64,000 nucleotides of DNA from Spirochaetales bacterium (GTDB lineage Bacteria > Spirochaetota > Spirochaetia > UBA9216), in the NCBI GenBank assembly GCA_016839055.1, contig JAEKNX010000008.1, forward strand, positions 1-64,000, given 5' to 3'. Each line of letters begins with the position of its first letter. The stretch's first letter is position 1. This document shows positions 1 through 64,000 of this stretch, piece after piece. The notes under the pieces are model-generated. The model saw only the letters and a list, made by a program, of their open reading frames with translations, was not told the DNA's origin and ran no database searches. The position numbers and the translations under genes were made by a program.

Positions 1-90
1 ACTTCATCAACTTCATCAACTTCATCAACTTCATCAACTTCATCAACTTCATCAACTTCATCAACTTCATCAACTTCATCAACTTCCGGA
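1..90 (-). repeat. 9-bp tandem repeat encoding VDE triplets
   Basis: Nine perfect copies of ACTTCATCA run from base 1 to 81, followed by one degenerate copy at 82-90. On the minus strand they encode Val-Asp-Glu repeats in the acidic linker of the FtsK-like protein. The array probably continues past the window edge. Because the unit is a multiple of three, copy-number change would alter linker length without breaking the frame. Confidence 0.95.
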
Positions 91-671
91 ACTTCCTCAA
101 ATTCCTCAATCTCATCAACCAGTTCCAGATCCTCGACAACTCTGGCATCTCCAAAAGAATCGGGCTCTCCCCACTTGAGCGGAATAGGGGTAAATGAATG
201 CTCAACAATTTCGGCGACATATTCAGGCTGCGGTCGCTCAGGCTCGCCTTGCTTCTTCATCAAAAGACGGACGATCAGCAAATTTTCAGCAACGAGCAGC
301 AGCCCTAGCAGCATCGAACTGCCCCTAAGCCCGAATGAGGATAGGAAAAAATCAACGGCAGCAGAGCCCGCCGAATAATCAAGAACCCTGAGAAGGAGGG
401 ATATAGTAAAAAACGGGATGAGCGACAGGAGCATTGCCGCAAAGATTCTTCCGTTATAGTAGTCAGCAAAAAGCAAAAACCCGCTTATCATGAAATAAAG
501 AGGAAGATAGAATGCGGCACCTCTGAAGCATAAATATAAAAATTCCCCGGGAAATAAGAAAAAACCGCCAGGAATAATTGGTCTCATTGAGTTTAAAAGA
601 GTTATCAGCAGATACAGCCCTGCTGCGGTTATTACCACTGCCGTGCTCAGCCTTATGGCTTTTTGATTCAA
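1..671 (-). CDS. FtsK-like DNA translocase, N-terminal part (3' end outside window)
   Basis: This reading frame is open from a TTG start at 671 to the window edge. An AAGGAGAG ribosome binding site lies at 683-676. The first 150 or so residues form about four hydrophobic segments, followed by a KKQGEPERPQPEY stretch and then a strongly acidic linker that ends in repeated VDE triplets. Four membrane segments plus a long low-complexity acidic linker is the N-terminal layout of FtsK/SpoIIIE DNA translocases, which pump chromosome ends through the closing septum. The motor domain would lie outside the window, so the assignment is inferred from architecture only; another membrane protein with an acidic linker is possible. 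It follows uppP on the same strand. Confidence 0.5.
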   Translation of the reverse strand, partial: MNQKAIRLSTAVVITAAGLYLLITLLNSMRPIIPGGFFLFPGEFLYLCFRGAAFYLPLYFMISGFLLFADYYNGRIFAAMLLSLIPFFTISLLLRVLDYSAGSAAVDFFLSSFGLRGSSMLLGLLLVAENLLIVRLLMKKQGEPERPQPEYVAEIVEHSFTPIPLKWGEPDSFGDARVVEDLELVDEIEEFEEVPEVDEVDEVDEVDEVDEVDEVDEVDEVDE

Positions 672-723
672 AATACTCTCCTTACTACAAGAAATTAAAA
701 GGTTTCAATACAGAAGTATCCGA

Positions 724-749
724 CAGACAGTTTCTTTAAAAACTGTCTG
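724..749. other. Intergenic hairpin between uppP and the FtsK-like gene
   Basis: CAGACAGTTT (724-733) is complementary to AAACTGTCTG (740-749) with a 6-base loop. No T-run follows on either strand, so it is not a canonical intrinsic terminator. It could be an RNA processing or stability element between two genes read in the same direction. Confidence 0.5.
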
Positions 750-805
750 ATAATGCGGACCTCGATTAGATTATCGGTTTTTTTTTCTACCAGCTGAGCA
801 GAAGT

Positions 806-1603
806 TTACAGGAGGAAAAAACTGATTATTCCGAAAGGAATGAGATATATGCTGAAATAATGCAGTTTATTACGCTTAATTAGCCGAAGCAGGAAAAGGA
901 CTGAGGCAAGACCTACGATAAAAGCCGTCAACATCCCGGCGGAGATAACAAGAGGATCAACAGTTCCGCTAAGCTGCTCTAAATCACGGAGCTCAAGCAG
1001 AAGGGCGCCTGCTATGGCAGGAATTGATAGAAGGAATGAGTATTCTCCAGCCTTCTCCTTGTCGATTCCGACCCAAAGCGAGGAAGCGATAGTCATCCCG
1101 GATCTTGAAATTCCGGGAAAAACTGCCAGCCCCTGTGCTATTCCGGTGATCACGGCTGTTTTCACTCCGGCTTTTTCATAACCAGCCCCTTCAGTATTTA
1201 TGAACCGGGTCAGCAGAAGAACCGCCGCAGTAACAAGAAAGAGAACCGAAACCAGCTTTGGTTTATGTGAGACATCGAAACTCTGAATAAAAAGACCAAG
1301 AACGGCGGTGATAGCACTTGCAAGCAGAATAATCAGAATAAGCCTCAGGTTCACACTGTCACTCTCATCAGCTTTACGCGTGATGAATCTGAAGAGTGAT
1401 TTTATCAGATCGACGATGATCCTCCTGAACACGATAAGGACTACCATGAGAGTAGCCACATGCAGCAGAATATCAAAAAGCGGCGATATTTCGCCAAGAT
1501 GCATGAAATTTCTAAAAACAACAAGATGACCGGAGCTTGAAACAGGTAGAAATTCGGCAATGCCCTGAAGTGCCCCGAGAAAAATGGATTGTATAAGTGT
1601 CAT
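806..1603 (-). CDS. uppP: Undecaprenyl-diphosphatase UppP (BacA family)
   Basis: This integral membrane enzyme dephosphorylates undecaprenyl pyrophosphate so the lipid carrier can be reused in peptidoglycan and surface polysaccharide synthesis. At 265 aa it has the usual family length. The (E/Q)xxxE signature is present as Q13-xxx-E17 directly before FLPVSSSGHL, and the second signature PGISRSG lies in the middle of the protein, where the Arg and Ser are the expected catalytic or binding residues. About eight hydrophobic segments are visible. An AGAGGA ribosome binding site precedes the ATG. It lies 30 bases downstream of the lytic transglycosylase gene on the same strand, so both probably belong to one cell-wall transcription unit. 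Confidence 0.96.
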   Translation of the reverse strand: MTLIQSIFLGALQGIAEFLPVSSSGHLVVFRNFMHLGEISPLFDILLHVATLMVVLIVFRRIIVDLIKSLFRFITRKADESDSVNLRLILIILLASAITAVLGLFIQSFDVSHKPKLVSVLFLVTAAVLLLTRFINTEGAGYEKAGVKTAVITGIAQGLAVFPGISRSGMTIASSLWVGIDKEKAGEYSFLLSIPAIAGALLLELRDLEQLSGTVDPLVISAGMLTAFIVGLASVLFLLRLIKRNKLHYFSIYLIPFGIISFFLL

Positions 1604-1633
1604 ATTAATTCCTCTTTATTATAGATGCTCAAA

Positions 1634-3721
1634 TCATCCCCTGCCGGATAGAACAGGGAAGAACAAGCTGAGACTCTCCGCCGGCTTGATTTCATAATAC
1701 AGCAGTCCGTAAAGGACGGAAGCAGTTAATACTCTTTTCCCATAATCATGAGTTTCCTTCACAGGAACGGCCTCAAATAGCAGATCAGGGGGGAAATCCG
1801 GATATTCACGCATCCAGCGTCTCACCCTGCCCGGCCCTCCGTTGTACGATATCACGGCAGCAGCTTTATTTCCAACGTAGCCGTTAAGCCAGTTCAAATA
1901 CCAGCTTCCGGTTAGAAGGTTCTCAGCCGGATCAGTAAGATCCGGGATATCCCGTTTCATCCTGATGGCCACATCCTCAGCGGTCGAAGGCATCAGCTGA
2001 GATAGTCCTACCGCCCCGGAGCGTGAGACGATCTCCCGCTCAAAGCCGCTCTCCTTCCACACGAGCCCGAAAAGAACCTGGGGTGGAATATCATTCAAGG
2101 CTGCGGCATACTCGACCTCTTCCCTATAGATATCGGGATAAAGACTCAGCAGACCGCCGGCGGATAACTGACCCTGATATTGATACATCATCCTGATTGA
2201 GTCAAGATGAGCCAGGCGGCCGACGGCTTCCGACGCGCAGTATCTGAGAAAAGACTCGGACAGCTCATCCTTATGCTGCTTGATCGCATCAAGCAGCATT
2301 TCATCAAGATTCCATTTAATCAGGCCGTATACATACAGCTCTGCCTGATTCATTTCTCGATCGACGGGGATCGCTGGTTCGGAAGTCTTTACTGCGAGTT
2401 CCGGAAGGCTGTCACCAGTTAAAATTCGGTAGTATAGATCCGTATAGGTTCTACCTTCCCGCGGTTCCCCCCGGAGAAACCCTTCATCCGCCGCTCTGCG
2501 GGCAAGATAAATATACCGGTCGCCGACATCCTTCGGTCCGGACTGCCGCAGCAGATCTGATACCGACGCAATCTCCTTCCATTTTCGACTACGCACGAGT
2601 CCGGTGCATAGTTCATCAAGGACATCGGCAAAATAATCCGGATCATCCCAATGCTCAATATAGAACGGCAGTCGCCTGGCAGCCTCTGCCGGATCCCGTT
2701 TTTCGGCTATATCCAGGGAATACCATAGAATCCTATCGGAAACATCCGGGCCGGAGGCCTGGATAATCTCATCAAGGCAGCGCTCAGCATTGCCGTACCA
2801 GCCACCCCTACGGTACATCCTGGCGGCGGCAAACCTATAATAATCAGACTCAGCTCCCTCTGCCGCGGAGGCCGCGAGATCTTCAAAAAATTTCCCGCCC
2901 TTGGCGGTTGTCCCCTGCCTGATAAAAAGCTCTTCCAGATCAGAGGCGGCAGTTCTACTGTACTTTCCTTCAGGATTCCCCTTAACCGAGCTCTCAAGCC
3001 AGGCAGACAGAAAAACGCCGGCTTCCCGGTAATTACCTACTGAAAAAAGATATTTTCCTTCAATGAGGTTCTCAAATCCTGGAAACAGGAGGTAAGGCTC
3101 ATCGTGTTCGGCGGTCAGATAATCCCATCCGCGCCTTATATATTCGGAAGAAGGAACATTCTCAAACATAAGAACCCATTCCTCTTCCCATCCGGATTCG
3201 CCAATTCTGTAGGCAGATACAGCACTGAATAAAAAAAGCTCCCAATCCTCGGATGATTCAGCGTATTTTTTTAATCTGCCGATTTTCTCAGGTAACTCGG
3301 TGTCTTTTCTCTGCCAGTATGCCGATGCCGCGGCGGTCCTCCTGAAAAAATAATTATCAGGATACTCCGCGGCCGCCAATGAGGCGGAAAACCCGGCATC
3401 CGCCCACCGGTTCATACCGGCTGAGGTCAGAACACAGAGTTCTGCCGCCTTCTCTCTGAGCAGTCCGATGCTGTTCTGCCAGCTGTATCTCGAAAGCAGG
3501 AGGGCTGTTTTTTCATAGCCGAGTGATAAGGCCTTTAAGGCCAGATAGTAGGACGCATCAGGGTCAAGTTCAGAGATACGGGCTTCAGAAAAATCTTCTT
3601 CCTGATACTGATTTTCTGTAATTATCTTCTCGAGTTCGATAGCGGTCAATCGGCCGGCTTGCTCGACATTACAGGAACAACAAAGAAAAAGAATGAGAAA
3701 TAAAACAGGTAAGTATTTCAT
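1634..3721 (-). CDS. Soluble lytic murein transglycosylase, lipoprotein (SLT domain)
   Basis: This 695-residue exported protein begins with a lipoprotein signal (MKYLPVLFLILF, lipobox Cys17), so it should be anchored on the periplasmic side. The long middle is alpha-helical and TPR/superhelix-like, as in Slt70. The C-terminal SLT domain carries WKESGF (catalytic Glu557), then SGAVGLSQLMPST and a late SYNGGPGRVRRW motif. Lytic transglycosylases cleave glycan strands to 1,6-anhydro-muropeptides. A TTG ten codons upstream is also in frame, but the ATG at 3721 puts the signal peptide at the N-terminus and is preferred. It lies between the LysM gene (47-base gap) and uppP. Confidence 0.88.
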   Translation of the reverse strand: MKYLPVLFLILFLCCSCNVEQAGRLTAIELEKIITENQYQEEDFSEARISELDPDASYYLALKALSLGYEKTALLLSRYSWQNSIGLLREKAAELCVLTSAGMNRWADAGFSASLAAAEYPDNYFFRRTAAASAYWQRKDTELPEKIGRLKKYAESSEDWELFLFSAVSAYRIGESGWEEEWVLMFENVPSSEYIRRGWDYLTAEHDEPYLLFPGFENLIEGKYLFSVGNYREAGVFLSAWLESSVKGNPEGKYSRTAASDLEELFIRQGTTAKGGKFFEDLAASAAEGAESDYYRFAAARMYRRGGWYGNAERCLDEIIQASGPDVSDRILWYSLDIAEKRDPAEAARRLPFYIEHWDDPDYFADVLDELCTGLVRSRKWKEIASVSDLLRQSGPKDVGDRYIYLARRAADEGFLRGEPREGRTYTDLYYRILTGDSLPELAVKTSEPAIPVDREMNQAELYVYGLIKWNLDEMLLDAIKQHKDELSESFLRYCASEAVGRLAHLDSIRMMYQYQGQLSAGGLLSLYPDIYREEVEYAAALNDIPPQVLFGLVWKESGFEREIVSRSGAVGLSQLMPSTAEDVAIRMKRDIPDLTDPAENLLTGSWYLNWLNGYVGNKAAAVISYNGGPGRVRRWMREYPDFPPDLLFEAVPVKETHDYGKRVLTASVLYGLLYYEIKPAESLSLFFPVLSGRG

Positions 3722-3768
3722 ATTGCGGATCAATCCTGTTTGAAGCGGCAATTCAGGTGTACCGAAAG

Positions 3769-5217
3769 CTAATTCTCCGGAATAAAGATATCGGTACCGG
3801 CATAAATAAGGTCAGGGTTTTTTATCCCGTTTTCGACCGCAATCAGACCAAACAACCAGGGGGTTCTGTAAAAAGATATTGAAAGATTCCATAGAGTGTC
3901 ACCCCATTTCAGCCTGTACCAGACTCCGCCGCCACGGCCCTCAGGCGGTACTTCCGAAGAGCCAACAACCGCCGTGCCGAGATCTTCAACCGGCGCAGGC
4001 TTCACGGCCGCAGGTTTATCCGCCTGTAAGTTTTCGGCCGGAATGGCTTGTTCAACCTGCTCGGCAACGGGAGCGGTGTTTTCATCAGTATCAGATGCGG
4101 TAGATTCTATATTATTGTCCGCGACCAGCGGCGGGACTGACTTGTCATCGGCTCCGCGAAGATACATAAAGACTCCGATTCCCGCGATAAGAAGAATAAT
4201 TATAATTATAGCCGCTAGGGCAAGAGGACTCCTTCTCTTTTTATACGCTGAGGGCTCTTCCTCATCGTCTTCAGAATCGAAATCATCCGAGGCACCTAGG
4301 GGAGAGATTCCCTCATCTTCAAAATCCGATTCCTCGGAAAAGGAAGGAAGATCATTAAATCCCTCAAGATCCTCATCAAAACCTGATTCTTCTCCAAAAC
4401 CTGATTCTTCTCCAAAACCTGATTCTTCTCCGAAACCTGATTCTTCTCCAAACACCGATTCTTCTTCAAACATTGCCTCATCATCAAAAACAGGCTCCTC
4501 TCCGAATGAAGGAATCTCATCGAAAGACATTTCCTCATCGGCAGCCATGGTCTTGTCAAATTCAGGCTCATCATCAAAAGAAGGCTCATCATCAAAAGAA
4601 GGTTCACCATCGATAGAGAGATCCTCATCAAATACAGACTCATCTCCGAGGGATATTGCATCGTCAGACAACGGCTCATCATCGAGAGAAAATTCCTCAT
4701 CAAAGTCAGGCTCATCGCTAAGCGGCGAAACTTCGTTAAATACAGACTCATCGTCAAGCAACTGCTCTTCGTCTAACGAGAGGAGATCCTCATCTTCAAA
4801 ATCGGGTAAGTCCCCAAAATCAGATTCTTCATCAAAGCTCTGATCATCTATCTCGAAATTTGGAGATTTAAAACTGTCTTCATCGAGTGATTCCAGGCTT
4901 ACGCTGAGACTCTGTTTTTCACTGGAACCGACATCGCCGGCTACAGCATTCAGATTACCATCCTGATCGACTCCGACAATAAGTTCTATTTCTGGCTCAC
5001 CCTTTCCACCGGGCATAATATCTTCAATCACTATACTACCGACATATTGGGCGTCCGCTATCTCTTGCCCGTTACCGCGAAAGAGATCTATCTGGACACT
5101 GCCCTGATCGTCATATACTGTTGTAAGAACTAGTTTCTTCTTCTTAAGACTATCACCTTCAATAATCGGATAATAAGTTCCATCAGCTATTTTTATTCCG
5201 ATTGTAGAATTCTCCAT
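3769..5217 (-). CDS. DnaK substrate-binding-like domain / acidic repeat / TM / LysM protein
   Basis: This 482-residue protein has four visible parts. Residues 1-110 resemble the beta-sandwich substrate-binding domain of Hsp70: segments such as KKLVLTTVYDDQGSVQIDLF, YVGSIVIEDIMPGG and VDQDGNLNAVAGD line up with DnaK segments before and around GILxVSAKD. No Hsp70 ATPase domain is present. Residues 115-325 are very acidic repeats (DDEPSF, EESGFGEESGFG). One membrane helix spans about 328-350. Residues 432-482 form a LysM domain (GDTLWNLS ... NPDLIYAGTDIFIP), which binds peptidoglycan. The expected topology is a cytoplasmic N-terminus and a periplasmic LysM. An AGAGGT ribosome binding site supports the ATG at 5217. 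The function is unknown; a link between envelope and cytoplasm is inference. Confidence 0.75.
   Translation of the reverse strand: MENSTIGIKIADGTYYPIIEGDSLKKKKLVLTTVYDDQGSVQIDLFRGNGQEIADAQYVGSIVIEDIMPGGKGEPEIELIVGVDQDGNLNAVAGDVGSSEKQSLSVSLESLDEDSFKSPNFEIDDQSFDEESDFGDLPDFEDEDLLSLDEEQLLDDESVFNEVSPLSDEPDFDEEFSLDDEPLSDDAISLGDESVFDEDLSIDGEPSFDDEPSFDDEPEFDKTMAADEEMSFDEIPSFGEEPVFDDEAMFEEESVFGEESGFGEESGFGEESGFGEESGFDEDLEGFNDLPSFSEESDFEDEGISPLGASDDFDSEDDEEEPSAYKKRRSPLALAAIIIIILLIAGIGVFMYLRGADDKSVPPLVADNNIESTASDTDENTAPVAEQVEQAIPAENLQADKPAAVKPAPVEDLGTAVVGSSEVPPEGRGGGVWYRLKWGDTLWNLSISFYRTPWLFGLIAVENGIKNPDLIYAGTDIFIPEN
4382..4453 (-). repeat. 18-bp tandem repeat inside the LysM protein gene
   Basis: Four near-identical copies of an 18-base unit beginning CCTGATTCTTCTCC occur at 4382, 4400, 4418 and 4436, with a degenerate fifth at 4454. 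They encode the hexapeptide repeat ESGFGE in the acidic linker. The near identity at DNA level suggests recent slippage or duplication. Confidence 0.93.
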
Positions 5218-5279
5218 TTCTGTACCTCTATCTAAAGCGTATTACCCGTCAATTCTTTTGTCAATAAATTTTAACCAAC

Positions 5280-5308
5280 TTGACATTTACTTTCGCAACA
5301 ACAATAAT
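5280..5308 (+). promoter_or_regulatory. Sigma70-like promoter of the TPR gene, leaderless layout
   Basis: TTGACA (5280-5285) and AATAAT (5303-5308) are separated by 17 bases. The ATG at 5314 begins only 5 bases after the -10 box and no Shine-Dalgarno is present, so the transcript should start at or next to the start codon. Confidence 0.65.
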
Positions 5309-5313
5309 AAACG

Positions 5314-6696
5314 ATGATCGAATTAGAATCTTACATAGTTATCCCAATTATTGCTTCGATTGCCGCTGTTATTATTATCGTCGTATTCATCATAAAAGGT
5401 AGAAAGAATTCTAAAACCAATTCAAAACTTGAAAAGGCGAAAGCAACAGACAGAAACGCGGTAATTAAAGAGGCGAATAGAAGGCTGGCACAGAACCCCA
5501 AGGATCCCGCAGCCCTACTCTATCTGGCCGAACTCCATTATACCGAGAAAAACTGGGAGAAATCATATAAATTATTCGAGATGCTTCTTGAAATATGCGC
5601 AACCGATAGTGATTTGGACGAATTCAGTATAACTTTAAAGCATGCTGTCAGTGCTATAAACGTCAAACAGTACAAGTCTGCATATAAAAGCTTCATGCTC
5701 GCAAGAACGGTTAATCCGGACGAATTTGTTATTAATTACAATCTTGGATACCTTGAGTTTATGCGGAAAAATTATGAAAAAGCCGCGATTTTTCTCAATC
5801 AGGCAAAAAACCAGAAATCTGATGACGCATCAACATATAAATATCTTGGCCTAAGCCTGCACAAGATGAACCGTTATAATGACGCAGTTGATGCCCTCAG
5901 GAAGGCTATTGACCTCGATCCGGAAAGCAAGGAAATGATGTTTGCGCTCGGCGAAAGTCTCTTCAACCTCGGCCAGGCCGACGCCGCCATCAAGGTTTTT
6001 TCTACTCTGAGAACCGATGCCCGCTATGGAGCTCATGCCTGTATATATTCAGGCACAATTGCTTCAAAATTCCGTAATTACGACCAGGCCGCAATGCATT
6101 TCGAGCTCGGTCTGAAAAACCCCGGTATCAAGCAGGAATTGAAGTTTGAATTACTCTATAGACTTGCAAATACCTACATCAAGGCAGAGAAAATATCTAA
6201 GGCTATTGCTCCTCTCGAAGATATTGTCGCGGCTAATCCTAACTATAAGGATGCCGGGAATCTGCTGAAAAGATATGGCGAGCTCGATACAAACCTCAAC
6301 CTTAAGATATACCTTATCGGAGACAAGGGTCGATTTATCAGTCTCTGCCGAAAATTTACATCGGTAATGTTTCCCAAAACCAGAATCAAGGTCCTCGATA
6401 TTTCAACGCCTCAGAACGATTATACTGATATGACCGTGGAAATTGTCTCCCCGAAATGGGAGGATGTAGTCGTCTTCAGATTCATGAGGTCTACAGGCCA
6501 GGTAGGCGAACTCATTGTCAGAGACCTTTACGGAAAGATTAAGGAAGTGAAGGCAGGACGGGGTATCTGCGTATCGGCCGGAAACTTTTCAACGGGAGCG
6601 AAGAATTTCGTTGAAGCAAGGCTCATCGATCTCATGGAGAAGGAAGATTTGACGAAAATCCTCAAACAGATAGAGTCGCCAAAATCTGCTGATTAG
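5314..6696 (+). CDS. Membrane-anchored TPR protein with degenerate Mrr-like C-terminal domain
   Basis: This 460-residue protein has an N-terminal membrane helix (about residues 6-28), a basic linker, several TPR units (about 50-325, for example KAAIFLNQAKNQKSDDASTY and YNDAVDALRKAIDLDP) and a C-terminal domain at about 335-455. The last domain resembles the Mrr restriction endonuclease fold: VVVFRFMRSTGQVG, then VRDLYGKIKEVKAGRGICVS and GNFSTGAKNFVEARLIDLM match Mrr in order and spacing. The Mrr catalytic QxK is replaced by FRF, so it is probably a non-cleaving, perhaps DNA-binding, relic. The role is unknown. It overlaps rsmG tail to tail by 4 bases. Confidence 0.7.
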   Translation: MIELESYIVIPIIASIAAVIIIVVFIIKGRKNSKTNSKLEKAKATDRNAVIKEANRRLAQNPKDPAALLYLAELHYTEKNWEKSYKLFEMLLEICATDSDLDEFSITLKHAVSAINVKQYKSAYKSFMLARTVNPDEFVINYNLGYLEFMRKNYEKAAIFLNQAKNQKSDDASTYKYLGLSLHKMNRYNDAVDALRKAIDLDPESKEMMFALGESLFNLGQADAAIKVFSTLRTDARYGAHACIYSGTIASKFRNYDQAAMHFELGLKNPGIKQELKFELLYRLANTYIKAEKISKAIAPLEDIVAANPNYKDAGNLLKRYGELDTNLNLKIYLIGDKGRFISLCRKFTSVMFPKTRIKVLDISTPQNDYTDMTVEIVSPKWEDVVVFRFMRSTGQVGELIVRDLYGKIKEVKAGRGICVSAGNFSTGAKNFVEARLIDLMEKEDLTKILKQIESPKSAD

Positions 6697-7307
6697 TTAA
6701 TAATCAGCAGATTCCTTTCTTCCTCAAGAAAAGGTACCTTCAGTCCTATAATTTCCGCATCCGACATCTTAATACAGGCGGCTTTGAGATCTTTTTCGAT
6801 TACTTCCATGCGTCCCTTATACGCGGCAATCCTGCCGCCTGGCGCGGTTATCTTCCGAAGAGGAGAAATGAAGTCGCCCAAATCACGGAAGGCCCGGAGG
6901 GTCACAATATCAAATACTCCATCAACCTGTTTTAAATCAACATCAAGAACCTCCACCCTGTCAACCAGACCAAGGAGTGCAGATGTACTCCGCAAAAATC
7001 CGGCCTTCCGGCCTGACCTCTCGACAAGCGAAACGGTCCGCTTTTCAAGGAAAATAGCAAGGAGCATCCCCGGAAGGCCTGCCCCTGTTCCGATATCCGC
7101 AATAGAGCTTCCGCCCATATTCCGGATAATCTCGAGTCCGGAGAGGCAGTCAAGAATATGCCTGACTATCAGCTCCTCCCTGTCGGAGGCCGATACAAGG
7201 TTCAGTTTACTGTTCCAGACCAGCAGCTCTTCTATATAGGCATTGAGTCTTTCACGCTGAATATCAGTCGGTACAATTTTCAATTCGGCGAGTCCCGCTT
7301 CAAGCAT
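6693..7307 (-). CDS. rsmG: 16S rRNA (guanine527-N7)-methyltransferase RsmG
   Basis: RsmG (GidB) methylates G527 of 16S rRNA using S-adenosylmethionine. The SAM-binding motif DIGTGAGLPG lies at residues 71-80, followed by VSLVERSGRKAGFL and a VTLRAFRDL motif, all typical of the family, and the 204-aa length fits. The frame is open further upstream inside mnmG, but a GAGGAG ribosome binding site lies 6 bases before the ATG at 7307, so that start is chosen. This gives an 8-base overlap with mnmG and implies translational coupling. Loss of RsmG causes low-level streptomycin resistance in other bacteria. Confidence 0.93.
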   Translation of the reverse strand: MLEAGLAELKIVPTDIQRERLNAYIEELLVWNSKLNLVSASDREELIVRHILDCLSGLEIIRNMGGSSIADIGTGAGLPGMLLAIFLEKRTVSLVERSGRKAGFLRSTSALLGLVDRVEVLDVDLKQVDGVFDIVTLRAFRDLGDFISPLRKITAPGGRIAAYKGRMEVIEKDLKAACIKMSDAEIIGLKVPFLEEERNLLIIN

Positions 7308-9174
7308 TATCATCTCCTCGCCCAAGGAGGACAAGCAGAACCGCGATATCAGAAGATCTGACACCGGAAATTCGCGATGCCTGACCGACTGAGAGCGGCC
7401 GTATTTCCTTGAGCTTTTCCATCGATTCACTGGATATCCCATTTACGCCTTCATAGTTGAAAGCCGCCGGAATCTTCAGGTTTTCCATTCTCTTAAACCG
7501 GTTTATCTGTTTCTGCTGACGATCAATATAGCCTTCATATTTAATATCGATAGCCGCCTGATCCAGCCACTGTCGATGGGTTTCGGACAGCGAAGGCTCT
7601 ATGACCAATAGATCCTCAGTCGTGAAATCGGGAACCTTCATGAGTTTCTCAAAGGTATCTCCGAGACGTTCCTTAAGTCCTGTTACCCGGAGTCCGGCTT
7701 CCTCCACATCTTTCCCGTTTACCCTCCGACCGCGCAGCAGTTCCTTGATTTCTTCGATGCCTTCTATTTTCAGATTCAGGCGTTCTACAGCCTCGGCACT
7801 CTGGAGTCCGGCATCAAATGATTTTTGGGTTAGCCTGATGTCAGCCGTATCCTGCCTCAGACATAGACGGTACTCGGCTCGGGAGGTAAACATCCGATAC
7901 GGCTCCTTCGTTCCCAGGGTTACAAGATCATCAATCAGAACTCCCGCATAGGCCTCTGAGCGGCTCAGGACGAGCGGCGGTTTGCCTTGCATGTACATTG
8001 CGGCATTTATTCCTGCAAGAAGCCCCTGACAGCCAGCTTCCTCATATCCTGAAGTGCCGTTTGTCTGGCCTGCACTGAAGAGTCCCGCTATTTTCTTGGT
8101 CATAAGAGATGGGCTGAGCTGCAGAGGATCAAGGTAGTCATATTCAACCGCATAGCCGGGCCTCATCACCCTGACATCCTCAAGCCCTGGAATGGTCCTA
8201 AGGAAGGCCTCCTGGACCGTCTCCGGCAGAGAGGATGATATTCCGTTCAGGTACATCTCTTCCGAGTCGAGCCCCTCGGGCTCAACGAAAATCTGATGCC
8301 TGTCCCTATCCGGAAACCTGACGACCTTGTCTTCGATAGAAGGACAGTATCTGGGGCCGGTTCCGACAATCTTGCCGCCGTAGAGCGGAGATTTGTCCAT
8401 ATTATCCCTGATAATCTTATGAGTCCTCTCATTCGTATATGTGATGTAGCAGGGAACGGCCGGCCGGACAATTGTATCGGCGGCGAAGGAAAAGGGTACA
8501 ATCTTATCATCACCGGGCTGAATTTCCATCTTACTGTAGTCTATTGAAGAGGAAGCAACTCTCGCCGGGGTTCCTGTCTTCAGTCGTCCGAGAGAGAATC
8601 CCATCCTGCGAAGGGAGGTTCCGAGCCCCACAGCCGCAGGCTCACCAAGCCTTCCGGAGGATGTGACCCAATCACCGATGAAGATATTGCCTTCCATGAA
8701 GGTTCCGGTAGTCATAACAACAGTGCCTGCGGTAAACCGCCTGCCCCTCTCGGTAATTACCCCTTGAATCTTCGTCTCCGACGAATCGAGAATAAAATCG
8801 ACAACCGTATCCTGAAAGGGATGAAGCCTGCTCTGATTCTCTACCGTTTCCTTGGCAAGCCGGGTATAAAGGAATTTATCGGCCTGAGCCCGGGGCGCCT
8901 GAACTGCAGGGCCTCTCCGCTGGTTGAGGATGCGGAACTGGATCATTGATTTATCGATCAGTTTCCCCATCTCTCCGCCGAGGGCGTCTATCTCACGTAC
9001 AATATTGCCCTTTGACAGCCCCCCGATAGAGGGATTACATGAGAGTCTTCCAATTGCATCAAGGCTCTGGGTTATAAGCATTGTCTCATACCCAAGCCGC
9101 GCGAGGGCAAGCGAGGCTTCAATACCCGCATGGCCGCCGCCTATCACTATCGCGTCATAATCTGCGTTATTCAA
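7300..9174 (-). CDS. mnmG: tRNA uridine-5-carboxymethylaminomethyl modification enzyme MnmG
   Basis: MnmG (GidA) is the FAD- and NADH-dependent partner of MnmE; together they install the cmnm5 group on U34 of certain tRNAs. The protein is 624 aa, the normal length. The FAD dinucleotide motif GGGHAG is at residues 12-17, followed by SCNPSIGGLSKG and the family motif PGYAVEYDYLDPLQL. The C-terminal helical domain ends near SDIAVLLVLL. It starts 1 base after the mnmE stop codon and overlaps rsmG, so the three genes form one tightly packed operon. Confidence 0.97.
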   Translation of the reverse strand: MNNADYDAIVIGGGHAGIEASLALARLGYETMLITQSLDAIGRLSCNPSIGGLSKGNIVREIDALGGEMGKLIDKSMIQFRILNQRRGPAVQAPRAQADKFLYTRLAKETVENQSRLHPFQDTVVDFILDSSETKIQGVITERGRRFTAGTVVMTTGTFMEGNIFIGDWVTSSGRLGEPAAVGLGTSLRRMGFSLGRLKTGTPARVASSSIDYSKMEIQPGDDKIVPFSFAADTIVRPAVPCYITYTNERTHKIIRDNMDKSPLYGGKIVGTGPRYCPSIEDKVVRFPDRDRHQIFVEPEGLDSEEMYLNGISSSLPETVQEAFLRTIPGLEDVRVMRPGYAVEYDYLDPLQLSPSLMTKKIAGLFSAGQTNGTSGYEEAGCQGLLAGINAAMYMQGKPPLVLSRSEAYAGVLIDDLVTLGTKEPYRMFTSRAEYRLCLRQDTADIRLTQKSFDAGLQSAEAVERLNLKIEGIEEIKELLRGRRVNGKDVEEAGLRVTGLKERLGDTFEKLMKVPDFTTEDLLVIEPSLSETHRQWLDQAAIDIKYEGYIDRQQKQINRFKRMENLKIPAAFNYEGVNGISSESMEKLKEIRPLSVGQASRISGVRSSDIAVLLVLLGRGDDNA

Positions 9175-9175
9175 T

Positions 9176-10549
9176 CTATTTACCTACACAAAATTTTAAG
9201 AATATATTATTCAGTATATCTGCCGAACTAACCTCGCCGGTAATTTCACCGAGAGCATCGACCGCATCTTTAAGTTCCATCGCGACAGCGTCAAGGGGAG
9301 CCTGTTGAGCCGTAGCAGCCTGAACAGTTCGGACGGCTTCGGCTGCCCTTGAGAGAAGATCCCGCTGCCTTATTGAGTCAATAATAACCTCGTCATCGAG
9401 GCCCTTCTTTCCGAGGGCCGAGTCAGATAGTGCCTGCTCAAGCCGAGGAAGCCCCTCTGCCGTCATAGCGCTGACAGGGATAAACCCCTCAGGCACGGAA
9501 TTGCCGCCGCGATCTATCTTGCTCCATACCGGAATAAGCCTCGACTTATCTTCAAAATCCTCGAGGAATGTCTCATCTTCACTATTCAGCCCCTCGGCTG
9601 AGTCGACAAGATAGAGGACAATTCCGGCATCGGCAATTACTTCTCCGCTTCTCTTAATCCCCTCGGCCTCAACTGAATTTTCCGAAGCCCTGAGTCCGGC
9701 AGTATCAAAAAGACGTAGCGGAATACCGTTTACATTTATCCATGATTCAATATAATCGCGGGTAGTCCCGTGAAATTCGGAAACGATAGCCCTGTCTTCT
9801 TTCAGAAGCAGATTAAATAGGGACGATTTCCCGGCATTCGTACGTCCCGCGAGAGCTACCGGGACGCCTTCCCGGAAGACCCTCCCGGCCCTGAAACTTT
9901 CGGCAAGACATTCTATATCCTCACAGAGACGGCTGAGCTCCGTCTCATCAAGCGGATATCCCGAGGCCTGACCGTCGAGCTCATCTTCAGGATAATCGAG
10001 GAGAAGCTCAACCTTTGACAACATATCAACGATACGCTTTTTGAGTCCGTCAATACGCTCCTCGAGGGCGCCCGACAGCCTGTTTAGCGCCAGGCTGTGA
10101 GCCCGGGGGGTCTTGGCTGTTACAATCTCATGAACCGCCTCTGCCCTGGTTAAATCGAGCTTTCCGTTAATAAATGCCCTCATTGTGAACTCACCGGGTC
10201 CCGCGTCCCGGAAGCCCCCCTTCTTCAGGGCGGAGAGCATGGTAGCCACCGCCGGCAGACCTCCGTGGCAGAAAAACTCAACGCTGTTCTCGCCGGTGTA
10301 GCTTTTCGGTGCCCGAAAAACTGCGGCAAGGACTTCATCAACCTTCTCACCGGTTTCCGGATCTATAACAAAGCCATAGATAATCCTGCCGCCTTCGGCC
10401 GCAAGCATCCCGGCGCTGTTTGAGAAGATTGCAGCCGCCCTTTCTATAGAGTCAGTTCCGCTTGTTCTGATAACCGCGAGCGCGCTTTCCTCCCAGCCGG
10501 TGGCGAGAGCCGCTATGGAATCATCTGTGTTGTATTCTAGTTCTTTCAT
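9176..10549 (-). CDS. mnmE: tRNA modification GTPase MnmE
   Basis: MnmE (TrmE) is the folate-binding GTPase that works with MnmG on tRNA U34. The N-terminal THF-binding domain is followed by a helical region and an inserted G domain with the P-loop GRTNAGKS (residues 235-242), the switch TTRD (262-265) and DTAG (282-285). The protein ends in FCVGK, the conserved C-terminal CxGK motif with its catalytic Cys. The length of 457 aa is normal. It is the first gene of the mnmE-mnmG-rsmG operon. No Shine-Dalgarno precedes its ATG, and a promoter lies directly upstream. Confidence 0.97.
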   Translation of the reverse strand: MKELEYNTDDSIAALATGWEESALAVIRTSGTDSIERAAAIFSNSAGMLAAEGGRIIYGFVIDPETGEKVDEVLAAVFRAPKSYTGENSVEFFCHGGLPAVATMLSALKKGGFRDAGPGEFTMRAFINGKLDLTRAEAVHEIVTAKTPRAHSLALNRLSGALEERIDGLKKRIVDMLSKVELLLDYPEDELDGQASGYPLDETELSRLCEDIECLAESFRAGRVFREGVPVALAGRTNAGKSSLFNLLLKEDRAIVSEFHGTTRDYIESWINVNGIPLRLFDTAGLRASENSVEAEGIKRSGEVIADAGIVLYLVDSAEGLNSEDETFLEDFEDKSRLIPVWSKIDRGGNSVPEGFIPVSAMTAEGLPRLEQALSDSALGKKGLDDEVIIDSIRQRDLLSRAAEAVRTVQAATAQQAPLDAVAMELKDAVDALGEITGEVSSADILNNIFLKFCVGK

Positions 10550-10557
10550 TGGAGTAC

Positions 10558-10586
10558 AGAATACTGAAAAAATAATTTATTTTCAA
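10558..10586 (-). promoter_or_regulatory. mnmE promoter, leaderless layout
   Basis: On the minus strand TTGAAA (10586-10581), a 17-base spacer and TATTCT (10563-10558) lie 8 bases before the mnmE ATG. The predicted transcription start falls about 2 bases before the start codon and no Shine-Dalgarno is present. Confidence 0.65.
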
Positions 10587-10593
10587 TCGGCTA

Positions 10594-10622
10594 TTAACAG
10601 CAGAAACAATAGGTGATAGTAT
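10594..10622 (+). promoter_or_regulatory. Promoter of the glycerophosphodiesterase gene, leaderless layout
   Basis: TTAACA (10594-10599), a 17-base spacer and TAGTAT (10617-10622) lie 6 bases before the ATG at 10629. The predicted transcription start coincides with the A of the start codon. It is back to back with the mnmE promoter in a 79-base gap. Confidence 0.65.
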
Positions 10623-10628
10623 TTCCGC

Positions 10629-11414
10629 ATGAATATTTATCCCGGAGAAAAAAAACCTTATATTTTTGCGCACAGGGGCTGTTCGAAAGCCGCTCCGGAG
10701 AACACCCTTGCCGCCTTCGAAGAAGCTCTGAATCAGAAAATTCCTGGTGTCGAACTTGATATCCACCTTTGCAACTCTGGAGAACTCGTGGTTACCCATG
10801 ACGATAACGTTAAAAGAGTCACAGGCTTTGACGGCATTGTTGAAGAATTAAGCTACACCGAACTTAAAAAACTGGATGCCGGAAACTGGAAGGGTCCTCA
10901 ATTTTCCGGCGAAAAGCTGCCTCTGCTGGAAGATGTCTTCGATCTGCTTGGCAGCAGCGTCTACTATGATATCGAAATAAAGAGCCGGAAAACCGTAAGC
11001 TCCGGACTTGAGGAGAAGCTCGCGGCCCTCATTGCAAACCGCGGACTCGAGGAGCGCTGCATAGTCTCTTCATTCAATCCGATGGCGCTAAAGTTTTTCA
11101 AGAAATCAGCTCCTCATATTCCTACGGCGATAATCTACTGTAATGACGGGGAACTGCCTCCGTATCTACGCCACGGAGAAGGGAAATGGATTGCTTCCGC
11201 CGACATACTGAAGCCTGATTACAAGAAAATCAACAGGACATCGATGTTCTTCAATCACACAATCGGCCGCCGGCCCATTCTGCCATGGACTATAGACGAT
11301 CCTGAAACAGCTGTTAAACTTATAAAACTGGGAGTAGAGGGAATTATCTCAAATGATCCGGCATCCATTATCATCGCGCTTGGCATCTGGGCCGGGATTA
11401 AGGAAGATCGGTAG
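10629..11414 (+). CDS. Glycerophosphodiester phosphodiesterase family protein
   Basis: This 261-aa protein belongs to the GDPD family, which hydrolyses glycerophosphodiesters to sn-glycerol-3-phosphate and an alcohol. The signature is clear: FAHRG with His15-Arg16, PENT (Glu24), the metal ligands VELDIH (Glu42, Asp44) and VVTHDDN with the second catalytic His57. A later YDIEIK segment and the C-terminal WTIDDPE are also typical. No signal peptide is visible, so it should be cytoplasmic and act on lipid breakdown products. Its 3' end overlaps the convergent lipoprotein gene by 17 bases. Confidence 0.9.
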   Translation: MNIYPGEKKPYIFAHRGCSKAAPENTLAAFEEALNQKIPGVELDIHLCNSGELVVTHDDNVKRVTGFDGIVEELSYTELKKLDAGNWKGPQFSGEKLPLLEDVFDLLGSSVYYDIEIKSRKTVSSGLEEKLAALIANRGLEERCIVSSFNPMALKFFKKSAPHIPTAIIYCNDGELPPYLRHGEGKWIASADILKPDYKKINRTSMFFNHTIGRRPILPWTIDDPETAVKLIKLGVEGIISNDPASIIIALGIWAGIKEDR

Positions 11415-12852
11415 TAAGCTTATCTCCATACATCTTGCCAAGGCTTGTGAAAGCCGCCGCTATTGTACTTGAATTACTGCCGCCCCTTGCCCTCTTCTGC
11501 TCGGAGGCAGAAAAAAGGATACGGCCGGACTCAAGCTCAACGGCTTTTATCTTTCCCGTCACCTTCACAATAACATTGCCGCCGGTTTCTTCATAACTGC
11601 TAATCTCGGCCGTGCCGAAGACCATCCTCTGATAAAGATTACCGTACTGCTCCCTGACAATCTTTATCAGTTCACTGTCGCTCACAGCAGTCATTCGGTA
11701 ATCAACGGGGATCATGAATATCTCAAAGCCGGCCTCGGTGAGTACAGATACTATACCCGAAGCGGTATCTGTCTTATCAAGCGGATTTCCGCTTCTGTCA
11801 ACGTCCATTACCATAACGCAGGTAGGGACTTCGACTGCCTTAGAGAAGACCTCATATTCAAAAAAAACCTTCTTGCTGTTTACCGCCTGCTCAAGACTGT
11901 CGACATATTGCAGAAGATCAAAGTTGACATCCTCAAGAGGTTCGATGACCGCCCTCATATCCAGAAAAAAGGTAATCTTGTCTAGCCCAATCCATTCCGG
12001 AATCGGAGAATCAAATGAGGCAAGACCGTCTCCATCCGTTAAAATAGTGTGGGTCCGGACAGCCTTCCTTCCGTTCGCCCTCAGTTCCTTATAGCTAACG
12101 GTCACCGGAAGACCTACAGCGGGCAGTCCACTATAGCTCAGTTTCACAGTAAATTTCCCGTCGAATTTTTCGCCGATGTAGGCAAAATCAGGCCCAGAGA
12201 CGGCTTCAATTTCTATCTGTTCCACCGCATCTTCAGCCTTTGCAATATTACGTTCAAATTTCAGCCCGACGTTCTCGATATCCGAGACAGATACCATAAG
12301 TGCCGCGTCAATAAAACTAACCGCAGAACGGTAGTACTTTTTCTGCATATAGAGCTCATCCCCTTCCTTCTCAGGACCGGAGAGAGCCTCCACCTTTTCC
12401 CTGAAAAGATCTTCAAGCTTCTTCTTTTCCGCCTTAATCTCCGCCGCACTGTACTCGACAAGCATATGCACTACTACCGCCGGATCACCATAATCGATCC
12501 AGCGGTCCGCAACCCGCAATCCGCCCAGACTTGCTCCGGGCTGTTCGCGAATAGCCAATCTCAGGCTGCTTTCAAATTTACTATACGCATCCTTTGATTC
12601 AACCCTTGTGTCAGAGGTTATCCTGACTCCGACATATCTAATAATTTCCGACACTATCAGATCTGCAGCTTCATCTGCGGCCCGGTTAATATCTCCGTCA
12701 GAATCAGAACCAATGCCGATAAAATATTTATATTCAGATGTATCCTCCGGAGAGGTCGAAACCCATTCCGGAACACCGCTTGTTGTAGCACAGGCAGACA
12801 AAATTGCCGCGGCGGCTGCGAGAATACTGATTCTGAATATAAACTTCGTCAT
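11398..12852 (-). CDS. LPP20-like lipoprotein with C-terminal extension
   Basis: This protein of about 484 aa starts with a lipoprotein signal (MTKFIFRISILAAAAAILS, lipobox Cys21) followed by VPEWV and YFIGIGSDSDG, which resembles the start of LPP20-family lipoproteins. Further on there are helical segments (KAEKKKLEDLFREKVEAL), a beta-rich middle, and a C-terminal part (VMVMDVD, ITPVDYR-like, GTAEISSYEETGGNVIVKVTG) reminiscent of CsgG/TolB-N-like periplasmic domains. A GTG two codons upstream overlaps the previous stop codon, but AGGG is well spaced for the ATG at 12852. It is the second gene of a pair with a similar lipoprotein, and both are probably co-transcribed. Function is unknown. Confidence 0.7.
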   Translation of the reverse strand: MTKFIFRISILAAAAAILSACATTSGVPEWVSTSPEDTSEYKYFIGIGSDSDGDINRAADEAADLIVSEIIRYVGVRITSDTRVESKDAYSKFESSLRLAIREQPGASLGGLRVADRWIDYGDPAVVVHMLVEYSAAEIKAEKKKLEDLFREKVEALSGPEKEGDELYMQKKYYRSAVSFIDAALMVSVSDIENVGLKFERNIAKAEDAVEQIEIEAVSGPDFAYIGEKFDGKFTVKLSYSGLPAVGLPVTVSYKELRANGRKAVRTHTILTDGDGLASFDSPIPEWIGLDKITFFLDMRAVIEPLEDVNFDLLQYVDSLEQAVNSKKVFFEYEVFSKAVEVPTCVMVMDVDRSGNPLDKTDTASGIVSVLTEAGFEIFMIPVDYRMTAVSDSELIKIVREQYGNLYQRMVFGTAEISSYEETGGNVIVKVTGKIKAVELESGRILFSASEQKRARGGSNSSTIAAAFTSLGKMYGDKLTTDLP

Positions 12853-12854
12853 CT

Positions 12855-14225
12855 TCACATCCCTGTATCAAAAATAATGGAATTCCGCCTCTGCATTACA
12901 AGCATCAATCCCTCTAGTCCGGGAATACTAGCTGCAGTGTCATATATTAGATCTTCAAGATCGGCAATATTTCCTATGAGGTAAACCTCAAATATACTCT
13001 CTTCGTGAGAGAACGAAGTTCTTTTAACGGATTTCACGCTACTTTCCAGTTTTTGCTCAAAATCACCTATTATTTTTGTGTCAGGTGTATTTTCCATAGT
13101 TAAATTGAATTTGAATCCCGTCGAGGCAGCCTTCGCGCTATGGGCTTCGGCTTCCTTAACGGCGGCCTCCATCCCCTTATAAACGGCTGATGATAGAGCG
13201 TTTTCGCGAGCAGCCTCGGCTGAAACAAGGCTGTACTCCGGAGGATTAGTCTGTGCGGCAACAACCCCGCGACCTTCAATAGTGGAGGCCTCATAGCAGT
13301 CAAGGCTGACATTCGCGGAGCTGGAGTAACGCCCACCCTCGATCCCGCCGGAGACCTCAAGTGATAATTCTATGTAGATGTCGGCATTCACTTTATGGGC
13401 TATCCACTGAATTATGCTGACGGCATTTCCGGTTTCCTCTTCGTAGACGGCTGACTGCTCTTTTATTATGGTCTCTATCTGCGAGAGATCAACATAGTCA
13501 CGCCCTTTCTTTTCGAGGAAGCTGTTTGCGCTGACCACAGCCGAGCGGGCAAGAGAGGGATCAGCGCATGTCTGTTCATTGAAGTAAACCATGAAGGTAA
13601 GATTATCAAGATAACGGCTTATCACCTCAAGTTCTGCCGCACTCACATCGGGAACGACAGCCTGAAAGGCGGTGTTTTCAGCGGGACGGTTTTGATAGGA
13701 AGCGGCCTCGGCCTTGTATTCGGCGGGGCCGGTGGATAGATCAGGAGGTGGCTGATCATTCAGAATATAGACGGCCGACAGGCTGCCGTCAATCTGTCCT
13801 CCGAGAATATCATTTGCTATGAGTTTTGCGGCAAGAGCTTCGAGATTTATCCTGATTCCGAGATGATAGTAAAATTCCTCGTTGCTTCTGCTGTCAATTG
13901 TCTGCTGAGTATCGTTTAACAGATAAGGGCCGAAGTCTTCAATTGAATCAAAAAGAAGATCAAGTTCTGCGCCATGCACGAAAGCGGCCAGGAGTCCAAG
14001 AAGATCATCGGCGGCTTGACGGACAGCATTCCTCTTCGCACATTCCATTGCCATGAAAGCCGAGTCTCCGCTGCCTGTTCCATAATAAATCGGAGCAGAA
14101 CTGGTTACTTTTTTTCCCATGCCAGAATCAGAAACTGTCTGGCAGGACATAAGGCCTGAAAAAATTACAACTGTAAAAATCAGGGTAAGTCTCCGCGTAA
14201 TTTTTCTTGTATATATACTATGCAT
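12855..14225 (-). CDS. LPP20-like lipoprotein of unknown function
   Basis: This 456-aa protein has a lipoprotein signal with lipobox Cys28 (FSGLMSCQT). The mature part opens with YYGTGSGDSAFMAMECAKRNAVRQAADDLL, an LPP20-like motif shared with the next gene. The second half holds another domain pair (ALSSAVYKGMEAAVKEAEAHS and TKIIGDFEQKLESSVKSV, then FEVYLIGNIADLEDLIYD) that looks like repeated alpha/beta periplasmic modules. GGAG lies 6 bases before the ATG. Its stop codon ends three bases before the ATG of the next gene. A surface-envelope role is inferred from the signal and context only. Confidence 0.65.
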   Translation of the reverse strand: MHSIYTRKITRRLTLIFTVVIFSGLMSCQTVSDSGMGKKVTSSAPIYYGTGSGDSAFMAMECAKRNAVRQAADDLLGLLAAFVHGAELDLLFDSIEDFGPYLLNDTQQTIDSRSNEEFYYHLGIRINLEALAAKLIANDILGGQIDGSLSAVYILNDQPPPDLSTGPAEYKAEAASYQNRPAENTAFQAVVPDVSAAELEVISRYLDNLTFMVYFNEQTCADPSLARSAVVSANSFLEKKGRDYVDLSQIETIIKEQSAVYEEETGNAVSIIQWIAHKVNADIYIELSLEVSGGIEGGRYSSSANVSLDCYEASTIEGRGVVAAQTNPPEYSLVSAEAARENALSSAVYKGMEAAVKEAEAHSAKAASTGFKFNLTMENTPDTKIIGDFEQKLESSVKSVKRTSFSHEESIFEVYLIGNIADLEDLIYDTAASIPGLEGLMLVMQRRNSIIFDTGM

Positions 14226-14356
14226 TCATAACTCCGTAATTGAGGAAATTTCAAAGATCTGTTTTTTTGAAATTCCAACCTATTATCTAAATGAAATTTT
14301 TTGACAACTTATTATACTATTAAAGTTTTAGTTATCTGCCGTCAAAACCCTCGATA

Positions 14357-15673
14357 TTACAATTTAAATGTAACACCTAATCCTCCGAATATCCCGCCGA
14401 ATTCAGAAACACTGGTTAGCGCCTTCGGCGCTATTGAAAACCAGTAGCTGTATCCGCCTTCAGCAAATAATCTCATATTATCGCTGAACATCCAGTTTAA
14501 TGTTAATGCGACACTTCCGCCTATATGTGTCATCAGAAACTCATCAGTCTCAGCGATGGGAATAAGTCCGGTAGCTCCAAGAGCTATAGACGGTTCAATC
14601 TGAAACCGCCCGATATACCATAGCAGCTCACCCCCGCCGTAAACAGTCAAAGGAAGTCCGGGCCACAAACTGTTCAGAGTTCCGGTTAGTAGAGGAACTT
14701 CGATACCGAACAGCGGCCTCAGATCCCAAAAACCACGGGATAGCACCGAACGTACTCCAACTGTACCTCCGGAGAGTCCTGTCAAATCAAAAAACCCGTG
14801 CGCATAGACCGAAACATCACAACCAAGCCTCGGCACTTCACTGAGCTGATCTCCTGAATATACAGGCTCATCACTGTAAACGACTAAAGCGTATGACAGT
14901 TCCTGCCTAACGTCTGTAACAACGAGGAGTCCGTTTTTATCCTTTACCGTGCCGCCTGACGATAAGACCCTTGAGGTCACTAGCTGGAATTCATCGCCGA
15001 CAACCAGACCCATGTTACTGCCAAGTTCAAGAATAACCCTCCCCCCGCTCATAACCTCAAGGATTCCGGATTTAAGCTGAAATTCCTCAATACATCTGAG
15101 TTCAAAATCAAGCTGGGCTGATACGGCATCGGCCGCATTCCTTGCGGCTTCCTCTAGGGTTTCACCGCTTCCATAGGTGCCTATCGTAAACTGAGCGGCC
15201 AGGCTCGAGTCCTTCACCCGTATTATTGAAAACGCAGTCTGCAGTTCAACTTCCCATTCGGCTCTGTCATCGGAATCAACGACAACAGAATCATAAAAGG
15301 ATAAAGACGGAACGACAATCAGAGAGAATTTGGTCAATGCCATAAAATCGGCTTGAGTAAAGGTTTCGGTGCCGAGACGGTATTTTTCATCCGCAGCCAT
15401 GTTTGATTCATTTATTTCCTGGATTTTTAAAATAAACTCGGAAACATCATCAGATCCAAGCCTGCGATCGAGGCCCTTCACTTTAAAGCGTCCCAGATTT
15501 GTGAAGACCCTTATAACCTGCTGATCAACCAGGCTAAGCGCTCCGGAAGGAATGAGCCAGTTCGAATAACTGAGGGGAAAAATCGCTATTTCTTTTTTTT
15601 CCGGTACATCCTGAGCTGACAGGGCTGATATACTTACTATAGTACAGATCAAAAACAAGAGGACTTTTTTCAT
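14357..15673 (-). CDS. Exported protein with CsgG-like N-terminus and outer-membrane-like C-terminus
   Basis: This 438-aa protein begins with a cleavable signal peptide (MKKVLLFLICTIVSISALSAQ). A CsgG/TolB-N-like part follows (KEIAIFPLSYSNW, VFTNLGRFKVKGLDRRL, GETLEEAARNAADAVSAQLD), then a flagellar-FlgT-like small beta domain (GGRVILELGSNMGLVVGDEF). The last 130 residues alternate in a strand-like pattern (VYGGGELLWYIGRFQIEPSIA, NMRLFAEGGYSYWF) and end in GGLGVTFKL, as outer-membrane beta proteins do. The ATG at 15673 is preceded by AAGGAAA, and an upstream in-frame start is rejected because it would bury the signal peptide. It lies 10 bases after the LamG-like lipoprotein gene. Confidence 0.6.
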   Translation of the reverse strand: MKKVLLFLICTIVSISALSAQDVPEKKEIAIFPLSYSNWLIPSGALSLVDQQVIRVFTNLGRFKVKGLDRRLGSDDVSEFILKIQEINESNMAADEKYRLGTETFTQADFMALTKFSLIVVPSLSFYDSVVVDSDDRAEWEVELQTAFSIIRVKDSSLAAQFTIGTYGSGETLEEAARNAADAVSAQLDFELRCIEEFQLKSGILEVMSGGRVILELGSNMGLVVGDEFQLVTSRVLSSGGTVKDKNGLLVVTDVRQELSYALVVYSDEPVYSGDQLSEVPRLGCDVSVYAHGFFDLTGLSGGTVGVRSVLSRGFWDLRPLFGIEVPLLTGTLNSLWPGLPLTVYGGGELLWYIGRFQIEPSIALGATGLIPIAETDEFLMTHIGGSVALTLNWMFSDNMRLFAEGGYSYWFSIAPKALTSVSEFGGIFGGLGVTFKL

Positions 15674-15683
15674 TATAATTTCC

Positions 15684-17654
15684 TTAACTGCCGATGCTGA
15701 CTCCAGTGCTGACCTCAAGTACAGGTTCATCCGCAAGCCTGATATCATTAAACCCGGCCTCTGATACATTTATATTTTTTCTTATAATGAGAACACTTTC
15801 AATCTCAAGGTCTACAGCCTCGTCATTATTAATCAGCCGGTAGACAATTCCCCCGAAATCGCCGGAAAATCCGGTTTCACCATCCTGAGCCTCAGTTTCC
15901 CCGACACTCACTGTTTCAGTTGAAAAAATCAGGCTGAAATTAACAGGGAGAACACCATCTGTCTCATCTGACAGATCAACCCTGACTATTTCACCGCTTT
16001 GTCCGTCGGGATAAAAAACAACTTCCATCGCCTTGGTGCTTGTTCCCGCAATGGCAACCGTGAATATAATCTCTTCATATCCCGGGTAAATCGGTGGAAA
16101 AGCAGCAAAGCTGCCCGGCGCTATGATCATCCTGCTGCCGTCTATCTTCACATTCTGCCCATCTACAATCAAGCCTTCCGGCTCTCCGTCGAAACCTTCG
16201 GCGTACATCAGAAACTTCCCGTATTCAAGCTCCATTGATCGTCGATATTGATCGGGATCGACCGCTATTCCGTCTGTAAGACGCTGATAATATATTCCAA
16301 GCTCATCAACAAGCCCTTCAAATCCGCCTGTTCCGGCAAATCTCGTTTCCCATATTATATCGACGGTTTCGACTTCCTGCCAGGCAGGAACTCCTGACGT
16401 CCTTTCAGCTGTCAGATTCTCTTCGGCAACTGGAACACCGTCCCGGTACCAGACAAGGTTCAGACGGTTATCTTCCGGATATACCGCGAGCCCTATGGAG
16501 GAATATACATCCTCGGCAATAAGCGGCAAGCCGGAATATATTTGATACTCCTCCCCCCCGAAGGCAAAAACCGCCGAAAGCTGCCCATCCGGTAACGCGT
16601 CTACGGCCAGATAAAAGCTGCCGTCGGCACTGCCTGAATAAAACAAGCCGCCGGGAGCAGAAGACGGCTGGAGGCCGGATAAATTCCACGGAATAACGGA
16701 GAACATCAATGAAAAACTCTTCAGAATACCGTCTTCTACCGGCAGAATCAATTTATCGGACTTAAAGCCTGAGCTATTGTTAAGCGAATATCCGAAGACG
16801 CCGTTTCTTACCGAAAGAGACGGTTTTCCAATTGCAGAAAAAGCTTCAGGCCCCGAGAGGCCGGCATCTGCTGAATTAATAAGATTTCCTCGAAAATGAA
16901 ATAGCGAATAAAAATCCTCTTTCGGACCGAACTCATTCACCCCGGATTTCTGGTTAGTATTCACATAGACGGGGATTGATTTTATAACCGTCGATTTATA
17001 ATCATACCCAGCCCTATCCTCAGGAGGAAATGGAAAGACCTCGAGATTCAATTCATAGACACCCTCGTTCTTGGGCGCGTCTATCATGATACTCTGGTAA
17101 CCGTCCTTTTTCATTCCTGAGGCAATCTGCTTCCCGTCGAGCGACCATCTCAGCCAGCAGTGTTCAAGCGGACATTCAATATCTGCATAAAAAAGGCCCC
17201 CTCCGCCGGGATATAGAACAGGGGGATAGGATGTAATACTCCTTATGTAATAACTGGCATCAGAAATAAAGAACTCGCGCTGCTCTGAATAATAAAGTTC
17301 ATCTTCTCTATAAAAGGAGAGCAGCAGCCTATAGCTGCCGTTCGGCAGTCCCTCATCAATTTCGATGGGGGGAACCCATTCCGTCAGGGGCTCTTCCTCT
17401 ATGACAAGCTCATTAATAACAACGTTCTCGGAATCGGTCACAGTAATCACGAGTTTATTCAGCAGAACACCCTGATCATTTATCCTATATTCTATCTCCA
17501 GATAATCAGCAGCATGAAGAATTTCGCCCCTTGCCAGGGTTGTTATCTCTACAGGCTCTTTTTCAAAAGACGATCCGCCGCCGACAGAGGGATCACTACA
17601 GCCTGAGAGAATAATGAGGATAATAATAATGATAAACAAACTCTTTCTATACAT
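15684..17654 (-). CDS. Large lipoprotein with LamG/concanavalin-like segment
   Basis: This 656-aa lipoprotein (signal MYRKSLFIIIIILIILS, lipobox Cys19) is beta-rich. An Ig/bacterial-Ig-like N-terminal part (LEIEYRINDQGVLLNKLVITV, NGSYRLLLSFYRE) and a second Ig-like unit (GGLFYADIECPLEHCWLRWSLDG) precede a LamG/concanavalin-like region at about 250-460 (FHFRGNLINSADAGLSG ... GFEGLVDELGIYYQ). The C-terminal part is another beta sandwich. LamG-type domains usually bind glycans or proteins, so a surface-binding role is inferred. It is the first gene of a two-gene unit with the outer-membrane-like protein. Confidence 0.65.
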   Translation of the reverse strand: MYRKSLFIIIIILIILSGCSDPSVGGGSSFEKEPVEITTLARGEILHAADYLEIEYRINDQGVLLNKLVITVTDSENVVINELVIEEEPLTEWVPPIEIDEGLPNGSYRLLLSFYREDELYYSEQREFFISDASYYIRSITSYPPVLYPGGGGLFYADIECPLEHCWLRWSLDGKQIASGMKKDGYQSIMIDAPKNEGVYELNLEVFPFPPEDRAGYDYKSTVIKSIPVYVNTNQKSGVNEFGPKEDFYSLFHFRGNLINSADAGLSGPEAFSAIGKPSLSVRNGVFGYSLNNSSGFKSDKLILPVEDGILKSFSLMFSVIPWNLSGLQPSSAPGGLFYSGSADGSFYLAVDALPDGQLSAVFAFGGEEYQIYSGLPLIAEDVYSSIGLAVYPEDNRLNLVWYRDGVPVAEENLTAERTSGVPAWQEVETVDIIWETRFAGTGGFEGLVDELGIYYQRLTDGIAVDPDQYRRSMELEYGKFLMYAEGFDGEPEGLIVDGQNVKIDGSRMIIAPGSFAAFPPIYPGYEEIIFTVAIAGTSTKAMEVVFYPDGQSGEIVRVDLSDETDGVLPVNFSLIFSTETVSVGETEAQDGETGFSGDFGGIVYRLINNDEAVDLEIESVLIIRKNINVSEAGFNDIRLADEPVLEVSTGVSIGS

Positions 17655-17668
17655 ACCTATTCATTATA

Positions 17669-17697
17669 AGTATAACTCTTTTTAATTTACTTTTCAA
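17669..17697 (-). promoter_or_regulatory. Promoter of the LamG-like lipoprotein gene
   Basis: On the minus strand TTGAAA (17697-17692), a 17-base spacer and TATACT (17674-17669) precede the ATG at 17654 by 14 bases. It is divergent from the alr promoter, and the two share the gap of about 80 bases. Confidence 0.6.
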
Positions 17698-17702
17698 ACG
17701 CT

Positions 17703-17730
17703 TTTCAAGAAAGCAATTAACTATTAGAAT
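17703..17730 (+). promoter_or_regulatory. alr promoter, leaderless layout
   Basis: TAGAAT (17725-17730) lies 7 bases before the alr ATG and no Shine-Dalgarno is present. The -35 element is weak (TTTCAA at 17703-17708, 16-base spacer). Confidence 0.5.
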
Positions 17731-17737
17731 ATTTGTC

Positions 17738-18865
17738 ATGAGAGCAACAAAAGCCGTTATACATACTGAAAACCTAAAACATAACCTGGATTCCATCCGG
17801 GAACTCACCGGACCGGAAGTTAAAATATGTCTCGCCGTAAAAGCCGACGCCTATGGACATGGAGCGAAGGGGATAGGCAGGGCGGCTCAGGCTTTCGGTG
17901 TCGAATATTTAGCCGTAGCGGCAATAAGTGAGGCTGAGATCCTCAGAAAAGAAGGAATCACTATCCCCATCATCATCCTCAGCCCGGTCCTTCCCGAGGA
18001 GGTCAGGGAAGCGACAAAACTGGGGCTCGAAGCGGTTATATCAACCGGGGCAGAGATAGAAAATTTCATCTCCGCCGCCGGAGACGTCGAGACAGCTCTT
18101 CATCTCAAAATTGATACGGGCATGGGACGTATAGGCTGTAGTATTGCCGAATCAATCCACCTTGCAGAGACTATCTCAAGATCAAAGGGGATCAGACTAG
18201 CCGGGCTCTGTACCCACTTCCCGGTCAGTGACAGCAGTAAGGCAGATGATAGAGAATATACAAAAAAACAGATAAGGCTTTTCAACTCCGCCGCCAATGA
18301 CATCAAAGCCGCCGGAATAAATCCCGGACTATTGCACGCCGCTAACTCGGGTGCAATTCTGAATTACCCCGAGGCCCATCTCGACATGGTCAGACCCGGC
18401 ATCTTCGCCTACGGCTTTCTGCCCGGAGGACCGGGCGGACTCCTTTCCGAGCTGGAGCCGAGGCTTAAACCTAAACCGATAATGAGCTTTGAATCGAAAC
18501 TGATTCATATAAAAAAGGTCTCGGCCGGCACCGATATATCATATGGGAGAATTTATACTACAGAGAGAGACAGCTGGATAGGCACAATACCGGCAGGATA
18601 TGCCGATGGATACAACCGGCTTCTATCCAATAAAGGATGGGTGCTCATTAACGGTTCAAGCTACAAAGTCGCGGGCACGGTCTGTATGGATCAGCTGATG
18701 GTTGATCTAGGGCCGGAACTGAAGGCTGAACTTTTTGACCGTGCAGTCCTGTTCGGATTCGAAGACGGGGCGGCTACAGCCGAAGAATTAACTGATATTA
18801 CCGGTTCAATACCCTATGAACTGCTCTGCGCAATATCAGAGAGAGTTCCCAGGGTCTTCGTTTAG
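17738..18865 (+). CDS. alr: Alanine racemase
   Basis: Alanine racemase converts L-alanine to D-alanine for peptidoglycan using pyridoxal phosphate. The PLP lysine is Lys35 in AVKADAYGHG, and the second catalytic base is the Tyr in ISYGRIYT (about residue 269). The motifs HLKIDTGMGRIG, HAANSGAIL, MVRPGIFAYG and AGTVCMDQLMVDLG are all present and in the right order. The length of 375 aa is normal. It is probably transcribed alone, with the terminator hairpin shared with the convergent FecR gene. Confidence 0.97.
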   Translation: MRATKAVIHTENLKHNLDSIRELTGPEVKICLAVKADAYGHGAKGIGRAAQAFGVEYLAVAAISEAEILRKEGITIPIIILSPVLPEEVREATKLGLEAVISTGAEIENFISAAGDVETALHLKIDTGMGRIGCSIAESIHLAETISRSKGIRLAGLCTHFPVSDSSKADDREYTKKQIRLFNSAANDIKAAGINPGLLHAANSGAILNYPEAHLDMVRPGIFAYGFLPGGPGGLLSELEPRLKPKPIMSFESKLIHIKKVSAGTDISYGRIYTTERDSWIGTIPAGYADGYNRLLSNKGWVLINGSSYKVAGTVCMDQLMVDLGPELKAELFDRAVLFGFEDGAATAEELTDITGSIPYELLCAISERVPRVFV

Positions 18866-18872
18866 ATTGCTG

Positions 18873-18902
18873 AAAAAAAGAACCGTCCGGGAAAGGACGG
18901 TT
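18873..18902 (-). terminator. Intrinsic terminator of the FecR-domain gene
   Basis: AACCGTCC (18881-18888) pairs with GGACGGTT (18895-18902) around a 6-base loop. Read on the minus strand, the stem is followed by C and seven T residues (18879-18873), as for a rho-independent terminator. On the plus strand it follows alr but lacks a T-run, so it would act weakly or not at all there. Confidence 0.85.
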
Positions 18903-18924
18903 CATTAGGTTGTACTGGATCTGT

Positions 18925-20115
18925 CTAAAAATTAGTTTTCGGAAAACCGCCCTGCGGCATATTACCCTGAGGCACTCCGGAGCCCATAGGGTTCCCGCTC
19001 ATAATCACATCATCAAAGAAGGAAGGTTGGTCCTGACTCCCCGGGGTAGCGGCCCGGCTTATATTCACATATAGCTTGATGTAATGTCTCACATCGGCCA
19101 GTTTATTCTTAATATCGTTCTTGTTTTGTGCAAAATCCGTGAAAAAATCATCAGACGTCAGTCCCGGATTGATTCTGGTAAGTCCTATGCCCTGCGCATG
19201 ATACTCCTCAAGAACCTGGACCGCGTAGAACGCGTGCTCAAACAAGGGCAGAATACTACGCATCATTATGAGCTCATCAGTCGTTTCAGCTTTTACTGTT
19301 ATCATCCTAGATGAAAAACCGGCGGATACCGAATCTTCCCTTCCGTAAGTTTCAAGAACATCGGCAATCAGGCTTAAATTCTCGAATGCCTCGAGAAATC
19401 TCGGTAGATAATTCACATACTGTACGGCATAACCCTTAACAAAGGTTTCGGCTCCGGCTCGGAAAATTTCTTCCCTCTTCCCTGTCCAGTACATTCCGTA
19501 TAGGTTCTCATCACCGACATCAATCTCCACTCTGGAAAGGATGCTTCCTGACTTCTTCTCTACAATGCTGCCGGGCATTGCAAATCTCTCCATTTTTCTG
19601 TCATCTTCGCAGGCGACCTTCCCCTCTACACAGGTGACGAGAACCGAGCCCTCCGGGGCTCTCTGCACCCTGAAATCCGTACCCCTGACGCCCATAACAG
19701 TACTCTCAGTTTTCACATTCAGCTCTTCATTGCCGGTCAGCCTCTGCACCTTAAAGGAGAGCGCTCCGGACATCATCATCACATTGGTTTTGGAGTCACC
19801 TGCAATCCTGGCCGCGTCAAAATAAAAAGCAGTTTGATTTTCGACCTTAACCTTCGTGCCTCTGCTTCGCTGTCCCGTAAGTTCAATTTCAACAAAGCCG
19901 TCATAGCCGGTTTCAATCAGATCATAATTGTAAATCTCAAGTCCGATGTCTGAATCCCAGAGTTCGAGAATATCTCCGTCGCGCTGAAGATCAACGACAC
20001 CCTCAAGATATACTATCCTGCCTATCGCCTCTAGCGCAAATGCTGACACGGAGACAAAAAAAAGCACAGCAACAACAGCCGGGAAAATCAGTTTTTTCCT
20101 GTTTATATTTTTCAT
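18925..20115 (-). CDS. FecR-domain exported protein
   Basis: This 396-aa protein has a signal peptide (MKNINRKKLIFPAVVAVLFFVS...AFA) and a FecR domain at about residues 30-190 (GRIVYLEGVVDLQRDG, GLEIYNYDLIETGYDGFVEIEL, TESTVMGVRGTDFRV, SVLVTCVEGKVACEDD). The remaining half is helical without a recognised domain, and the C-terminal 30 residues are rich in Pro, Gly and Met. In spirochaetes such stand-alone FecR proteins are periplasmic and usually not tied to sigma factors; none is next to it here. The start has a good GGAAGG ribosome binding site. A 32-base hairpin lies between it and pepT. Confidence 0.8.
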   Translation of the reverse strand: MKNINRKKLIFPAVVAVLFFVSVSAFALEAIGRIVYLEGVVDLQRDGDILELWDSDIGLEIYNYDLIETGYDGFVEIELTGQRSRGTKVKVENQTAFYFDAARIAGDSKTNVMMMSGALSFKVQRLTGNEELNVKTESTVMGVRGTDFRVQRAPEGSVLVTCVEGKVACEDDRKMERFAMPGSIVEKKSGSILSRVEIDVGDENLYGMYWTGKREEIFRAGAETFVKGYAVQYVNYLPRFLEAFENLSLIADVLETYGREDSVSAGFSSRMITVKAETTDELIMMRSILPLFEHAFYAVQVLEEYHAQGIGLTRINPGLTSDDFFTDFAQNKNDIKNKLADVRHYIKLYVNISRAATPGSQDQPSFFDDVIMSGNPMGSGVPQGNMPQGGFPKTNF

Positions 20116-20140
20116 TTTCCGCCTTCCAAAGGTTTTATCC

Positions 20141-20172
20141 TATACTTCAAGCGTTGTACGCTATGAAGTATA
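20141..20172. promoter_or_regulatory. Inverted repeat between pepT and the FecR gene
   Basis: TATACTTCA (20141-20149) plus AGCG pairs with CGCT and TGAAGTATA (20164-20172), with one bulged A and a 5-base loop. There is no T-run after it on the minus strand, so it is a candidate operator or a leader hairpin of the FecR gene rather than a standard terminator. Confidence 0.5.
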
Positions 20173-20181
20173 CCACAATGC

Positions 20182-21414
20182 CTATGAGACATCAGGATTA
20201 GCCCATAGCTTTACTATATTTATAATAGTCATACAAGATTTCTCCATTGTACTGAGTACCGCCCATTCCTTGCAACTGTGGAAATTATGTCCGCCTGTAA
20301 AGATATTAGGGGTTGGTATGCCCATCTCCGCAAGTCTAGCGCCGTCGGTTCCTCCACGGATTATTTCAAACTTGGTTTTCACACCTGCTTTTTCGGCGGC
20401 CTTGAGAAGATAATCCATCCCCTCTGGAACTTTCTGCATATGCTCTTTCATATTCAGATACTGCTTGACCGGGATAACATTCACCTTTCCGCCCGGAAAT
20501 CTCGCCTCAACAGCGGCTGCGAACACCTTAACCGCCTCGATTCTTCTATTAATCTCATCCATATCGAAGTCGCGCAGAAAAAGTTCAAGCTCGGCATAGC
20601 CAAGTTCTGCCTTCATTTCGAGGGGACAGTAGTAACCCAACCGCTCGTCTGTGGCTTCAGGACTCTCGTTCTGCGGCAGCATCGACACAAAGGCCGAAGC
20701 CATTGTTACCGCGTTTGCAAGTTCGCCTCGGGCTGAACCGAGGTGAATAACACGGCCTGTAAACTCAACCTTCACTCCGTATGCATTGAAACATTCAGAG
20801 TCAACCTCACCTTCCTCGCCACCGTCAAGGGTATAGCAGAAGACTGATTTCAGCTTTTCACGGGGAAACTTGTCCATGCCTGTTCCGGTTTCCTCGTCCG
20901 GAGTGAAGATTATCTCGATGAGTCCATGCTCTATTTCAGGATTATCAGTAAAATATTTAACGGCTGTCATTATCTCGGCCAAGCCGGCCTTATCATCGGC
21001 ACCCAGAAGAGTTGTTCCGTCCGAGGTTATTATCGTATGCCCCCTGTATCTGCCGAGGTCCGCATCTTCAGCCGGATTAATGACTATACCGTTTTCGAGA
21101 GTAATCAGCTCTCCGTTATAATTTTCATGAATCCGGGGTTTGACATTTGTCCCAGATACATCGGATGAGGTATCAACATGGGCCATGAAGCCTATAACAG
21201 GGACATCTCTCTCCGTATTTGCCTCGAGGCGGGCAATGAGATACCCGTGTTCATTTAAATCAATATCATTGACACCAAGCTCTCTGAGTTCTGACTCGAG
21301 CAGCCTTAGGAGATCCCACTGACAGTCAGTAGATGGGGTGACATCTTTACTTCTGTCAGAAGTTGTCGTTATTTCCGCATAGCGGACGAATCGTTTAAGT
21401 ATATCATCTTTCAT
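20182..21414 (-). CDS. pepT: Peptidase T (tripeptide aminopeptidase)
   Basis: PepT is a cytoplasmic M20 zinc aminopeptidase that removes the N-terminal residue of tripeptides. Zinc ligands and catalytic residues sit in the expected motifs: MAHVDTS (His79, Asp81), LLGADDKAG (Asp140), TPDEETG (catalytic Glu174, Glu175), the LDGG segment and GGHNFHSCKEW near the end. The length of 410 aa matches the family. Its ATG has no Shine-Dalgarno, and a strong promoter lies directly upstream, so it is probably read from a leaderless mRNA as a single gene. Confidence 0.96.
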   Translation of the reverse strand: MKDDILKRFVRYAEITTTSDRSKDVTPSTDCQWDLLRLLESELRELGVNDIDLNEHGYLIARLEANTERDVPVIGFMAHVDTSSDVSGTNVKPRIHENYNGELITLENGIVINPAEDADLGRYRGHTIITSDGTTLLGADDKAGLAEIMTAVKYFTDNPEIEHGLIEIIFTPDEETGTGMDKFPREKLKSVFCYTLDGGEEGEVDSECFNAYGVKVEFTGRVIHLGSARGELANAVTMASAFVSMLPQNESPEATDERLGYYCPLEMKAELGYAELELFLRDFDMDEINRRIEAVKVFAAAVEARFPGGKVNVIPVKQYLNMKEHMQKVPEGMDYLLKAAEKAGVKTKFEIIRGGTDGARLAEMGIPTPNIFTGGHNFHSCKEWAVLSTMEKSCMTIINIVKLWANPDVS

Positions 21415-21421
21415 GGGAGCA

Positions 21422-21450
21422 ATGATAACCTCTGCCCGATGCTAAGTCAA
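21422..21450 (-). promoter_or_regulatory. pepT promoter, leaderless layout
   Basis: On the minus strand TTGACT (21450-21445), a 17-base spacer and TATCAT (21427-21422) lie 7 bases before the pepT ATG. The predicted transcription start is the base before the start codon. Confidence 0.7.
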
Positions 21451-21578
21451 TGTACAAATCAGGCTCAGACAACTGCTCATTAGAGTTCGGAAAATGGGAT
21501 CAAAAAGCCTATTCAACCTCAGAAACCAGAATTTAATAGTTTTTGATTTATACTATTTTTTTTTCACATTATATTGTA

Positions 21579-21584
21579 TATAAT
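21579..21584 (+). promoter_or_regulatory. -10 box of the TRAP operon
   Basis: A perfect TATAAT ends 6 bases before the tatT ATG at 21591, so transcription is predicted to start on the A of the ATG. No good -35 element is seen; the upstream stretch is T-rich. AAGG directly abuts the ATG and is too close to serve as a normal ribosome binding site. Confidence 0.5.
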
Positions 21585-21590
21585 TTAAGG

Positions 21591-22613
21591 ATGAGAAGAA
21601 GTCTTATCGTTATAATTACAGTTATCACCCTGTTTTCAGCAGCATCCTGTATCTCTGTTGAAGACATCGCTTTGGATTCCGCCGCCGATATTTTGACATC
21701 GGGCTCAGGCGGGATGAATATCTTTACGGCCGATGATGATCCGCAGCTGATTGCCGACGCGCTGCCGCTTGCGCTGAAACTTTACGAGATGATACTAGGT
21801 TCAAGACCGGACCGAGCAGACCTTCAGTATGCAACAGGAAAGAACTTCGTGATGTATGCAAACGCGTTTATCCAAACACCGGCCGGGATGCTCCCTGACG
21901 AGGAGTACCGGAAACAGGAAAAAATGATCATCCGCTCCAAGAAGATGTACATCCGGGGTCGTGATTATATCTTAAAAGGGATTGATCTGACCCATCCAGG
22001 CTTCAGTACTGCTATAAGGGAAAAAAGACTCGATGACGCCATGCTGATGTTCACTGAGCCAAATGACGCCGGCATGCTATACTGGGCCGCCAGCGGCTGG
22101 ATAGGAGCCTTCAGCTGTGATCCTTTCGATTTCGAACTGGCAAATACTCTATACATTCCGGCTGCCATGCTTCTAAAAGCCTTGGAGCTCGATGGCGAGT
22201 TCAGCAACGGCGCCATTCATGATATCTTGATTCAGATTTACAGCAGTCTCCCCTATTCCCACATCCAGAAGGCCGCGGCCGACGCACCCCTGACAATAGG
22301 GAAATTTCAGAAGGAATACTACAAATCCAACAATACCGGCGACAGCCCCGGAGATAAAGCTCTCTTTCATTTCAACGAGGCGCTCAGACTCTCCGGGGGT
22401 CTCAACCCCGGCACCTACATAAGCTATGCCACATCAATCAGTGTAAAAAAACAGGATTACAATGAATTTAAAGACCTGCTTGGCCGAGCCCTCAGCATCT
22501 CGGCTTCGGATGTTCCCGAAAATGAGCTTGTAATCACAATTTATCAGGATAAGGCCCGCTGGATGCTTGAAAATGCGGAAAATTTCTTTATTCTGGATAT
22601 AGAGGATTATTAA
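21591..22613 (+). CDS. TatT-like lipoprotein, TPR component of a TRAP transporter
   Basis: This protein of about 340 aa has a lipoprotein signal (MRRSLIVIITVITLFSAASC, lipobox Cys20) and an all-helical mature part with TPR-like repeats (ADALPLALKLYEMILGSRPDRADL, SYATSISVKKQDYNEFKDLLGRAL). It matches the TatT family (T. pallidum Tp0956), a periplasmic lipoprotein that associates with the TRAP ligand-binding subunit TatP. The next two genes, a DctP-like and a fused DctQM protein, support this. A start 16 codons upstream is in frame but would hide the signal peptide. Its stop codon overlaps the tatP ATG by one base. Confidence 0.82.
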   Translation: MRRSLIVIITVITLFSAASCISVEDIALDSAADILTSGSGGMNIFTADDDPQLIADALPLALKLYEMILGSRPDRADLQYATGKNFVMYANAFIQTPAGMLPDEEYRKQEKMIIRSKKMYIRGRDYILKGIDLTHPGFSTAIREKRLDDAMLMFTEPNDAGMLYWAASGWIGAFSCDPFDFELANTLYIPAAMLLKALELDGEFSNGAIHDILIQIYSSLPYSHIQKAAADAPLTIGKFQKEYYKSNNTGDSPGDKALFHFNEALRLSGGLNPGTYISYATSISVKKQDYNEFKDLLGRALSISASDVPENELVITIYQDKARWMLENAENFFILDIEDY

Positions 22614-23611
22614 TGAAAAAGAAAATACTTGTTTTATCAATTGTTTTTATTCTATGCGGACTGATGCAGACCCATGCCTTGACTTTCAAATTTGCCAGCC
22701 TGCTTCCGGAAGGTACCGAATGGGACAGAACCTTAAAAAACATGGCTTCGGAATGGAGTGATATATCAGACGGCAAGGTTAAAATAAAAATATATCCCGG
22801 GGGAATAGCCGGAGGAGAGGCCGACGTTATAAGAAAAATGAGGATCGGCCAGATTGACATGGCAATCTTGACAGCAGTAGGAATGACGACTATCTACCCC
22901 GATATTTTTGCAATCAACATGCCGTTTCTTCTTGAATCTGAAGAGGAACTTGATTTTATAATTGAAGAAGTGACTCCGAAATTCGATGAAAGCATTCAGG
23001 AGAAAGGCTTTGTAGTGCTGGCCTGGTCAAAATCAGGCTGGGTTAACATCTTCGCCGATGAAAAGGTAATAAGCCCTGACGATCTTGCAAAGTTAAAATT
23101 CGCGGGCTCGGTTACCCAACCCCAGCTCACGGACGCATTCAAGAAGATGGGTTTCAATGTAATCCCGGTAGACACCCCTGACATGCTGATGGGCCTTCAG
23201 AGCGGCATGGTCAATGCATGCTATGCTCCGCCGATGGCGGCGGCCTCATACCAGTGGTTCGGACTGGCCGAGCACATGCTGGATATGAGGATAGCTCCGG
23301 TTATCGGTGGAATCGTCATAACCGAGAGAGCATGGAGGAAAATACCGGACAAATACAAGGAAGAGCTGATCGAGTCGACAAAGAAAATGGCCAGTGATTT
23401 TTACGATGAAGCCATAAACCTTGAGAAAAAGGCTACCGATGTAATGCTCGCTAACGGCCTCATTATTCATTCAGCCTCACCTGCCGTCCGCAAAGAGTGG
23501 CGAGCCCTCATGGGTGATAATTTCTCGATCATGGTCGGCGATGGCGGATTTGTATCAAAAGAAAGCTTTGAAATAATTGAATCCATGCTTGAGGAATTCA
23601 GGAGCAGGTAA
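22613..23611 (+). CDS. TRAP transporter substrate-binding protein (DctP family, TatP-like)
   Basis: This 332-aa periplasmic protein has a signal peptide (MKKKILVLSIVFILCGLMQTHA). It shows DctP/TAXI-type motifs: FKFASLLPEGTEWDRTL, GKVKIKIYPGGIAGGE, MRIGQIDMAIL, KFAGSVTQPQLTDAFKKMG with the substrate-carboxylate Arg position altered to Gly-Ser, and ACYAPPMAA. DctP proteins bind organic acids and deliver them to the QM membrane unit. The missing consensus Arg (usually in the KxR motif) may mean a non-carboxylate ligand, as is suspected for T. pallidum TatP. GAGGA lies 8 bases before the ATG inside tatT. Confidence 0.88.
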   Translation: MKKKILVLSIVFILCGLMQTHALTFKFASLLPEGTEWDRTLKNMASEWSDISDGKVKIKIYPGGIAGGEADVIRKMRIGQIDMAILTAVGMTTIYPDIFAINMPFLLESEEELDFIIEEVTPKFDESIQEKGFVVLAWSKSGWVNIFADEKVISPDDLAKLKFAGSVTQPQLTDAFKKMGFNVIPVDTPDMLMGLQSGMVNACYAPPMAAASYQWFGLAEHMLDMRIAPVIGGIVITERAWRKIPDKYKEELIESTKKMASDFYDEAINLEKKATDVMLANGLIIHSASPAVRKEWRALMGDNFSIMVGDGGFVSKESFEIIESMLEEFRSR

Positions 23612-23614
23612 TAG

Positions 23615-25495
23615 TTGAAACATATAAAAATCATCATCAGATCTGTTGAAACAAGACTGTCTGAAATTCTAGTAATTGGACTGGCATTAATTCCAGTTCT
23701 TCAGATGGCCGCAAGAACTATCTTCTCAACCGGAATTCCGGCCTATGATTCGATCCTAAGACATCTAACCCTCTGGACAGCGCTGATTGCCGGAATGATA
23801 TGCACGAGGGAAGAACAACATATATCTCTCGGATTCAGCAGCGGCCTGAAAAACAGGAAATTCAAGGCCGCAATTGATGCCGCGGTAATGCTTTCCGGCA
23901 GCGCCATCTCTATCGCGATTGCAGTTGCTGCAGTATCATTCTCGATAATCGGCTTCGACAGTGAACAGAAGATAGGCTTTGTAACCCTCGGAGCCTTGAG
24001 CGGAATTATTGCGGTTTCCTTCGCTATAACCGGATTCCGCTTTCTCAGCAGGACACAGAATGAAACAAGCCGAAAATTCAAACTTGCGGGAATAATCCTC
24101 GGGCTGCTCCTCAGTCTTCCGTCGATCATCAACCTGCTCTACCTGACACCCTTCATGCCGCCGATGTGGATGGAAAGCATGCTCGAAGGATATTACATCT
24201 TCTTTGAGGCGGCAGACTTGTTTCTGGTACTCGGTTTCATCGTTTTAACGGTATTCGGTCTTCCGATTTTCATCCTCCTCGGAGGAGTGGCTTACTTCCT
24301 GTTTGCCGGAACCTGGAGCGTTCCAGAAGTTATTCCGAACGAAATCTACAATCTCTTAACAGGTTCTGCAATTCCGGCGATTCCGCTTTTCACCTTCACC
24401 GGTTTCATCCTGTCCGAAGGCAAGAGCGGCGAGCGGCTGGTTAATCTATTCAAGGCCTTCCTCGGAAAAATGCCCGGCGGCCTCGCAATAATGGCTGTAA
24501 TAGTCTGCGCCTTCTTCACAACCTTTACCGGAGCCTCGGGTGTTACAATTCTCGCCCTCGGCGGACTCTTGTCTTTCATACTGGTAAAAAGCGGTGAGTA
24601 TACCGAAGATTTCACAAAGGGATACCTGACGTCGGCCGGCAGCATAGGCCTTTTATTCCCTCCAAGCCTCCCGATAATAATGTACAGCATTCAGGCAAAG
24701 ATCAGCATCAAGGAGATGTTCCTAGGCGGCATAGTACCCGGATTAGTCTTTGTAACCGCACTGTCGGCTATGGGAGTTTTTCATGCCGTCCGTAACCGGA
24801 AGAAGAATCCCCACCACTTCAATGATGATCCGGAAAAAATGCCGGGAAAACTGTCATCACTTCGTAAAACCATGGGAGATCTCTTACTTCCGGTAATAAT
24901 TCTACTACTCTATTTCGGCGGGATTACAACCCTGGTTGAGACCGGAGCCGTCGCGGTAGTTTACTCGCTTATTATTGAGATGTTCATCTACAGGGATCTC
25001 AGACTCAAAGACCTCGCGAAGATAATCAAGAAGGCTGTTCCGGTGATAGGCGGAGTGCTGATGATAATAGCAACGGCAAAAGGATTGTCTTACTTCATAG
25101 TCGACGCCGAAGTTCCGATGATGCTGACCGCCTTCTTCAGCAACCACGTAAGCTCTCCGCTTGTGTTCCTGCTTCTGCTGAACATAGTGCTGCTGATAAC
25201 CGGCTGCCTGATGGACATCTTCTCGGCAATTATGGTAGTGGCTCCGCTTATTATTCCTCTCGGAGAGATGTACGGTATTCATCCGGTTCAGCTTGGAATA
25301 ATTTTCCTTGCAAACCTGCAGCTCGGATACCTGACTCCGCCTGTGGGCCTGAACCTCTTTCTGGCCTCCTATGCATTCGAGACCCCGCTTGGAAAGATAT
25401 ACCGAAGCGTAATACCATTTTTCATCGCGATGTTTCTGATGGTGCTGCTGATAACCTATGTGCCCTGGTTCTCGCTTAGCCTGCTGGGAAAATAA
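23615..25495 (+). CDS. TRAP transporter fused permease, DctQ-DctM type
   Basis: This 626-aa membrane protein fuses the small four-helix DctQ unit (about residues 1-150, HLTLWTALIAGMICTREEQHISLG) to the large DctM unit (about 195-626). DctM hallmarks are the paired re-entrant motifs: PGGLAIMAVIVCAFFTTFTGASGVT and SAGSIGLLFPPSLPIIMYS, then CLMDIFSAIMVVAPLIIPL and LGYLTPPVGLNLFLASY. It imports the TatP ligand using an ion gradient. The start codon is TTG, 3 bases after the tatP stop, with GGAGCAGG before it. It closes the TRAP operon. Confidence 0.93.
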   Translation: MKHIKIIIRSVETRLSEILVIGLALIPVLQMAARTIFSTGIPAYDSILRHLTLWTALIAGMICTREEQHISLGFSSGLKNRKFKAAIDAAVMLSGSAISIAIAVAAVSFSIIGFDSEQKIGFVTLGALSGIIAVSFAITGFRFLSRTQNETSRKFKLAGIILGLLLSLPSIINLLYLTPFMPPMWMESMLEGYYIFFEAADLFLVLGFIVLTVFGLPIFILLGGVAYFLFAGTWSVPEVIPNEIYNLLTGSAIPAIPLFTFTGFILSEGKSGERLVNLFKAFLGKMPGGLAIMAVIVCAFFTTFTGASGVTILALGGLLSFILVKSGEYTEDFTKGYLTSAGSIGLLFPPSLPIIMYSIQAKISIKEMFLGGIVPGLVFVTALSAMGVFHAVRNRKKNPHHFNDDPEKMPGKLSSLRKTMGDLLLPVIILLLYFGGITTLVETGAVAVVYSLIIEMFIYRDLRLKDLAKIIKKAVPVIGGVLMIIATAKGLSYFIVDAEVPMMLTAFFSNHVSSPLVFLLLLNIVLLITGCLMDIFSAIMVVAPLIIPLGEMYGIHPVQLGIIFLANLQLGYLTPPVGLNLFLASYAFETPLGKIYRSVIPFFIAMFLMVLLITYVPWFSLSLLGK

Positions 25496-25510
25496 TTCAA
25501 TACATTGAGT

Positions 25511-25557
25511 TTCTTTCAAAACTCGGTTAGTGAAAACTAAAGTTTTATAAAAGGAAG
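25511..25557. repeat. Interspersed palindromic repeat, copy 1
   Basis: A 42-base segment (25511-25552) is identical at 40 positions to 61953-61994. It is an imperfect hairpin: TTCTTTCAAAACT on the left pairs with AGTTTTATAAAAGGAA on the right. It lies between the TRAP permease and the histidine kinase gene. The two dispersed copies suggest a REP-like or MITE-like element. Confidence 0.8.
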
Positions 25558-25575
25558 GTACTTCATACATAATTT

Positions 25576-26418
25576 ATGAATAATAAAATACAGCACAGGA
25601 TTTCAGACAGCCTATCAGTAATTTCAATTATTGCCATTACATTCATAATATCCGGACAATTAGAGTTTTTTGAAAAATTCAGCAAATTCTCCGAACAGTA
25701 TGAGCAGTATCAGCTTGATGAAATTCTGATAGTCTGTGTAGTACTGACATACTATCTACTATTTATTTTTCTTAAACAGAAACAAGTGCTGAAGAAAAAA
25801 AATATAAAGGCAACAGAAACTCTAGTAGAAAAGACCTTGCTGCTTAAAGAGATTCATCACCGTCATAAAAATAATATCAATACTATTCTGAGCCTGCTGA
25901 AACTAGATGAGAACTCATTCGCTACTGCCGAAAGTAAAGGGATATATTACAAAATGGTCTCACGTCTTGAGAGCATGAGTGTTTTATATGAAAACATACA
26001 TAACTCTGAGAATAAAGATTATATTTCAGTCAAAGATTATTTCACTATCTTCTTCAATCGCGAGGATTCATTATTTAACAATAAAATCACAACAAGCATG
26101 GATATTGAGGATTTTCAAATAAGTACAAGGCTGCTGACACCTCTTGGAATAATAATCAATGAGCTGTATACCAATTCAGCCAAACATGCTTTTCCAGACC
26201 AGAAAAGCTGCAGGATATTTTTTTCTGCAAAAAAAACGAAAGATATGATCAGCATTAATTTCTCGGATAATGGTATCGGGATGCCGGAAACAGTAAGGCC
26301 GGGAGGATTCGGGCACGAACTGATTCACTCGCTGACAAAACAGATAAATGCAGAGATTGAAATAAAAAATGATCACGGCACTTCTTATAATCTCATATTC
26401 AATGCAGAGGGCGAATAG
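25576..26418 (+). CDS. Membrane sensor histidine kinase (HisKA_2 / HWE-like)
   Basis: This 280-aa protein has two membrane helices (about residues 12-28 and 48-65) with almost no periplasmic domain between them. The phosphoacceptor box KEIHHRHKNNINTILSLL (His94/95) is of the HisKA_2 type, and the HATPase domain shows IINELYTNSAKHAF (N box), FSDNGIGMPE (G1) and GGFGHELI (G2). No response regulator is next to it. Without a sizeable sensor domain it may sense the membrane state or depend on a partner such as the upstream TRAP proteins; this is inference. Confidence 0.85.
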   Translation: MNNKIQHRISDSLSVISIIAITFIISGQLEFFEKFSKFSEQYEQYQLDEILIVCVVLTYYLLFIFLKQKQVLKKKNIKATETLVEKTLLLKEIHHRHKNNINTILSLLKLDENSFATAESKGIYYKMVSRLESMSVLYENIHNSENKDYISVKDYFTIFFNREDSLFNNKITTSMDIEDFQISTRLLTPLGIIINELYTNSAKHAFPDQKSCRIFFSAKKTKDMISINFSDNGIGMPETVRPGGFGHELIHSLTKQINAEIEIKNDHGTSYNLIFNAEGE

Positions 26419-26485
26419 CACAACCCTTTAAAGAGTCAAGATAAATGCATAATCCTACTTGATTTCCGGACCTTGCAACTAGCCT

Positions 26486-26511
26486 GCCTGCCCCATGGAG
26501 GCGGACTTTTT
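26486..26511 (+). terminator. Probable intrinsic terminator of the histidine kinase gene
   Basis: GCCT(G)CC (26486-26492) pairs with GGAGGC (26497-26502) around a CCAT loop with one bulged G. GGAC and five T residues follow. It separates the kinase from the convergent epimerase gene. Confidence 0.5.
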
Positions 26512-26518
26512 CATTCTA

Positions 26519-27385
26519 CTAACCCAGCATGTATCTGGAAAACATGAGAGCATCGGAGGCGGCTTTATCCATTTCAGCTTCCGTAGCCCCGTTTGAGAGA
26601 TCTCGCCATACTTTGATGTCAGAGCCTACTGTTCCGCCGGTTTTCACAAACGGCTCCATCACAACGGCCCTGTCATATCCTATATCACGCAATGCTTCGC
26701 CAATTTCAGCCCAGGGAGTTCTCCCTCTGCCAGGAACCTTCCGGTTGCACTCACCTGTATGAAAATGGCCAAGATATTTCCCTGCAGTTCTTATGGCACT
26801 GCCGATACTGTCTTCCTCGATATTCATGTGGAAGGTGTCAAGCATCAGCTTTACGTTAGGCTTACCGACTTCTTTTACATAGGCGAGTCCCTCTTCCGCG
26901 GTATTCAGAATATAATTCTCAAACCGGTTAAGAACTTCCAGGCAGAGATCAATTCCCAGATCGGCTGCGTAATCAGCCAATACCTTGAGTTCTGCAATAC
27001 CGCGAGCCCTGTCGCCTTCTTTATCAACAGGTTTTGAATAGTCGACCGGCCAATAAGAATAGAGGGCTCCTCCGATGATATTTATGTTGAGTTTCGAAAT
27101 ATTTAAAAGGGTCTCTCTGAAAGAAGCCCTACCGGCCTTCCGGATATTCTCGTCTGCAGACGAGAGGTTTTCATCCTCAGCCGGACCGATGCCGGCTGTG
27201 AGGATTATGTCATTGTCTTCCGCGCATTTTTTAATATCATTAAGCTGAACTCTGTTGTAGGCGGTTATATGCTGAGCGGCTATCTCAAGAATATCAAAGC
27301 CGATATCAGCCGCTTTTTTTATATAATAGAGGTAGTCACCATCCCACTCCTGTTCCCAGTATGCGTAATAGATTCCATGCTTCAC
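26519..27385 (-). CDS. D-allulose (D-psicose) 3-epimerase
   Basis: This 288-aa TIM-barrel protein matches ketose 3-epimerases of the D-tagatose/D-psicose group very closely: MKHGIYYAYWEQEW, TAGIGPAEDENLSS, GGALYSYWPVDYSKPVDKEG, LEVLNRFENYILNTA, LMLDTFHMNIEEDS, GHFHTGECNRKVPGRG and VVMEPFVKTGGTVGSDIKVW. The four metal and catalytic residues fall at Glu150, Asp183, His209 and Glu244, the numbering known for this family. The enzyme interconverts D-fructose and D-allulose through Mn/Co. The start is GTG with a strong AGGAGG site. No other allulose genes are nearby, and its neighbours upstream are unrelated. Confidence 0.93.
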   Translation of the reverse strand: MKHGIYYAYWEQEWDGDYLYYIKKAADIGFDILEIAAQHITAYNRVQLNDIKKCAEDNDIILTAGIGPAEDENLSSADENIRKAGRASFRETLLNISKLNINIIGGALYSYWPVDYSKPVDKEGDRARGIAELKVLADYAADLGIDLCLEVLNRFENYILNTAEEGLAYVKEVGKPNVKLMLDTFHMNIEEDSIGSAIRTAGKYLGHFHTGECNRKVPGRGRTPWAEIGEALRDIGYDRAVVMEPFVKTGGTVGSDIKVWRDLSNGATEAEMDKAASDALMFSRYMLG

Positions 27386-27404
27386 AACCCGCCTCCTTTT
27401 TAAT

Positions 27405-27809
27405 CTATCTTACCATTATCCTGTGCTGAACAATATCATTTTCGCGGCTGTAGCCGAATTTGCCGTAAAAAGAGTGGGCTGTCTGAGTTGTGAGTATTCC
27501 CCGGAGGCCGCGGAGTTCATCGATTGAATCAAGATGCTTCATTAAGAGGTGCCCGATTCCCTTATTCTGAAGTTCGGGTATAATGAAGATGTCGGCAAGA
27601 TAGTAGACCGTAGCAAAATCCGTGACGACGCGGGCAAAGCCTATCTGCCGCCCGTCCCGGTAGGCGCCGATGCAGAGCGAGTTTTCAATTGATTTTTCAA
27701 TCTTCTCAACCGGCCGGCCTTTCGCCCAGTAGGACTCATTATGCAGATAGCCGATAATAAGATCGAGATTCAGCCTGCTCTTGTCGTCCGAAAACTCGAT
27801 ATTATTCAT
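27405..27809 (-). CDS. GNAT family N-acetyltransferase
   Basis: This 134-aa protein carries GNAT motifs: IGFARVVTDFATVYYLADIFIIPELQNKGIGHLLMKHL contains motif A with the acetyl-CoA loop QNKGIG, and the C-terminal AHSFYGKFGYSRE is motif B. The substrate cannot be told. The ATG at 27809 overlaps the end of the C_GCAxxG gene by 8 bases, so the pair should be translationally coupled; a TTG two codons further upstream is possible. Confidence 0.88.
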   Translation of the reverse strand: MNNIEFSDDKSRLNLDLIIGYLHNESYWAKGRPVEKIEKSIENSLCIGAYRDGRQIGFARVVTDFATVYYLADIFIIPELQNKGIGHLLMKHLDSIDELRGLRGILTTQTAHSFYGKFGYSRENDIVQHRIMVR

Positions 27810-28251
27810 TCTCAAGTATCTTCTCGAGCTCGCTACAGGCTACAGTAATGCAATCAGGGCAGACCTTCTCAAAGATATCAAGCGCCTTCGCCTCTGCATG
27901 CTCCTCTTCTGTATAAGTCGGAACACCGAGAAGCTCGCGGCAGGATGAGCTTCCAAGTCTTCCCTCGACTGTCTCAATGTAATCGTGGACGAGGGCATAG
28001 GTCTTTGACTTTGCGTCTGTATCATCTTTTACTTCATTTCCATACCTGAGACTAAGAACGGCAACAGCTCCACTTACAGCCCCGCAGGTGTACTGCTTTC
28101 GCCCCATTCCGCCGCCAAAGCCTGTTCCGAGTTTGTGAACAGTGAGCTCGTCAAGGCCTGTATAACCGGCATAAGCCGCGAGGACAGCCTGCGAACAGGC
28201 CGACCCGCTTCTATATTTCTCTACCTCAAGCTCCGCCCTTGTTTTTTCCAT
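27802..28251 (-). CDS. C_GCAxxG_C_C family protein (redox/split-soret-like)
   Basis: This 149-aa protein shows the pattern that names the family: SGSACSQAV (first Cys), YTCGAVSGAVA (the CGAxxG motif), SSSCRELLG and KVCPDCITVA near the end. These cysteines probably bind a metal centre or a cofactor; the exact role is not known. The ATG at 28251 has a good AGGAGAAA site, so in-frame upstream codons are not used. It sits in a run with a radical SAM gene upstream and a GNAT gene downstream, without a clear pathway. Confidence 0.85.
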   Translation of the reverse strand: MEKTRAELEVEKYRSGSACSQAVLAAYAGYTGLDELTVHKLGTGFGGGMGRKQYTCGAVSGAVAVLSLRYGNEVKDDTDAKSKTYALVHDYIETVEGRLGSSSCRELLGVPTYTEEEHAEAKALDIFEKVCPDCITVACSELEKILENE

Positions 28252-28311
28252 ATCAATTTCTCCTGTAAAAATTTCCTGTAAGGGCTGCAAAGCAGCACCG
28301 AAGGCAGGCAT

Positions 28312-29436
28312 TTAAAGTAGTTTATCATAATAACCGCAGGTTCCGGTTTCGGCAATCTCGCGGATTAGTTTAGCCGTAAATACCCCTATCCCGCGCAAAC
28401 TGGTGAGCTCTTCGATACTCATCGATTCGATTGGACTTTCCTGACTTGAAAGTGTCCATGCGGCCTTCCCGTAAGGGCTGTTATGGCCTGCAAGACGCGC
28501 AAGATATTCGAGCTGGTCGAGAATAAGCAGAATTTGTTCGTTCCGGGAAACAAGCTCCGCCCAGATAGCGGAAGGCATTCGTTTCGGCATACGGTATTTT
28601 AAAGCTACGGCAGAGAAAAATCCTTCAGCTTCATATGCGTCGTTTGATGATGGCGCCCCCCAGGGGCTGTTGTTAGAATAAAGTTTCTGCAGATCCGGCA
28701 GCTGCTGCGGAAAATGTTCTTTAAAAAAGGTTATGAAGTAATCCTTCTGCCTGCCCGGCTTCAGGGTCATTCCGCTGAAGATGACGAAATCAACTCCAGC
28801 CTCCTTCGCCGCGGCTACCGTCTCTTCAATCATTTCAGCGGAATCAGTAATGAAAGGAACAACAGGCATGAGGTACATCCCGCAGTCAAAACCTGCGTCC
28901 TTGAAACGTCTTATTGTATCAAGGCGTTCTGACGGGGCCGGCACTCCGGGTTCCAGCAGACGGCTTATTTTATCATCCACCGAAGAAAAACTGAAACTGA
29001 CAACAGCTCCGCGCTCCCGTCTGATTTCAGACAGAACATTAAGATCCCGCTCTATCAGAGTAGACTTCGTCAGCATATGAACAGGATGTCCATACTTAAG
29101 GAGAAGCTCTAGAGTTTTCCTTGTCATTCGGTACTCCCTCTCAAAATGCTGGTAGGAATCACTCACCCCGCCGCAGACCATCATAAAGCCGCCCTGAAAG
29201 GGTTTGCGTTTCCGCGCCGGGTCGAGCTCACGGTCAAGAAGCTCCAGGGCATTAGTCTTTATCGACACATCCCGGCCGAAATCACCTTCCACCTGATAGC
29301 GCTCATCCCGGCCGTCACAGTAAACGCAGTTATGACTGCAGCCGCGGTACAGGTTGATGGCGTAGGAGCTTATAAACCAGGAGTCGATCCTCTTTTGCTT
29401 CCGCAGTATGGATTTTGCCGTTATTTCATTTATCAC
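28312..29436 (-). CDS. Radical SAM protein of the spore photoproduct lyase-like (SPL) group
   Basis: This 374-aa protein has the radical SAM cluster motif CSHNCVYC (Cys33, Cys37, Cys40), CX3CX2C spacing, followed by DGRDERY and SIKTNALELLDREL, typical of the Rv2578c/SPL-like family. It has a later TLIERDLNVLSEI segment and a glycine-rich motif. The C-terminal end holds a helix-hairpin-helix-like segment (LTSLRGIGVFTAKLI), which suggests nucleic-acid contact. Biochemical role in this subgroup is unclear. The start is GTG and overlaps the upstream HEAT-repeat gene by 4 bases, consistent with a DNA-repair pairing. Confidence 0.82.
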   Translation of the reverse strand: MINEITAKSILRKQKRIDSWFISSYAINLYRGCSHNCVYCDGRDERYQVEGDFGRDVSIKTNALELLDRELDPARKRKPFQGGFMMVCGGVSDSYQHFEREYRMTRKTLELLLKYGHPVHMLTKSTLIERDLNVLSEIRRERGAVVSFSFSSVDDKISRLLEPGVPAPSERLDTIRRFKDAGFDCGMYLMPVVPFITDSAEMIEETVAAAKEAGVDFVIFSGMTLKPGRQKDYFITFFKEHFPQQLPDLQKLYSNNSPWGAPSSNDAYEAEGFFSAVALKYRMPKRMPSAIWAELVSRNEQILLILDQLEYLARLAGHNSPYGKAAWTLSSQESPIESMSIEELTSLRGIGVFTAKLIREIAETGTCGYYDKLL

Positions 29437-30263
29437 TCGTAATCCTTCCGGTAGTACTTCCTGTCCTTATAAATGTAGCTATCGGTCTTGAGAATATCCA
29501 TTACAAGGAGGGGGTCCTTCTTTACGAGGTTACGGCAGGCGCGCGCGGCGATCCAGTGCGAGTCAGGATCTCCATTGGTCGCAAGCTCTTTTACGATCGG
29601 CATGGTTTTCTCTTCATCAACCCTCATCCAGTCGCTTAAGGAGTTCCCGGCCGATGTCCTCGGGTAGTCGGCGGACTCATGATATAGGTGTTCCAGAATT
29701 GAGAAGGCAAACTCAGGGGATTTTTTAAGCCAGCCGTTGTCCGCCACAGGCCGGAGAGACTCGCTGGCAAAGCGCCGCCTTAAGGGATCGTCTGATTTCA
29801 CCATCGAGATATACCACTCGCGCACAGGCTCAGGATGGCTCTTTACGAGTTTCCGGACAAAGCCGGACGAACACTCACGCACTACCCAGTCATCATCGGA
29901 GGCTGCCTGCTCAAAAAAACTGAGAACCTCTTCGAGTTCTCCGGTCTGCTCTCCGGTCACCGATATAAGCTGAATGCCGAGGCTCCGGATAAAGGGCTCA
30001 GCCGAGGACTGCCGGAAGAGTTCGGCTCCGAAAGCTATAGCATCAATACCCTTTTCAAGCAGGATGGGATAAATAAAGATACCAATCTGTTTGATGATAC
30101 TGTAGCGACCGAGCGAGATCCGTTTCTTCTCGGGGATATCGGCCCTGATTTTCTCGATCATCCCAGCTAATTCACCGGCAATATCAGCAACAACGGCTGT
30201 TTTAATTCTGTCGATGAGTTTAATAATTTCTGTTTCGTGATTCGATGTGATCAGATTAAACAT
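29433..30263 (-). CDS. HEAT-repeat protein, possible DNA alkylation repair (AlkC/AlkD-like)
   Basis: This 276-aa all-helical protein has HEAT-like repeats, including DDDWVVRECSSGFVRKLVKSHPEPV, SDDPLRRRFASESLRPV and DSHWIAARACRNLVKKDPLLV. The pattern of W-VRE and RR-A at repeat turns resembles the AlkC/AlkD DNA glycosylase superfamily, in which the helical superhelix cups alkylated DNA. Pairing with a downstream SPL-like radical SAM gene fits a repair role, but this is inference and a non-enzymatic HEAT protein is possible. AAGGAG lies 7 bases before the ATG. Confidence 0.6.
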   Translation of the reverse strand: MFNLITSNHETEIIKLIDRIKTAVVADIAGELAGMIEKIRADIPEKKRISLGRYSIIKQIGIFIYPILLEKGIDAIAFGAELFRQSSAEPFIRSLGIQLISVTGEQTGELEEVLSFFEQAASDDDWVVRECSSGFVRKLVKSHPEPVREWYISMVKSDDPLRRRFASESLRPVADNGWLKKSPEFAFSILEHLYHESADYPRTSAGNSLSDWMRVDEEKTMPIVKELATNGDPDSHWIAARACRNLVKKDPLLVMDILKTDSYIYKDRKYYRKDYE

Positions 30264-30282
30264 ACAATAACTCCTTTAAAAA

Positions 30283-30703
30283 CTAAACTGTAAACCTGTA
30301 GCCCACACCCCAGATTGTTTCTATATATTGCGGATTTGACGGGTCGTACTCAATCTTCTCTCTTATCTTTCTAATGTTAACCGTAACTGTTGTAATATCG
30401 CCGAAGGAGTCCTCCCAGATACGGCTGAAGATCTCCTCCTTCGTATAAACACGGTTAGGGTTCGAGGCAAGCATGTAGAGGAGGTCAAATTCCTTACCTG
30501 TCAGATTGACTTCTTTCTCATTCAGAAAAACCCGGCTTGACTCCTTCACTATCCGGAGTCCCCGGATAGTGATGCCCGTGCTCTTTTTCTCAACTCCGGT
30601 GAGTCTTTCAAAGCGGCTTATATGTGACTTAACGCGGGCAACGAGTTCTCCAGAACGGCCTTCTTCTGTTTCAATAAAAAGAAAGCCGAATACCGGATAG
30701 ACC
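30283..30703 (-). pseudogene. Truncated OmpR-type response regulator (receiver lost)
   Basis: The region encodes a complete winged-helix output domain (LNEKEVNLTGKEFDLLYMLA, YTKEEIFSRIWEDSFGDI, VNIRKIREKIEYDPSNPQYI, ETIWGVGYRFTV) preceded by GELVARVKSHISRFERL, the typical last helix of a receiver domain and linker. Everything before that helix (about 90 residues with the phospho-acceptor Asp) is missing. The frame only stays open upstream because it runs into the methyltransferase gene in another frame. The break point lies within about 50 bases of the methyltransferase stop, which points to a deletion. A short DNA-binding protein from an internal start cannot be excluded. Confidence 0.7.
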
Positions 30704-31399
30704 TTATATCTTTTTCTGCCAGACACCAGTATATTCCCGGACGATGCCGTCTCTGGTAAACTTAAGATTACTGCCCATCTCTTCTCCGAAAAAAAAGCCC
30801 ATAATTCTTGCCGCATCCTCATTTGAGTCAAATCTGTAATCGGTCTCCAGTACGGTTCTTGAGAATCCGTGCCGGCCCTCAAGCTCCGAATAAAAATCCT
30901 TCAGATTCTTGTTCGGAGCCTCCGGAGATTCAGTGTTTGTCCCGAGAGATTCTAAAAACACGAGACTCCCGCCGCGCTTCAGCCTTACGTTGCAGTCTAC
31001 GACAAGCTTATTTACCGTCTTTTCAATTTGACTCTCATTATCGCTGACGGTGTGTCCGAAACTCCAGCCCTGAATAACTATATCAGCGCTCACATCCAGA
31101 CTGTCAATATTAAGATTATCACAAACCGAAAACTCAATTTTATTCCCATACTCCGAAAGAGCCTCCGAGGCTTTTTCAAGCATATGGGCAGAGCGGTCAA
31201 AGCAGTATACCTTATCAGAGAGACCGGCATACATTCGGGTCATACGCCCTGTACCGGTGCCGAACTCGAGGACAGTCTTCCCCTGGAAATCGAAACAGTT
31301 CTTTAAATATTCCGGAATATGATTCAGGTAATCTTCATGAGCCACAAGCTCATCATATTCAAAAGAGTGCTTCTGATATATTTCATACATAGTGGGCAT
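30704..31399 (-). CDS. Class I SAM-dependent methyltransferase
   Basis: This 231-aa protein has the class I methyltransferase motifs: KTVLEFGTGTGRMTRMYA (motif I), VYCFDRSAHML (motif II with the acidic end of strand 2), EFSVCDNLNI and DIVIQGWSFGHTV, then LKRGGSLVFLES. The length and the YEIYQKHSFEYDELV start resemble small-molecule or protein methyltransferases of the UbiE/Methyltransf_25 type, and the substrate is unknown. GGAGAATCAA precedes the ATG. Its stop is the left border of the response-regulator remnant. Confidence 0.85.
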   Translation of the reverse strand: MPTMYEIYQKHSFEYDELVAHEDYLNHIPEYLKNCFDFQGKTVLEFGTGTGRMTRMYAGLSDKVYCFDRSAHMLEKASEALSEYGNKIEFSVCDNLNIDSLDVSADIVIQGWSFGHTVSDNESQIEKTVNKLVVDCNVRLKRGGSLVFLESLGTNTESPEAPNKNLKDFYSELEGRHGFSRTVLETDYRFDSNEDAARIMGFFFGEEMGSNLKFTRDGIVREYTGVWQKKI

Positions 31400-31412
31400 T
31401 TGATTCTCCTCA

Positions 31413-31595
31413 TTATTGTTTATTTAATATCTTCCTTGGTGACCACATATAAAGAACGAAGCGATCGTTTTCCATCAAATGATCATCCCAGCCTATCACT
31501 TCAACCTTACAGGCAGTACCGAAGGAAAATGGAAGCGTCTCGCCGGTACATCCCGAGAGAAGAAAACCCAGGCAGCACAGAAGAATTTTTAACAT
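31413..31595 (-). CDS. Small lipoprotein of unknown function
   Basis: This 60-aa reading frame starts MLKILLCCLGFLLSGC, a convincing lipoprotein signal with lipobox Cys16, leaving a mature part of only 45 residues (FGTACKVEVIGWDDHLMEN, FVLYMWSPRK). It lies 13 bases upstream of the methyltransferase on the same strand. TAGAAT ends 5 bases before the ATG with no Shine-Dalgarno, again a leaderless-type layout but without a clear -35. No family was recognised. Confidence 0.5.
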   Translation of the reverse strand: MLKILLCCLGFLLSGCTGETLPFSFGTACKVEVIGWDDHLMENDRFVLYMWSPRKILNKQ

Positions 31596-31676
31596 AAAAC
31601 ATTCTACCATGAAATAATATTATTCTACTTGAAATTCGTCCGGCCGGATGCAAAAATGACAGACGGAGGACAACGA

Positions 31677-32187
31677 ATGAACTTTATAGAAACAATAGCC
31701 GCCAGACGCTCAATCAGGGTTTTTACGGATGAGATGGTAACAGATGAACAGATAAAAACCCTGCTGACAGCCGGTATGAATGCGCCTTCCGCCCGGAACA
31801 TGCAGCCCTGGCATTTCATGGTGATCAAAGACAGAAAAACAATCAACAGAATCATAGAAATATGCCCTAACGGAGCACTGCTTAAGGGCGCACCGATGGC
31901 TATATTAGTACTCGGAGATCTCCACATCAGCGGTGATTACTGCGCCCTTGACTGCTCGGCGGCCGTAGAGAATATCCTTCTTGCCGCCCAGGCGGAGGAA
32001 CTAGGTGCCTGCTGGATTGGGGTATACCCGAGACCCGAGACCCGAGAGACTCGGGGGCCTCAAAAAATTGTTCAAGCTGCCTGATAATATTCAACCGCAC
32101 TCACTTATTGCCGTCGGGCATCCCGGTGAGACTAAAGAGCCGAACAACAGATACATTAAAGAACGAGTTCATACTGAAAAGTGGTAG
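31677..32187 (+). pseudogene. Nitroreductase family protein, out of frame at a 7-bp repeat
   Basis: The frame from 31677 encodes a nitroreductase: IAARRSIRVFTDEMV, NAPSARNMQPWHF (FMN-binding) and LLAAQAEELGACWIGVYP. After GVYPRPE the frame shifts and stops at 32084. The natural end (GGLKKLFKLPDNIQPHSLIAVGHPGE ... RVHTEKW) continues in the next frame to 32187. The shift coincides with three perfect copies of CCCGAGA; removing one copy restores an unbroken protein of about 165 aa (GVYPRPERLGGLKKLF). GGAGG precedes the ATG at 31677. It may be a phase-variable gene, a decayed gene or an assembly error. Confidence 0.85.
32027..32047 (+). repeat. Heptanucleotide repeat in the nitroreductase gene
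   Basis: Three perfect tandem copies of CCCGAGA (32027-32033, 32034-32040, 32041-32047). The third copy is also the left arm of a CCCGAG-AGA-CTCGGG hairpin (32041-32055). With two copies the reading frame would be intact. Confidence 0.95.
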
Positions 32188-32589
32188 TCTTTAAAAAACA
32201 CATGAAATAAGACTGCAATTCCGTGAAGCATTACGCGGAAAAACAGCGCGGGCGGGGGCAGCATTCCGCCCTCACCACAGTCGAGTATTTTTTTCCGTCA
32301 TCGGGAAAATCGGATTCAAAAATCCCTATTGGAATAAAATAAAATTAATTGTTGTTTTGAAGATCTACTTACTCCTTCATAGCTGCCCTTAAAATGCTCC
32401 TATGGCAAGCTCCTTATCGAGCTGCCTGCCATAGGCTGGATGAATACAGTCATCGTTATAGTATTTGCGAGACTGTTCTTCTTCAAAGAGAGGAACAAGC
32501 AGGAATAACCCCTTTTCACAATTCAGTAACTTACACTTCAATCTAAAAATTAATCTGGACACTCCCCGGGTTTATGTTAAGCTGTTATC
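32188..32589. other. Intergenic region with a hairpin at 32399-32435
   Basis: No convincing gene is seen in these 400 bases. The main structure is an inverted repeat: CCTATGGCA-AGCTC (32399-32412) pairs with GAGCT-TGCCATAGG (32419-32435), with a 3-base bulge on the right arm. It is not followed by a T-run. Confidence 0.5.
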
Positions 32590-32760
32590 ATGATCGAGAA
32601 AGCAGGCCAATACTTCATCAGACTGGATATTTTATCTTTTGAGCAGGCCGAAGAGATACTGATAATTCAGCAGTCCTCGCCTGAAAAAAAATTCGGTGAA
32701 ATAGCTATGGAACTCGGATATATTTCACTCGAAGATCTGGACGATTTCCTTAAAAAATAA
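32590..32760 (+). CDS. Small 56-residue protein, GspE-N/MshEN-like
   Basis: The frame encodes MIEKAGQYFIRLDILSFEQ, then ILIIQQSS and KKFGEIAMELGYISLEDLDDF. The FGEIAMELGYIS segment resembles the small helical domain found at the N-terminus of GspE/PilB ATPases and in cyclic-di-GMP-binding MshEN units (pattern: GExLxxLGYIsxxdL). As a stand-alone domain it could be a small regulator. It lies 200 bases upstream of the membrane nucleotide cyclase gene on the same strand. No good Shine-Dalgarno is visible. The call rests on a short motif. Confidence 0.6.
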   Translation: MIEKAGQYFIRLDILSFEQAEEILIIQQSSPEKKFGEIAMELGYISLEDLDDFLKK

Positions 32761-32905
32761 TCTTTATTGTGCATCCGCTTTAAACTTGTTTACATCACGC
32801 TTAAGTGAGCTGGATAAAGTGTTCAAAGTTACCGCCAAAATTTACAGACAGGCCAAAGTTGTGAAAACAGGCTGCCGGCGGAGGACAAGTCAGAAGATCC
32901 CTTCC

Positions 32906-32934
32906 TTGACTATAAGGATTGTATTTTCTACAAT
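32906..32934 (+). promoter_or_regulatory. Promoter of the nucleotide cyclase gene
   Basis: TTGACT (32906-32911), a 17-base spacer and TACAAT (32929-32934) lie 30 bases before the ATG. Unlike the leaderless promoters in this window, there is room for a leader of about 24 bases, and it contains AAGGA. Confidence 0.7.
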
Positions 32935-32964
32935 TAGTGACTGAAACCTCAAGGAAAACACAGA

Positions 32965-35028
32965 ATGCGGGAAAAATATGAAATTACCAGAATTGCAGCC
33001 TATCTCTTTATTCTTTGCCTCTTCTGTTCGGGTGCGGTTTTCGGAGAAACACTAAATTCATCCAACTCTGTTTTCGATCTGTCGAAGCAGGAATTTTCAG
33101 GAAGGCCCTTCAAGCTGAAAGGGCAGTGGGATTTCTACTGGAATACGCTGATTTCACCTGGACAGATGCTGCCGGAGGAAAAAGATATAATCAATCTGCC
33201 AGAGGCCTGGAGTCTGAATAAGGAATATCCCATATTCGGCTATGGAACCTATCATGCCACTGTATATCTTCCAGCTGACCAGGTGACCTACGGCCTTTCT
33301 ATTCCTTTTACGCTTAGTCATTACCGGATGTTTGTGAACGGCAGCCTATTTGCGGAAAGCGGAATTGTAAGCCTGGTTCACTCTAAGGAGTCCTATTCGG
33401 TAATGCCGCCCAGAGTACTGCCTCTTCCTGAAGTGCAAAAGCTGGATATATTGATTCAGGTTTCAAATCAGGATGACTTTCATGGCGGGCTGACCGATGC
33501 GGCAGAGATAAGTCCTTATACTGTTCTAAGCCTAAAAAAGACACGGCAGGAGCTTATAGAAGCAATTCTATTCGGCGTATATTTTATTACGGGACTACTT
33601 TATATCAGTTTTTTTATAAGCCGGCGAATTGATTACAGTTCTCTTTTTTTCGGACTCTTCTGCACTGTTTTATCGTTCAGAACAATTCTTTACGGGGAGT
33701 ATCTTATCTTAATATTTTTCCCCGGCCTATCCATGGAATTCATCACGGCTGCAGGACATATTACATATTATCTCGCTTTTCCTATTTTCATGCGTTTTAT
33801 TGCGGTAGCCTTTCCACTGAAGGTCTCCCGATGGCTTGAATACCCATCTTACCTGATCAGCTTGATTTTTATTCTACTTGCTGTTTTCCTCCGCCATCGT
33901 GTTTACATATTCTTTCTTACATATTACCAGATCCTTTCAGTACTCGGCTGCCTGTATATTGTTACCGCCTTAGTTATTTATTCGAAAAACAAGAATATTT
34001 TTGCCAGGATAACCATTATCGGCTTCGTTGTTTTTTTCGCTGCAGCTATAAATGATATCCTCTATACTCAGAATATTATACAGACATTTCATATGACCCC
34101 GTTGGGACTGGGACTTTTCATCCTTACCCAGGCAAGCCTGATGACCTGGAAGATCGCAATAGCATTTTCCCAGGCAGAAAATCTTTCACGTGAGTTGACT
34201 GTGACTAATCAATCGTTTAGACGTTTTGTCCCGGCAGAATTTCTCAAATATCTGAAAAAGGAAAAAATTGCCGACATTGCTCTTGGTGATCATACTCAGA
34301 TGATCATGAGTATTATCTTTCTCGATATCAGAAATTTCACCTCAATGTCCGAAAAAATGGCTCCTCATGATATTTTTGATTTCCTGAATTCTTTTTTCGA
34401 CAGGGTCTGTCCGGTAATAAGAGAGAACGGCGGTTTTATTGACAAGTATCTTGGAGACGGTATTATGGCTCTGTTTCCCGGCAAAGCAGATAATGCTGTT
34501 AAAGCCGCAGTTAAGATGCTGGATATGCTGAAGATTTACAACATGCACAGAGACAGCTGCGGCTATCCTCCGGTAAAAATCGGGATTGGCATTCACACCG
34601 GATTACTTATGCTCGGCACTATCGGCGAGGCCGAGAGAATGGACGGAACCGTTATTTCTGACGCCGTTAATCTTTGTGCCAGATTGGAATCAGTTACTAA
34701 AGAGTACAGCTTCAATATCGCAATCTCTGAGGATACTTATAACGCACTTGAAAACAAAGATTTTGCCCATGTAAGGTCGGTAGGAAACATCCCTCTCAAG
34801 GGAAAACAGAAGCTCATCTCCATATACGAACTATTCAATGGAGACAATGCTCCCCTGCTTGAGAAGAAAATGAAATACAAAGCGGAATTCGAGCTGGCCG
34901 TCAGGCTTCTGGATGAAAAGAAATTTGATCAGGCAAGATCGGCCTTCCTTAGCCTTAAAGAAAAGTTTCCTGAAGATGAAACGACACAGGTGTATCTGAA
35001 CAAGATCAGGAAACCCCGAACAACTTAA
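32965..35028 (+). CDS. 7TMR-DISM membrane adenylate/guanylate cyclase (class III)
   Basis: This 687-aa protein has a signal peptide and a periplasmic 7TMR-DISM-type beta-sandwich (residues about 30-190, with LKGQWDFYWNTL and FGYGTYHATVYLP), then seven membrane helices (about 200-405), a short helical linker and a class III nucleotide cyclase domain (about 430-615). The metal-binding Asp454 is in IIFLDIRNFTSMSEKM and Asp498 in KYLGDGIMALF; GIGIHTGLLMLGTIG follows. The C-terminal 55 residues are TPR-like (LAVRLLDEKKFDQARSAF). It probably links an extracellular, possibly carbohydrate, signal to cAMP or cGMP. Substrate choice cannot be settled from sight alone. Confidence 0.92.
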   Translation: MREKYEITRIAAYLFILCLFCSGAVFGETLNSSNSVFDLSKQEFSGRPFKLKGQWDFYWNTLISPGQMLPEEKDIINLPEAWSLNKEYPIFGYGTYHATVYLPADQVTYGLSIPFTLSHYRMFVNGSLFAESGIVSLVHSKESYSVMPPRVLPLPEVQKLDILIQVSNQDDFHGGLTDAAEISPYTVLSLKKTRQELIEAILFGVYFITGLLYISFFISRRIDYSSLFFGLFCTVLSFRTILYGEYLILIFFPGLSMEFITAAGHITYYLAFPIFMRFIAVAFPLKVSRWLEYPSYLISLIFILLAVFLRHRVYIFFLTYYQILSVLGCLYIVTALVIYSKNKNIFARITIIGFVVFFAAAINDILYTQNIIQTFHMTPLGLGLFILTQASLMTWKIAIAFSQAENLSRELTVTNQSFRRFVPAEFLKYLKKEKIADIALGDHTQMIMSIIFLDIRNFTSMSEKMAPHDIFDFLNSFFDRVCPVIRENGGFIDKYLGDGIMALFPGKADNAVKAAVKMLDMLKIYNMHRDSCGYPPVKIGIGIHTGLLMLGTIGEAERMDGTVISDAVNLCARLESVTKEYSFNIAISEDTYNALENKDFAHVRSVGNIPLKGKQKLISIYELFNGDNAPLLEKKMKYKAEFELAVRLLDEKKFDQARSAFLSLKEKFPEDETTQVYLNKIRKPRTT

Positions 35029-35178
35029 AAAATTTATACAGAGGCATCAATTGTACAGGGACTCGGGAAGATGTTTCTCAGATTCTCTACCATCTTCGGG
35101 TTGTCGGCGCTCCGCCTCAGATCCTCAGCAAACTCTTCACTCCACCTTGTAGTTTAAACTTCATCTCACCCATTGATT

Positions 35179-35348
35179 TCATTCCAGGTTAATCATTAAA
35201 TTATCGAACTGCCGAATCGAAAGGGTTCCGGCATCACCCTGAGGAAATACTAAATGAACCTCATCACCCGGCCTCGTCCACTTGAGTTCCTTAAAAGAAT
35301 CGCTGCTGCTGAGGTTATTAAAAACATAAAGTTCTCCTTTAATACAGG
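35179..35348 (-). pseudogene. Possible C-terminal gene remnant
   Basis: A protein-like stretch without a start codon is open between a TAG at 35351-35349 and a TGA at 35181-35179. It reads LYVFNNLSSSDSFKELKWT, RPGDEVHLVFPQGDAGTLSI and RQFDNLMINLE. The amino-acid make-up looks like coding sequence (a beta-rich C-terminus), so this may be the tail of a deleted gene. It fills most of the 35029-35377 gap, where nothing else is evident apart from a 7-bp inverted repeat near 35068-35095. Confidence 0.35.
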
Positions 35349-35377
35349 CTACTAATAACTACACTGATGAGACTGTT

Positions 35378-35854
35378 TTATTCATTTTCCACCGACTTCA
35401 TTACCTCGAGATATCTCTTCTCCAGTTGTTCAACGTGGATTTCCAGATGTTCGATGTAGTCTACTATGAGAAACTCCAGATTCAGTGATTTCCCCTCAAT
35501 TTGCCATGTATTATTCAGTGATTCACTATCTGCATTATCAATAATATGGCAGAGCAGCAGATTATACTGTTTCCATAATTCAATAATCTGAGCGAAGGGG
35601 TAGGCATTATATTTGACAATTTCAATCCAGTTATAATCATAGCCCGGAAACGTTAGGTTGGAGGTTTCCTGAAGCCGGATAAACCGCTGATAGTTATTAG
35701 CAGCGGAATCAATGAGATGACCGAAGATTTCTTTAATCGACCAGCTGTCTTCTGACAGCTTTATCGATGCGGTTATTTCATCTATATCATGATAGGTTTC
35801 GTAGAGGGCTGAGATATGATTTTCGAGCTTCTCAATTTCTTTTTTCATTTTCAT
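35378..35854 (-). CDS. DinB superfamily protein
   Basis: This 158-aa protein is a four-helix-bundle DinB-like protein. The first helix ends with EDSWSIKEIFGHLIDSAANNYQRF, where the His of GHL is a metal-ligand position, and the last helix carries DYIEHLEIHVEQLEKRY with the two further His residues. The DinB/YfiT set is metal-dependent and some members transfer small thiols, but the substrate is unknown. AAGGAA lies before the ATG. Confidence 0.85.
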   Translation of the reverse strand: MKMKKEIEKLENHISALYETYHDIDEITASIKLSEDSWSIKEIFGHLIDSAANNYQRFIRLQETSNLTFPGYDYNWIEIVKYNAYPFAQIIELWKQYNLLLCHIIDNADSESLNNTWQIEGKSLNLEFLIVDYIEHLEIHVEQLEKRYLEVMKSVENE

Positions 35855-36003
35855 TTTTCCTTCCTTCTCTCAAGATTAACTGCTAGCATTCCGGCAATAA
35901 TAATGCACATAGTGATAATAATAAAGTTCCCGAACCAGATTGAGAAGTACAACAGAATTGTTGCCGGTATTATAAATGCCCGAAATTTCCTGCCGGCAGA
36001 CAA
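35851..36003 (-). CDS. Possible small membrane protein upstream of the DinB gene
   Basis: A 50-residue frame from a TTG at 36003 encodes a basic start (SLSAGRKFRAF) and one long hydrophobic region (PATILLYFSIWFGNFIIITM, then IIIAGMLAVNLERRKEK). Its TGA overlaps the DinB ATG as ATGA, the usual sign of translational coupling. No Shine-Dalgarno is seen for the TTG, so the start and the gene itself are uncertain. Confidence 0.35.
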   Translation of the reverse strand: MSAGRKFRAFIIPATILLYFSIWFGNFIIITMCIIIAGMLAVNLERRKEK

Positions 36004-36098
36004 AGACGCAGAAGATCTGATATTATCCCCCTAATTCTTAACCGCTTACTTGCATCAGAACGGCTAATGGCGAATAATTAATCAGGGGTATCCTCAGC

Positions 36099-38381
36099 AT
36101 GACTAATATCATAGATTTACTTATCAGACACCGGAAAAAGGTTCTGTTTTCAGGAATTATCATTACAATCTTCTGGGGAATCAATCTAATAAATCTCAGC
36201 ATTGACGGCAGTTTTTCCTCCGTCCTTCCTGAAACAGATCCGGATTTTCTTTTTAACAGATCGGTTGAAGAAGACTTCGGCTCCTCGGATGAAGTGATAA
36301 TTCTAATCAAAAACCAGGAAGGTATTTACACAAAAGACGTCATTGAGCTGATTCAGGGATTCTCCGAAGGCCTGGCGTTAATCAAAGACATAGAGGAAAG
36401 TAAAGTCATAAGCCTGCTCACATTATCCGGTTTCGAAACTCCCGGTGCAGGGAACTCTTCCTGGAACGAAGCACTGACAGAGCTGTCAATTTTCATGAAA
36501 ACAGATCCGCTTGCAGCCGGAACGCTTGTAAATTCCGAAGGAACTACAACCGTTATAATGGCTCCGGTCTCCGGCGAGCTTGCTCTCTCAGAAAACAGAC
36601 TACGGTCTCTGGTTAATCAGGTTGAAAACCTGACCCTAAAATACCAGCTGGAATATCCTGGTACTGAGATTCTTCTTTCGGGACATCCGATAGTAAATGC
36701 AGAGATTATGGACAAGATGGCCAACGATCTCTACCTATTGTTTCCTATTGCGGTGTTGGCAACAGCACTGATGCTCCTCTACATCCTTCGGAGCTTCCGG
36801 GGGATGCTGATTCCGCTTCTCATAACACTGATGTCGGTAATCTGGACCTTCGGACTCAAGGGACTTCTGCGTTCCCCGCTGACCATCACCGAGACGGTAA
36901 TTCCGGTTATTCTGATATCGATCTCCTGCGCCGACGGCATTCACATAGTAAGCGAAGCCTTCCACTTCATGCACCACGGCATGAGCGCGCGCAAGGCCAT
37001 CATCCGTACAATCGGAGATCTCTGGAAACCGGTGGTGCTCACTAGCCTGACTACCGCCCTCGGCTTCGCCTCATTCGCCTTTTCAAGCGGACAGTCTCTC
37101 CGGAACATGGGGCTCTTTCTTTCCTTCGGGGTTATGAGCGCCATGCTGTTCTCGCTCTTTTTCATTCCTGTCCTTTTTTCCTGGTACAAACCTTCAAAAA
37201 AACACGAAGAGCGGACTCATTACAACAGGCAGTACCGCCTGTTGAAGAAGATAGAAAAAGCTACAGTATTCTTCATAAGATGGAGGATTCCCGTCATCAT
37301 CGCTTCGATCCTTGTACTCGGAATCTCAGTCGGCGGCATGCTGAATATCAATACCGATACCGATGAAATTCGTTATTTCAAGGCCGACAATCCCGTTAGA
37401 CAGACTGCTGAAATGATAGAGAAAGAGATGGGGGGACTATCAATTCTGCAGATAGTTCTTGAAGGAGAGGAGGGAACCTTTCGCGATCTCTCTATGCTGA
37501 AAAGTATGGCGGTCCTCCAGAGGAAACTCGAAACCAGGGCGGAGGTCAGCCAGAGCGTATCGCTGAGTGATACGGTAAGCTACCTCTTCTACACAATGAG
37601 AGACAGAAACCCGGATTATTTCATCATTCCTGATAACCAGAACTTCCTCAACCGCCTGATCACGATAATAACAACCGGAGATGATAATAGGTCTTCAATG
37701 CTATCATCCTATGTTACCGAGGATTTCAGCCGGGCCCGAATCATGGTTAGAATTAATGATTCAAACACGAGAGTGATGGAGACCCTGCTCCGGGATATTG
37801 ACGGGGATCTTGACCTGTTCAGGAACCAGGGACTTGAAGTAGGATTTGCCGGAGACTACCTGCGCTTGAGTAACGGCAGAGTAATAGTTAAGAGCCAATT
37901 GATGAGCCTCAGCATGACCCTCGGGATAATCCTGCTGGTTCTGTCTCTCATCTACCGTTCATTCCTGAGCGGTCTGATAGTAGCGCTGCCGGTGATGATT
38001 GCCGTCCTCTTTAATTTTTCAGTGATGTGGGTTTTTAAGGTTTCACTTAATCCGGCAACGGCAATAATTGCCGCGGTGGGACTCGGTGTCGGGATAGATT
38101 ATTCGATACACATCTTCTCGCGGCTCCAGCTCCTCCGCCGAAAGGGAGGAAGTTTTCAAAGCTCACTCGTCAACGCTGTCGCAGAATCCGCCCGCGGAAT
38201 TCTCTCAAATGCACTGTCGGTCGGAATCGGGTTTTTAATCCTGCTGCTCTCAGCCTATAGAATCATAAACGACATGGGCTGGATAATCGCGCTGACCATG
38301 CTTACGACTTCCCTCGCATCGCTCATCCTGCTCCCTTGTCTGCTGTCGCTGCGGCAGAGGAAGGAAACCTCCGCCCAGTAG
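36099..38381 (+). CDS. RND superfamily transporter, MMPL/HAE3-like
   Basis: This 760-aa protein has the duplicated RND layout: one N-terminal helix, a periplasmic loop (about 35-210), five or six helices, then a helix at about 400, a second large loop (about 420-600) and the last five helices. The signature PVILISISCADGIHIVSEA and IIAAVGLGVGIDYSIHIFSRL are the GxxxD-type segments of helix 4 and helix 10. Such stand-alone proteins export hydrophobic molecules or lipids, or take part in sterol/hopanoid or outer-membrane lipid transport. No membrane-fusion protein is adjacent. A CAGGGG site precedes the ATG at some distance. Confidence 0.88.
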   Translation: MTNIIDLLIRHRKKVLFSGIIITIFWGINLINLSIDGSFSSVLPETDPDFLFNRSVEEDFGSSDEVIILIKNQEGIYTKDVIELIQGFSEGLALIKDIEESKVISLLTLSGFETPGAGNSSWNEALTELSIFMKTDPLAAGTLVNSEGTTTVIMAPVSGELALSENRLRSLVNQVENLTLKYQLEYPGTEILLSGHPIVNAEIMDKMANDLYLLFPIAVLATALMLLYILRSFRGMLIPLLITLMSVIWTFGLKGLLRSPLTITETVIPVILISISCADGIHIVSEAFHFMHHGMSARKAIIRTIGDLWKPVVLTSLTTALGFASFAFSSGQSLRNMGLFLSFGVMSAMLFSLFFIPVLFSWYKPSKKHEERTHYNRQYRLLKKIEKATVFFIRWRIPVIIASILVLGISVGGMLNINTDTDEIRYFKADNPVRQTAEMIEKEMGGLSILQIVLEGEEGTFRDLSMLKSMAVLQRKLETRAEVSQSVSLSDTVSYLFYTMRDRNPDYFIIPDNQNFLNRLITIITTGDDNRSSMLSSYVTEDFSRARIMVRINDSNTRVMETLLRDIDGDLDLFRNQGLEVGFAGDYLRLSNGRVIVKSQLMSLSMTLGIILLVLSLIYRSFLSGLIVALPVMIAVLFNFSVMWVFKVSLNPATAIIAAVGLGVGIDYSIHIFSRLQLLRRKGGSFQSSLVNAVAESARGILSNALSVGIGFLILLLSAYRIINDMGWIIALTMLTTSLASLILLPCLLSLRQRKETSAQ

Positions 38382-38406
38382 AATGCCGGCTCTTAAGCTT
38401 CATCTA

Positions 38407-39420
38407 TTATGCTGTTTCCCGGGGGATCAGTTTGGTCTCTACAAAATAATGGTTAGGGCTTAGGTTCTGCCGCTCGGATTCATCAGTCTCAAGAAGGTTT
38501 ATAAGAAGTTCTGCAGCCCTCTCGCCCAGGAGGTCTGCATTTACATCGACGCTTGTCAAACCGGGCCTCTGATATATTCCCCGGACTGTATTGTTAAATC
38601 CGGTCACAGCTATCCCTTCAATCCCGTTTTCTTCCATATATTTCAGAAGACCGAAGGCCAGCTGATCATCGGTAGTTGCTATCGCGTCCGGCATAATGCT
38701 CCCCAGAATTTCCTTACCGCCCTTCATGCCGGAGTCTTCAGTAAAATCATCTCCCATGAAGACCAGCTCCTCTTCAAGAGGAAACCCCCTACCCTTCAGG
38801 GCCTGGATGTATCCGTTATACCTGTCCTGAGTGACCCTAAATGTTTCCGGCCCTCCAAGGAAACCGATCTTCCGATGTCCCTTTTCGAGGAGATAGGTTA
38901 CAACCTGATACATGGCTTGAAAATTATCATTATCAACCCAGCAGGTGGTCAGAGGATCTGCGGCATGACCGATGAGAACAAAGGGGAAATCTGATAATTT
39001 GAGGTAATCAACGCACCTGTCATCTTTTCTTGCCGCAAGAAGGATCACACCCGAAACCCACCCGCTGTTAATGTAATTCCGGATAAACTGGATCTCATCC
39101 TCCTCGTCTCTGGAAAATGAATACAATAGAAAATACCCTCTCGCCTGGGCGTATACTGATATTCCGCGCATGGCGTTTATGAAAAATGGGTTTTTAAACA
39201 GCTCGCCTGGATTGTTGGGAAGAACCAAGCCCAGAGTTCTGGGAGTTCGGCCTGCCAGGGAGCTGGCCGCGGCATTGGGCACATATCCAAGCTCTACCAT
39301 GGCATTGCGTACTCTTTCCTTGGTTGCCTGACTTATTCTGGAATTATCGTGAATTACCCTGGATACCGTTGAAGGGGAAACCCCAGCAAATTTAGCTACA
39401 TCCTTTATATTGGCTCCCAA
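38407..39420 (-). CDS. LacI family transcriptional regulator of the sugar transport/GH65 operon
   Basis: This 337-aa repressor has the LacI helix-turn-helix at residues 4-25 (IKDVAKFAGVSPSTVSRVI), the hinge VPNAAASSLAG, and a periplasmic-binding-protein-like effector domain (TLGLVLPN, GVILLAARKDD, IGFLGGPETFRVTQDRYNGY, DAIATTDDQLAFG). The start is TTG after a GGGGGGGT site. It is divergent from the sugar ABC transporter genes. Two LacI-type operators lie in the gap between them, one covering its own -35 box, so autoregulation and control of the transporter are likely. The effector is presumably the transported disaccharide or a product. Confidence 0.93.
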   Translation of the reverse strand: MGANIKDVAKFAGVSPSTVSRVIHDNSRISQATKERVRNAMVELGYVPNAAASSLAGRTPRTLGLVLPNNPGELFKNPFFINAMRGISVYAQARGYFLLYSFSRDEEDEIQFIRNYINSGWVSGVILLAARKDDRCVDYLKLSDFPFVLIGHAADPLTTCWVDNDNFQAMYQVVTYLLEKGHRKIGFLGGPETFRVTQDRYNGYIQALKGRGFPLEEELVFMGDDFTEDSGMKGGKEILGSIMPDAIATTDDQLAFGLLKYMEENGIEGIAVTGFNNTVRGIYQRPGLTSVDVNADLLGERAAELLINLLETDESERQNLSPNHYFVETKLIPRETA

Positions 39421-39486
39421 ATTACCCCCCCCCTGGAACGGAAAGTCTATACGACTTCACCACCTTATGCAATCAGACCTTGACAT

Positions 39487-39515
39487 ATCATAAGCCCGCA
39501 TAATATTTTGTGCAA
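39487..39515 (-). promoter_or_regulatory. Promoter of the lacI-type gene
   Basis: On the minus strand TTGCAC (39515-39510), 17 bases and TATGAT (39492-39487). The -35 box overlaps the LacI-type operator at 39511-39526, consistent with autorepression. Confidence 0.6.
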
Positions 39516-39526
39516 CCGTTTTCGCA
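39511..39526. promoter_or_regulatory. LacI-type operator 1
   Basis: TGCAACCGTTTTCGCA fits the TGnAAnCGnTTnCA pattern with a central CG. It overlaps the -35 region of the lacI-type gene on the minus strand and also lies after a plus-strand TTGACA (39480-39485). Confidence 0.65.
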
Positions 39527-39615
39527 TTTGAAATAGATAACATTTGAACATCTCCTGATTTTCGGTATTTAAACAGCCATTTATTGAGATATCTAATACT
39601 TTTAAAAACTTTTTC

Positions 39616-39644
39616 TTGACGCCACCCACCTGCGGTGGTATAAA
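39616..39644 (+). promoter_or_regulatory. Promoter of the sugar transporter operon
   Basis: TTGACG (39616-39621), a 17-base spacer and TATAAA (39639-39644) form a strong promoter. The spacer carries a CCACC-TGC-GGTGG inverted repeat. The predicted transcription start, near 39651, lies inside operator 2. Confidence 0.75.
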
Positions 39645-39646
39645 TT

Positions 39647-39677
39647 AATTAGTGATGCGCAAACGCTTTCACTAATT
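39647..39677. promoter_or_regulatory. LacI-type operator 2 at the transcription start
   Basis: AATTAGTGA (39647-39655) and TCACTAATT (39669-39677) are perfect inverted arms around TGCGCAAACGCTT, whose CG-centred core matches LacI-family operators. It directly follows the -10 box, so a bound repressor would block the operon. Confidence 0.8.
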
Positions 39678-39698
39678 AATTAAAAGAGGTGTTTAAAT

Positions 39699-40949
39699 AT
39701 GAAACGGATCTTAATAGTACTTTTAGTACTAATTCTTTCAGCCGGAATATTCTTTTCGTGCAGTAAAGAAAACAACAAAGCTCCCATAACCATGATGCAG
39801 AACAAGCCGGAGATCGATGCCGCACTTCAAGCCTATGGCAAGATCTGGACCGGAAAGTCCGGAACCGAGATTACAATCAAATCTGTCGGCGGGTCCACAG
39901 GCGCTGACCTGGGCCAGCAGCTCAGAGCTGATTATGCTGCAGGCGAAATGCCCGACATCTTCATCATTGCCGGAGTAGAAGACTATAAAGAATGGGAATC
40001 AATAATTCTCGACCTTTCAGATGAGGCATGGGTAGAAAAAACTTCGGTAGCTTTTACTAAAGACGGTAAAGTATTCGGTTTTCCCGTTGCTGTTGAAGGC
40101 TGGGGAATGGCTTACAATGCGGACATTCTCGCAAAAGCAGGTGTAAATCCCGCAGGCCTGACAACCATCGGTGCATACAAAACCGCATGCGCCAAGATAG
40201 ACTCCATGAAAGCCGAACTCGGACTTGATTCTGTTATTTCCATGGCGGCAAGCGCAGACATGGGCTGGGTAACTGCACATCACAACTTCAACTCCCTGCT
40301 GTCAAACGGTCTTCCATACGGCGATCTATCGGTAGTAAACGACCTTCTCGCAGGAAAGGTTGATAAAAAGAGACTCTCCGAATACGCCGACTGGGTAGAA
40401 CTTCTTTTTAACTATGCGGATAAAACAGTCCTGACAACGGGTAACTACGACTCTCAGGTTGGCGCATTTGCAACCGGAAAAGCAGCCTTCCTCCACCAGG
40501 GCAACTGGACAGATCCTAATATGGCATCAGCCAATGCTACTTTTGACATGGCGTTTGCGCCCCACGGCTCAATGTCCACCCCGACTGAAGGCATCTTCGT
40601 TGCAGCACCCTCCTTCTATGTAATCAACAAGGAATCAAAGAATATTAAAGCTGCCAAACAGTTTTTAAACGATATGGTTTTCACTGACGAAGGCAACAAC
40701 TACATGGTTAATGAAGCCGGAATGATTCCAGCTTATTCAAATGTAACTCTCAATCCCGCCGGAAAGCTCTCTAAATCAGTTCAAGAGTGGGCAGCAGCAG
40801 GAAAGGTATACTCTTGGAGCCAGTACTATTTCACAAACGACTTCAGAGACCAGAGTCTGGCCCCCATCTACAACCAGTTTGCCAACGGTTCAATCGGTAA
40901 GGTAGAGTTTATTCGTTACATGACAGAAGCATTCGAAGGTCTCAAATAA
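39699..40949 (+). CDS. Sugar ABC transporter substrate-binding lipoprotein
   Basis: This 416-aa protein has a lipoprotein signal (MKRILIVLLVLILSAGIFFSC, lipobox Cys21) and a MalE-like periplasmic binding fold: GKSGTEITIKSVGGSTGADL, AAGEMPDIFIIAGVEDY, VFGFPVAVEGWGMAYNADIL, TGKAAFLHQGNWTDPN and FVAAPSFYVINKESKN. AAAGAGGTG precedes the ATG. It is the first gene of the LacI-controlled operon and is followed by an intrinsic terminator, so it should be made in excess of the permeases. The GH65 phosphorylase downstream suggests an alpha-linked glucose disaccharide ligand. Confidence 0.93.
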   Translation: MKRILIVLLVLILSAGIFFSCSKENNKAPITMMQNKPEIDAALQAYGKIWTGKSGTEITIKSVGGSTGADLGQQLRADYAAGEMPDIFIIAGVEDYKEWESIILDLSDEAWVEKTSVAFTKDGKVFGFPVAVEGWGMAYNADILAKAGVNPAGLTTIGAYKTACAKIDSMKAELGLDSVISMAASADMGWVTAHHNFNSLLSNGLPYGDLSVVNDLLAGKVDKKRLSEYADWVELLFNYADKTVLTTGNYDSQVGAFATGKAAFLHQGNWTDPNMASANATFDMAFAPHGSMSTPTEGIFVAAPSFYVINKESKNIKAAKQFLNDMVFTDEGNNYMVNEAGMIPAYSNVTLNPAGKLSKSVQEWAAAGKVYSWSQYYFTNDFRDQSLAPIYNQFANGSIGKVEFIRYMTEAFEGLK

Positions 40950-40989
40950 AAGGACGTTCACTAGGCTGCATAAGTCTTGATTTATAATA

Positions 40990-41017
40990 AAAAGGCGTCC
41001 GGACTGGACGCCTTTTT
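40990..41017 (+). terminator. Internal terminator between the binding protein and permease genes
   Basis: AAAAGGCGTCC (40990-41000) pairs with GGACGCCTTTT (41006-41016) around a 5-base loop, and five T residues end the structure. It lies within the operon, so it should act as a partial terminator that lowers permease transcription relative to the binding protein. Confidence 0.85.
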
Positions 41018-41052
41018 ATTCACCGGAAAACAAGATTAAAGGAGGAGTTATT

Positions 41053-41973
41053 ATGAAAAAAATAAACGGGAACAACCTTACATTCTGGCTGTTTCTTGCT
41101 CCAGTATTGCTGGCATTTTTGATGATAATAGTAATACCATTTTTTGTGGGGGCATTCTACTCTTTAACTGACTGGAATGCCACCGCAAGAACAGGAGCCG
41201 AACTTAAGTTTGTAGGTTTAAAAAACTTCACCGACAGCTTCGCGGATCCCGCATTTCTATACTCTTTCATTATCACAACAATCTTTACGATAATAAACGT
41301 AATTGCCATAAATGTTGTCTCTATTGCCCTGGCTCTTGTAGTCACCAGTAAACTTAAGCTTAGAAACCTTCACCGAGTTGGATTCTTCATCCCCTATCTA
41401 ATCGGAGGGCTGATCCTCGGATATCTCTGGCAATTCATCTTCAACAATGCCGTTCCGGCAATCGGAAAAGCCATCCCCTTCATGGGCTTCCTTGCCGATC
41501 CGGAGAATCTCCTCCTCAGCAAAGTAGGAACCTCGGTAATTGCCCTTGTGATTGTCGCATCCTGGCAGTACGCGGGATACATCATGATGATTTACGTGGC
41601 GGCAATCGAAGCTGTTCCTACCTCTCTATATGAGGCGGCAAAAATTGACGGTGTTAACGCATGGCAAAGGTTCCGATATATTACAGTTCCAATGATAGCC
41701 CAGGCATTTACTATAACCATGTTTCTAACCCTGGTTAACTCGTTCAAACAGTTTGATGTTAACTATGCCCTAACAGCAGGAGGTCCTGCAACCATATTCA
41801 TGGATAAACCCATCTACGGAACAGAGCTTCTTGCCATGAACATCTACCGAACAGCCTTTGTCTCCAACAACCTTGCCGCAGGCCAGGCGAGGGCTGTTAT
41901 CTTCTTCATTGTCCTGGTCATCATCACCCTTGTGCAGGTGAGGATCAATAAAAAGAAGGAGATCGAACTGTGA
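41053..41973 (+). CDS. Sugar ABC transporter permease (MalF/UgpA type)
   Basis: This 306-aa protein has six membrane segments and the permease EAA loop, here EAAKIDGVNAWQRFRYITVPMI, which contacts the ATPase. It opens NLTFWLFLAPVLLAFLMII and includes FIPYLIGGLILGYLWQFIFN, both typical of the first permease of sugar importers. GGAGG lies 8 bases before the ATG. No ATPase gene is in the cluster, so a shared MsmK/UgpC-type ATPase elsewhere in the genome must power it. Confidence 0.94.
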   Translation: MKKINGNNLTFWLFLAPVLLAFLMIIVIPFFVGAFYSLTDWNATARTGAELKFVGLKNFTDSFADPAFLYSFIITTIFTIINVIAINVVSIALALVVTSKLKLRNLHRVGFFIPYLIGGLILGYLWQFIFNNAVPAIGKAIPFMGFLADPENLLLSKVGTSVIALVIVASWQYAGYIMMIYVAAIEAVPTSLYEAAKIDGVNAWQRFRYITVPMIAQAFTITMFLTLVNSFKQFDVNYALTAGGPATIFMDKPIYGTELLAMNIYRTAFVSNNLAAGQARAVIFFIVLVIITLVQVRINKKKEIEL

Positions 41974-42827
41974 ACAGAAAACCCTTATTACACCTCTTCG
42001 AAGCACTAATGGTTATCTTTCTTGTTATTTTCCTATACCCCTTCGTAATAGTATTCATCAACTCGGCAAAGGATTCATTCAGCGTTACTCAGTACCCGAT
42101 GAGGCTCCCGGAAAACTGGGGACAGATTCTATTAAACATGAAGTCCATTCTGACCAGCGAAAACATCAGGTATGCCTCATCCTTTCTTTCATCTATAATA
42201 ATTACGGCAGTATCGCTTCTGGCGGTTACAATTCTCCCAGCCCAGGCGGGGTGGGTTCTTGTCAGAGCCAAGACAAAAACCAGCCAGTTTATATTTTTCA
42301 TGTTTGTTGCGGCCATGGTTGTCCCGTTCCAGATAGTCATGTTCCCTCTAATATCCTGGTTCAGAACTATTTATGAGGTAACCGGGATCAAGCTTCTGCG
42401 GACCTATCCTGGAATAATTCTTGCCTATCTTGGGTTCGGACTCTCCCTTTCGGTATTCATGTACCATGGTTTTATAAAGGGAATCCCCTTCGAACTGGAA
42501 GAGGCGGCAACCATAGACGGCTGTTCGAAACCGGCGGTATTCTACCGGATCATCTTCCCGCTGCTTACCCCTACCCACGCGACAATCTGCATCCTGCACG
42601 GGATATGGATATGGAACGACTTTCTACTGCCCCTGCTTATACTTGGAAAGGGAAACAAAATTCAGACTCTGCCGCTGGCAGTGGCAAATTTTGCCGGAGC
42701 CTATGTGAAACAATGGGACTTAATTTTAACTGCTATTCTGATGGCAATGATTCCGGTGATAATCCTCTTCCTTCTGGCGCAGAAGAAGATCATCAAGGGC
42801 ATGGTCGCAGGCTCAATAAAAGGATAG
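41970..42827 (+). CDS. Sugar ABC transporter permease (MalG/UgpE type)
   Basis: This 285-aa protein has six membrane segments and the EAA motif EEAATIDGCSKPAVFYRIIFPLL, as well as VVPFQIVMFPLISWF and a typical GIWIWNDFLLPLLIL near the end. It starts with GTG overlapping the stop of the first permease by 4 bases, so the two are translationally coupled and form a heterodimeric channel. Confidence 0.94.
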   Translation: MNRKPLLHLFEALMVIFLVIFLYPFVIVFINSAKDSFSVTQYPMRLPENWGQILLNMKSILTSENIRYASSFLSSIIITAVSLLAVTILPAQAGWVLVRAKTKTSQFIFFMFVAAMVVPFQIVMFPLISWFRTIYEVTGIKLLRTYPGIILAYLGFGLSLSVFMYHGFIKGIPFELEEAATIDGCSKPAVFYRIIFPLLTPTHATICILHGIWIWNDFLLPLLILGKGNKIQTLPLAVANFAGAYVKQWDLILTAILMAMIPVIILFLLAQKKIIKGMVAGSIKG

Positions 42828-42837
42828 AAACTGACTT

Positions 42838-45162
42838 ATGAAGAATTATATAGTAAAAGATCCATGGCATATTATTGAAGATGGATTTCATCCCGAATAT
42901 AACAGAACATCCGAATCGATCTTCAGCATCGGCAACGGACATATGGGAATGAGGGGGAATTTCGAGGAAACCTACTCAGGAGACAGCCTGCATGGAGTAT
43001 ATATGGCCGGAGTATATTATCCGGATAAAACCATAGTAGGATGGTGGAAAAACGGCTATCCTGAATACTTCGCGAAGGTTCTTAACTCCACAAACTGGAT
43101 CGGACTTGAAATTCAGATTGATGATCAGATCCTGGATCTTGCAAAAGCCGAGATAAAGGAGTTCCGGCGAGATCTGGATATGCAGAACGGGATTCTTTCA
43201 AGGCGTTTCAAAGTCATCCTCCCCGACGGGACAATTGCAGTAGTTGATACCTGCCGTTTTGTCAGCCTTGAGAGGCCGGAAACAGGCGCCCTGAGCTACT
43301 CGATTACATGCCCGAATAAGAATGTAAAATTACGGGTAAAATCCTTTCTGGACGGAAATATTCACAACGAAGATGCGAATTATGACGAGTTCTTCTGGGA
43401 TCACCAGTTCCAGACGATAGATGACCAGCAGATGGCAGTCTCTCTGACCACGAGGAAAACCGACTTCACCCTATGCGTCACAGCCTCGCACAGACTGTTA
43501 ATAAACGATATCGACCCGGCTATTCCGGTTGAAATGAATGATCAATCCGAAGCAGGCTATACTGCAAAGACTTTCAAACTTGAGCTTGAGGCAGGAAGCA
43601 GGTTCACCATAGAAAAATACGCAGCCTGCCTCACGACGAGGGACCACCGAAAAGAAGAACTTGCACAGCTGGGAAAGGCGGCTCTTTCAGAGGAATCAAT
43701 ACCCGGATTTTCATTATTGAAGGAAGAGCACAGCCGAAAGTGGAAAGAAATATGGGCTCATTCGGATCTTGAAATAAATGGCGAAACCTCAGCCCAGCAG
43801 GGGATCCGATTCAATATTTTTCAGCTTAACCAGACCTACACCGGACGGGACGCCAGGTTGAACATTGGACCGAAGGGCTTTACTGGAGAAAAATACGGCG
43901 GATCAACCTATTGGGACACCGAAGCATACTGCCTGCCCTTCTATCTTGGAACCTCTGATCCTGCTATTGCCCGGAATCTTTTAAAATACAGGTACAATCA
44001 CCTGTCAAGGGCCATTGAAAACGGCGAAAAACTGGGGTTTACAGGCGGTGCAGCCCTCTATCCAATGGTCACAATGAACGGTGAAGAGTGCCACAACGAG
44101 TGGGAAATCACCTTTGAGGAGATCCATCGGAACGGCGCCATTGCATACGCGATTTACAATTACATCAATTGCACCGGTGATAAATCTTACATGGAGAACT
44201 TCGGACTCGACGTTCTTATTGGAATATCAAGATTCTGGACCCAGCGCGCCACATTCTCCAAGGCAAGGGAGAAGTATGTGATTCTCGGAGTCACCGGCCC
44301 TAATGAATATGAAAACAATGTAAACAACAACTGGTACACCAATAGAATTGCCGCCTGGTGCCTTAGCTACACTCACAGTTCATGCCTTGATTTAAAGAAA
44401 AAAAATCCCAAGAAGTTTACGGATATTTCAACACGGCTTGGGCTCACGGAGAAGAATCTTGATACTTTCAAAAGTATCAGCGACGAGATGCACTACCCAA
44501 AAGATGATAATCTTGGAATTTTCCTCCAGCAGGACGGCTACCTGGACAAGGAAGATCTTACGGCATCTGATCTGAATCCGGCCGAAAGACCGATCAATCA
44601 AAATTGGTCCTGGGACAGAATTCTTCGTTCCCCCTTCATCAAACAAGCCGATGTTCTGCAGGGGTTATTTCTCTTCGAGGATGAATTTGACCTTGAAACT
44701 ATAAGGCGGAATTTCGATTTCTATGAACCGCGGACCGTTCACGAATCATCCCTCTCGCCCTGCGTCCACTCGATCATAGCCTCCAGCTTGGGTTACGCGA
44801 AAAAAGCCTACGAAATGTACTTGAGAACTGCCAGGCTGGATCTGGATGACTACAATAACGACACCAAGGACGGCTGCCACATAACAAGCATGAGCGGCAG
44901 TTGGATGGCCATCGTAATGGGGTTCGGAGGCTTAAGGTACGAGAAGACCCGGCTGAAACTCTCACCCTCCATCCCTGAAGCCTGGAGCTCCTACAGCTTC
45001 AAGCTGTTCCATCTGGGCCGGACACTCACTGTCAAGGTTAGCAGGACATCTGTCGCTATAAAAAACAGCGGGACTGAAGACATTTCAATCCTGCTGTACG
45101 GGGAAGAGGTAGTCATAGGCTCCGGCTTGGAAGCAAGAAAAAGTCTTAAGCAGGCCGAATAA
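42838..45162 (+). CDS. GH65 disaccharide phosphorylase, maltose phosphorylase-like
   Basis: This 774-aa cytoplasmic enzyme belongs to glycoside hydrolase family 65. These inverting phosphorylases split an alpha-glucosyl disaccharide with phosphate into beta-glucose-1-phosphate and a sugar. The general acid Glu490 lies in GVTGPNEYENNVNNNWYTN, close to the position of the maltose phosphorylase Glu. Other segments are GNGHMGMRGNFEE, KYGGSTYWDTEAYCLPFYLG and HESSLSPCVHSIIAS. The motif with PNEYENNVNNNWYTN favours maltose phosphorylase; kojibiose or nigerose phosphorylase are alternatives. Its place after a sugar importer fits energy-saving disaccharide use. No beta-phosphoglucomutase gene is nearby. 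Confidence 0.88.
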   Translation: MKNYIVKDPWHIIEDGFHPEYNRTSESIFSIGNGHMGMRGNFEETYSGDSLHGVYMAGVYYPDKTIVGWWKNGYPEYFAKVLNSTNWIGLEIQIDDQILDLAKAEIKEFRRDLDMQNGILSRRFKVILPDGTIAVVDTCRFVSLERPETGALSYSITCPNKNVKLRVKSFLDGNIHNEDANYDEFFWDHQFQTIDDQQMAVSLTTRKTDFTLCVTASHRLLINDIDPAIPVEMNDQSEAGYTAKTFKLELEAGSRFTIEKYAACLTTRDHRKEELAQLGKAALSEESIPGFSLLKEEHSRKWKEIWAHSDLEINGETSAQQGIRFNIFQLNQTYTGRDARLNIGPKGFTGEKYGGSTYWDTEAYCLPFYLGTSDPAIARNLLKYRYNHLSRAIENGEKLGFTGGAALYPMVTMNGEECHNEWEITFEEIHRNGAIAYAIYNYINCTGDKSYMENFGLDVLIGISRFWTQRATFSKAREKYVILGVTGPNEYENNVNNNWYTNRIAAWCLSYTHSSCLDLKKKNPKKFTDISTRLGLTEKNLDTFKSISDEMHYPKDDNLGIFLQQDGYLDKEDLTASDLNPAERPINQNWSWDRILRSPFIKQADVLQGLFLFEDEFDLETIRRNFDFYEPRTVHESSLSPCVHSIIASSLGYAKKAYEMYLRTARLDLDDYNNDTKDGCHITSMSGSWMAIVMGFGGLRYEKTRLKLSPSIPEAWSSYSFKLFHLGRTLTVKVSRTSVAIKNSGTEDISILLYGEEVVIGSGLEARKSLKQAE

Positions 45163-45373
45163 AAAAGAACTCTATCCCGACTACAGGGCGACAAAAGTCA
45201 AAGCACATTCGGCTCTGCTGAAGTTCTGCGCATCCGAAGAGCGGCCAGGAACAAAACATCTCCCGGCCGGGCCTTCTGCCTGATGTCTTTACTGAAACGT
45301 TCATAGAAAGCTGCTTAGACACAGCATAAAACTGTAATCAAGATATTATTCACTATCTTACATCACAAAGCAC

Positions 45374-45402
45374 TTTACAATACAAAGTTAAGGTATTAAA
45401 AT
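45374..45402 (+). promoter_or_regulatory. Promoter of the membrane protein/HTH/dxr unit, leaderless layout
   Basis: TTTACA (45374-45379), a 17-base spacer and TAAAAT (45397-45402). The ATG at 45410 lies 7 bases after the -10 box, with no Shine-Dalgarno; an ATG at 45407 overlaps the predicted transcription start. The 45163-45373 stretch upstream holds nothing recognisable. Confidence 0.65.
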
Positions 45403-45409
45403 ACTGATG

Positions 45410-46012
45410 ATGGACGTAAACAAAGCAGTTAATCAGATTTCCGAGATTCACAGGCATCTGGCAAAATCAGAAGTATTTTACGGCTACAAACCCAAAACTG
45501 TTCTGATAGTAGGTATCGCCGCCTTTGTAACAGCTGCAGTGCAGACCTGGTGGATAATACCGGCGAGAAGTATAATTTTTTTGCTGCAGTGGCTAACCGT
45601 CGGCAGCGCGATTATTGTTATAATTGGCGGAAATATCATATATAACTATCTTAAAAGCGGCAGTAATTTTGAAATCCACCAAATGAGTAAGGTCTTTCTC
45701 CAGTTCGTACCGAGTTTAATGGCCGGGTTCATAATAACAAGTGTGATAATTCTATTAGAGAATTCGGCTATCGAATTCTTGCCCGGCATATGGGCCATGC
45801 TTTTCGGTCTCGGGATTTTCTCCATGCGGCCATATCTTCCCAGAATGGTGGGCTATGCGGCACTCTTTTATCTTATTGCCGGCTCCGTTCTACTTTATCT
45901 GGTCCGCTATAATCTCAGTTTTTCACCCTGGGGTATGGGTTTAACTTTCGGCATAGGCCATTTATTTGCCGCCCTGATTCTGCATCTGGATATTGAAAGG
46001 AAGACAGGATGA
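45410..46012 (+). CDS. Multi-pass membrane protein paired with an HTH regulator
   Basis: This 200-aa protein has about six hydrophobic segments (VLIVGIAAFVTAAVQTWWII, GSAIIVIIGGNIIY, FVPSLMAGFIITSVIILL, IWAMLFGLGIFSM, YAALFYLIAGSVLLYLV, MGLTFGIGHLFAALIL) and no recognised enzymatic motif. Proteins of this shape are often found next to small HTH_34-type regulators, as here, where the genes overlap by 4 bases. The second ATG (45410) is preferred because of promoter spacing. The function is unknown. Confidence 0.7.
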   Translation: MDVNKAVNQISEIHRHLAKSEVFYGYKPKTVLIVGIAAFVTAAVQTWWIIPARSIIFLLQWLTVGSAIIVIIGGNIIYNYLKSGSNFEIHQMSKVFLQFVPSLMAGFIITSVIILLENSAIEFLPGIWAMLFGLGIFSMRPYLPRMVGYAALFYLIAGSVLLYLVRYNLSFSPWGMGLTFGIGHLFAALILHLDIERKTG

Positions 46013-46389
46013 CAAAAGCCAATGAAACCGGCGGAAGATATGCTTATGAGAGGCTGGACAGACTGATGCACGAAAAAGCGCGTCTCAGCATTATGGCATC
46101 ACTCTACACAAGGAAAGAGGGTCATAATTTCAACGAACTTAAAAAATTATGCAGCTTAACAGACGGTAATCTTAGCCGGCATATCAGCATACTAAAAGAG
46201 GCTGGACTGCTCGAAGTTATTAAAGGCTACGAAAATAACAAACCTTATACTATTTGTAAATTAACAGAAACCGGACGCAGACGTTTTAAAGATTACCTGA
46301 ATGAATTGGAGCAGATTATTAAAGATGCCCGAACTGCCGGAAAGTACTCTGAACGCGCTGATGATATATATGGATTTTCTCCGGCCTAG
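46009..46389 (+). CDS. Small winged-helix transcriptional regulator (HTH_34/ArsR-like)
   Basis: This 126-aa protein has a winged helix: ARLSIMASLYTRKEGHNFNELKKL is followed by the recognition helix TDGNLSRHISILKEAGLLEV and the wing KGYENNKPYTICKLTETGRRRF. This pattern matches the PF13601-type regulators that are coded beside membrane proteins. It overlaps the membrane protein gene by 4 bases, and dxr starts 8 bases after its stop, so the three are co-transcribed. Confidence 0.85.
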   Translation: MTKANETGGRYAYERLDRLMHEKARLSIMASLYTRKEGHNFNELKKLCSLTDGNLSRHISILKEAGLLEVIKGYENNKPYTICKLTETGRRRFKDYLNELEQIIKDARTAGKYSERADDIYGFSPA

Positions 46390-46397
46390 GATTTAAA

Positions 46398-47660
46398 ATG
46401 ATGACAGACAACGATAATTTTCTAATGCCGAAACCCGAATCCGGTTTCGGAAACGACAGAAGTAACTGGAAAAACTATTTCCACCGGCGATTAAGAAAGA
46501 ACGGTGATTCTTCCGGCAGGTCTTCCCCTTCTATACATGCAAAACGCCGTATCGTCCTGCTGGGCGCAACCGGCTCAATTGGCGAAAGCACGCTCCAAGT
46601 TATCCGCGCTCATAGCGACCGGCTCGAACTCATAGGCGTAGCGGCGGGCCGCCAGGGGGATAAACTTGACGCCATCGCCCGAGAATTCGGCGTTAAGGAA
46701 ACCTCTCTCTTTTGCCGCGACGGGCTGCAAGGCCTTGAGCGTCTTGCATGCCTTCCCGAAGCCGACATTGTCCTTGTTGCGACAACCGGCACCATAGCCC
46801 TGCGGCCTGTCCTGTCCGCCATAGCCGCCGGCAAGGATATTGCCCTGGCCAATAAGGAAACCCTCGTAGTCGGCGGTCACCTCGTAATGAGCGCGGCACG
46901 CGCCTCGGGCAGCCGCGTCTACCCCATCGACAGCGAGCATAATGCAATTTTCCAGTGCCTTGAAGGCAACCCAAAGCGAAGCAGCATCAAGCGGCTTCTC
47001 CTCACAGCTTCGGGAGGACCTTTCCGGGAAACATCTCTCGAGGCACTTAAAAATGTCACTGTTGAAGACGCTCTCCGTCACCCTAACTGGTCGATGGGTC
47101 CGAAAATAACTGTCGACTCCGCTACAATGGCCAACAAGGGCCTTGAAATGATCGAAGCCCGATGGCTTTTTGATGTGCGTCCCGACCAAATCGACGTCGT
47201 TATCCATCCGCAAAGTATAGTCCACAGTATGGTAGAATTCTGTGATGACTCGATTATTGCGCAGTTGGCTCCGCCGTCTATGACCTTTGCGATTCAGCAC
47301 ATCCTCCTCTACCCCGAGCGTGCCCGAGGCATTAATGAGACTCTGGATTTTACAAAAGTGCTCTCTCTTGAGTTCAGGCCTCCCGATGAGAAGAAGTTTC
47401 CATGTCTGCGCCTCGCTCGTGAATCACTGGATGCCGGTGGGTTCTTTCCCGCGGCCTTCAGTGCCGCAAACGAAGTCGCAGTTGATGAATTCCTCCATCG
47501 CGGGCTCCCCTTTCTTGCCATCCCGAAGGTTATTTCCCATGTTCTTGAACGTACATCTTTCGAATTACCAAACAATGCAGACGATTTAATCGAAGCTGAA
47601 GCCGCCGTTCACACTCAAGCCGAAATCTTTCTCAGACAGATGAAGACTCTGACTGCCTGA
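46398..47660 (+). CDS. dxr: 1-deoxy-D-xylulose 5-phosphate reductoisomerase with N-terminal extension
   Basis: Dxr (IspC) makes 2-C-methyl-D-erythritol 4-phosphate, the committed step of the MEP isoprenoid pathway. NADPH binding is by LLGATGSIGES (about residues 54-64); ALANKETLVVGG, YPIDSEHNAIFQCL (metal-binding Asp/Glu), LTASGGPF, HPNWSMGPKITVDSATMANKGLEMIEA and DVVIHPQSIVHSMVEF are all intact. About 49 residues precede the usual start of the enzyme (MMTDNDNFLMPKPE ... SIHAKR), are polar and have no known role. AGGA lies 7 bases before the ATG, which supports the extended start. The gene is GC-richer than its upstream neighbours. Confidence 0.95.
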   Translation: MMTDNDNFLMPKPESGFGNDRSNWKNYFHRRLRKNGDSSGRSSPSIHAKRRIVLLGATGSIGESTLQVIRAHSDRLELIGVAAGRQGDKLDAIAREFGVKETSLFCRDGLQGLERLACLPEADIVLVATTGTIALRPVLSAIAAGKDIALANKETLVVGGHLVMSAARASGSRVYPIDSEHNAIFQCLEGNPKRSSIKRLLLTASGGPFRETSLEALKNVTVEDALRHPNWSMGPKITVDSATMANKGLEMIEARWLFDVRPDQIDVVIHPQSIVHSMVEFCDDSIIAQLAPPSMTFAIQHILLYPERARGINETLDFTKVLSLEFRPPDEKKFPCLRLARESLDAGGFFPAAFSAANEVAVDEFLHRGLPFLAIPKVISHVLERTSFELPNNADDLIEAEAAVHTQAEIFLRQMKTLTA

Positions 47661-47767
47661 ATAAAAAGGAGGGATAGAAGCCGTCTCCAGAGAGGATAGC
47701 CGGACACTGATGCTTTTCAGAATAACAGGCGCCATAACAGGCAGGGTACAGGAAGGAAAGGTAAAAG

Positions 47768-47798
47768 AGAGGGGCCAACCTACACCGGCAGCCCCTCT
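47768..47798 (-). terminator. Terminator hairpin after the flavoprotein gene
   Basis: AGAGGGGC (47768-47775) pairs with GCCCCTCT (47791-47798) across a 15-base loop. On the minus strand it ends in CTTTTAC, a modest T-run, and may end the flavoprotein transcript; on the plus strand it would follow dxr. Confidence 0.55.
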
Positions 47799-47810
47799 TG
47801 TTATTATCTA

Positions 47811-49586
47811 TTATTTGGCATTAGCTGCCGATTCTCCGGCAATCTTACCGAAAACTGCTATGTCCGGCAAAGCGTTTCCGCCCAGACGGTTCGCCCCATG
47901 GATACCTCCGGTTGCCTCACCGGCTGCAAAAAATCCGGGAATAATCTTCCCATCAACGTCCAGGACTTCACCCTTAGTATTAATCTCGATTCCTCCCATC
48001 GTGTGATGGACGGTAGGCTTCCTGGCTCCCGCATAAAACGGAGGCGTATCAATTTTCTGATCAAACAATGTCCTTCCGAAAACGTCGGGACCGCCTGTTC
48101 CTACAGCCTTATTGAATTCATCAATTCCGGAAATCATATTATCAGCATTAACACCAATTTTCTCCGCAAGCTCTTTAAGACTGTCTGCCTTAACTGCCTT
48201 ACCGCTTTCTACAAGACCGTCAATTGTCTCATTGAAATTGTTCCTCGTGTCTCCTGTAGGGTAGGAATGCCTGTCAAGAACGATATACATGAATGCGTTC
48301 TCCTGGGCAAAAAGAGCGCTTGTCATGACATCGCGTCTCGCGCCCTCATCGACAAACCTCTTACCATCAAGATTAACAAATATCCTGTTTTCGACACCCT
48401 GTTCGATATTTCCAAGCAGGCTTCCAGTTTCAGGATCTCCCATCGGCAGAAGCTGAATGTGCTCGAGACCGATTAAGTTTGCTCCGACATTTTCTGAAAG
48501 AGATAATCCGTCGCCGGTAGCGCCAGGATGATTGGTAGTCTTTATTTCAATAAGTGACGGCCAGATCTTATTATATTTCTCACGAAGCTCAATATTGGCG
48601 CCAAATCCGCCAGCGGCAATTATCACGCCCTTAGCAGCATTTAAAATAACCTTGCCATCGGGACCCTCTGCAACGGCTCCACAGACTCTGCCGTCCTTCA
48701 TGATGATTTCGCTCACCTTAGTGTCGAGGATTACATCTATTCCGTCATGTGATTCTACGTAATCCATATAAGTCTTGATGTAACCTGTACCAAGAGGCAT
48801 TACAGGTTTGTGCGCACGCGGCCAGAGTCCGCCTAAAACAGTAAAGATTTTATCCTTAAACTCCATTCCAAGACTCTCAAGCCATTGCAGAGTCGGGTAA
48901 GCATTTTCAACAAAGGTTCGGATCATCTCAGGTTTACCGAGCTGGTCTCCGCCGTCATAAGTCTGCTGATAATGTTTCTCGATAGAATCCTCTATACCCA
49001 GAGGCTCCTGGCGTGAGGGGTCTACGCAATTGAAGGCGGAGCCGGACATGATTGTGTTACCGCCTACGCTGGGCATCTTCTCGACAACCATAACTTTTGC
49101 ACCATTCTGATGAGCCGACACTGCCGCGGCAAGCCCCGCTCCACCGGCTCCGACAATTACAACATCTACATCATACTCTGTTGTTTTCTTATTCTTGTCT
49201 TTCAGAACTGCCTGCTTCTCAAAAAGAGCTTCAAGATCTCCGCCGGCTTTTCCCAATGCTTCAGAAACTGCATCAATTATTGCCCGGCTTGTAAAAGTAG
49301 CACCCGAGACTGTATCAACAGCAAGAGACTGCGTCTCGATGATTGCTTTCGGAATTCGTTTAAAGGCCGCATCTGATATTCCAGGGGATTCATGATGCTC
49401 TAAAATTACGATTTTCTTTATTTTTTTAGAATCTACAGTTACCTCAACAACTACATCCTGTTTCTGCACTCCGGGGGCCGCCCCCTGATATTTACCCGGC
49501 TCATATGCCGCGTCAGCCTTACTTCCGCATCCGGCAAAGGCAAAAACAATAACTGCTGCCAATAGCACAAAGATTAGTTTTTTCAT
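47811..49586 (-). CDS. Lipoprotein FMN/FAD flavoprotein reductase (fumarate/urocanate reductase-like)
   Basis: This 591-aa protein starts with a lipoprotein signal (lipobox Cys20, VFAFAGC). An FMN-binding domain (about 25-110) carries the flavinylation motif DTVSGATFTS, in which Thr99 is the expected FMN-bearing residue. The large FAD-dependent domain opens with VVIVGAGGAGLAAAVSAHQNGA and includes VEKMPSVGGNTIMSGS, IIAAGGFGAN, KPTVHHTMGGIEIN and the end FFAAGEATGGIHGANRLGGNALPD. This is the layout of periplasmic fumarate/urocanate/acrylate-type reductases. An ApbE-like flavin transferase is required but not in the window. AGGAG precedes the ATG. A TetR gene lies upstream. Confidence 0.9.
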   Translation of the reverse strand: MKKLIFVLLAAVIVFAFAGCGSKADAAYEPGKYQGAAPGVQKQDVVVEVTVDSKKIKKIVILEHHESPGISDAAFKRIPKAIIETQSLAVDTVSGATFTSRAIIDAVSEALGKAGGDLEALFEKQAVLKDKNKKTTEYDVDVVIVGAGGAGLAAAVSAHQNGAKVMVVEKMPSVGGNTIMSGSAFNCVDPSRQEPLGIEDSIEKHYQQTYDGGDQLGKPEMIRTFVENAYPTLQWLESLGMEFKDKIFTVLGGLWPRAHKPVMPLGTGYIKTYMDYVESHDGIDVILDTKVSEIIMKDGRVCGAVAEGPDGKVILNAAKGVIIAAGGFGANIELREKYNKIWPSLIEIKTTNHPGATGDGLSLSENVGANLIGLEHIQLLPMGDPETGSLLGNIEQGVENRIFVNLDGKRFVDEGARRDVMTSALFAQENAFMYIVLDRHSYPTGDTRNNFNETIDGLVESGKAVKADSLKELAEKIGVNADNMISGIDEFNKAVGTGGPDVFGRTLFDQKIDTPPFYAGARKPTVHHTMGGIEINTKGEVLDVDGKIIPGFFAAGEATGGIHGANRLGGNALPDIAVFGKIAGESAANAK

Positions 49587-49696
49587 AGGATTCTCCTCGC
49601 GTATTTAATTGTTCCTTATCACTGAAACTTTCACTGAATACATTCAGTTTGAAGAAAGAATAAACCCGGCGGCGATCTTTGTCAATAATTTTTTAT

Positions 49697-50284
49697 CTAT
49701 TTTTTCAGTCTTTGAATTAACATCTCAATAAAAGATTCAGAATAAGCCTTGAGATCATAGGCTCCTTCATATAAACACCAGTCAAAAATGATACCACGCA
49801 TAACGGTAAAGATAAATCTAACCCACTCCGAAGGGCTCCTCGCCTCGTCAATCTCGCCAGCGCTCTGGCCGTCTCTGATTACAGTCTCAAGAACAAGCTG
49901 CATTCCCCGGCCCTTTTCAATAAAACTAGTATTCGTAGGAACATATAGATTCCGAATAAGCTCTATCTCATTATTTTCAACAAACTCAATATAGCTTCGC
50001 AGATATTCCCGGAGCCGGCCAGGCGTATCATCGCTCAAAATTCGCTTCTTTATCTCATAGAGAAAATAGTCATCAGCCCGCTTGTACAGCTCAAAAATTA
50101 TGTCATTCTTCGATGGGAAGTAGTAGTAGAATAGCCCGACAGAAACTTCTGCGGCCTTGCAGATATCACCGATGGCTACATTGTCAAATCCGTCACGTTC
50201 TATCAGTTTCAATGCACAGTCATAAATCCTGTTTTTAGTCTGAATTGCCTTCAACTCTCTTGAGGTTGGTTCTTTAGATATCAT
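49697..50284 (-). CDS. TetR family transcriptional regulator
   Basis: This 195-aa protein has an N-terminal TetR helix-turn-helix: KNRIYDCALKLIERDGFDNVAIGDICKAAEVSVGLFYYYFPSKNDII contains the typical FYYYFPSK turn. The rest is helical and variable. It lies 110 bases upstream of the flavoprotein gene on the same strand and probably controls it, directly or through its own promoter. Its ATG lacks a Shine-Dalgarno and follows a promoter directly. Confidence 0.93.
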   Translation of the reverse strand: MISKEPTSRELKAIQTKNRIYDCALKLIERDGFDNVAIGDICKAAEVSVGLFYYYFPSKNDIIFELYKRADDYFLYEIKKRILSDDTPGRLREYLRSYIEFVENNEIELIRNLYVPTNTSFIEKGRGMQLVLETVIRDGQSAGEIDEARSPSEWVRFIFTVMRGIIFDWCLYEGAYDLKAYSESFIEMLIQRLKK

Positions 50285-50292
50285 AAGGATAA

Positions 50293-50321
50293 ATCTTAAG
50301 TTATGTCCGCCTTTATGACAA
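50293..50321 (-). promoter_or_regulatory. TetR gene promoter, leaderless layout
   Basis: On the minus strand TTGTCA (50321-50316), a 17-base spacer and TAAGAT (50298-50293) lie 8 bases before the ATG. No Shine-Dalgarno is present. Confidence 0.65.
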
Positions 50322-50468
50322 GAGGGAGGGGGGAGGACTTTGATTATTATCGAAGTAAGCTGATTGTAAGTGCAGGTTCCTCCGTATCAAATAGAGGCAG
50401 AGGAAAAATCAGCGTTTTTCCATTTTACCCTTAATGTTCCGCGTTCAAGTCCGCCCATAATTTCCATG

Positions 50469-50497
50469 TTTACAAGACTTTCTCTAAACGTTATCAT
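50469..50497 (+). promoter_or_regulatory. leuS promoter, leaderless layout
   Basis: TTTACA (50469-50474), a 17-base spacer and TATCAT (50492-50497) lie 6 bases before the leuS ATG. The predicted transcription start is the A of the start codon, and no Shine-Dalgarno is present. No T-box leader is present. Confidence 0.7.
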
Positions 50498-50503
50498 ACG
50501 CGC

Positions 50504-53014
50504 ATGAGCAAATATCCTTTTAACGAAATAGAGCCGAAATGGCAGCAATACTGGGAAGAGAACAAGTCCTTTAAGGTGGAAGAGGACGAGAGTTTCCCCA
50601 AAGAAAAACGCATGTACGTACTAGACATGTTTCCTTACCCCTCAGGCGCGGGCCTTCATGTAGGTCATCCGGAAGGCTATACAGCCACCGATATTTACTG
50701 CCGTTACCTCAGAATGAACGGCTATAACGTGCTTCACCCCATGGGTTACGACTCCTTCGGTCTGCCGGCCGAGAATTACGCGATCAAAACAGGTACTCCG
50801 CCGAGATCGACTACCGAGAAAAACATAGAGCACTTTACAAAACAGATTAAGAGCCTCGGTTTCAGCTATGACTGGGACAGAGAGATTAAAACACATTCCC
50901 CCGAATATTACCGCTGGACTCAGTGGATATTCTTAAAGCTATACAAGAAGGGACTGGCCTACGAGTCAAAGGCGCCTATCAACTGGTGTCCGTCCTGTAT
51001 GACGGGCCTCGCCAATGAAGAGGTCAATGACGGAACCTGTGACCGCTGCGGAGCCCAGGTTGAGAAGAAGAGCATCAGACAGTGGATCCTGAAGATCACC
51101 GAGTACGCCGACAAGCTGCTTGAGGGCCTCGAGGATCTGGATTGGCCGGATTCCATCAAGGCCATGCAGCGAAACTGGATAGGCCGGTCTACCGGAGCCA
51201 ATGTCCGATTCAGGCTCGAAAACTTCGATGACGAGATTGAGGTCTATACTACCCGCCCGGATACCCTCTTCGGCGCGACCTACATGGTCTTATCCCCTGA
51301 GCACCCCTTTGTCGATAAAATTGTAACCGCCGGACAGGCCGATAAGGTCAAAGCCTACATAAGGCAGGCATCCCTTAAATCAGACCTCGAGAGGACCGAC
51401 CTTGCAAAAGAGAAAACCGGCGTCTTCTCAGGAAGTTATGCTATTAACCCGGTTAACGGCGAAAAAGTTCCGGTCTGGATTGCCGACTACGTTCTTATTT
51501 CCTACGGAACCGGTGCAATAATGGCCGTTCCTGCCCACGATGAGCGTGACTGGGAATTTGCGAAGGTTTTTGATCTCCCGATTATCGAAGTCCTTCAGGG
51601 CGGAGATGTTGATGAGGCAGCCTTCACCGGCGACGGTCTCCATGTGAACTCAGGAATGCTCGACGGACTCGGAAAGCAGGAGGCAATAGACAAGATTACA
51701 TCCTGGCTCGGCGAACAGGGAACAGGCGAGGCCGCGGTCAACTTCAAGCTGCGCGATTGGATCTTCAGCCGCCAGAGATACTGGGGCGAACCGATACCTC
51801 TGGTTCACTGTGAACACTGCGGCATTGTACCGCTCCCCGAAGATCAGCTCCCTCTATTGCTGCCCGAGGTTGCAAGCTACGAGCCCTCAGGAACCGGCGA
51901 GTCACCGCTGGCCCGAATAGAGCAGTGGGTGAACACTACCTGCCCCGTCTGCGGAGAGCCTGCAAAACGAGAGACAAATACAATGCCCCAGTGGGCCGGC
52001 TCATGCTGGTACTATCTGAGGTTTCTTGACCCTGAAAATACTAAAGAATTCGTCAGCGAGGCTGCCCAGGATTACTGGATGCCGGTTGATCTCTATGTCG
52101 GAGGAGCCGAACACGCCGTCCTCCACCTTCTGTATGCCAGATTCTGGCATATGGTGCTTTTTGATATCGGAGTTGTTAAGACCAAAGAGCCCTTTTCAAG
52201 GCTTATCAATCAGGGTCTTATAACAAGCTTTGCTTACCAGAGACCTAACAAATCACTTGTTCCGACCGATGAGGTAGAACAGAAGAATGAGAATGAGTTT
52301 ATTGAGACGGCAACAGGAAAGAAGGTTGAGCAGGTAATTGCCAAGATGTCGAAGAGCCTGAAAAATGTAATAAACCCCGATGACATCATACAGGAATTCG
52401 GCGCCGATTCGATGAGGCTGTACGAGATGTTCATGGGACCGCTTAAGGTATCAAAGCCCTGGCAGACCAAGGGCCTGTCCGGCGTACACCGCTTCCTCGA
52501 CAGAGTATGGCGCGCAGCCGATAAACCTCTGACCGATGAACCACCATCTTCAGAAATCGAGAAGGTTCTTCACAAGACCATCAAGAAGGTTAGCGGAGAC
52601 ACGGACGCCCTCGAGTTCAACACAGCCATAAGCGCGATGATGATCTTCATCAACGAGCAGTTCAAGGAAGAGAAGCTCAACCGCGGTGTCTGGGGAAAAT
52701 TCCTGCTTTTGCTCGCCCCCTACACGCCCCACATTGCCGAGGAGCTATGGGAAAAACTCGGAAACGAGCCGTCGGTCTGCGGCCAGGACTGGCCAAAATG
52801 GGACGAGGCTCTCATAGTAGAAGATCAGGTTACCATCGTCGTCCAGGTTAACGGCAAGCTCCGTGACAAGCTTGAACTTCCCCGAGGAACCGCCAAAGAC
52901 GAGATGGAAGCTCTTGCCTTCGAAAGTGAGAAGATTAAAGCATTTACCGACGGAAAGACAGTAGTGAAGGTAATTGCCGTGATGGATAAACTAGTTAATA
53001 TAGTTATTAAATAA
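50504..53014 (+). CDS. leuS: Leucyl-tRNA synthetase
   Basis: This 836-aa class I synthetase charges tRNA-Leu. The HIGH-like motif is HVGH at residues 52-55 in [17 protein letters not shown]; a zinc-binding-like CX2C pair (PSCMTGL, CDRCGAQ) follows. The CP1 editing domain shows [20 protein letters not shown] and [17 protein letters not shown] is at 614-618, and the WYYLRFLDP segment and C-terminal VQVNGKLRD are also typical. The length is normal for bacterial leuS. A tandem repeat array begins at its stop codon. Confidence 0.98.
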
Positions 53015-53541
53015 TTGCGATTGGTTATCGCAATTATTTAATCAGGAGATTTTTTACCGCCTGTGAGGCGGTAAATAACTCCACTTACATCTAAGGTAAC
53101 CAATCAAAAATTGATATTTTTGATTGCCAATTCGCGATCGGTTATCGCAATTATTTAATCAGGAGATTTTTTACCGCCTGTGAGGCGGTAAATAACTCCA
53201 CTTACATCTAAGGTAACCAATCAAAAATTGACATTTTTGATTGCCAATTCGTGACCGGTTGTCACGATTACTTGATTTGAAGATTTTCTGTCTGCCTGCG
53301 GCAGTCAGATAACTTCTCTTACATCTAAGGTAACCAATCAAAAATTGACATTTTTGATTGCCAATTCGTGACCGGTTGTCACGATTACTTGATTTGAAGA
53401 TTTTCTGTCTGCCTGCGGCAGTCAGATAACTTCTCTTACATCTAAGGTAACCAATCAAAAATTGATATTTTTGATTGCCAATTCGTGACCGGTTGTCACG
53501 ATTACTTGATTTGGAGATTTTTTACCGCCTGTGAGGCGGTG
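53013..53541. repeat. Tandem array of five 117-bp structured units
   Basis: Units start with the same hairpin at 53017, 53134, 53251, 53368 and 53485, an exact 117-base period; the fifth is cut short. Each full unit holds three hairpins. A: GCGAT/ATCGC in units 1-2, GTGAC/GTCAC in units 3-5. B: TTTACCGCCT/AGGCGGTAAA (53053-53075) in units 1-2, TCTGTCTGCC/GGCAGTCAGA (53287-53309) in units 3-4. C: CAATCAAAAAT/ATTTTTGATTG (53101-53126) with loop TGAT or TGAC. The linker ACATCTAAGGTAACC is constant. The array fills the space between leuS and the convergent MFS gene. The stems are kept by paired changes, so structure is conserved. Confidence 0.95.
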
Positions 53542-53552
53542 AAAAAATCCAC

Positions 53553-54785
53553 TCAGCCTGAAAACTGCTTAATCCTTCTACTCTTGAAGTACAGCCCGAT
53601 AAAACCCGCTATTGCAAACAGAGATATAATTCCACAGATTTTCCAGACAAGATTCGGATCATAATTATCCATTATCATTCCGGCGCCCCAGGGTCCGGCC
53701 ATAGAGGCCACCGACCAGGAAAAACCGGATGCGGCCATATAACGCCCCCGCATATCTTCCGGTGACAGTTTCGCTACAATAGACATCTGAACCGGCATCA
53801 TAATCATTTCACCTATGGTGATCAGTACGACAGCGCCAAGAAAGAAGAAAAAGCCGTGCACATAGCCGAAGGCTGTATATCCAAAGAGATAAAACACCGT
53901 TCCTAATGCCAGCATCAGAAAGGGATTACGTTTTCCAACCAGCCGGGAAATCCAGAACTGAAAAAGAACAACCAGCACGGCATTAAAACTCATCAACATC
54001 CCGAATCCGCTTTCAGAAATGCCCCTGTAATCACGCAGAAAAACCGAGAAGGTACTGTAAAGCTGCTGATATACAAGAAGCATCAGCAAGGATACCAGAA
54101 CGAAGGCAACGAAGATCCCGTTCTTAAGAACATGTCTGTAACCTGCAAGAATGGCCCGAAAACTCTGATGCTCATGCTCTTCTGCTTTCTGCGGCTTTGT
54201 ATCAAATATAAACCGGAGGATAAGGAGAGCGGTAATTGTACTCATGACGGCATCGGTTACAAACAGAGACATGTACGATCTGGCTGCCAGGAATCCGCCT
54301 ATCGATGGACCTATTACCCATGCCAGATTATGAATCACCCGAAAAACGCCGAAGCCTCCCGCTCTCTGCTCGTCCGGAAGGAGATCAGCAATCATCGCTT
54401 CTCTCGCGGGCCTTCCTATATCAGATAGAAGCCCGACAATGACGGCAACAAAGTAGAAGACCTCAAGCTCATTGATGAATCCCATTACGAGGCTGCTGCC
54501 TGCGCTAAGCAACAGGCCCAAAATAATCATTATCTTCCGGCCCAGCCTGTCAGCCAGCGCTCCGCCGACAAGACTGCCAGCCATCCCCGACAGGGAAAAG
54601 ATCGCCAGCAGTATTCCGGCCTGGGCCATTCCTATTCCAAAACGTTTTGTAATGTAGAGAGTAAAAAACGGAAATAAAATTGTCCCGCCGAGGCTGTCGA
54701 TAAATGAGGAGCCAATTAGAATCCAGAACTGGCGAGGATACTCCTGTACCATTTTTTTTAATCTGCTCAGACGCTTTTTAATCAC
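53553..54785 (-). CDS. Major facilitator superfamily transporter
   Basis: This protein of about 410 aa has twelve membrane segments and MFS motif A (GGALADRLGRKIMII) between helices 2 and 3, followed by VGLLSDIGRPAREAMIADLLP. It resembles DHA1-type drug or small-molecule exporters. A GTG start at 54785 with GGGAG 8 bases before it is preferred to the in-frame TTG at 54806. The substrate is unknown. Confidence 0.88.
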   Translation of the reverse strand: MIKKRLSRLKKMVQEYPRQFWILIGSSFIDSLGGTILFPFFTLYITKRFGIGMAQAGILLAIFSLSGMAGSLVGGALADRLGRKIMIILGLLLSAGSSLVMGFINELEVFYFVAVIVGLLSDIGRPAREAMIADLLPDEQRAGGFGVFRVIHNLAWVIGPSIGGFLAARSYMSLFVTDAVMSTITALLILRFIFDTKPQKAEEHEHQSFRAILAGYRHVLKNGIFVAFVLVSLLMLLVYQQLYSTFSVFLRDYRGISESGFGMLMSFNAVLVVLFQFWISRLVGKRNPFLMLALGTVFYLFGYTAFGYVHGFFFFLGAVVLITIGEMIMMPVQMSIVAKLSPEDMRGRYMAASGFSWSVASMAGPWGAGMIMDNYDPNLVWKICGIISLFAIAGFIGLYFKSRRIKQFSG

Positions 54786-54923
54786 CCTACTTTCTCCCGA
54801 TTCCAATGGATAAATACTTCAGCTATAATACCATAAATATCGGGAGCATGGCTGAATGAGTGCATCGATCATCGGGAAGCCCGCCTACCCTGCATTCTAT
54901 AATAGTGAAGGGTGCTTGTTTGA

Positions 54924-54952
54924 TTGACAGAGAGCCTATGCTGACTTATTAT
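54924..54952 (+). promoter_or_regulatory. Promoter of the M24 peptidase gene
   Basis: A near-consensus promoter: TTGACA (54924-54929), 17 bases, TATTAT (54947-54952). Transcription should start near 54959, leaving a leader of about 22 bases with GGAG ahead of the ATG at 54981. Confidence 0.75.
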
Positions 54953-54980
54953 TTAGCCTCTGAGAAAAATGGAGATGACA

Positions 54981-56120
54981 ATGGTAAACAACCCCTATAA
55001 AACAAGAGTGAACAACTTATGCAGCTGGATGGCGGATGAGAATATCGATGCCGTCGTAATCGAAGACTCGGAGGGAAGACGCAGTGCGAATCTGGCTTAC
55101 CTCTCCGGCATGCCGTCGGATGCGCTGCTCATAATATTCAAAGAAGGAAAGAGTGTGCTGCTTCCGTGGGATGAGATTCTCGCCGGTAAAATGGCCTCGG
55201 CCGGAGAAATTATCGGCTATAGCGAGTATGAGCGAGACCCGGTTAAAGCTGTATCAGGGCTGTGCAAAGACAAGCTCTCAGCAGGTCGAATTGAGCTATC
55301 CTCACAGACGCCCCACCTACTGTACATCGAGATTTCAGGCGGCCTGCCGGCCTTCGAGATAGTCTGCAGAACTAACGGGGCCGCCGAGAAACTCCTGGAG
55401 ATGAGAGCTGTCAAGGATGAGACTGAGATTGAAATCTACCGGGAAGCCGGCCAGATGACAAACCGGATGATTGATGCACTATGCGGAGGCTTCAAGAGCG
55501 GCGAGATAAAAACCGAGCTCGATGCCGCTCTCTTTATCGAAGCAGAATCCCGCAGGCTCGGAGCCGAGGGATCCTCTTTCGAGACCCTGGCTGCTGGCGC
55601 CTCCCGCTCGTGGGGAATACACGCCTTCCCGTCCTACACAGCGGGATCAATCGGTGATACTGCCGTCGGATCCTCGGGAGGACTCTCAATCATCGACTGC
55701 GGCCTTAAATACAAGGGCTACTGCACCGACATTACTATAACAGTCTGCCGGGGGACTCTTTCAGACAAACAGGAGAGAATGGTCACCCTCGTTCAGGAAG
55801 CCTACGATCTCGCATCTAAAGCTGCCGAGAGCGGAATATCCGCCGCGAAGCTGGCAAGGAAGGTGGACGAACACTTTGCCGCGGGCGGATATGTCATGCC
55901 GCACGGCCTCGGGCACGGAGTCGGCCTTGATGTTCACGAGTCCCCGGGAATAAAGGACAAGGATATCTATGACAAGCCTATTCTTCCGGGAATGATCTTC
56001 ACAATCGAGCCGGGACTCTACGATGCGAAAGAGGGGGGCACGAGGCTCGAGAATGACTTCCTGATGACAGAAGGCGGGGCCGTACCTCTTACCTCCTCCC
56101 GGATTCTCCGGCTCCCGTAG
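54981..56120 (+). CDS. M24 family metallopeptidase (Xaa-Pro aminopeptidase/prolidase-like)
   Basis: This 379-aa enzyme has an N-terminal creatinase-like domain (VVIEDSEGRRSANLAYLSGM) and a pita-bread catalytic domain. Metal ligands are visible in order: Asp in LSIIDCGLKYKG, Asp in YCTDITITV, His in HGLGHGVGLDVHE, Glu in FTIEPGLY and Glu in GTRLENDF. Such enzymes cleave peptides with proline in the second position. Three ATGs lie within 12 bases; the third (54981) has GGAG 6 bases upstream and is chosen. The 3' end overlaps the convergent lipoprotein gene by 32 bases. Confidence 0.92.
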   Translation: MVNNPYKTRVNNLCSWMADENIDAVVIEDSEGRRSANLAYLSGMPSDALLIIFKEGKSVLLPWDEILAGKMASAGEIIGYSEYERDPVKAVSGLCKDKLSAGRIELSSQTPHLLYIEISGGLPAFEIVCRTNGAAEKLLEMRAVKDETEIEIYREAGQMTNRMIDALCGGFKSGEIKTELDAALFIEAESRRLGAEGSSFETLAAGASRSWGIHAFPSYTAGSIGDTAVGSSGGLSIIDCGLKYKGYCTDITITVCRGTLSDKQERMVTLVQEAYDLASKAAESGISAAKLARKVDEHFAAGGYVMPHGLGHGVGLDVHESPGIKDKDIYDKPILPGMIFTIEPGLYDAKEGGTRLENDFLMTEGGAVPLTSSRILRLP

Positions 56121-56883
56121 CGGAATTGCTCCAGCACCAGAGTGAATTATTAAAATAAACTGATATAATTTCGCCGCCTTCACCGATGAAGGCGGTTTTT
56201 TTATTAATCGGCACGCTCACCTGCAGCACCCCTCCCGGCTGAACTTCGGCTTCCGGCAAAAACGGATTGTCTGAAGCATAGCCGCCGCCGAGAACAGGAA
56301 CCTGAAACTCCATCACCTCGGCGGTTCTCACGGCGGACTCCCGAAAAATCCCGTAGCCGAGGCGGCAGAGAATGGGTTCGGGATCAATCATCCAGAGGTC
56401 ACCGCCGGCCTCCTCTACCGCCTTTGCTGCAAGGACTTCTCTGAACCTGCTTATATCAAACCCTCGGTACAGCGGGCTGCTTAATGAACAGCAGCGGATA
56501 ATCTCGGCCGCGGCTCCGCTTTCCCAGCTTAGCTGTAGCCGCCTTGTGTCATCGAGATCTAGGGGAAAGAACGAGGCCGCCGGGAATCCTCCGCGAACCT
56601 TACGCCCTCTACCGAGGTCAAATACCGGATAGGCGAGCACTGGAAGATTGATACCCCTTGCCAGGCTAAGAGCAGTCTCATCACAGCCGGCAGGCGCGGA
56701 TATTTCATTGAAGAAGGGAATGTCTGCACTCACCGATTCAGGGTAGACCAGAATCCAGGAAACTGAGGCTCGGGCGGCTGCCGGTAGTTCAGGAAACCGG
56801 AGCAAGATCTCCACCTTCTCACTAAAAAAACTACAGGCGGATAAGAGAAAAATGGCTAGGAAGAGGGCAAGAATCCGGTTCAC
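56089..56883 (-). CDS. Lipoprotein of unknown function
   Basis: This 264-aa protein has a lipoprotein signal (MNRILALFLAIFLLSAC, lipobox Cys17). The mature part is beta-rich with VEILLRFPELPAAARASVSW, LPVLAYPVFDLG, SPLYRGFDISRFREVLAAKA and EAGGDLWMIDPEPI. No family was recognised. A strong intrinsic terminator of the opposite strand lies within its last codons, and its 3' end overlaps the M24 peptidase gene. Confidence 0.7.
   Translation of the reverse strand: MNRILALFLAIFLLSACSFFSEKVEILLRFPELPAAARASVSWILVYPESVSADIPFFNEISAPAGCDETALSLARGINLPVLAYPVFDLGRGRKVRGGFPAASFFPLDLDDTRRLQLSWESGAAAEIIRCCSLSSPLYRGFDISRFREVLAAKAVEEAGGDLWMIDPEPILCRLGYGIFRESAVRTAEVMEFQVPVLGGGYASDNPFLPEAEVQPGGVLQVSVPINKKTAFIGEGGEIISVYFNNSLWCWSNSATGAGESGRR
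56174..56202 (+). terminator. Intrinsic terminator of the M24 peptidase gene, inside the antisense gene
   Basis: CCGCCTTCA (56174-56182) pairs with TGAAGGCGG (56187-56195) around CCGA, and seven T residues follow (56196-56202). It is a textbook rho-independent terminator on the plus strand, but on the minus strand it codes for residues of the lipoprotein (KKTAFIGEGGE). Confidence 0.92.
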
Positions 56884-56944
56884 ATAGAATTAAACCGGAT
56901 TTTATTTCCCCTGCTTCAGGAAGAGCAATTTAAAATCAGTTTTT

Positions 56945-57481
56945 TTAAAATTCCCTCAGCTCTTTAATCTTCAGGCGGTAGAGAGTGCGGATTTCCTTTA
57001 GAATTTCAATATATTCAGGACTCTGATAATCAGGATATGTCCACTTTAGCGGGTGAAAATCCTTTTTCATGTATATGAGGGTGATCTCTCCGTAAATCCC
57101 AAGGCTCAAGGGTATCCGGTGTCCTACATTTTTAGTTGTCGCAAGAATCAGGCGGTTCAGATCAAGGAGGCCGGGATCAAGATTAACCTTTCGGTTTCCA
57201 TCCCGCAGGTGACGGTTTTCAATCTCATTTGTTTTTATCTTGACAGCAGGAAGCTGCTCTGGAGCCACAAGTTTTTCAAATGAATAAAACCACCGTTCAA
57301 TCCCCTGCCCCATCTCGTCGTCATAATAGGTGGTAAAGTTGAATTCCAGCCTTTTACTGACAAAATCTACCGATCCAAATTCAATCTCGAGTTCAGTCCG
57401 GAGATCCTGCTCTGAGGCATTCTCGGTAGACAGCACTCCGATTATCAGATTCTCCTTCATGAATCCCGCTATTTCTCCCAT
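56945..57481 (-). CDS. DUF4416 family protein
   Basis: This 178-aa protein matches DUF4416: LEFNFTTYYDDEMGQGIERWFYSF, KIKTNEIENRH, GNRKVNLDPGLLDLNRLILATTKNVGHRI, GIYGEITLIYMKKDF and LKWTYPDYQSPEYI. The conserved His, Asp and Glu positions suggest a catalytic or binding site, but no activity is known. It is cytoplasmic by the lack of a signal. It is divergent from the next gene at 57560. Confidence 0.88.
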   Translation of the reverse strand: MGEIAGFMKENLIIGVLSTENASEQDLRTELEIEFGSVDFVSKRLEFNFTTYYDDEMGQGIERWFYSFEKLVAPEQLPAVKIKTNEIENRHLRDGNRKVNLDPGLLDLNRLILATTKNVGHRIPLSLGIYGEITLIYMKKDFHPLKWTYPDYQSPEYIEILKEIRTLYRLKIKELREF

Positions 57482-57523
57482 ACCCGCCTCTTTAATTATA
57501 TTTGCAATTTAAAAATCTATTGC

Positions 57524-57550
57524 TTGATAAATCACTCATGTTCTTATAAC
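57524..57550 (+). promoter_or_regulatory. Promoter of the unknown 469-aa protein, leaderless layout
   Basis: TTGATA (57524-57529) and TATAAC (57545-57550) with a 15-base spacer. The ATG at 57560 lies 9 bases after the -10 box; no Shine-Dalgarno is present. Confidence 0.45.
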
Positions 57551-57559
57551 CTTTATTGT

Positions 57560-58966
57560 ATGGAAGAATCAAGCGGAGAGTATTCAGAGAGGCTCCGGGC
57601 CATAATCGATGAAAAACGAACATTCATCAGTCAGTATGTTCTTGGGATCGTTTCCGAGTCCATCTCGGAGTACCGAAAAACCTTCGAGGCGATACTAAGC
57701 ACTCTCATTCGCGGCGGACTTCTCAACAAGGATATCTACGCGGGATGTATTCCTGCCCACAAACTTAAACTACCCTCCTCAGCCCCTATCAAGGGTAAAG
57801 CCTGGAGGGAAGAAATCAGTATCAGGCTCTCGGACTATCTTAAGCAACTTATCTATCTGGAAAATTATTACGAGCTGAGCCTTGAATCTCTGAATCAGGA
57901 CAAAGTAAGAGGACTCAAGGATTTCTTCGGCTACATAAACTGGAACACAATGTCTCAATCTTCAGTATCTCCAAATGAGAAGATCCTGGTGGAAATAGAG
58001 AACGCTCTCTCGGCCGGAAATGACAGTCTAAGTCTCAGCGTATTCGTGGATGGAAAGAACCGTCTTGCTCTCCTGACCTCGAGATTAATCTGCGCGATAG
58101 AGGATCTGAGTATTTATCTGCGCGAAGAATATAAACTGGAAATACGGGACAGGATAATAATGACGGCGGCAGTCACGCCGGATCTAATCAACGGAGCGCC
58201 TGATGAAGCCGTTCTATCAGTAAAAAAAGAGTTCAAGACCGCGATGGGAGAAAAGCCTTTCCATCCTGTACTCATTAAAGAAATATTCAGAGAAGATTAC
58301 TCAGAACAATCCGAGCGGCTTAGAGAGGCGGTACTTACCGCCATAGGGACAAATAAGACAGTAATTGAGGATAAACCCCAGGACTCCGGAGCCGAGGCGG
58401 AGGTTAATACAAAGCTGCTTCTCGAGGGATTCAGACTGCTCGCCGGAGCGGGGCCGGCATTGATAAATATTTCAGAGAAACTCAACATCAACGCCCATAT
58501 TGTTGAAGACAAGAGGCTTAGTTTTTTCCAGAGGCTTCTTCTTTTCTTCAGAAAAAAACCTTCGGACGAAGATGAGTCGAGAATTTACAAGGTTGTCATT
58601 TTCAATCCTGCCGAGGAGGCATGTAACAGCGTCAGGATAAATTTCAATGAATACATTTCCAATTTAACCGAAGAAGGACAGCTGCTGCTAGGATACGGCA
58701 ACAGGAGCAGTAATGAGTTCCTGCGCATTCAGAAATTATCCGCCGAACAACTGACAAAAGAATTGACAAGACACATCAAGATTCTCTATGGATGCCTTAA
58801 GAAGCTTCCATTACTTGACCTACACCTCCGGGACAGGGCAAACAATGCAAAGCTCGGATCCATGAAGGGCATCAGGCTTGATCTGAACGACATTCAGAGC
58901 AGCATAATAAAATCAAATAACCGCCGGCTTGAATATCAGACCCGGCTCTCCGGCGGCTTCAAATAA
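57560..58966 (+). CDS. Unknown cytoplasmic protein, 468 aa
   Basis: No family was recognised. The protein lacks a signal peptide or membrane helix. It is mainly helical with charged segments (SGEYSERLRAIIDEKRTFIS, LSDYLKQLIYLENYYELS, LREAVLTAIGTNKTVIED), a basic stretch before LSFFQRLLLFFRKKPSDEDE and a helical C-terminus (LTKELTRHIKILYGCLKKL). The FFQRLLLFFRKK part could be a membrane-associating amphipathic region. The start at 57560 is chosen from promoter spacing; an in-frame ATG-like start 12 codons upstream would lie before the promoter -10 box. It probably is a spirochaete-specific gene. Confidence 0.7.
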   Translation: MEESSGEYSERLRAIIDEKRTFISQYVLGIVSESISEYRKTFEAILSTLIRGGLLNKDIYAGCIPAHKLKLPSSAPIKGKAWREEISIRLSDYLKQLIYLENYYELSLESLNQDKVRGLKDFFGYINWNTMSQSSVSPNEKILVEIENALSAGNDSLSLSVFVDGKNRLALLTSRLICAIEDLSIYLREEYKLEIRDRIIMTAAVTPDLINGAPDEAVLSVKKEFKTAMGEKPFHPVLIKEIFREDYSEQSERLREAVLTAIGTNKTVIEDKPQDSGAEAEVNTKLLLEGFRLLAGAGPALINISEKLNINAHIVEDKRLSFFQRLLLFFRKKPSDEDESRIYKVVIFNPAEEACNSVRINFNEYISNLTEEGQLLLGYGNRSSNEFLRIQKLSAEQLTKELTRHIKILYGCLKKLPLLDLHLRDRANNAKLGSMKGIRLDLNDIQSSIIKSNNRRLEYQTRLSGGFK

Positions 58967-58973
58967 CCGCCGG

Positions 58974-58995
58974 AGGCAGCCATGGCCTGTTTTTT
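58974..58995 (+). terminator. Weak terminator-like hairpin between convergent genes
   Basis: AGGC (58974-58977) pairs with GCCT (58985-58988) in a GC-rich palindromic area, followed by GTTTTTT and then AAAAAA. The stem is short, so the call is tentative. It lies between the unknown protein gene and the aromatic-pathway fusion. Confidence 0.35.
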
Positions 58996-59026
58996 AAAAA
59001 ACCCATAAAGAACCAGCTATCAGGGC

Positions 59027-60928
59027 CTATATGCCAGCCTTATAAATCCCTAAGACACGGAAATCCTCGGTAGCTTTCCTGATATTCTTAGACGCAATAT
59101 TGATGAAATCATCAGGATCCTTAATCTCAACATCCGAATAAAACATGTACTCCCAGGGTTTACCGTGAATGGGGCGAGACTCAAGCTTCTTCATATTTAG
59201 TCCGTTTGAATCCATTACCTGCAGAACACCGCAGAGACTTCCCTTCTCATCAGGAACAGAGAAAACTATAGTGGCCTTGTTAGTATTTTCAGGTTCGGGA
59301 TGCTCGCTGCGGGCAATAATAAAAAAGCGGGTAAAGTTACAGGGATTTGTTTCTACCCCTTCCTTCAAGATTTCCAGTCCATATACGGCGGCAGCTCCAG
59401 CGCCCGCAATAGCGGCGAGCTCTCCTGACTTCTGCTGGGCGACAAAAGAGACCGAGCCGGCGGTGTCATAATAGGGAACCTGCTCTACATCAAGAGTCTC
59501 AAGGAATTTAGCGCACTGCATAAGTCCCTGGGGGTGAGAATATACCTTTTTGATATCCGTAATCGCGGTGCCGGGCAGAGCAATCAGGTTATGCTGTATT
59601 CTTATCTGCTTCTCACCGACAATCCGGATATCCGGATAACGGAGAAATAGATCAAAACATTCATGTATTGAGCCTGTAAGAGCGTTCTCCACCGGAATAA
59701 CGCCGTAATCGGAGGCTCCGGTCAGGACAGAATCAAATACAGCTTCAAAGCTCTTGGACGGCCTGAAGGATAGAGCCTTTCCGCTGAAGTGTCCGGCCGC
59801 GGCAAGCTCACTGTAGGCTCCGGGCTCTCCCTGGTATGCAACTCGCAGATCTCCGCCATCTTCGGCGGCGTCTCTGTCGGCAAGTTTATGCACTATGAAA
59901 CTCTTCCTTACGGGACGCTCAATTTCTTTTCCGATAACCGGGGCCAGGGCCTGGATGTCCTTCATCAGTTTATCAAACTGCTCAGGGTAAAGACTCTGCG
60001 GCCCGTCCGAGAGTGCCTCTTCCGGATGAGGATGAACCTCAATCATAAGACCGTCGGCACCGGCTGCTACTCCAGCCAGGGCCATTGGGTGAACCTTTTC
60101 CCGAAGACCTGTGCCGTGGCTCGGATCAATAATTATCGGAAGATGACTCAGCTTCTTGATTATTGGAATTGCCGAAATATCGAGGGTATTTCTGGTATAA
60201 TTTTCGAATGTTCTAATCCCTCTCTCACAGAGAATTACATCATCGGTGCCGTGGGCAAGAAGATATTCCGCGGCCATGAGCCATTCTTCAATTCTCGCCG
60301 ACATTCCGCGCTTTAGGATTACTGGTTTTCCGAGTTCTCCGACAGACTTCAAGAGTTCGAAGTTCTGCATATTCCTCGCACCTATCTGATATATATCTAC
60401 ATAATCACGCATAACATCTATGTGAGCTGGTGATACTATCTCGGTTGCAACCGGCATATCATACTTCTCACCGGCGGCTTTCAGCCATTTAAGCCCTTTC
60501 TCGCCATGGCCCTGAAACGCGTAGGGCGATGTCCTCGGCTTGAACGCACCGCCGCGCAAAATAACCGCGCCGGAATTAAAAACAGCCTCGGCGGCTTCCA
60601 TAATCTGCTCTTCTGATTCTACGGCGCAGGGCCCCGCAAAAACTGCGACCCGGGGACCGCCGATTTTAACATTGCCGATAGTAACGACTGTATCTTCTTT
60701 TCTAAGCTCTCGCGAGGCCAGTTTATATGGCTTCGAAATGGGTATTACCGATTTAACACCGGCAAGGAGTTCTACGCTTCTTGGATCAATGGAGACAGCT
60801 CCAACCGCGCCGAGGACAGTTTCCTCTTCGCCTACTATCTCCTTGACCTTGAAACCCTTATTCTCAAGGTAATTGAAGATCGCTGTTTTCTGATCCTTCC
60901 TGATATCTCTGTTTAAAATAATAATCAT
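59027..60928 (-). CDS. DAHP synthase - prephenate dehydratase fusion with ACT domain
   Basis: This 633-aa protein joins two enzymes of phenylalanine synthesis. Residues 1-80 resemble the small ferredoxin-like regulatory domain of AroF-type DAHP synthases; about 80-340 is the catalytic barrel: FAGPCAVES, LRGGAFKPRTSPYAFQG, QIGARNMQNFELL, LKRGMSA, PIIIDPSHGTG and GADGLMIEVHPHPEEALSDG. From about 361 it is a prephenate dehydratase: VAYQGEPGAYSELAA, YGVIPVENALTGSIHE and NFTRFFII with the TRF motif. The C-terminal ACT domain has LESRPIHGKPWEYMFY, the phenylalanine-binding ESRP motif. It therefore can make DAHP at the pathway entry and phenylpyruvate near the end, with likely feedback by Phe. Confidence 0.92.
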   Translation of the reverse strand: MIIILNRDIRKDQKTAIFNYLENKGFKVKEIVGEEETVLGAVGAVSIDPRSVELLAGVKSVIPISKPYKLASRELRKEDTVVTIGNVKIGGPRVAVFAGPCAVESEEQIMEAAEAVFNSGAVILRGGAFKPRTSPYAFQGHGEKGLKWLKAAGEKYDMPVATEIVSPAHIDVMRDYVDIYQIGARNMQNFELLKSVGELGKPVILKRGMSARIEEWLMAAEYLLAHGTDDVILCERGIRTFENYTRNTLDISAIPIIKKLSHLPIIIDPSHGTGLREKVHPMALAGVAAGADGLMIEVHPHPEEALSDGPQSLYPEQFDKLMKDIQALAPVIGKEIERPVRKSFIVHKLADRDAAEDGGDLRVAYQGEPGAYSELAAAGHFSGKALSFRPSKSFEAVFDSVLTGASDYGVIPVENALTGSIHECFDLFLRYPDIRIVGEKQIRIQHNLIALPGTAITDIKKVYSHPQGLMQCAKFLETLDVEQVPYYDTAGSVSFVAQQKSGELAAIAGAGAAAVYGLEILKEGVETNPCNFTRFFIIARSEHPEPENTNKATIVFSVPDEKGSLCGVLQVMDSNGLNMKKLESRPIHGKPWEYMFYSDVEIKDPDDFINIASKNIRKATEDFRVLGIYKAGI

Positions 60929-60935
60929 TCCTGAA

Positions 60936-60964
60936 CTCTAAATCGACTAACCGGTCGGTGTCAA
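60936..60964 (-). promoter_or_regulatory. Promoter of the DAHP synthase fusion, leaderless layout
   Basis: On the minus strand TTGACA (60964-60959), a 17-base spacer and TTAGAG (60941-60936) lie 7 bases before the ATG. AGGA directly abuts the ATG and is too close to act as a ribosome binding site. The -35 box lies within a TCGGTGT/ACACCGA palindrome (60955-60970). Confidence 0.6.
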
Positions 60965-61002
60965 CACCGATGACTGCTATTCCCGCAGAGATCGGGATTA
61001 AA

Positions 61003-61806
61003 TCAGAGGCCTATTTTCCGCGGTTTGCTATTTGAGACAGCAGCCGGAATGAGGTTTTTTCCGGAAGCCTTATCGGTTCGAATTTTCCCCTCCTGAGAGA
61101 TGAAACGGTCAAAATCACGCTCAAGCTGTTTCCTGAAATTTAGAATATTCGAGATATGCTCAAGCGTCATAAGAGGAGCTCCCTGGCTGTTAACGCGGTA
61201 CTGTCCTGCGTTATACATCGCCAGCGCGATAATATCGGTTTCTCCCATATCGAGGCAATACCGCAGATAGGCCAGCCCCGTAGCGGCGTTTGTTTCTATA
61301 TCGTAGAATTCCGTGGTACTCATTTCCGGAAAAGATGCGGAATTAAGCTGAAACAGGCCCCTGTCTATCGTCACGGAATTCCGATTAATAGCCCTCGGAT
61401 CAAATCGGCTCTCGGCCCACATCAGGGAAAACGCCAGAGTGAAAGGAATTCGATTCTTGAAAGAGTTCCGGAGAACAGCATCGGCTACTTCTCTTGAGCC
61501 GGTAATTCCCTGATAATAAAGCAGAATCCGCTCCCTGAAAGCTGGATCATCATATAGAGCAAGGCCCAGGTCCTGATTATCGGACACTACCACCCTCTTC
61601 AGGAAATCCTCAGGTGAATAAAGATTCATATCTGCAGCCGCAGTGGAAATGGGAAAATCCTTCCCTATTGTTACTTCATCAGTAATGCCGGCTGAAAAAG
61701 CCGAGACTTCATTGTCAAAACTACTGCCCGCATGTAAAAGCGGAAGCAGAAAAAGTACCAGAACAGCGGCTGATATACTCAGCTGTCTGGAAAAAGAGCT
61801 ATACAA
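61003..61806 (-). CDS. Second lytic transglycosylase (SLT domain), exported
   Basis: This 267-aa protein has a signal peptide (SISAAVLVLFLLPLLHAGS) and an SLT catalytic domain: FTLAFSLMWAESRFDPRAI with catalytic Glu132, TIDRGLFQLNSASFPE, TGLAYLRYCLDMGETDIIALAMYNAGQYRV. It is a short, single-domain transglycosylase, unlike the 695-aa lipoprotein at 1634-3721. The start is TTG with GGAG 6 bases ahead. It may act in cell-wall turnover or flagellar/secretion passage; no such genes are adjacent. Confidence 0.88.
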   Translation of the reverse strand: MYSSFSRQLSISAAVLVLFLLPLLHAGSSFDNEVSAFSAGITDEVTIGKDFPISTAAADMNLYSPEDFLKRVVVSDNQDLGLALYDDPAFRERILLYYQGITGSREVADAVLRNSFKNRIPFTLAFSLMWAESRFDPRAINRNSVTIDRGLFQLNSASFPEMSTTEFYDIETNAATGLAYLRYCLDMGETDIIALAMYNAGQYRVNSQGAPLMTLEHISNILNFRKQLERDFDRFISQEGKIRTDKASGKNLIPAAVSNSKPRKIGL

Positions 61807-61947
61807 AACTGTCTCCTTAATATTATGAACCGCGAAACCGGTTCTTCTGTCTACTTGATATAATTGAAGTTAGAAGGAATTTGCCCTATTAACCCATAAA
61901 GATCAAGCACCGGATCGTCATTGCAGAATATAAATATCATTATTAAC

Positions 61948-62002
61948 AAAGCTTCTTTCAAAACTCGATTAGTTAAAACTAAAGTTTTATAAAAGAAGCT
62001 TT
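61948..62002. repeat. Interspersed palindromic repeat, copy 2
   Basis: AAAGCTTCTTT plus AAAACT on the left (61948-61965) pairs with AGTTTT and AAAAGAAGCTTT on the right (61983-62002), giving 11 and 6 base pairs around a small internal loop. Bases 61953-61994 match 25511-25552 at 40 of 42 positions. It lies between two divergent genes; the 61829-62218 gap holds no gene. Confidence 0.82.
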
Positions 62003-62062
62003 GAAGTCTTATTAACACCTTTTAGTAAATGCTTCCTGCATAGTTAGTTGCCAAAATACTCC

Positions 62063-62085
62063 ATATTGTTGCTTTGCAACAATAT
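62063..62085. other. Perfect hairpin in the region upstream of the EamA gene
   Basis: ATATTGTTGC (62063-62072) pairs perfectly with GCAACAATAT (62076-62085) around a TTT loop. There is no T-run on either side. It may be an operator or a small-element end; it is 60 bases from the interspersed repeat. Confidence 0.6.
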
Positions 62086-62218
62086 ACGTCTCAAGTTGGA
62101 ATTTCAGAAAGATTGGAGGAATTCCACCCTCCCGCCTGCTAATTAAAATGCATCAGAAATAGTTGACTCAAAACAAGGAGAGACATAAGATACCCCCTCA
62201 ACATCAAGGAGATTACAG

Positions 62219-63154
62219 ATGCCGTCAGTTACCAGCCCACAGATAATAAATAAACTCCACAGCCTGCTGCCCATAGCAGCAATGGTACTTGCCATACTTT
62301 TCTGGGGGCTTTCATTTGCAGGCATGCGCATTGTACTGCGCGAGCTAAGCCCGATGGTCGTAATGTGGTGCAGAATGATAAGCGCATTCATATTTATTCT
62401 TCCGTTTATCAAAAAGCTGATTCCGGAAAATTACCAGAAGGGAGACTGGAAACTGCTTGTTCCAATGGTACTATTCCAGCCATGTCTTTATTTCTTTTTT
62501 GAAACAAAGGCTCTTATGCTGACAACATCCACCCAGGCAGGGGTTATAGCCGCCGCGGTCCCTATTTTTGCGATAATCGGTTCATTGTTTTTCTTTAAAG
62601 AAGTATTGAGCAGGGCTGCAATTGCAGGTCTTGCAATCTCAATTCTCGGGGTAGTCCTCCTGACAGTCAGTCAGGGCTCTAGTGAGGCTGCGCCGAATCC
62701 GGTTCTGGGCAATCTGTTAGAACTCGCCGCTACAATATTTGCTACCGGCAATATCCTGATTATTAAAAAATTAAGCGGAAGATACCGCCCATTAACCTTA
62801 ATAGCTATGCAAATTATTGCCGGAGTAATCTTCTTCACACCGGGATTCTTCCAGCTGATCAAAACAGATCCGGCCATATGGTCGCTTCAGCTGGTACTCA
62901 TTCTGCTTTATCTGGGAGTTTTTGTCTCGCTGACAGCCTTTGCTCTGTACTATTGGACGATGACAAAACTGACGATTGCCAAGGCCTCTACATTTATCAA
63001 TCTCATACCGGTAGTTGTAATACTCACCGGCTGGATATTCTTAGGTGAATCACTGACACCCATCCAGCTGCTTGCGGCAACCGGAGTAATAATAGGTGTT
63101 ATGCTGAGCCAGAGGGCAGTCAGACAGAGCAAGATTCCAGAGCATCAAAAATAA
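62219..63154 (+). CDS. EamA/DMT superfamily transporter
   Basis: This 311-aa protein has ten membrane helices in two EamA repeats: FWGLSFAGMRIVLRELSPMVVMWCRM in the first and GNLLELAATIFATGNILIIKKLSGRYRPLT in the second, with the conserved motif TQAGVIAAAVPIFAIIGS. EamA proteins export metabolites or amino acids. AAGGAG lies 7 bases before the ATG. The substrate is unknown; nearby lysine exporter LysO is on the opposite strand. Confidence 0.92.
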   Translation: MPSVTSPQIINKLHSLLPIAAMVLAILFWGLSFAGMRIVLRELSPMVVMWCRMISAFIFILPFIKKLIPENYQKGDWKLLVPMVLFQPCLYFFFETKALMLTTSTQAGVIAAAVPIFAIIGSLFFFKEVLSRAAIAGLAISILGVVLLTVSQGSSEAAPNPVLGNLLELAATIFATGNILIIKKLSGRYRPLTLIAMQIIAGVIFFTPGFFQLIKTDPAIWSLQLVLILLYLGVFVSLTAFALYYWTMTKLTIAKASTFINLIPVVVILTGWIFLGESLTPIQLLAATGVIIGVMLSQRAVRQSKIPEHQK

Positions 63155-63221
63155 AACCCTATGGACCATCAGCCTCATTAGGGCAATTATTAAGTTTGAC
63201 CTTTTAGTGCTTTAAAAACTC

Positions 63222-64000
63222 CTATAACTGAAAGAACAAGGGAACAAGAACAGGAACAAGAAGCGACAAGCCTGCTCCGCTTGTAATTGAGACGGGAACA
63301 GCCTCTGGCCCGCAGCATTTCTCGATGAGCGGTAGAGTAACATCCATACTAGTAGCGCCGGCGATGCCGATTCCGATGTGCGGAAAGCGGGTCCGGCTGA
63401 TTAGCGGAATTGTCAGCAGAGCGATTGTTTCCCGGAGAATATTCGAGACGAAGGCTGCCGAACCGAGAATCTGGTCGCCCATATCGGTTATAAGCACCCC
63501 CGAAAGCGAGTACCAGCCGAAACCTGAGGCTACAGCTGCGGCTTTTCCGGGTTCGATGCCGAATATCACGGCAGGGATGAGACTGCCGAGAAGAGAACCC
63601 AGAATTACGCCCGCCGGCAGATAAATTGTCTCGGGGCGCGCAAGCGAATCTTTCAGGTTTACGCTGTTTTTAACCATATCAATGCCTATACCGAACAGAA
63701 GAAACCGCAGCATCCAGGTAGAAACAGTTTCCCCGGTGAATCCGGGAATCTTTACAAACCATCCAACGGCAAATCCGCAAAGAACTATAAAAAACAGCTT
63801 GAGAGGCTCCCTGAGGTTGACAAGACTAGACTGGCCAACATTCTGTAATAGATACCCGTCATTCTGCTCCAGGCCGTTGTCTGCGCGGTCATCTTTGTCG
63901 GAGACGAACACGGTCATGGGCTTTCTCATAACCGAAAACCTTTGTGCGGCTGAATAGATAACTATAAGAACCAGGGCAGTACCCGCAGCAGTTGAGATAG
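63222..64000 (-). CDS. LysO-like lysine exporter (5' end outside window)
   Basis: The frame stays open to the window edge (it reads STAAGTALVLIVIYSAAQRF before the first in-window ATG at 63929), so the N-terminus is missing. It contains the LysO (DUF340/YbjE) marks: PLKLFFIVLCGFAVGWF, FLLFGIGIDM and the hallmark SGFGWYSLSGVLI, followed by ISRTRFPHIGIGIAGATSMDVTLPLI. LysO exports lysine or thialysine. About eight helices are expected, most of them inside the window. Confidence 0.88.
   Translation of the reverse strand, partial: ISTAAGTALVLIVIYSAAQRFSVMRKPMTVFVSDKDDRADNGLEQNDGYLLQNVGQSSLVNLREPLKLFFIVLCGFAVGWFVKIPGFTGETVSTWMLRFLLFGIGIDMVKNSVNLKDSLARPETIYLPAGVILGSLLGSLIPAVIFGIEPGKAAAVASGFGWYSLSGVLITDMGDQILGSAAFVSNILRETIALLTIPLISRTRFPHIGIGIAGATSMDVTLPLIEKCCGPEAVPVSITSGAGLSLLVPVLVPLFFQL

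Follow-up and report, generated by a model that had tools for sequence, protein, structure and literature searches.

The window, a 64,000-nucleotide stretch of DNA from a Spirochaetales bacterium that opens at the edge of its contig, carries on the minus strand at 3769–5217 an intact open reading frame of 482 amino acids with an ATG start. It encodes an Hsp70 beta substrate-binding domain (SBD-beta), an acidic linker, a membrane helix and a predicted LysM module. Immediately downstream on the same strand lies the gene of a lytic transglycosylase (SLT; 1634–3751), which matched the BB0259 flagellar family (NCBIfam NF047373, BB0259_flg_lyt, E = 6.2e-124). The TTG start called for this gene is probably too early; read from the likelier ATG at 3721, the product has a lipoprotein-type signal with the lipobox LCCSC. 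Two further minus-strand genes follow: uppP, for undecaprenyl-diphosphatase (806–1603, NCBIfam), and a gene truncated at the edge of the window and contig (3–704), which specifies the N-terminal portion of a multi-TM protein containing acidic repeats. On the plus strand, at 5314–6696, a divergently oriented gene encodes a protein with an N-terminal membrane helix, TPR repeats (Pfam) and a C-terminal Mrr-like domain of the restriction-endonuclease fold (PF04471). The usual Q-x-K catalytic strand of this domain seems to read V-F-R-F. Judged from its sequence, the Mrr-like domain is possibly an inactive nuclease fold serving as a binding domain.

The multi-TM fragment had no Pfam match of its own, and we assigned it to ftsK by synteny. 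Of 16 homologous loci with enough sequence, 14 have a P-loop open reading frame of >400 amino acids, the size of ftsK, after uppP, and a confirmed ftsK follows uppP in a Borrelia-like genome. Tandem repeats of the GATGAAGTC type (VDEVDEVDE...) lie at positions 1–100, at the window edge, within the acidic linker of the probable ftsK. A preliminary description made from this DNA alone had named a lytic transglycosylase, uppP and a putative ftsK as neighbours. The first two stand by their own matches and the third by gene order. The same description had read the neighbourhood as a wall-growth or division context. Because the adjacent SLT belongs to the BB0259 flagellar family, insertion of the flagellum describes the context at least equally well. 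In Borrelia, BB0259 mutants showed that a peptidoglycan-lytic function is needed for proper periplasmic flagella, and the BB0259 SLT interacts with FlgJ (PMC8517470).

Residues 1–110 (4888–5217, minus strand), predicted to be cytoplasmic, form the SBD-beta domain. The Pfam HSP70 profile (PF00012) aligned residues 25–110 with its positions 415–500 of 599, which correspond to the beta SBD, and this match passed the gathering cut-off (E = 1.9e-8); NCBIfam DnaK models aligned residues 6–110 (E = 5e-11). DnaK and mitochondrial Hsp70 SBDs were the best phmmer matches among PDB chains (E about 1e-9), and a profile built from 18 homologues improved the DnaK/Hsp70 SBD matches among solved structures to E about 1e-12. 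An AF2 model of the N-terminal domain with 58 homologues had a pLDDT of 80 and eight strands in the SBD-beta fold; a single-sequence AF2 model of the whole protein was uninformative (pLDDT 46). All of the best 50 Foldseek matches listed from the PDB were DnaK or other Hsp70s (best E = 2.6e-8, with DnaK SBDs at 3e-8 to 1e-7). TM-scores by query were about 0.8 and identities 20–28%, and for most of the DnaK matches the rmsd was about 1.7 Å over ~110 columns. The likeness to the DnaK SBD-beta that had been proposed for the first 110 residues is thus borne out by both sequence and model: the structure prediction that could have shown a different fold for residues 1–115 gave this one, with DnaK SBDs as the best PDB matches.

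We found no NBD in the 482-amino-acid protein, either with Pfam or by alignment to DnaK. Residue I6 aligns with DnaK L399, and no residues precede the first SBD strand that could form an interdomain linker. The protein therefore begins at the equivalent of DnaK residue ~399, with neither NBD nor interdomain linker, in keeping with the earlier claim that an ATPase domain is missing. The alpha lid is also absent; the acidic stretch and the membrane helix take its place after the SBD. The loop at DnaK 419–420, which in Hsp70s helps coupling to the NBD, is deleted in alignments of the SBD-LysM family. ATP-regulated client binding is excluded in principle, since the NBD is absent. Lacking ATPase, linker and lid, the protein could act only as a passive peptide binder. 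Of the “chaperone-type peptide-binding domain” described earlier, the SBD-beta fold remains, and the word chaperone is too strong.

The SBD is followed by an acidic, partly repetitive linker (residues ~111–328, 4234–4887, minus strand; 40% D/E), predicted to be cytoplasmic. Over residues ~116–331, D/E account for 40% and K/R for 3%. In-frame 18-bp repeats encoding FGEESG units lie within this linker at 4380–4480. Its length ranges widely among homologues, from 28 to 255 amino acids, which suggests repeat-driven drift. A single strongly hydrophobic helix (residues ~332–354, 4156–4224, minus strand) is marked by a Kyte-Doolittle maximum of 3.16 at residue 332, with KKRR just before it. A PPLxA-like juxtamembrane motif follows the helix directly in only 20 of 78 homologues, too few for a family hallmark. 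Beyond the helix, an extended linker rich in P, A, E and V (residues ~355–433, 3919–4155, minus strand), predicted to be periplasmic, leads to the predicted peptidoglycan-binding LysM module (residues 434–480, 3778–3918, minus strand). Its match to Pfam PF01476 lies just above the cut-off (E = 2.9e-4, 21.1 versus 20.9 bits); in three homologues the LysM scored 27–45 bits, and its W-G-D-T-L-W motif is conserved among homologues. Composition, hydropathy and Pfam therefore agree on the order of acidic region, membrane helix and LysM that was first described. We also compared the charges flanking the helix across the family. K/R residues immediately flanking the helix averaged 3.7 on the N-side and 1.5 on the C-side, and the N-side count was the higher in 70 of 76 homologues. 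This asymmetry predicts a cytoplasmic SBD and a periplasmic LysM facing the wall, the orientation proposed at the outset. Together, sequence comparison and structure prediction leave the SBD fold and the domain architecture well supported.

The SBD-LysM gene was present in 7 of 7 genomes searched from the same taxonomic family. In a phylum sample of 296 genomes, high-scoring SBD matches (about 60–165 bits), on frames that could not accommodate an NBD, were spread over most of the class. Outside the class, matches came from a few families (f18, f31 and f44, plus a diverged copy in f20). Full-length DnaK scored lower in the same scan, mostly at 35–58 bits, and some short Hsp70s reached 65 bits. 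A scan of 84,980 species genomes gave 352 confirmed stretches, and all were from spirochaetes among the 80 matches listed. In a tree with DnaK and short Hsp70s, the family formed one clade (support 97/96); four members sat on long branches, and their placement is unsure. SBD, helix and LysM occurred in that order in 73 of 77 complete open reading frames from named genomes, and the helix in 76. The LysM was counted here by a strict motif; among the four exceptions, L096 carries a LysM that is still recognisable as a variant, and L067 contains a stretch of unknown bases. The phylogenetic spread of the fusion had been put forward as a check on the preliminary description, and the fusion does recur across the spirochaetes. 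On these sequence matches, the SBD-LysM fusion is a widespread spirochaete family. A chance open reading frame or an assembly fusion is ruled out by the recurrence of the architecture. A truncated DnaK pseudogene is likewise ruled out: the source genome has a separate full-length DnaK-like open reading frame, and the family has its own clade and its own start codon.

The gene neighbourhood was also conserved. Of 80 named loci, 72 had an SLT homologue of the same kind as the adjacent NF047373 gene; its median gap to the SBD gene was −4 nt, and uppP follows the SLT in many of them. The TPR membrane protein was divergent and adjacent in 69 of the 80 loci. Several of the loci lacking an SLT or TPR gene are short contigs. 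G021, a genome from another class, keeps the divergent TPR/SBD pair with no adjacent transglycosylase of the BB0259 kind. A version consisting of SBD and helix, with no LysM, lies beside the transglycosylase in G148, G209, G259, G299, L063 and L093. Two of these genomes, G299 (L147/L148) and G148 (L149/L155), carry a second paralogue with full SBD-LysM architecture away from the LysM-less copy. In f20, outside the class, a 283-amino-acid SBD-helix protein (L167, 2223–3071) ends in a charged region and lacks a LysM.

We then assessed conservation of the peptide cleft, using the residues that line the pocket in DnaK–peptide structures. The first cleft strand corresponds to residues 6–13, IGIKIADG (5179–5202, minus strand; DnaK 399–406), which alignments and the entropy table identify as the signature motif of the SBD-LysM family. 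The central pocket strands correspond to residues 31–43, LTTVYDDQGSVQI (5089–5127, minus strand; DnaK 426–438), where pocket entropy is near zero; Q38, V41 and I43 are the equivalents of Q433, V436 and I438. Columns equivalent to E. coli DnaK I401, S427, T428, Q433, V436 and I438 were invariant or nearly so in the family; the M404 column holds an invariant Ala, and the A429 column Val. Mean entropy at eight pocket positions (DnaK 426–429, 433 and 436–438) was 0.21 bits, compared to 1.67 bits at other positions (P = 5e-6, Mann-Whitney) and 1.20 bits at other hydrophobic-consensus positions (P = 1e-4). Positions 399–408 were omitted from this test because the genome scan had picked homologues by that motif. 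No positions of the SBD domain are more strongly conserved than the peptide-cleft residues. The simplest explanation for their excess over other hydrophobic-consensus positions is a cleft in use. With the cleft kept and the 419–420 loop deleted, the domain resembles a peptide binder freed from allostery, a likeness from which we infer binding.

Orthologues were found in two genomes whose T. pallidum-like (G062) and Borrelia-like (G107) identities we infer partly from gene order. G062 (1.14 Mb) has the gene order of T. pallidum and encodes a 310-amino-acid orthologue with a LysM directly before the transglycosylase; by gene order this is very probably TPASS_0042. TPASS_0042 has been annotated in silico as a “peptidoglycan binding (LysM)” protein, an annotation that names the LysM only and leaves the SBD half unnamed (PMC4403809). 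In G107, with a 0.9-Mb chromosome, a 393-amino-acid open reading frame lies between the transglycosylase and TPR genes. Its residues 8–77 match the family profile (E = 7e-11), followed by an acidic linker and helix and no LysM. Pfam gave no HSP70 match in either orthologue. The cleft is degraded in the Borrelia-like orthologue, where most cleft residues are lost, including the equivalent of Q433, and pocket positions are altered in the T. pallidum-like one. In these orthologues, peptide binding may have been lost. The Borrelia-like locus L140 also encodes a 503-amino-acid Hsp70 (10804–12315) with 28 residues after the SBD-beta and hence almost no lid; it lies about 3.4 kb from the SBD orthologue and branches outside DnaK, near the short Hsp70s. 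TP0048, which is motility-linked in a published interactome, was considered as the orthologue and rejected as a different gene, annotated as a CcmA/polymer-forming cytoskeletal protein.

To what extent the gene is tied to flagella can be judged from genomes with and without them. Genomes of f12 had no FliG or flagellin match where tested and lacked both the SBD gene and the transglycosylase; the TPR protein was absent where looked for. Three f9 genomes keep the SBD gene with no flagellin match, no BB0259-type SLT and no TPR partner. At the two f9 loci that we read (L143 and L144), the SBD gene has a LysM and lies directly before ftsK; these genomes are 1.5–1.7 Mb in size, and FliG is weak or diverged. 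G268 has the SBD-LysM gene and flagellin and lacks the BB0259-type transglycosylase, and the SBD gene was not found in five flagellated genomes (G191, G273, G284, G252 and G301). Because the f9 genomes keep the gene with no flagellin match, a strictly flagellar function is rejected as an absolute rule, and the protein must do more than serve flagella. The distribution is better matched by a part in opening the wall or organising the envelope, from which flagella would benefit in most species.

These data are best explained by a bitopic inner-membrane scaffold whose N-terminal SBD-beta would lie in the cytoplasm with its hydrophobic cleft kept. Since ATPase, interdomain linker and lid are lost and the cleft is retained, the SBD would bind its partner, a cytoplasmic or membrane protein, through a short peptide segment exposed on that partner; binding would be passive and reversible and would need no ATP cycle. 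The long acidic and probably disordered linker may let the SBD head reach partners or exclude them, a single helix would span the membrane, and the C-terminal LysM would grip peptidoglycan and so fix the complex to the wall. The best candidate partner is the divergently encoded membrane TPR protein. We rate about evenly the chances that the protein is such an ATP-independent, wall-tethered scaffold, with its SBD gripping a partner's peptide motif beside the transglycosylase. Given that the BB0259-type transglycosylase gene starts right after this gene, and often within it, the likeliest role would be to mark or hold the wall-opening site for insertion of the periplasmic flagellum; this role possibly extends to envelope growth or division near FtsK. 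The fuller proposal, a spirochaete trans-envelope adaptor in which the ATP-independent SBD-beta reads a linear motif and the LysM fixes the wall-opening site for flagella or division, is one that we hold only tentatively.

Three other explanations have to be weighed. The SBD-like domain might be an ordinary interaction or oligomerisation module, with no Hsp70-type peptide binding, that links cytoplasmic flagellar or division machinery to the wall. Neither ATPase nor lid is present, the Borrelia-like and T. pallidum-like orthologues keep the locus despite their altered cleft residues, and conservation of the cleft residues could reflect a need for stability or a single fixed partner. However, in most members of the family the pocket is more strongly conserved than the other hydrophobic-consensus positions, and we regard such a module as possible, though rather unlikely. 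Hsp70 SBDs bind unfolded segments, and in the Borrelia-like genome the almost lidless Hsp70 lies close to the family gene; both would suit a passive membrane-bound holdase or targeting factor that hands a class of clients, for instance flagellar export substrates or secreted lipoproteins, to DnaK or an export machine. But a LysM anchor is superfluous for such work, and no chaperone or export gene was among the neighbours found conserved, which makes a holdase improbable. We give slightly less credence still to a sensor of wall or envelope stress, in which LysM engagement would alter SBD exposure or oligomeric state and signal to the TPR/Mrr-like partner. The layout is like that of other bitopic wall sensors, and the frequently divergent TPR protein ends in a restriction-endonuclease-like domain, but the protein has no kinase, anti-sigma or other output domain, several lineages have no LysM, and the TPR partner was not found in the f9 genomes that keep the SBD gene.

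In Hsp70, the peptide-binding domain is normally considered only in combination with the ATPase, and a family with the cleft but no motor is a natural experiment on what the cleft does alone. If the trans-envelope adaptor is correct, the Hsp70 peptide cleft would serve here as a plain motif-recognition domain outside chaperoning. Our analysis also puts forward the SBD-LysM protein as a partner, so far unstudied, at the locus whose enzyme opens the spirochaete wall for internal flagella. Its Treponema-like and Borrelia-like orthologues are testable, and standard annotation, with no Pfam HSP70 match, misses them. In the open-licence literature we found no study of the protein under BB0260, BB0261, TP0042 or Hsp70 SBD with LysM, and the fusion is not covered by any model in Pfam or NCBIfam. 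The SBD protein is absent from the BB0259 paper, whose text mentions neither LysM nor BB0260 (PMC8517470).

Among known systems, the locus has an adjacent gene of the BB0259 type (NF047373), and its SLT-uppP-ftsK order is that of the Borrelia-like genome. MapZ, RodZ and PASTA kinases have a cytoplasmic head, a single membrane helix and an extracytoplasmic portion, which for several of them is wall-binding. The SBD-LysM protein differs from them in having no kinase or HTH domain, with a LysM in place of PASTA or MapZ domains, and we know of no bitopic wall-anchored scaffold that uses an Hsp70 SBD. With Hsp70/DnaK SBDs (the C-terminal part of PF00012; PDB 1dky and 4r5j), the 482-amino-acid protein shares the eight-strand fold, and the family keeps the equivalents of cleft residues I401, T428, Q433, V436 and I438. 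Unlike Hsp70/DnaK, it lacks the NBD, interdomain linker, 419–420 loop and alpha lid, is predicted to be membrane-bound and forms a separate clade. The parts are of known kinds; their combination and the loss of the ATPase are new within the open-licence literature searched.
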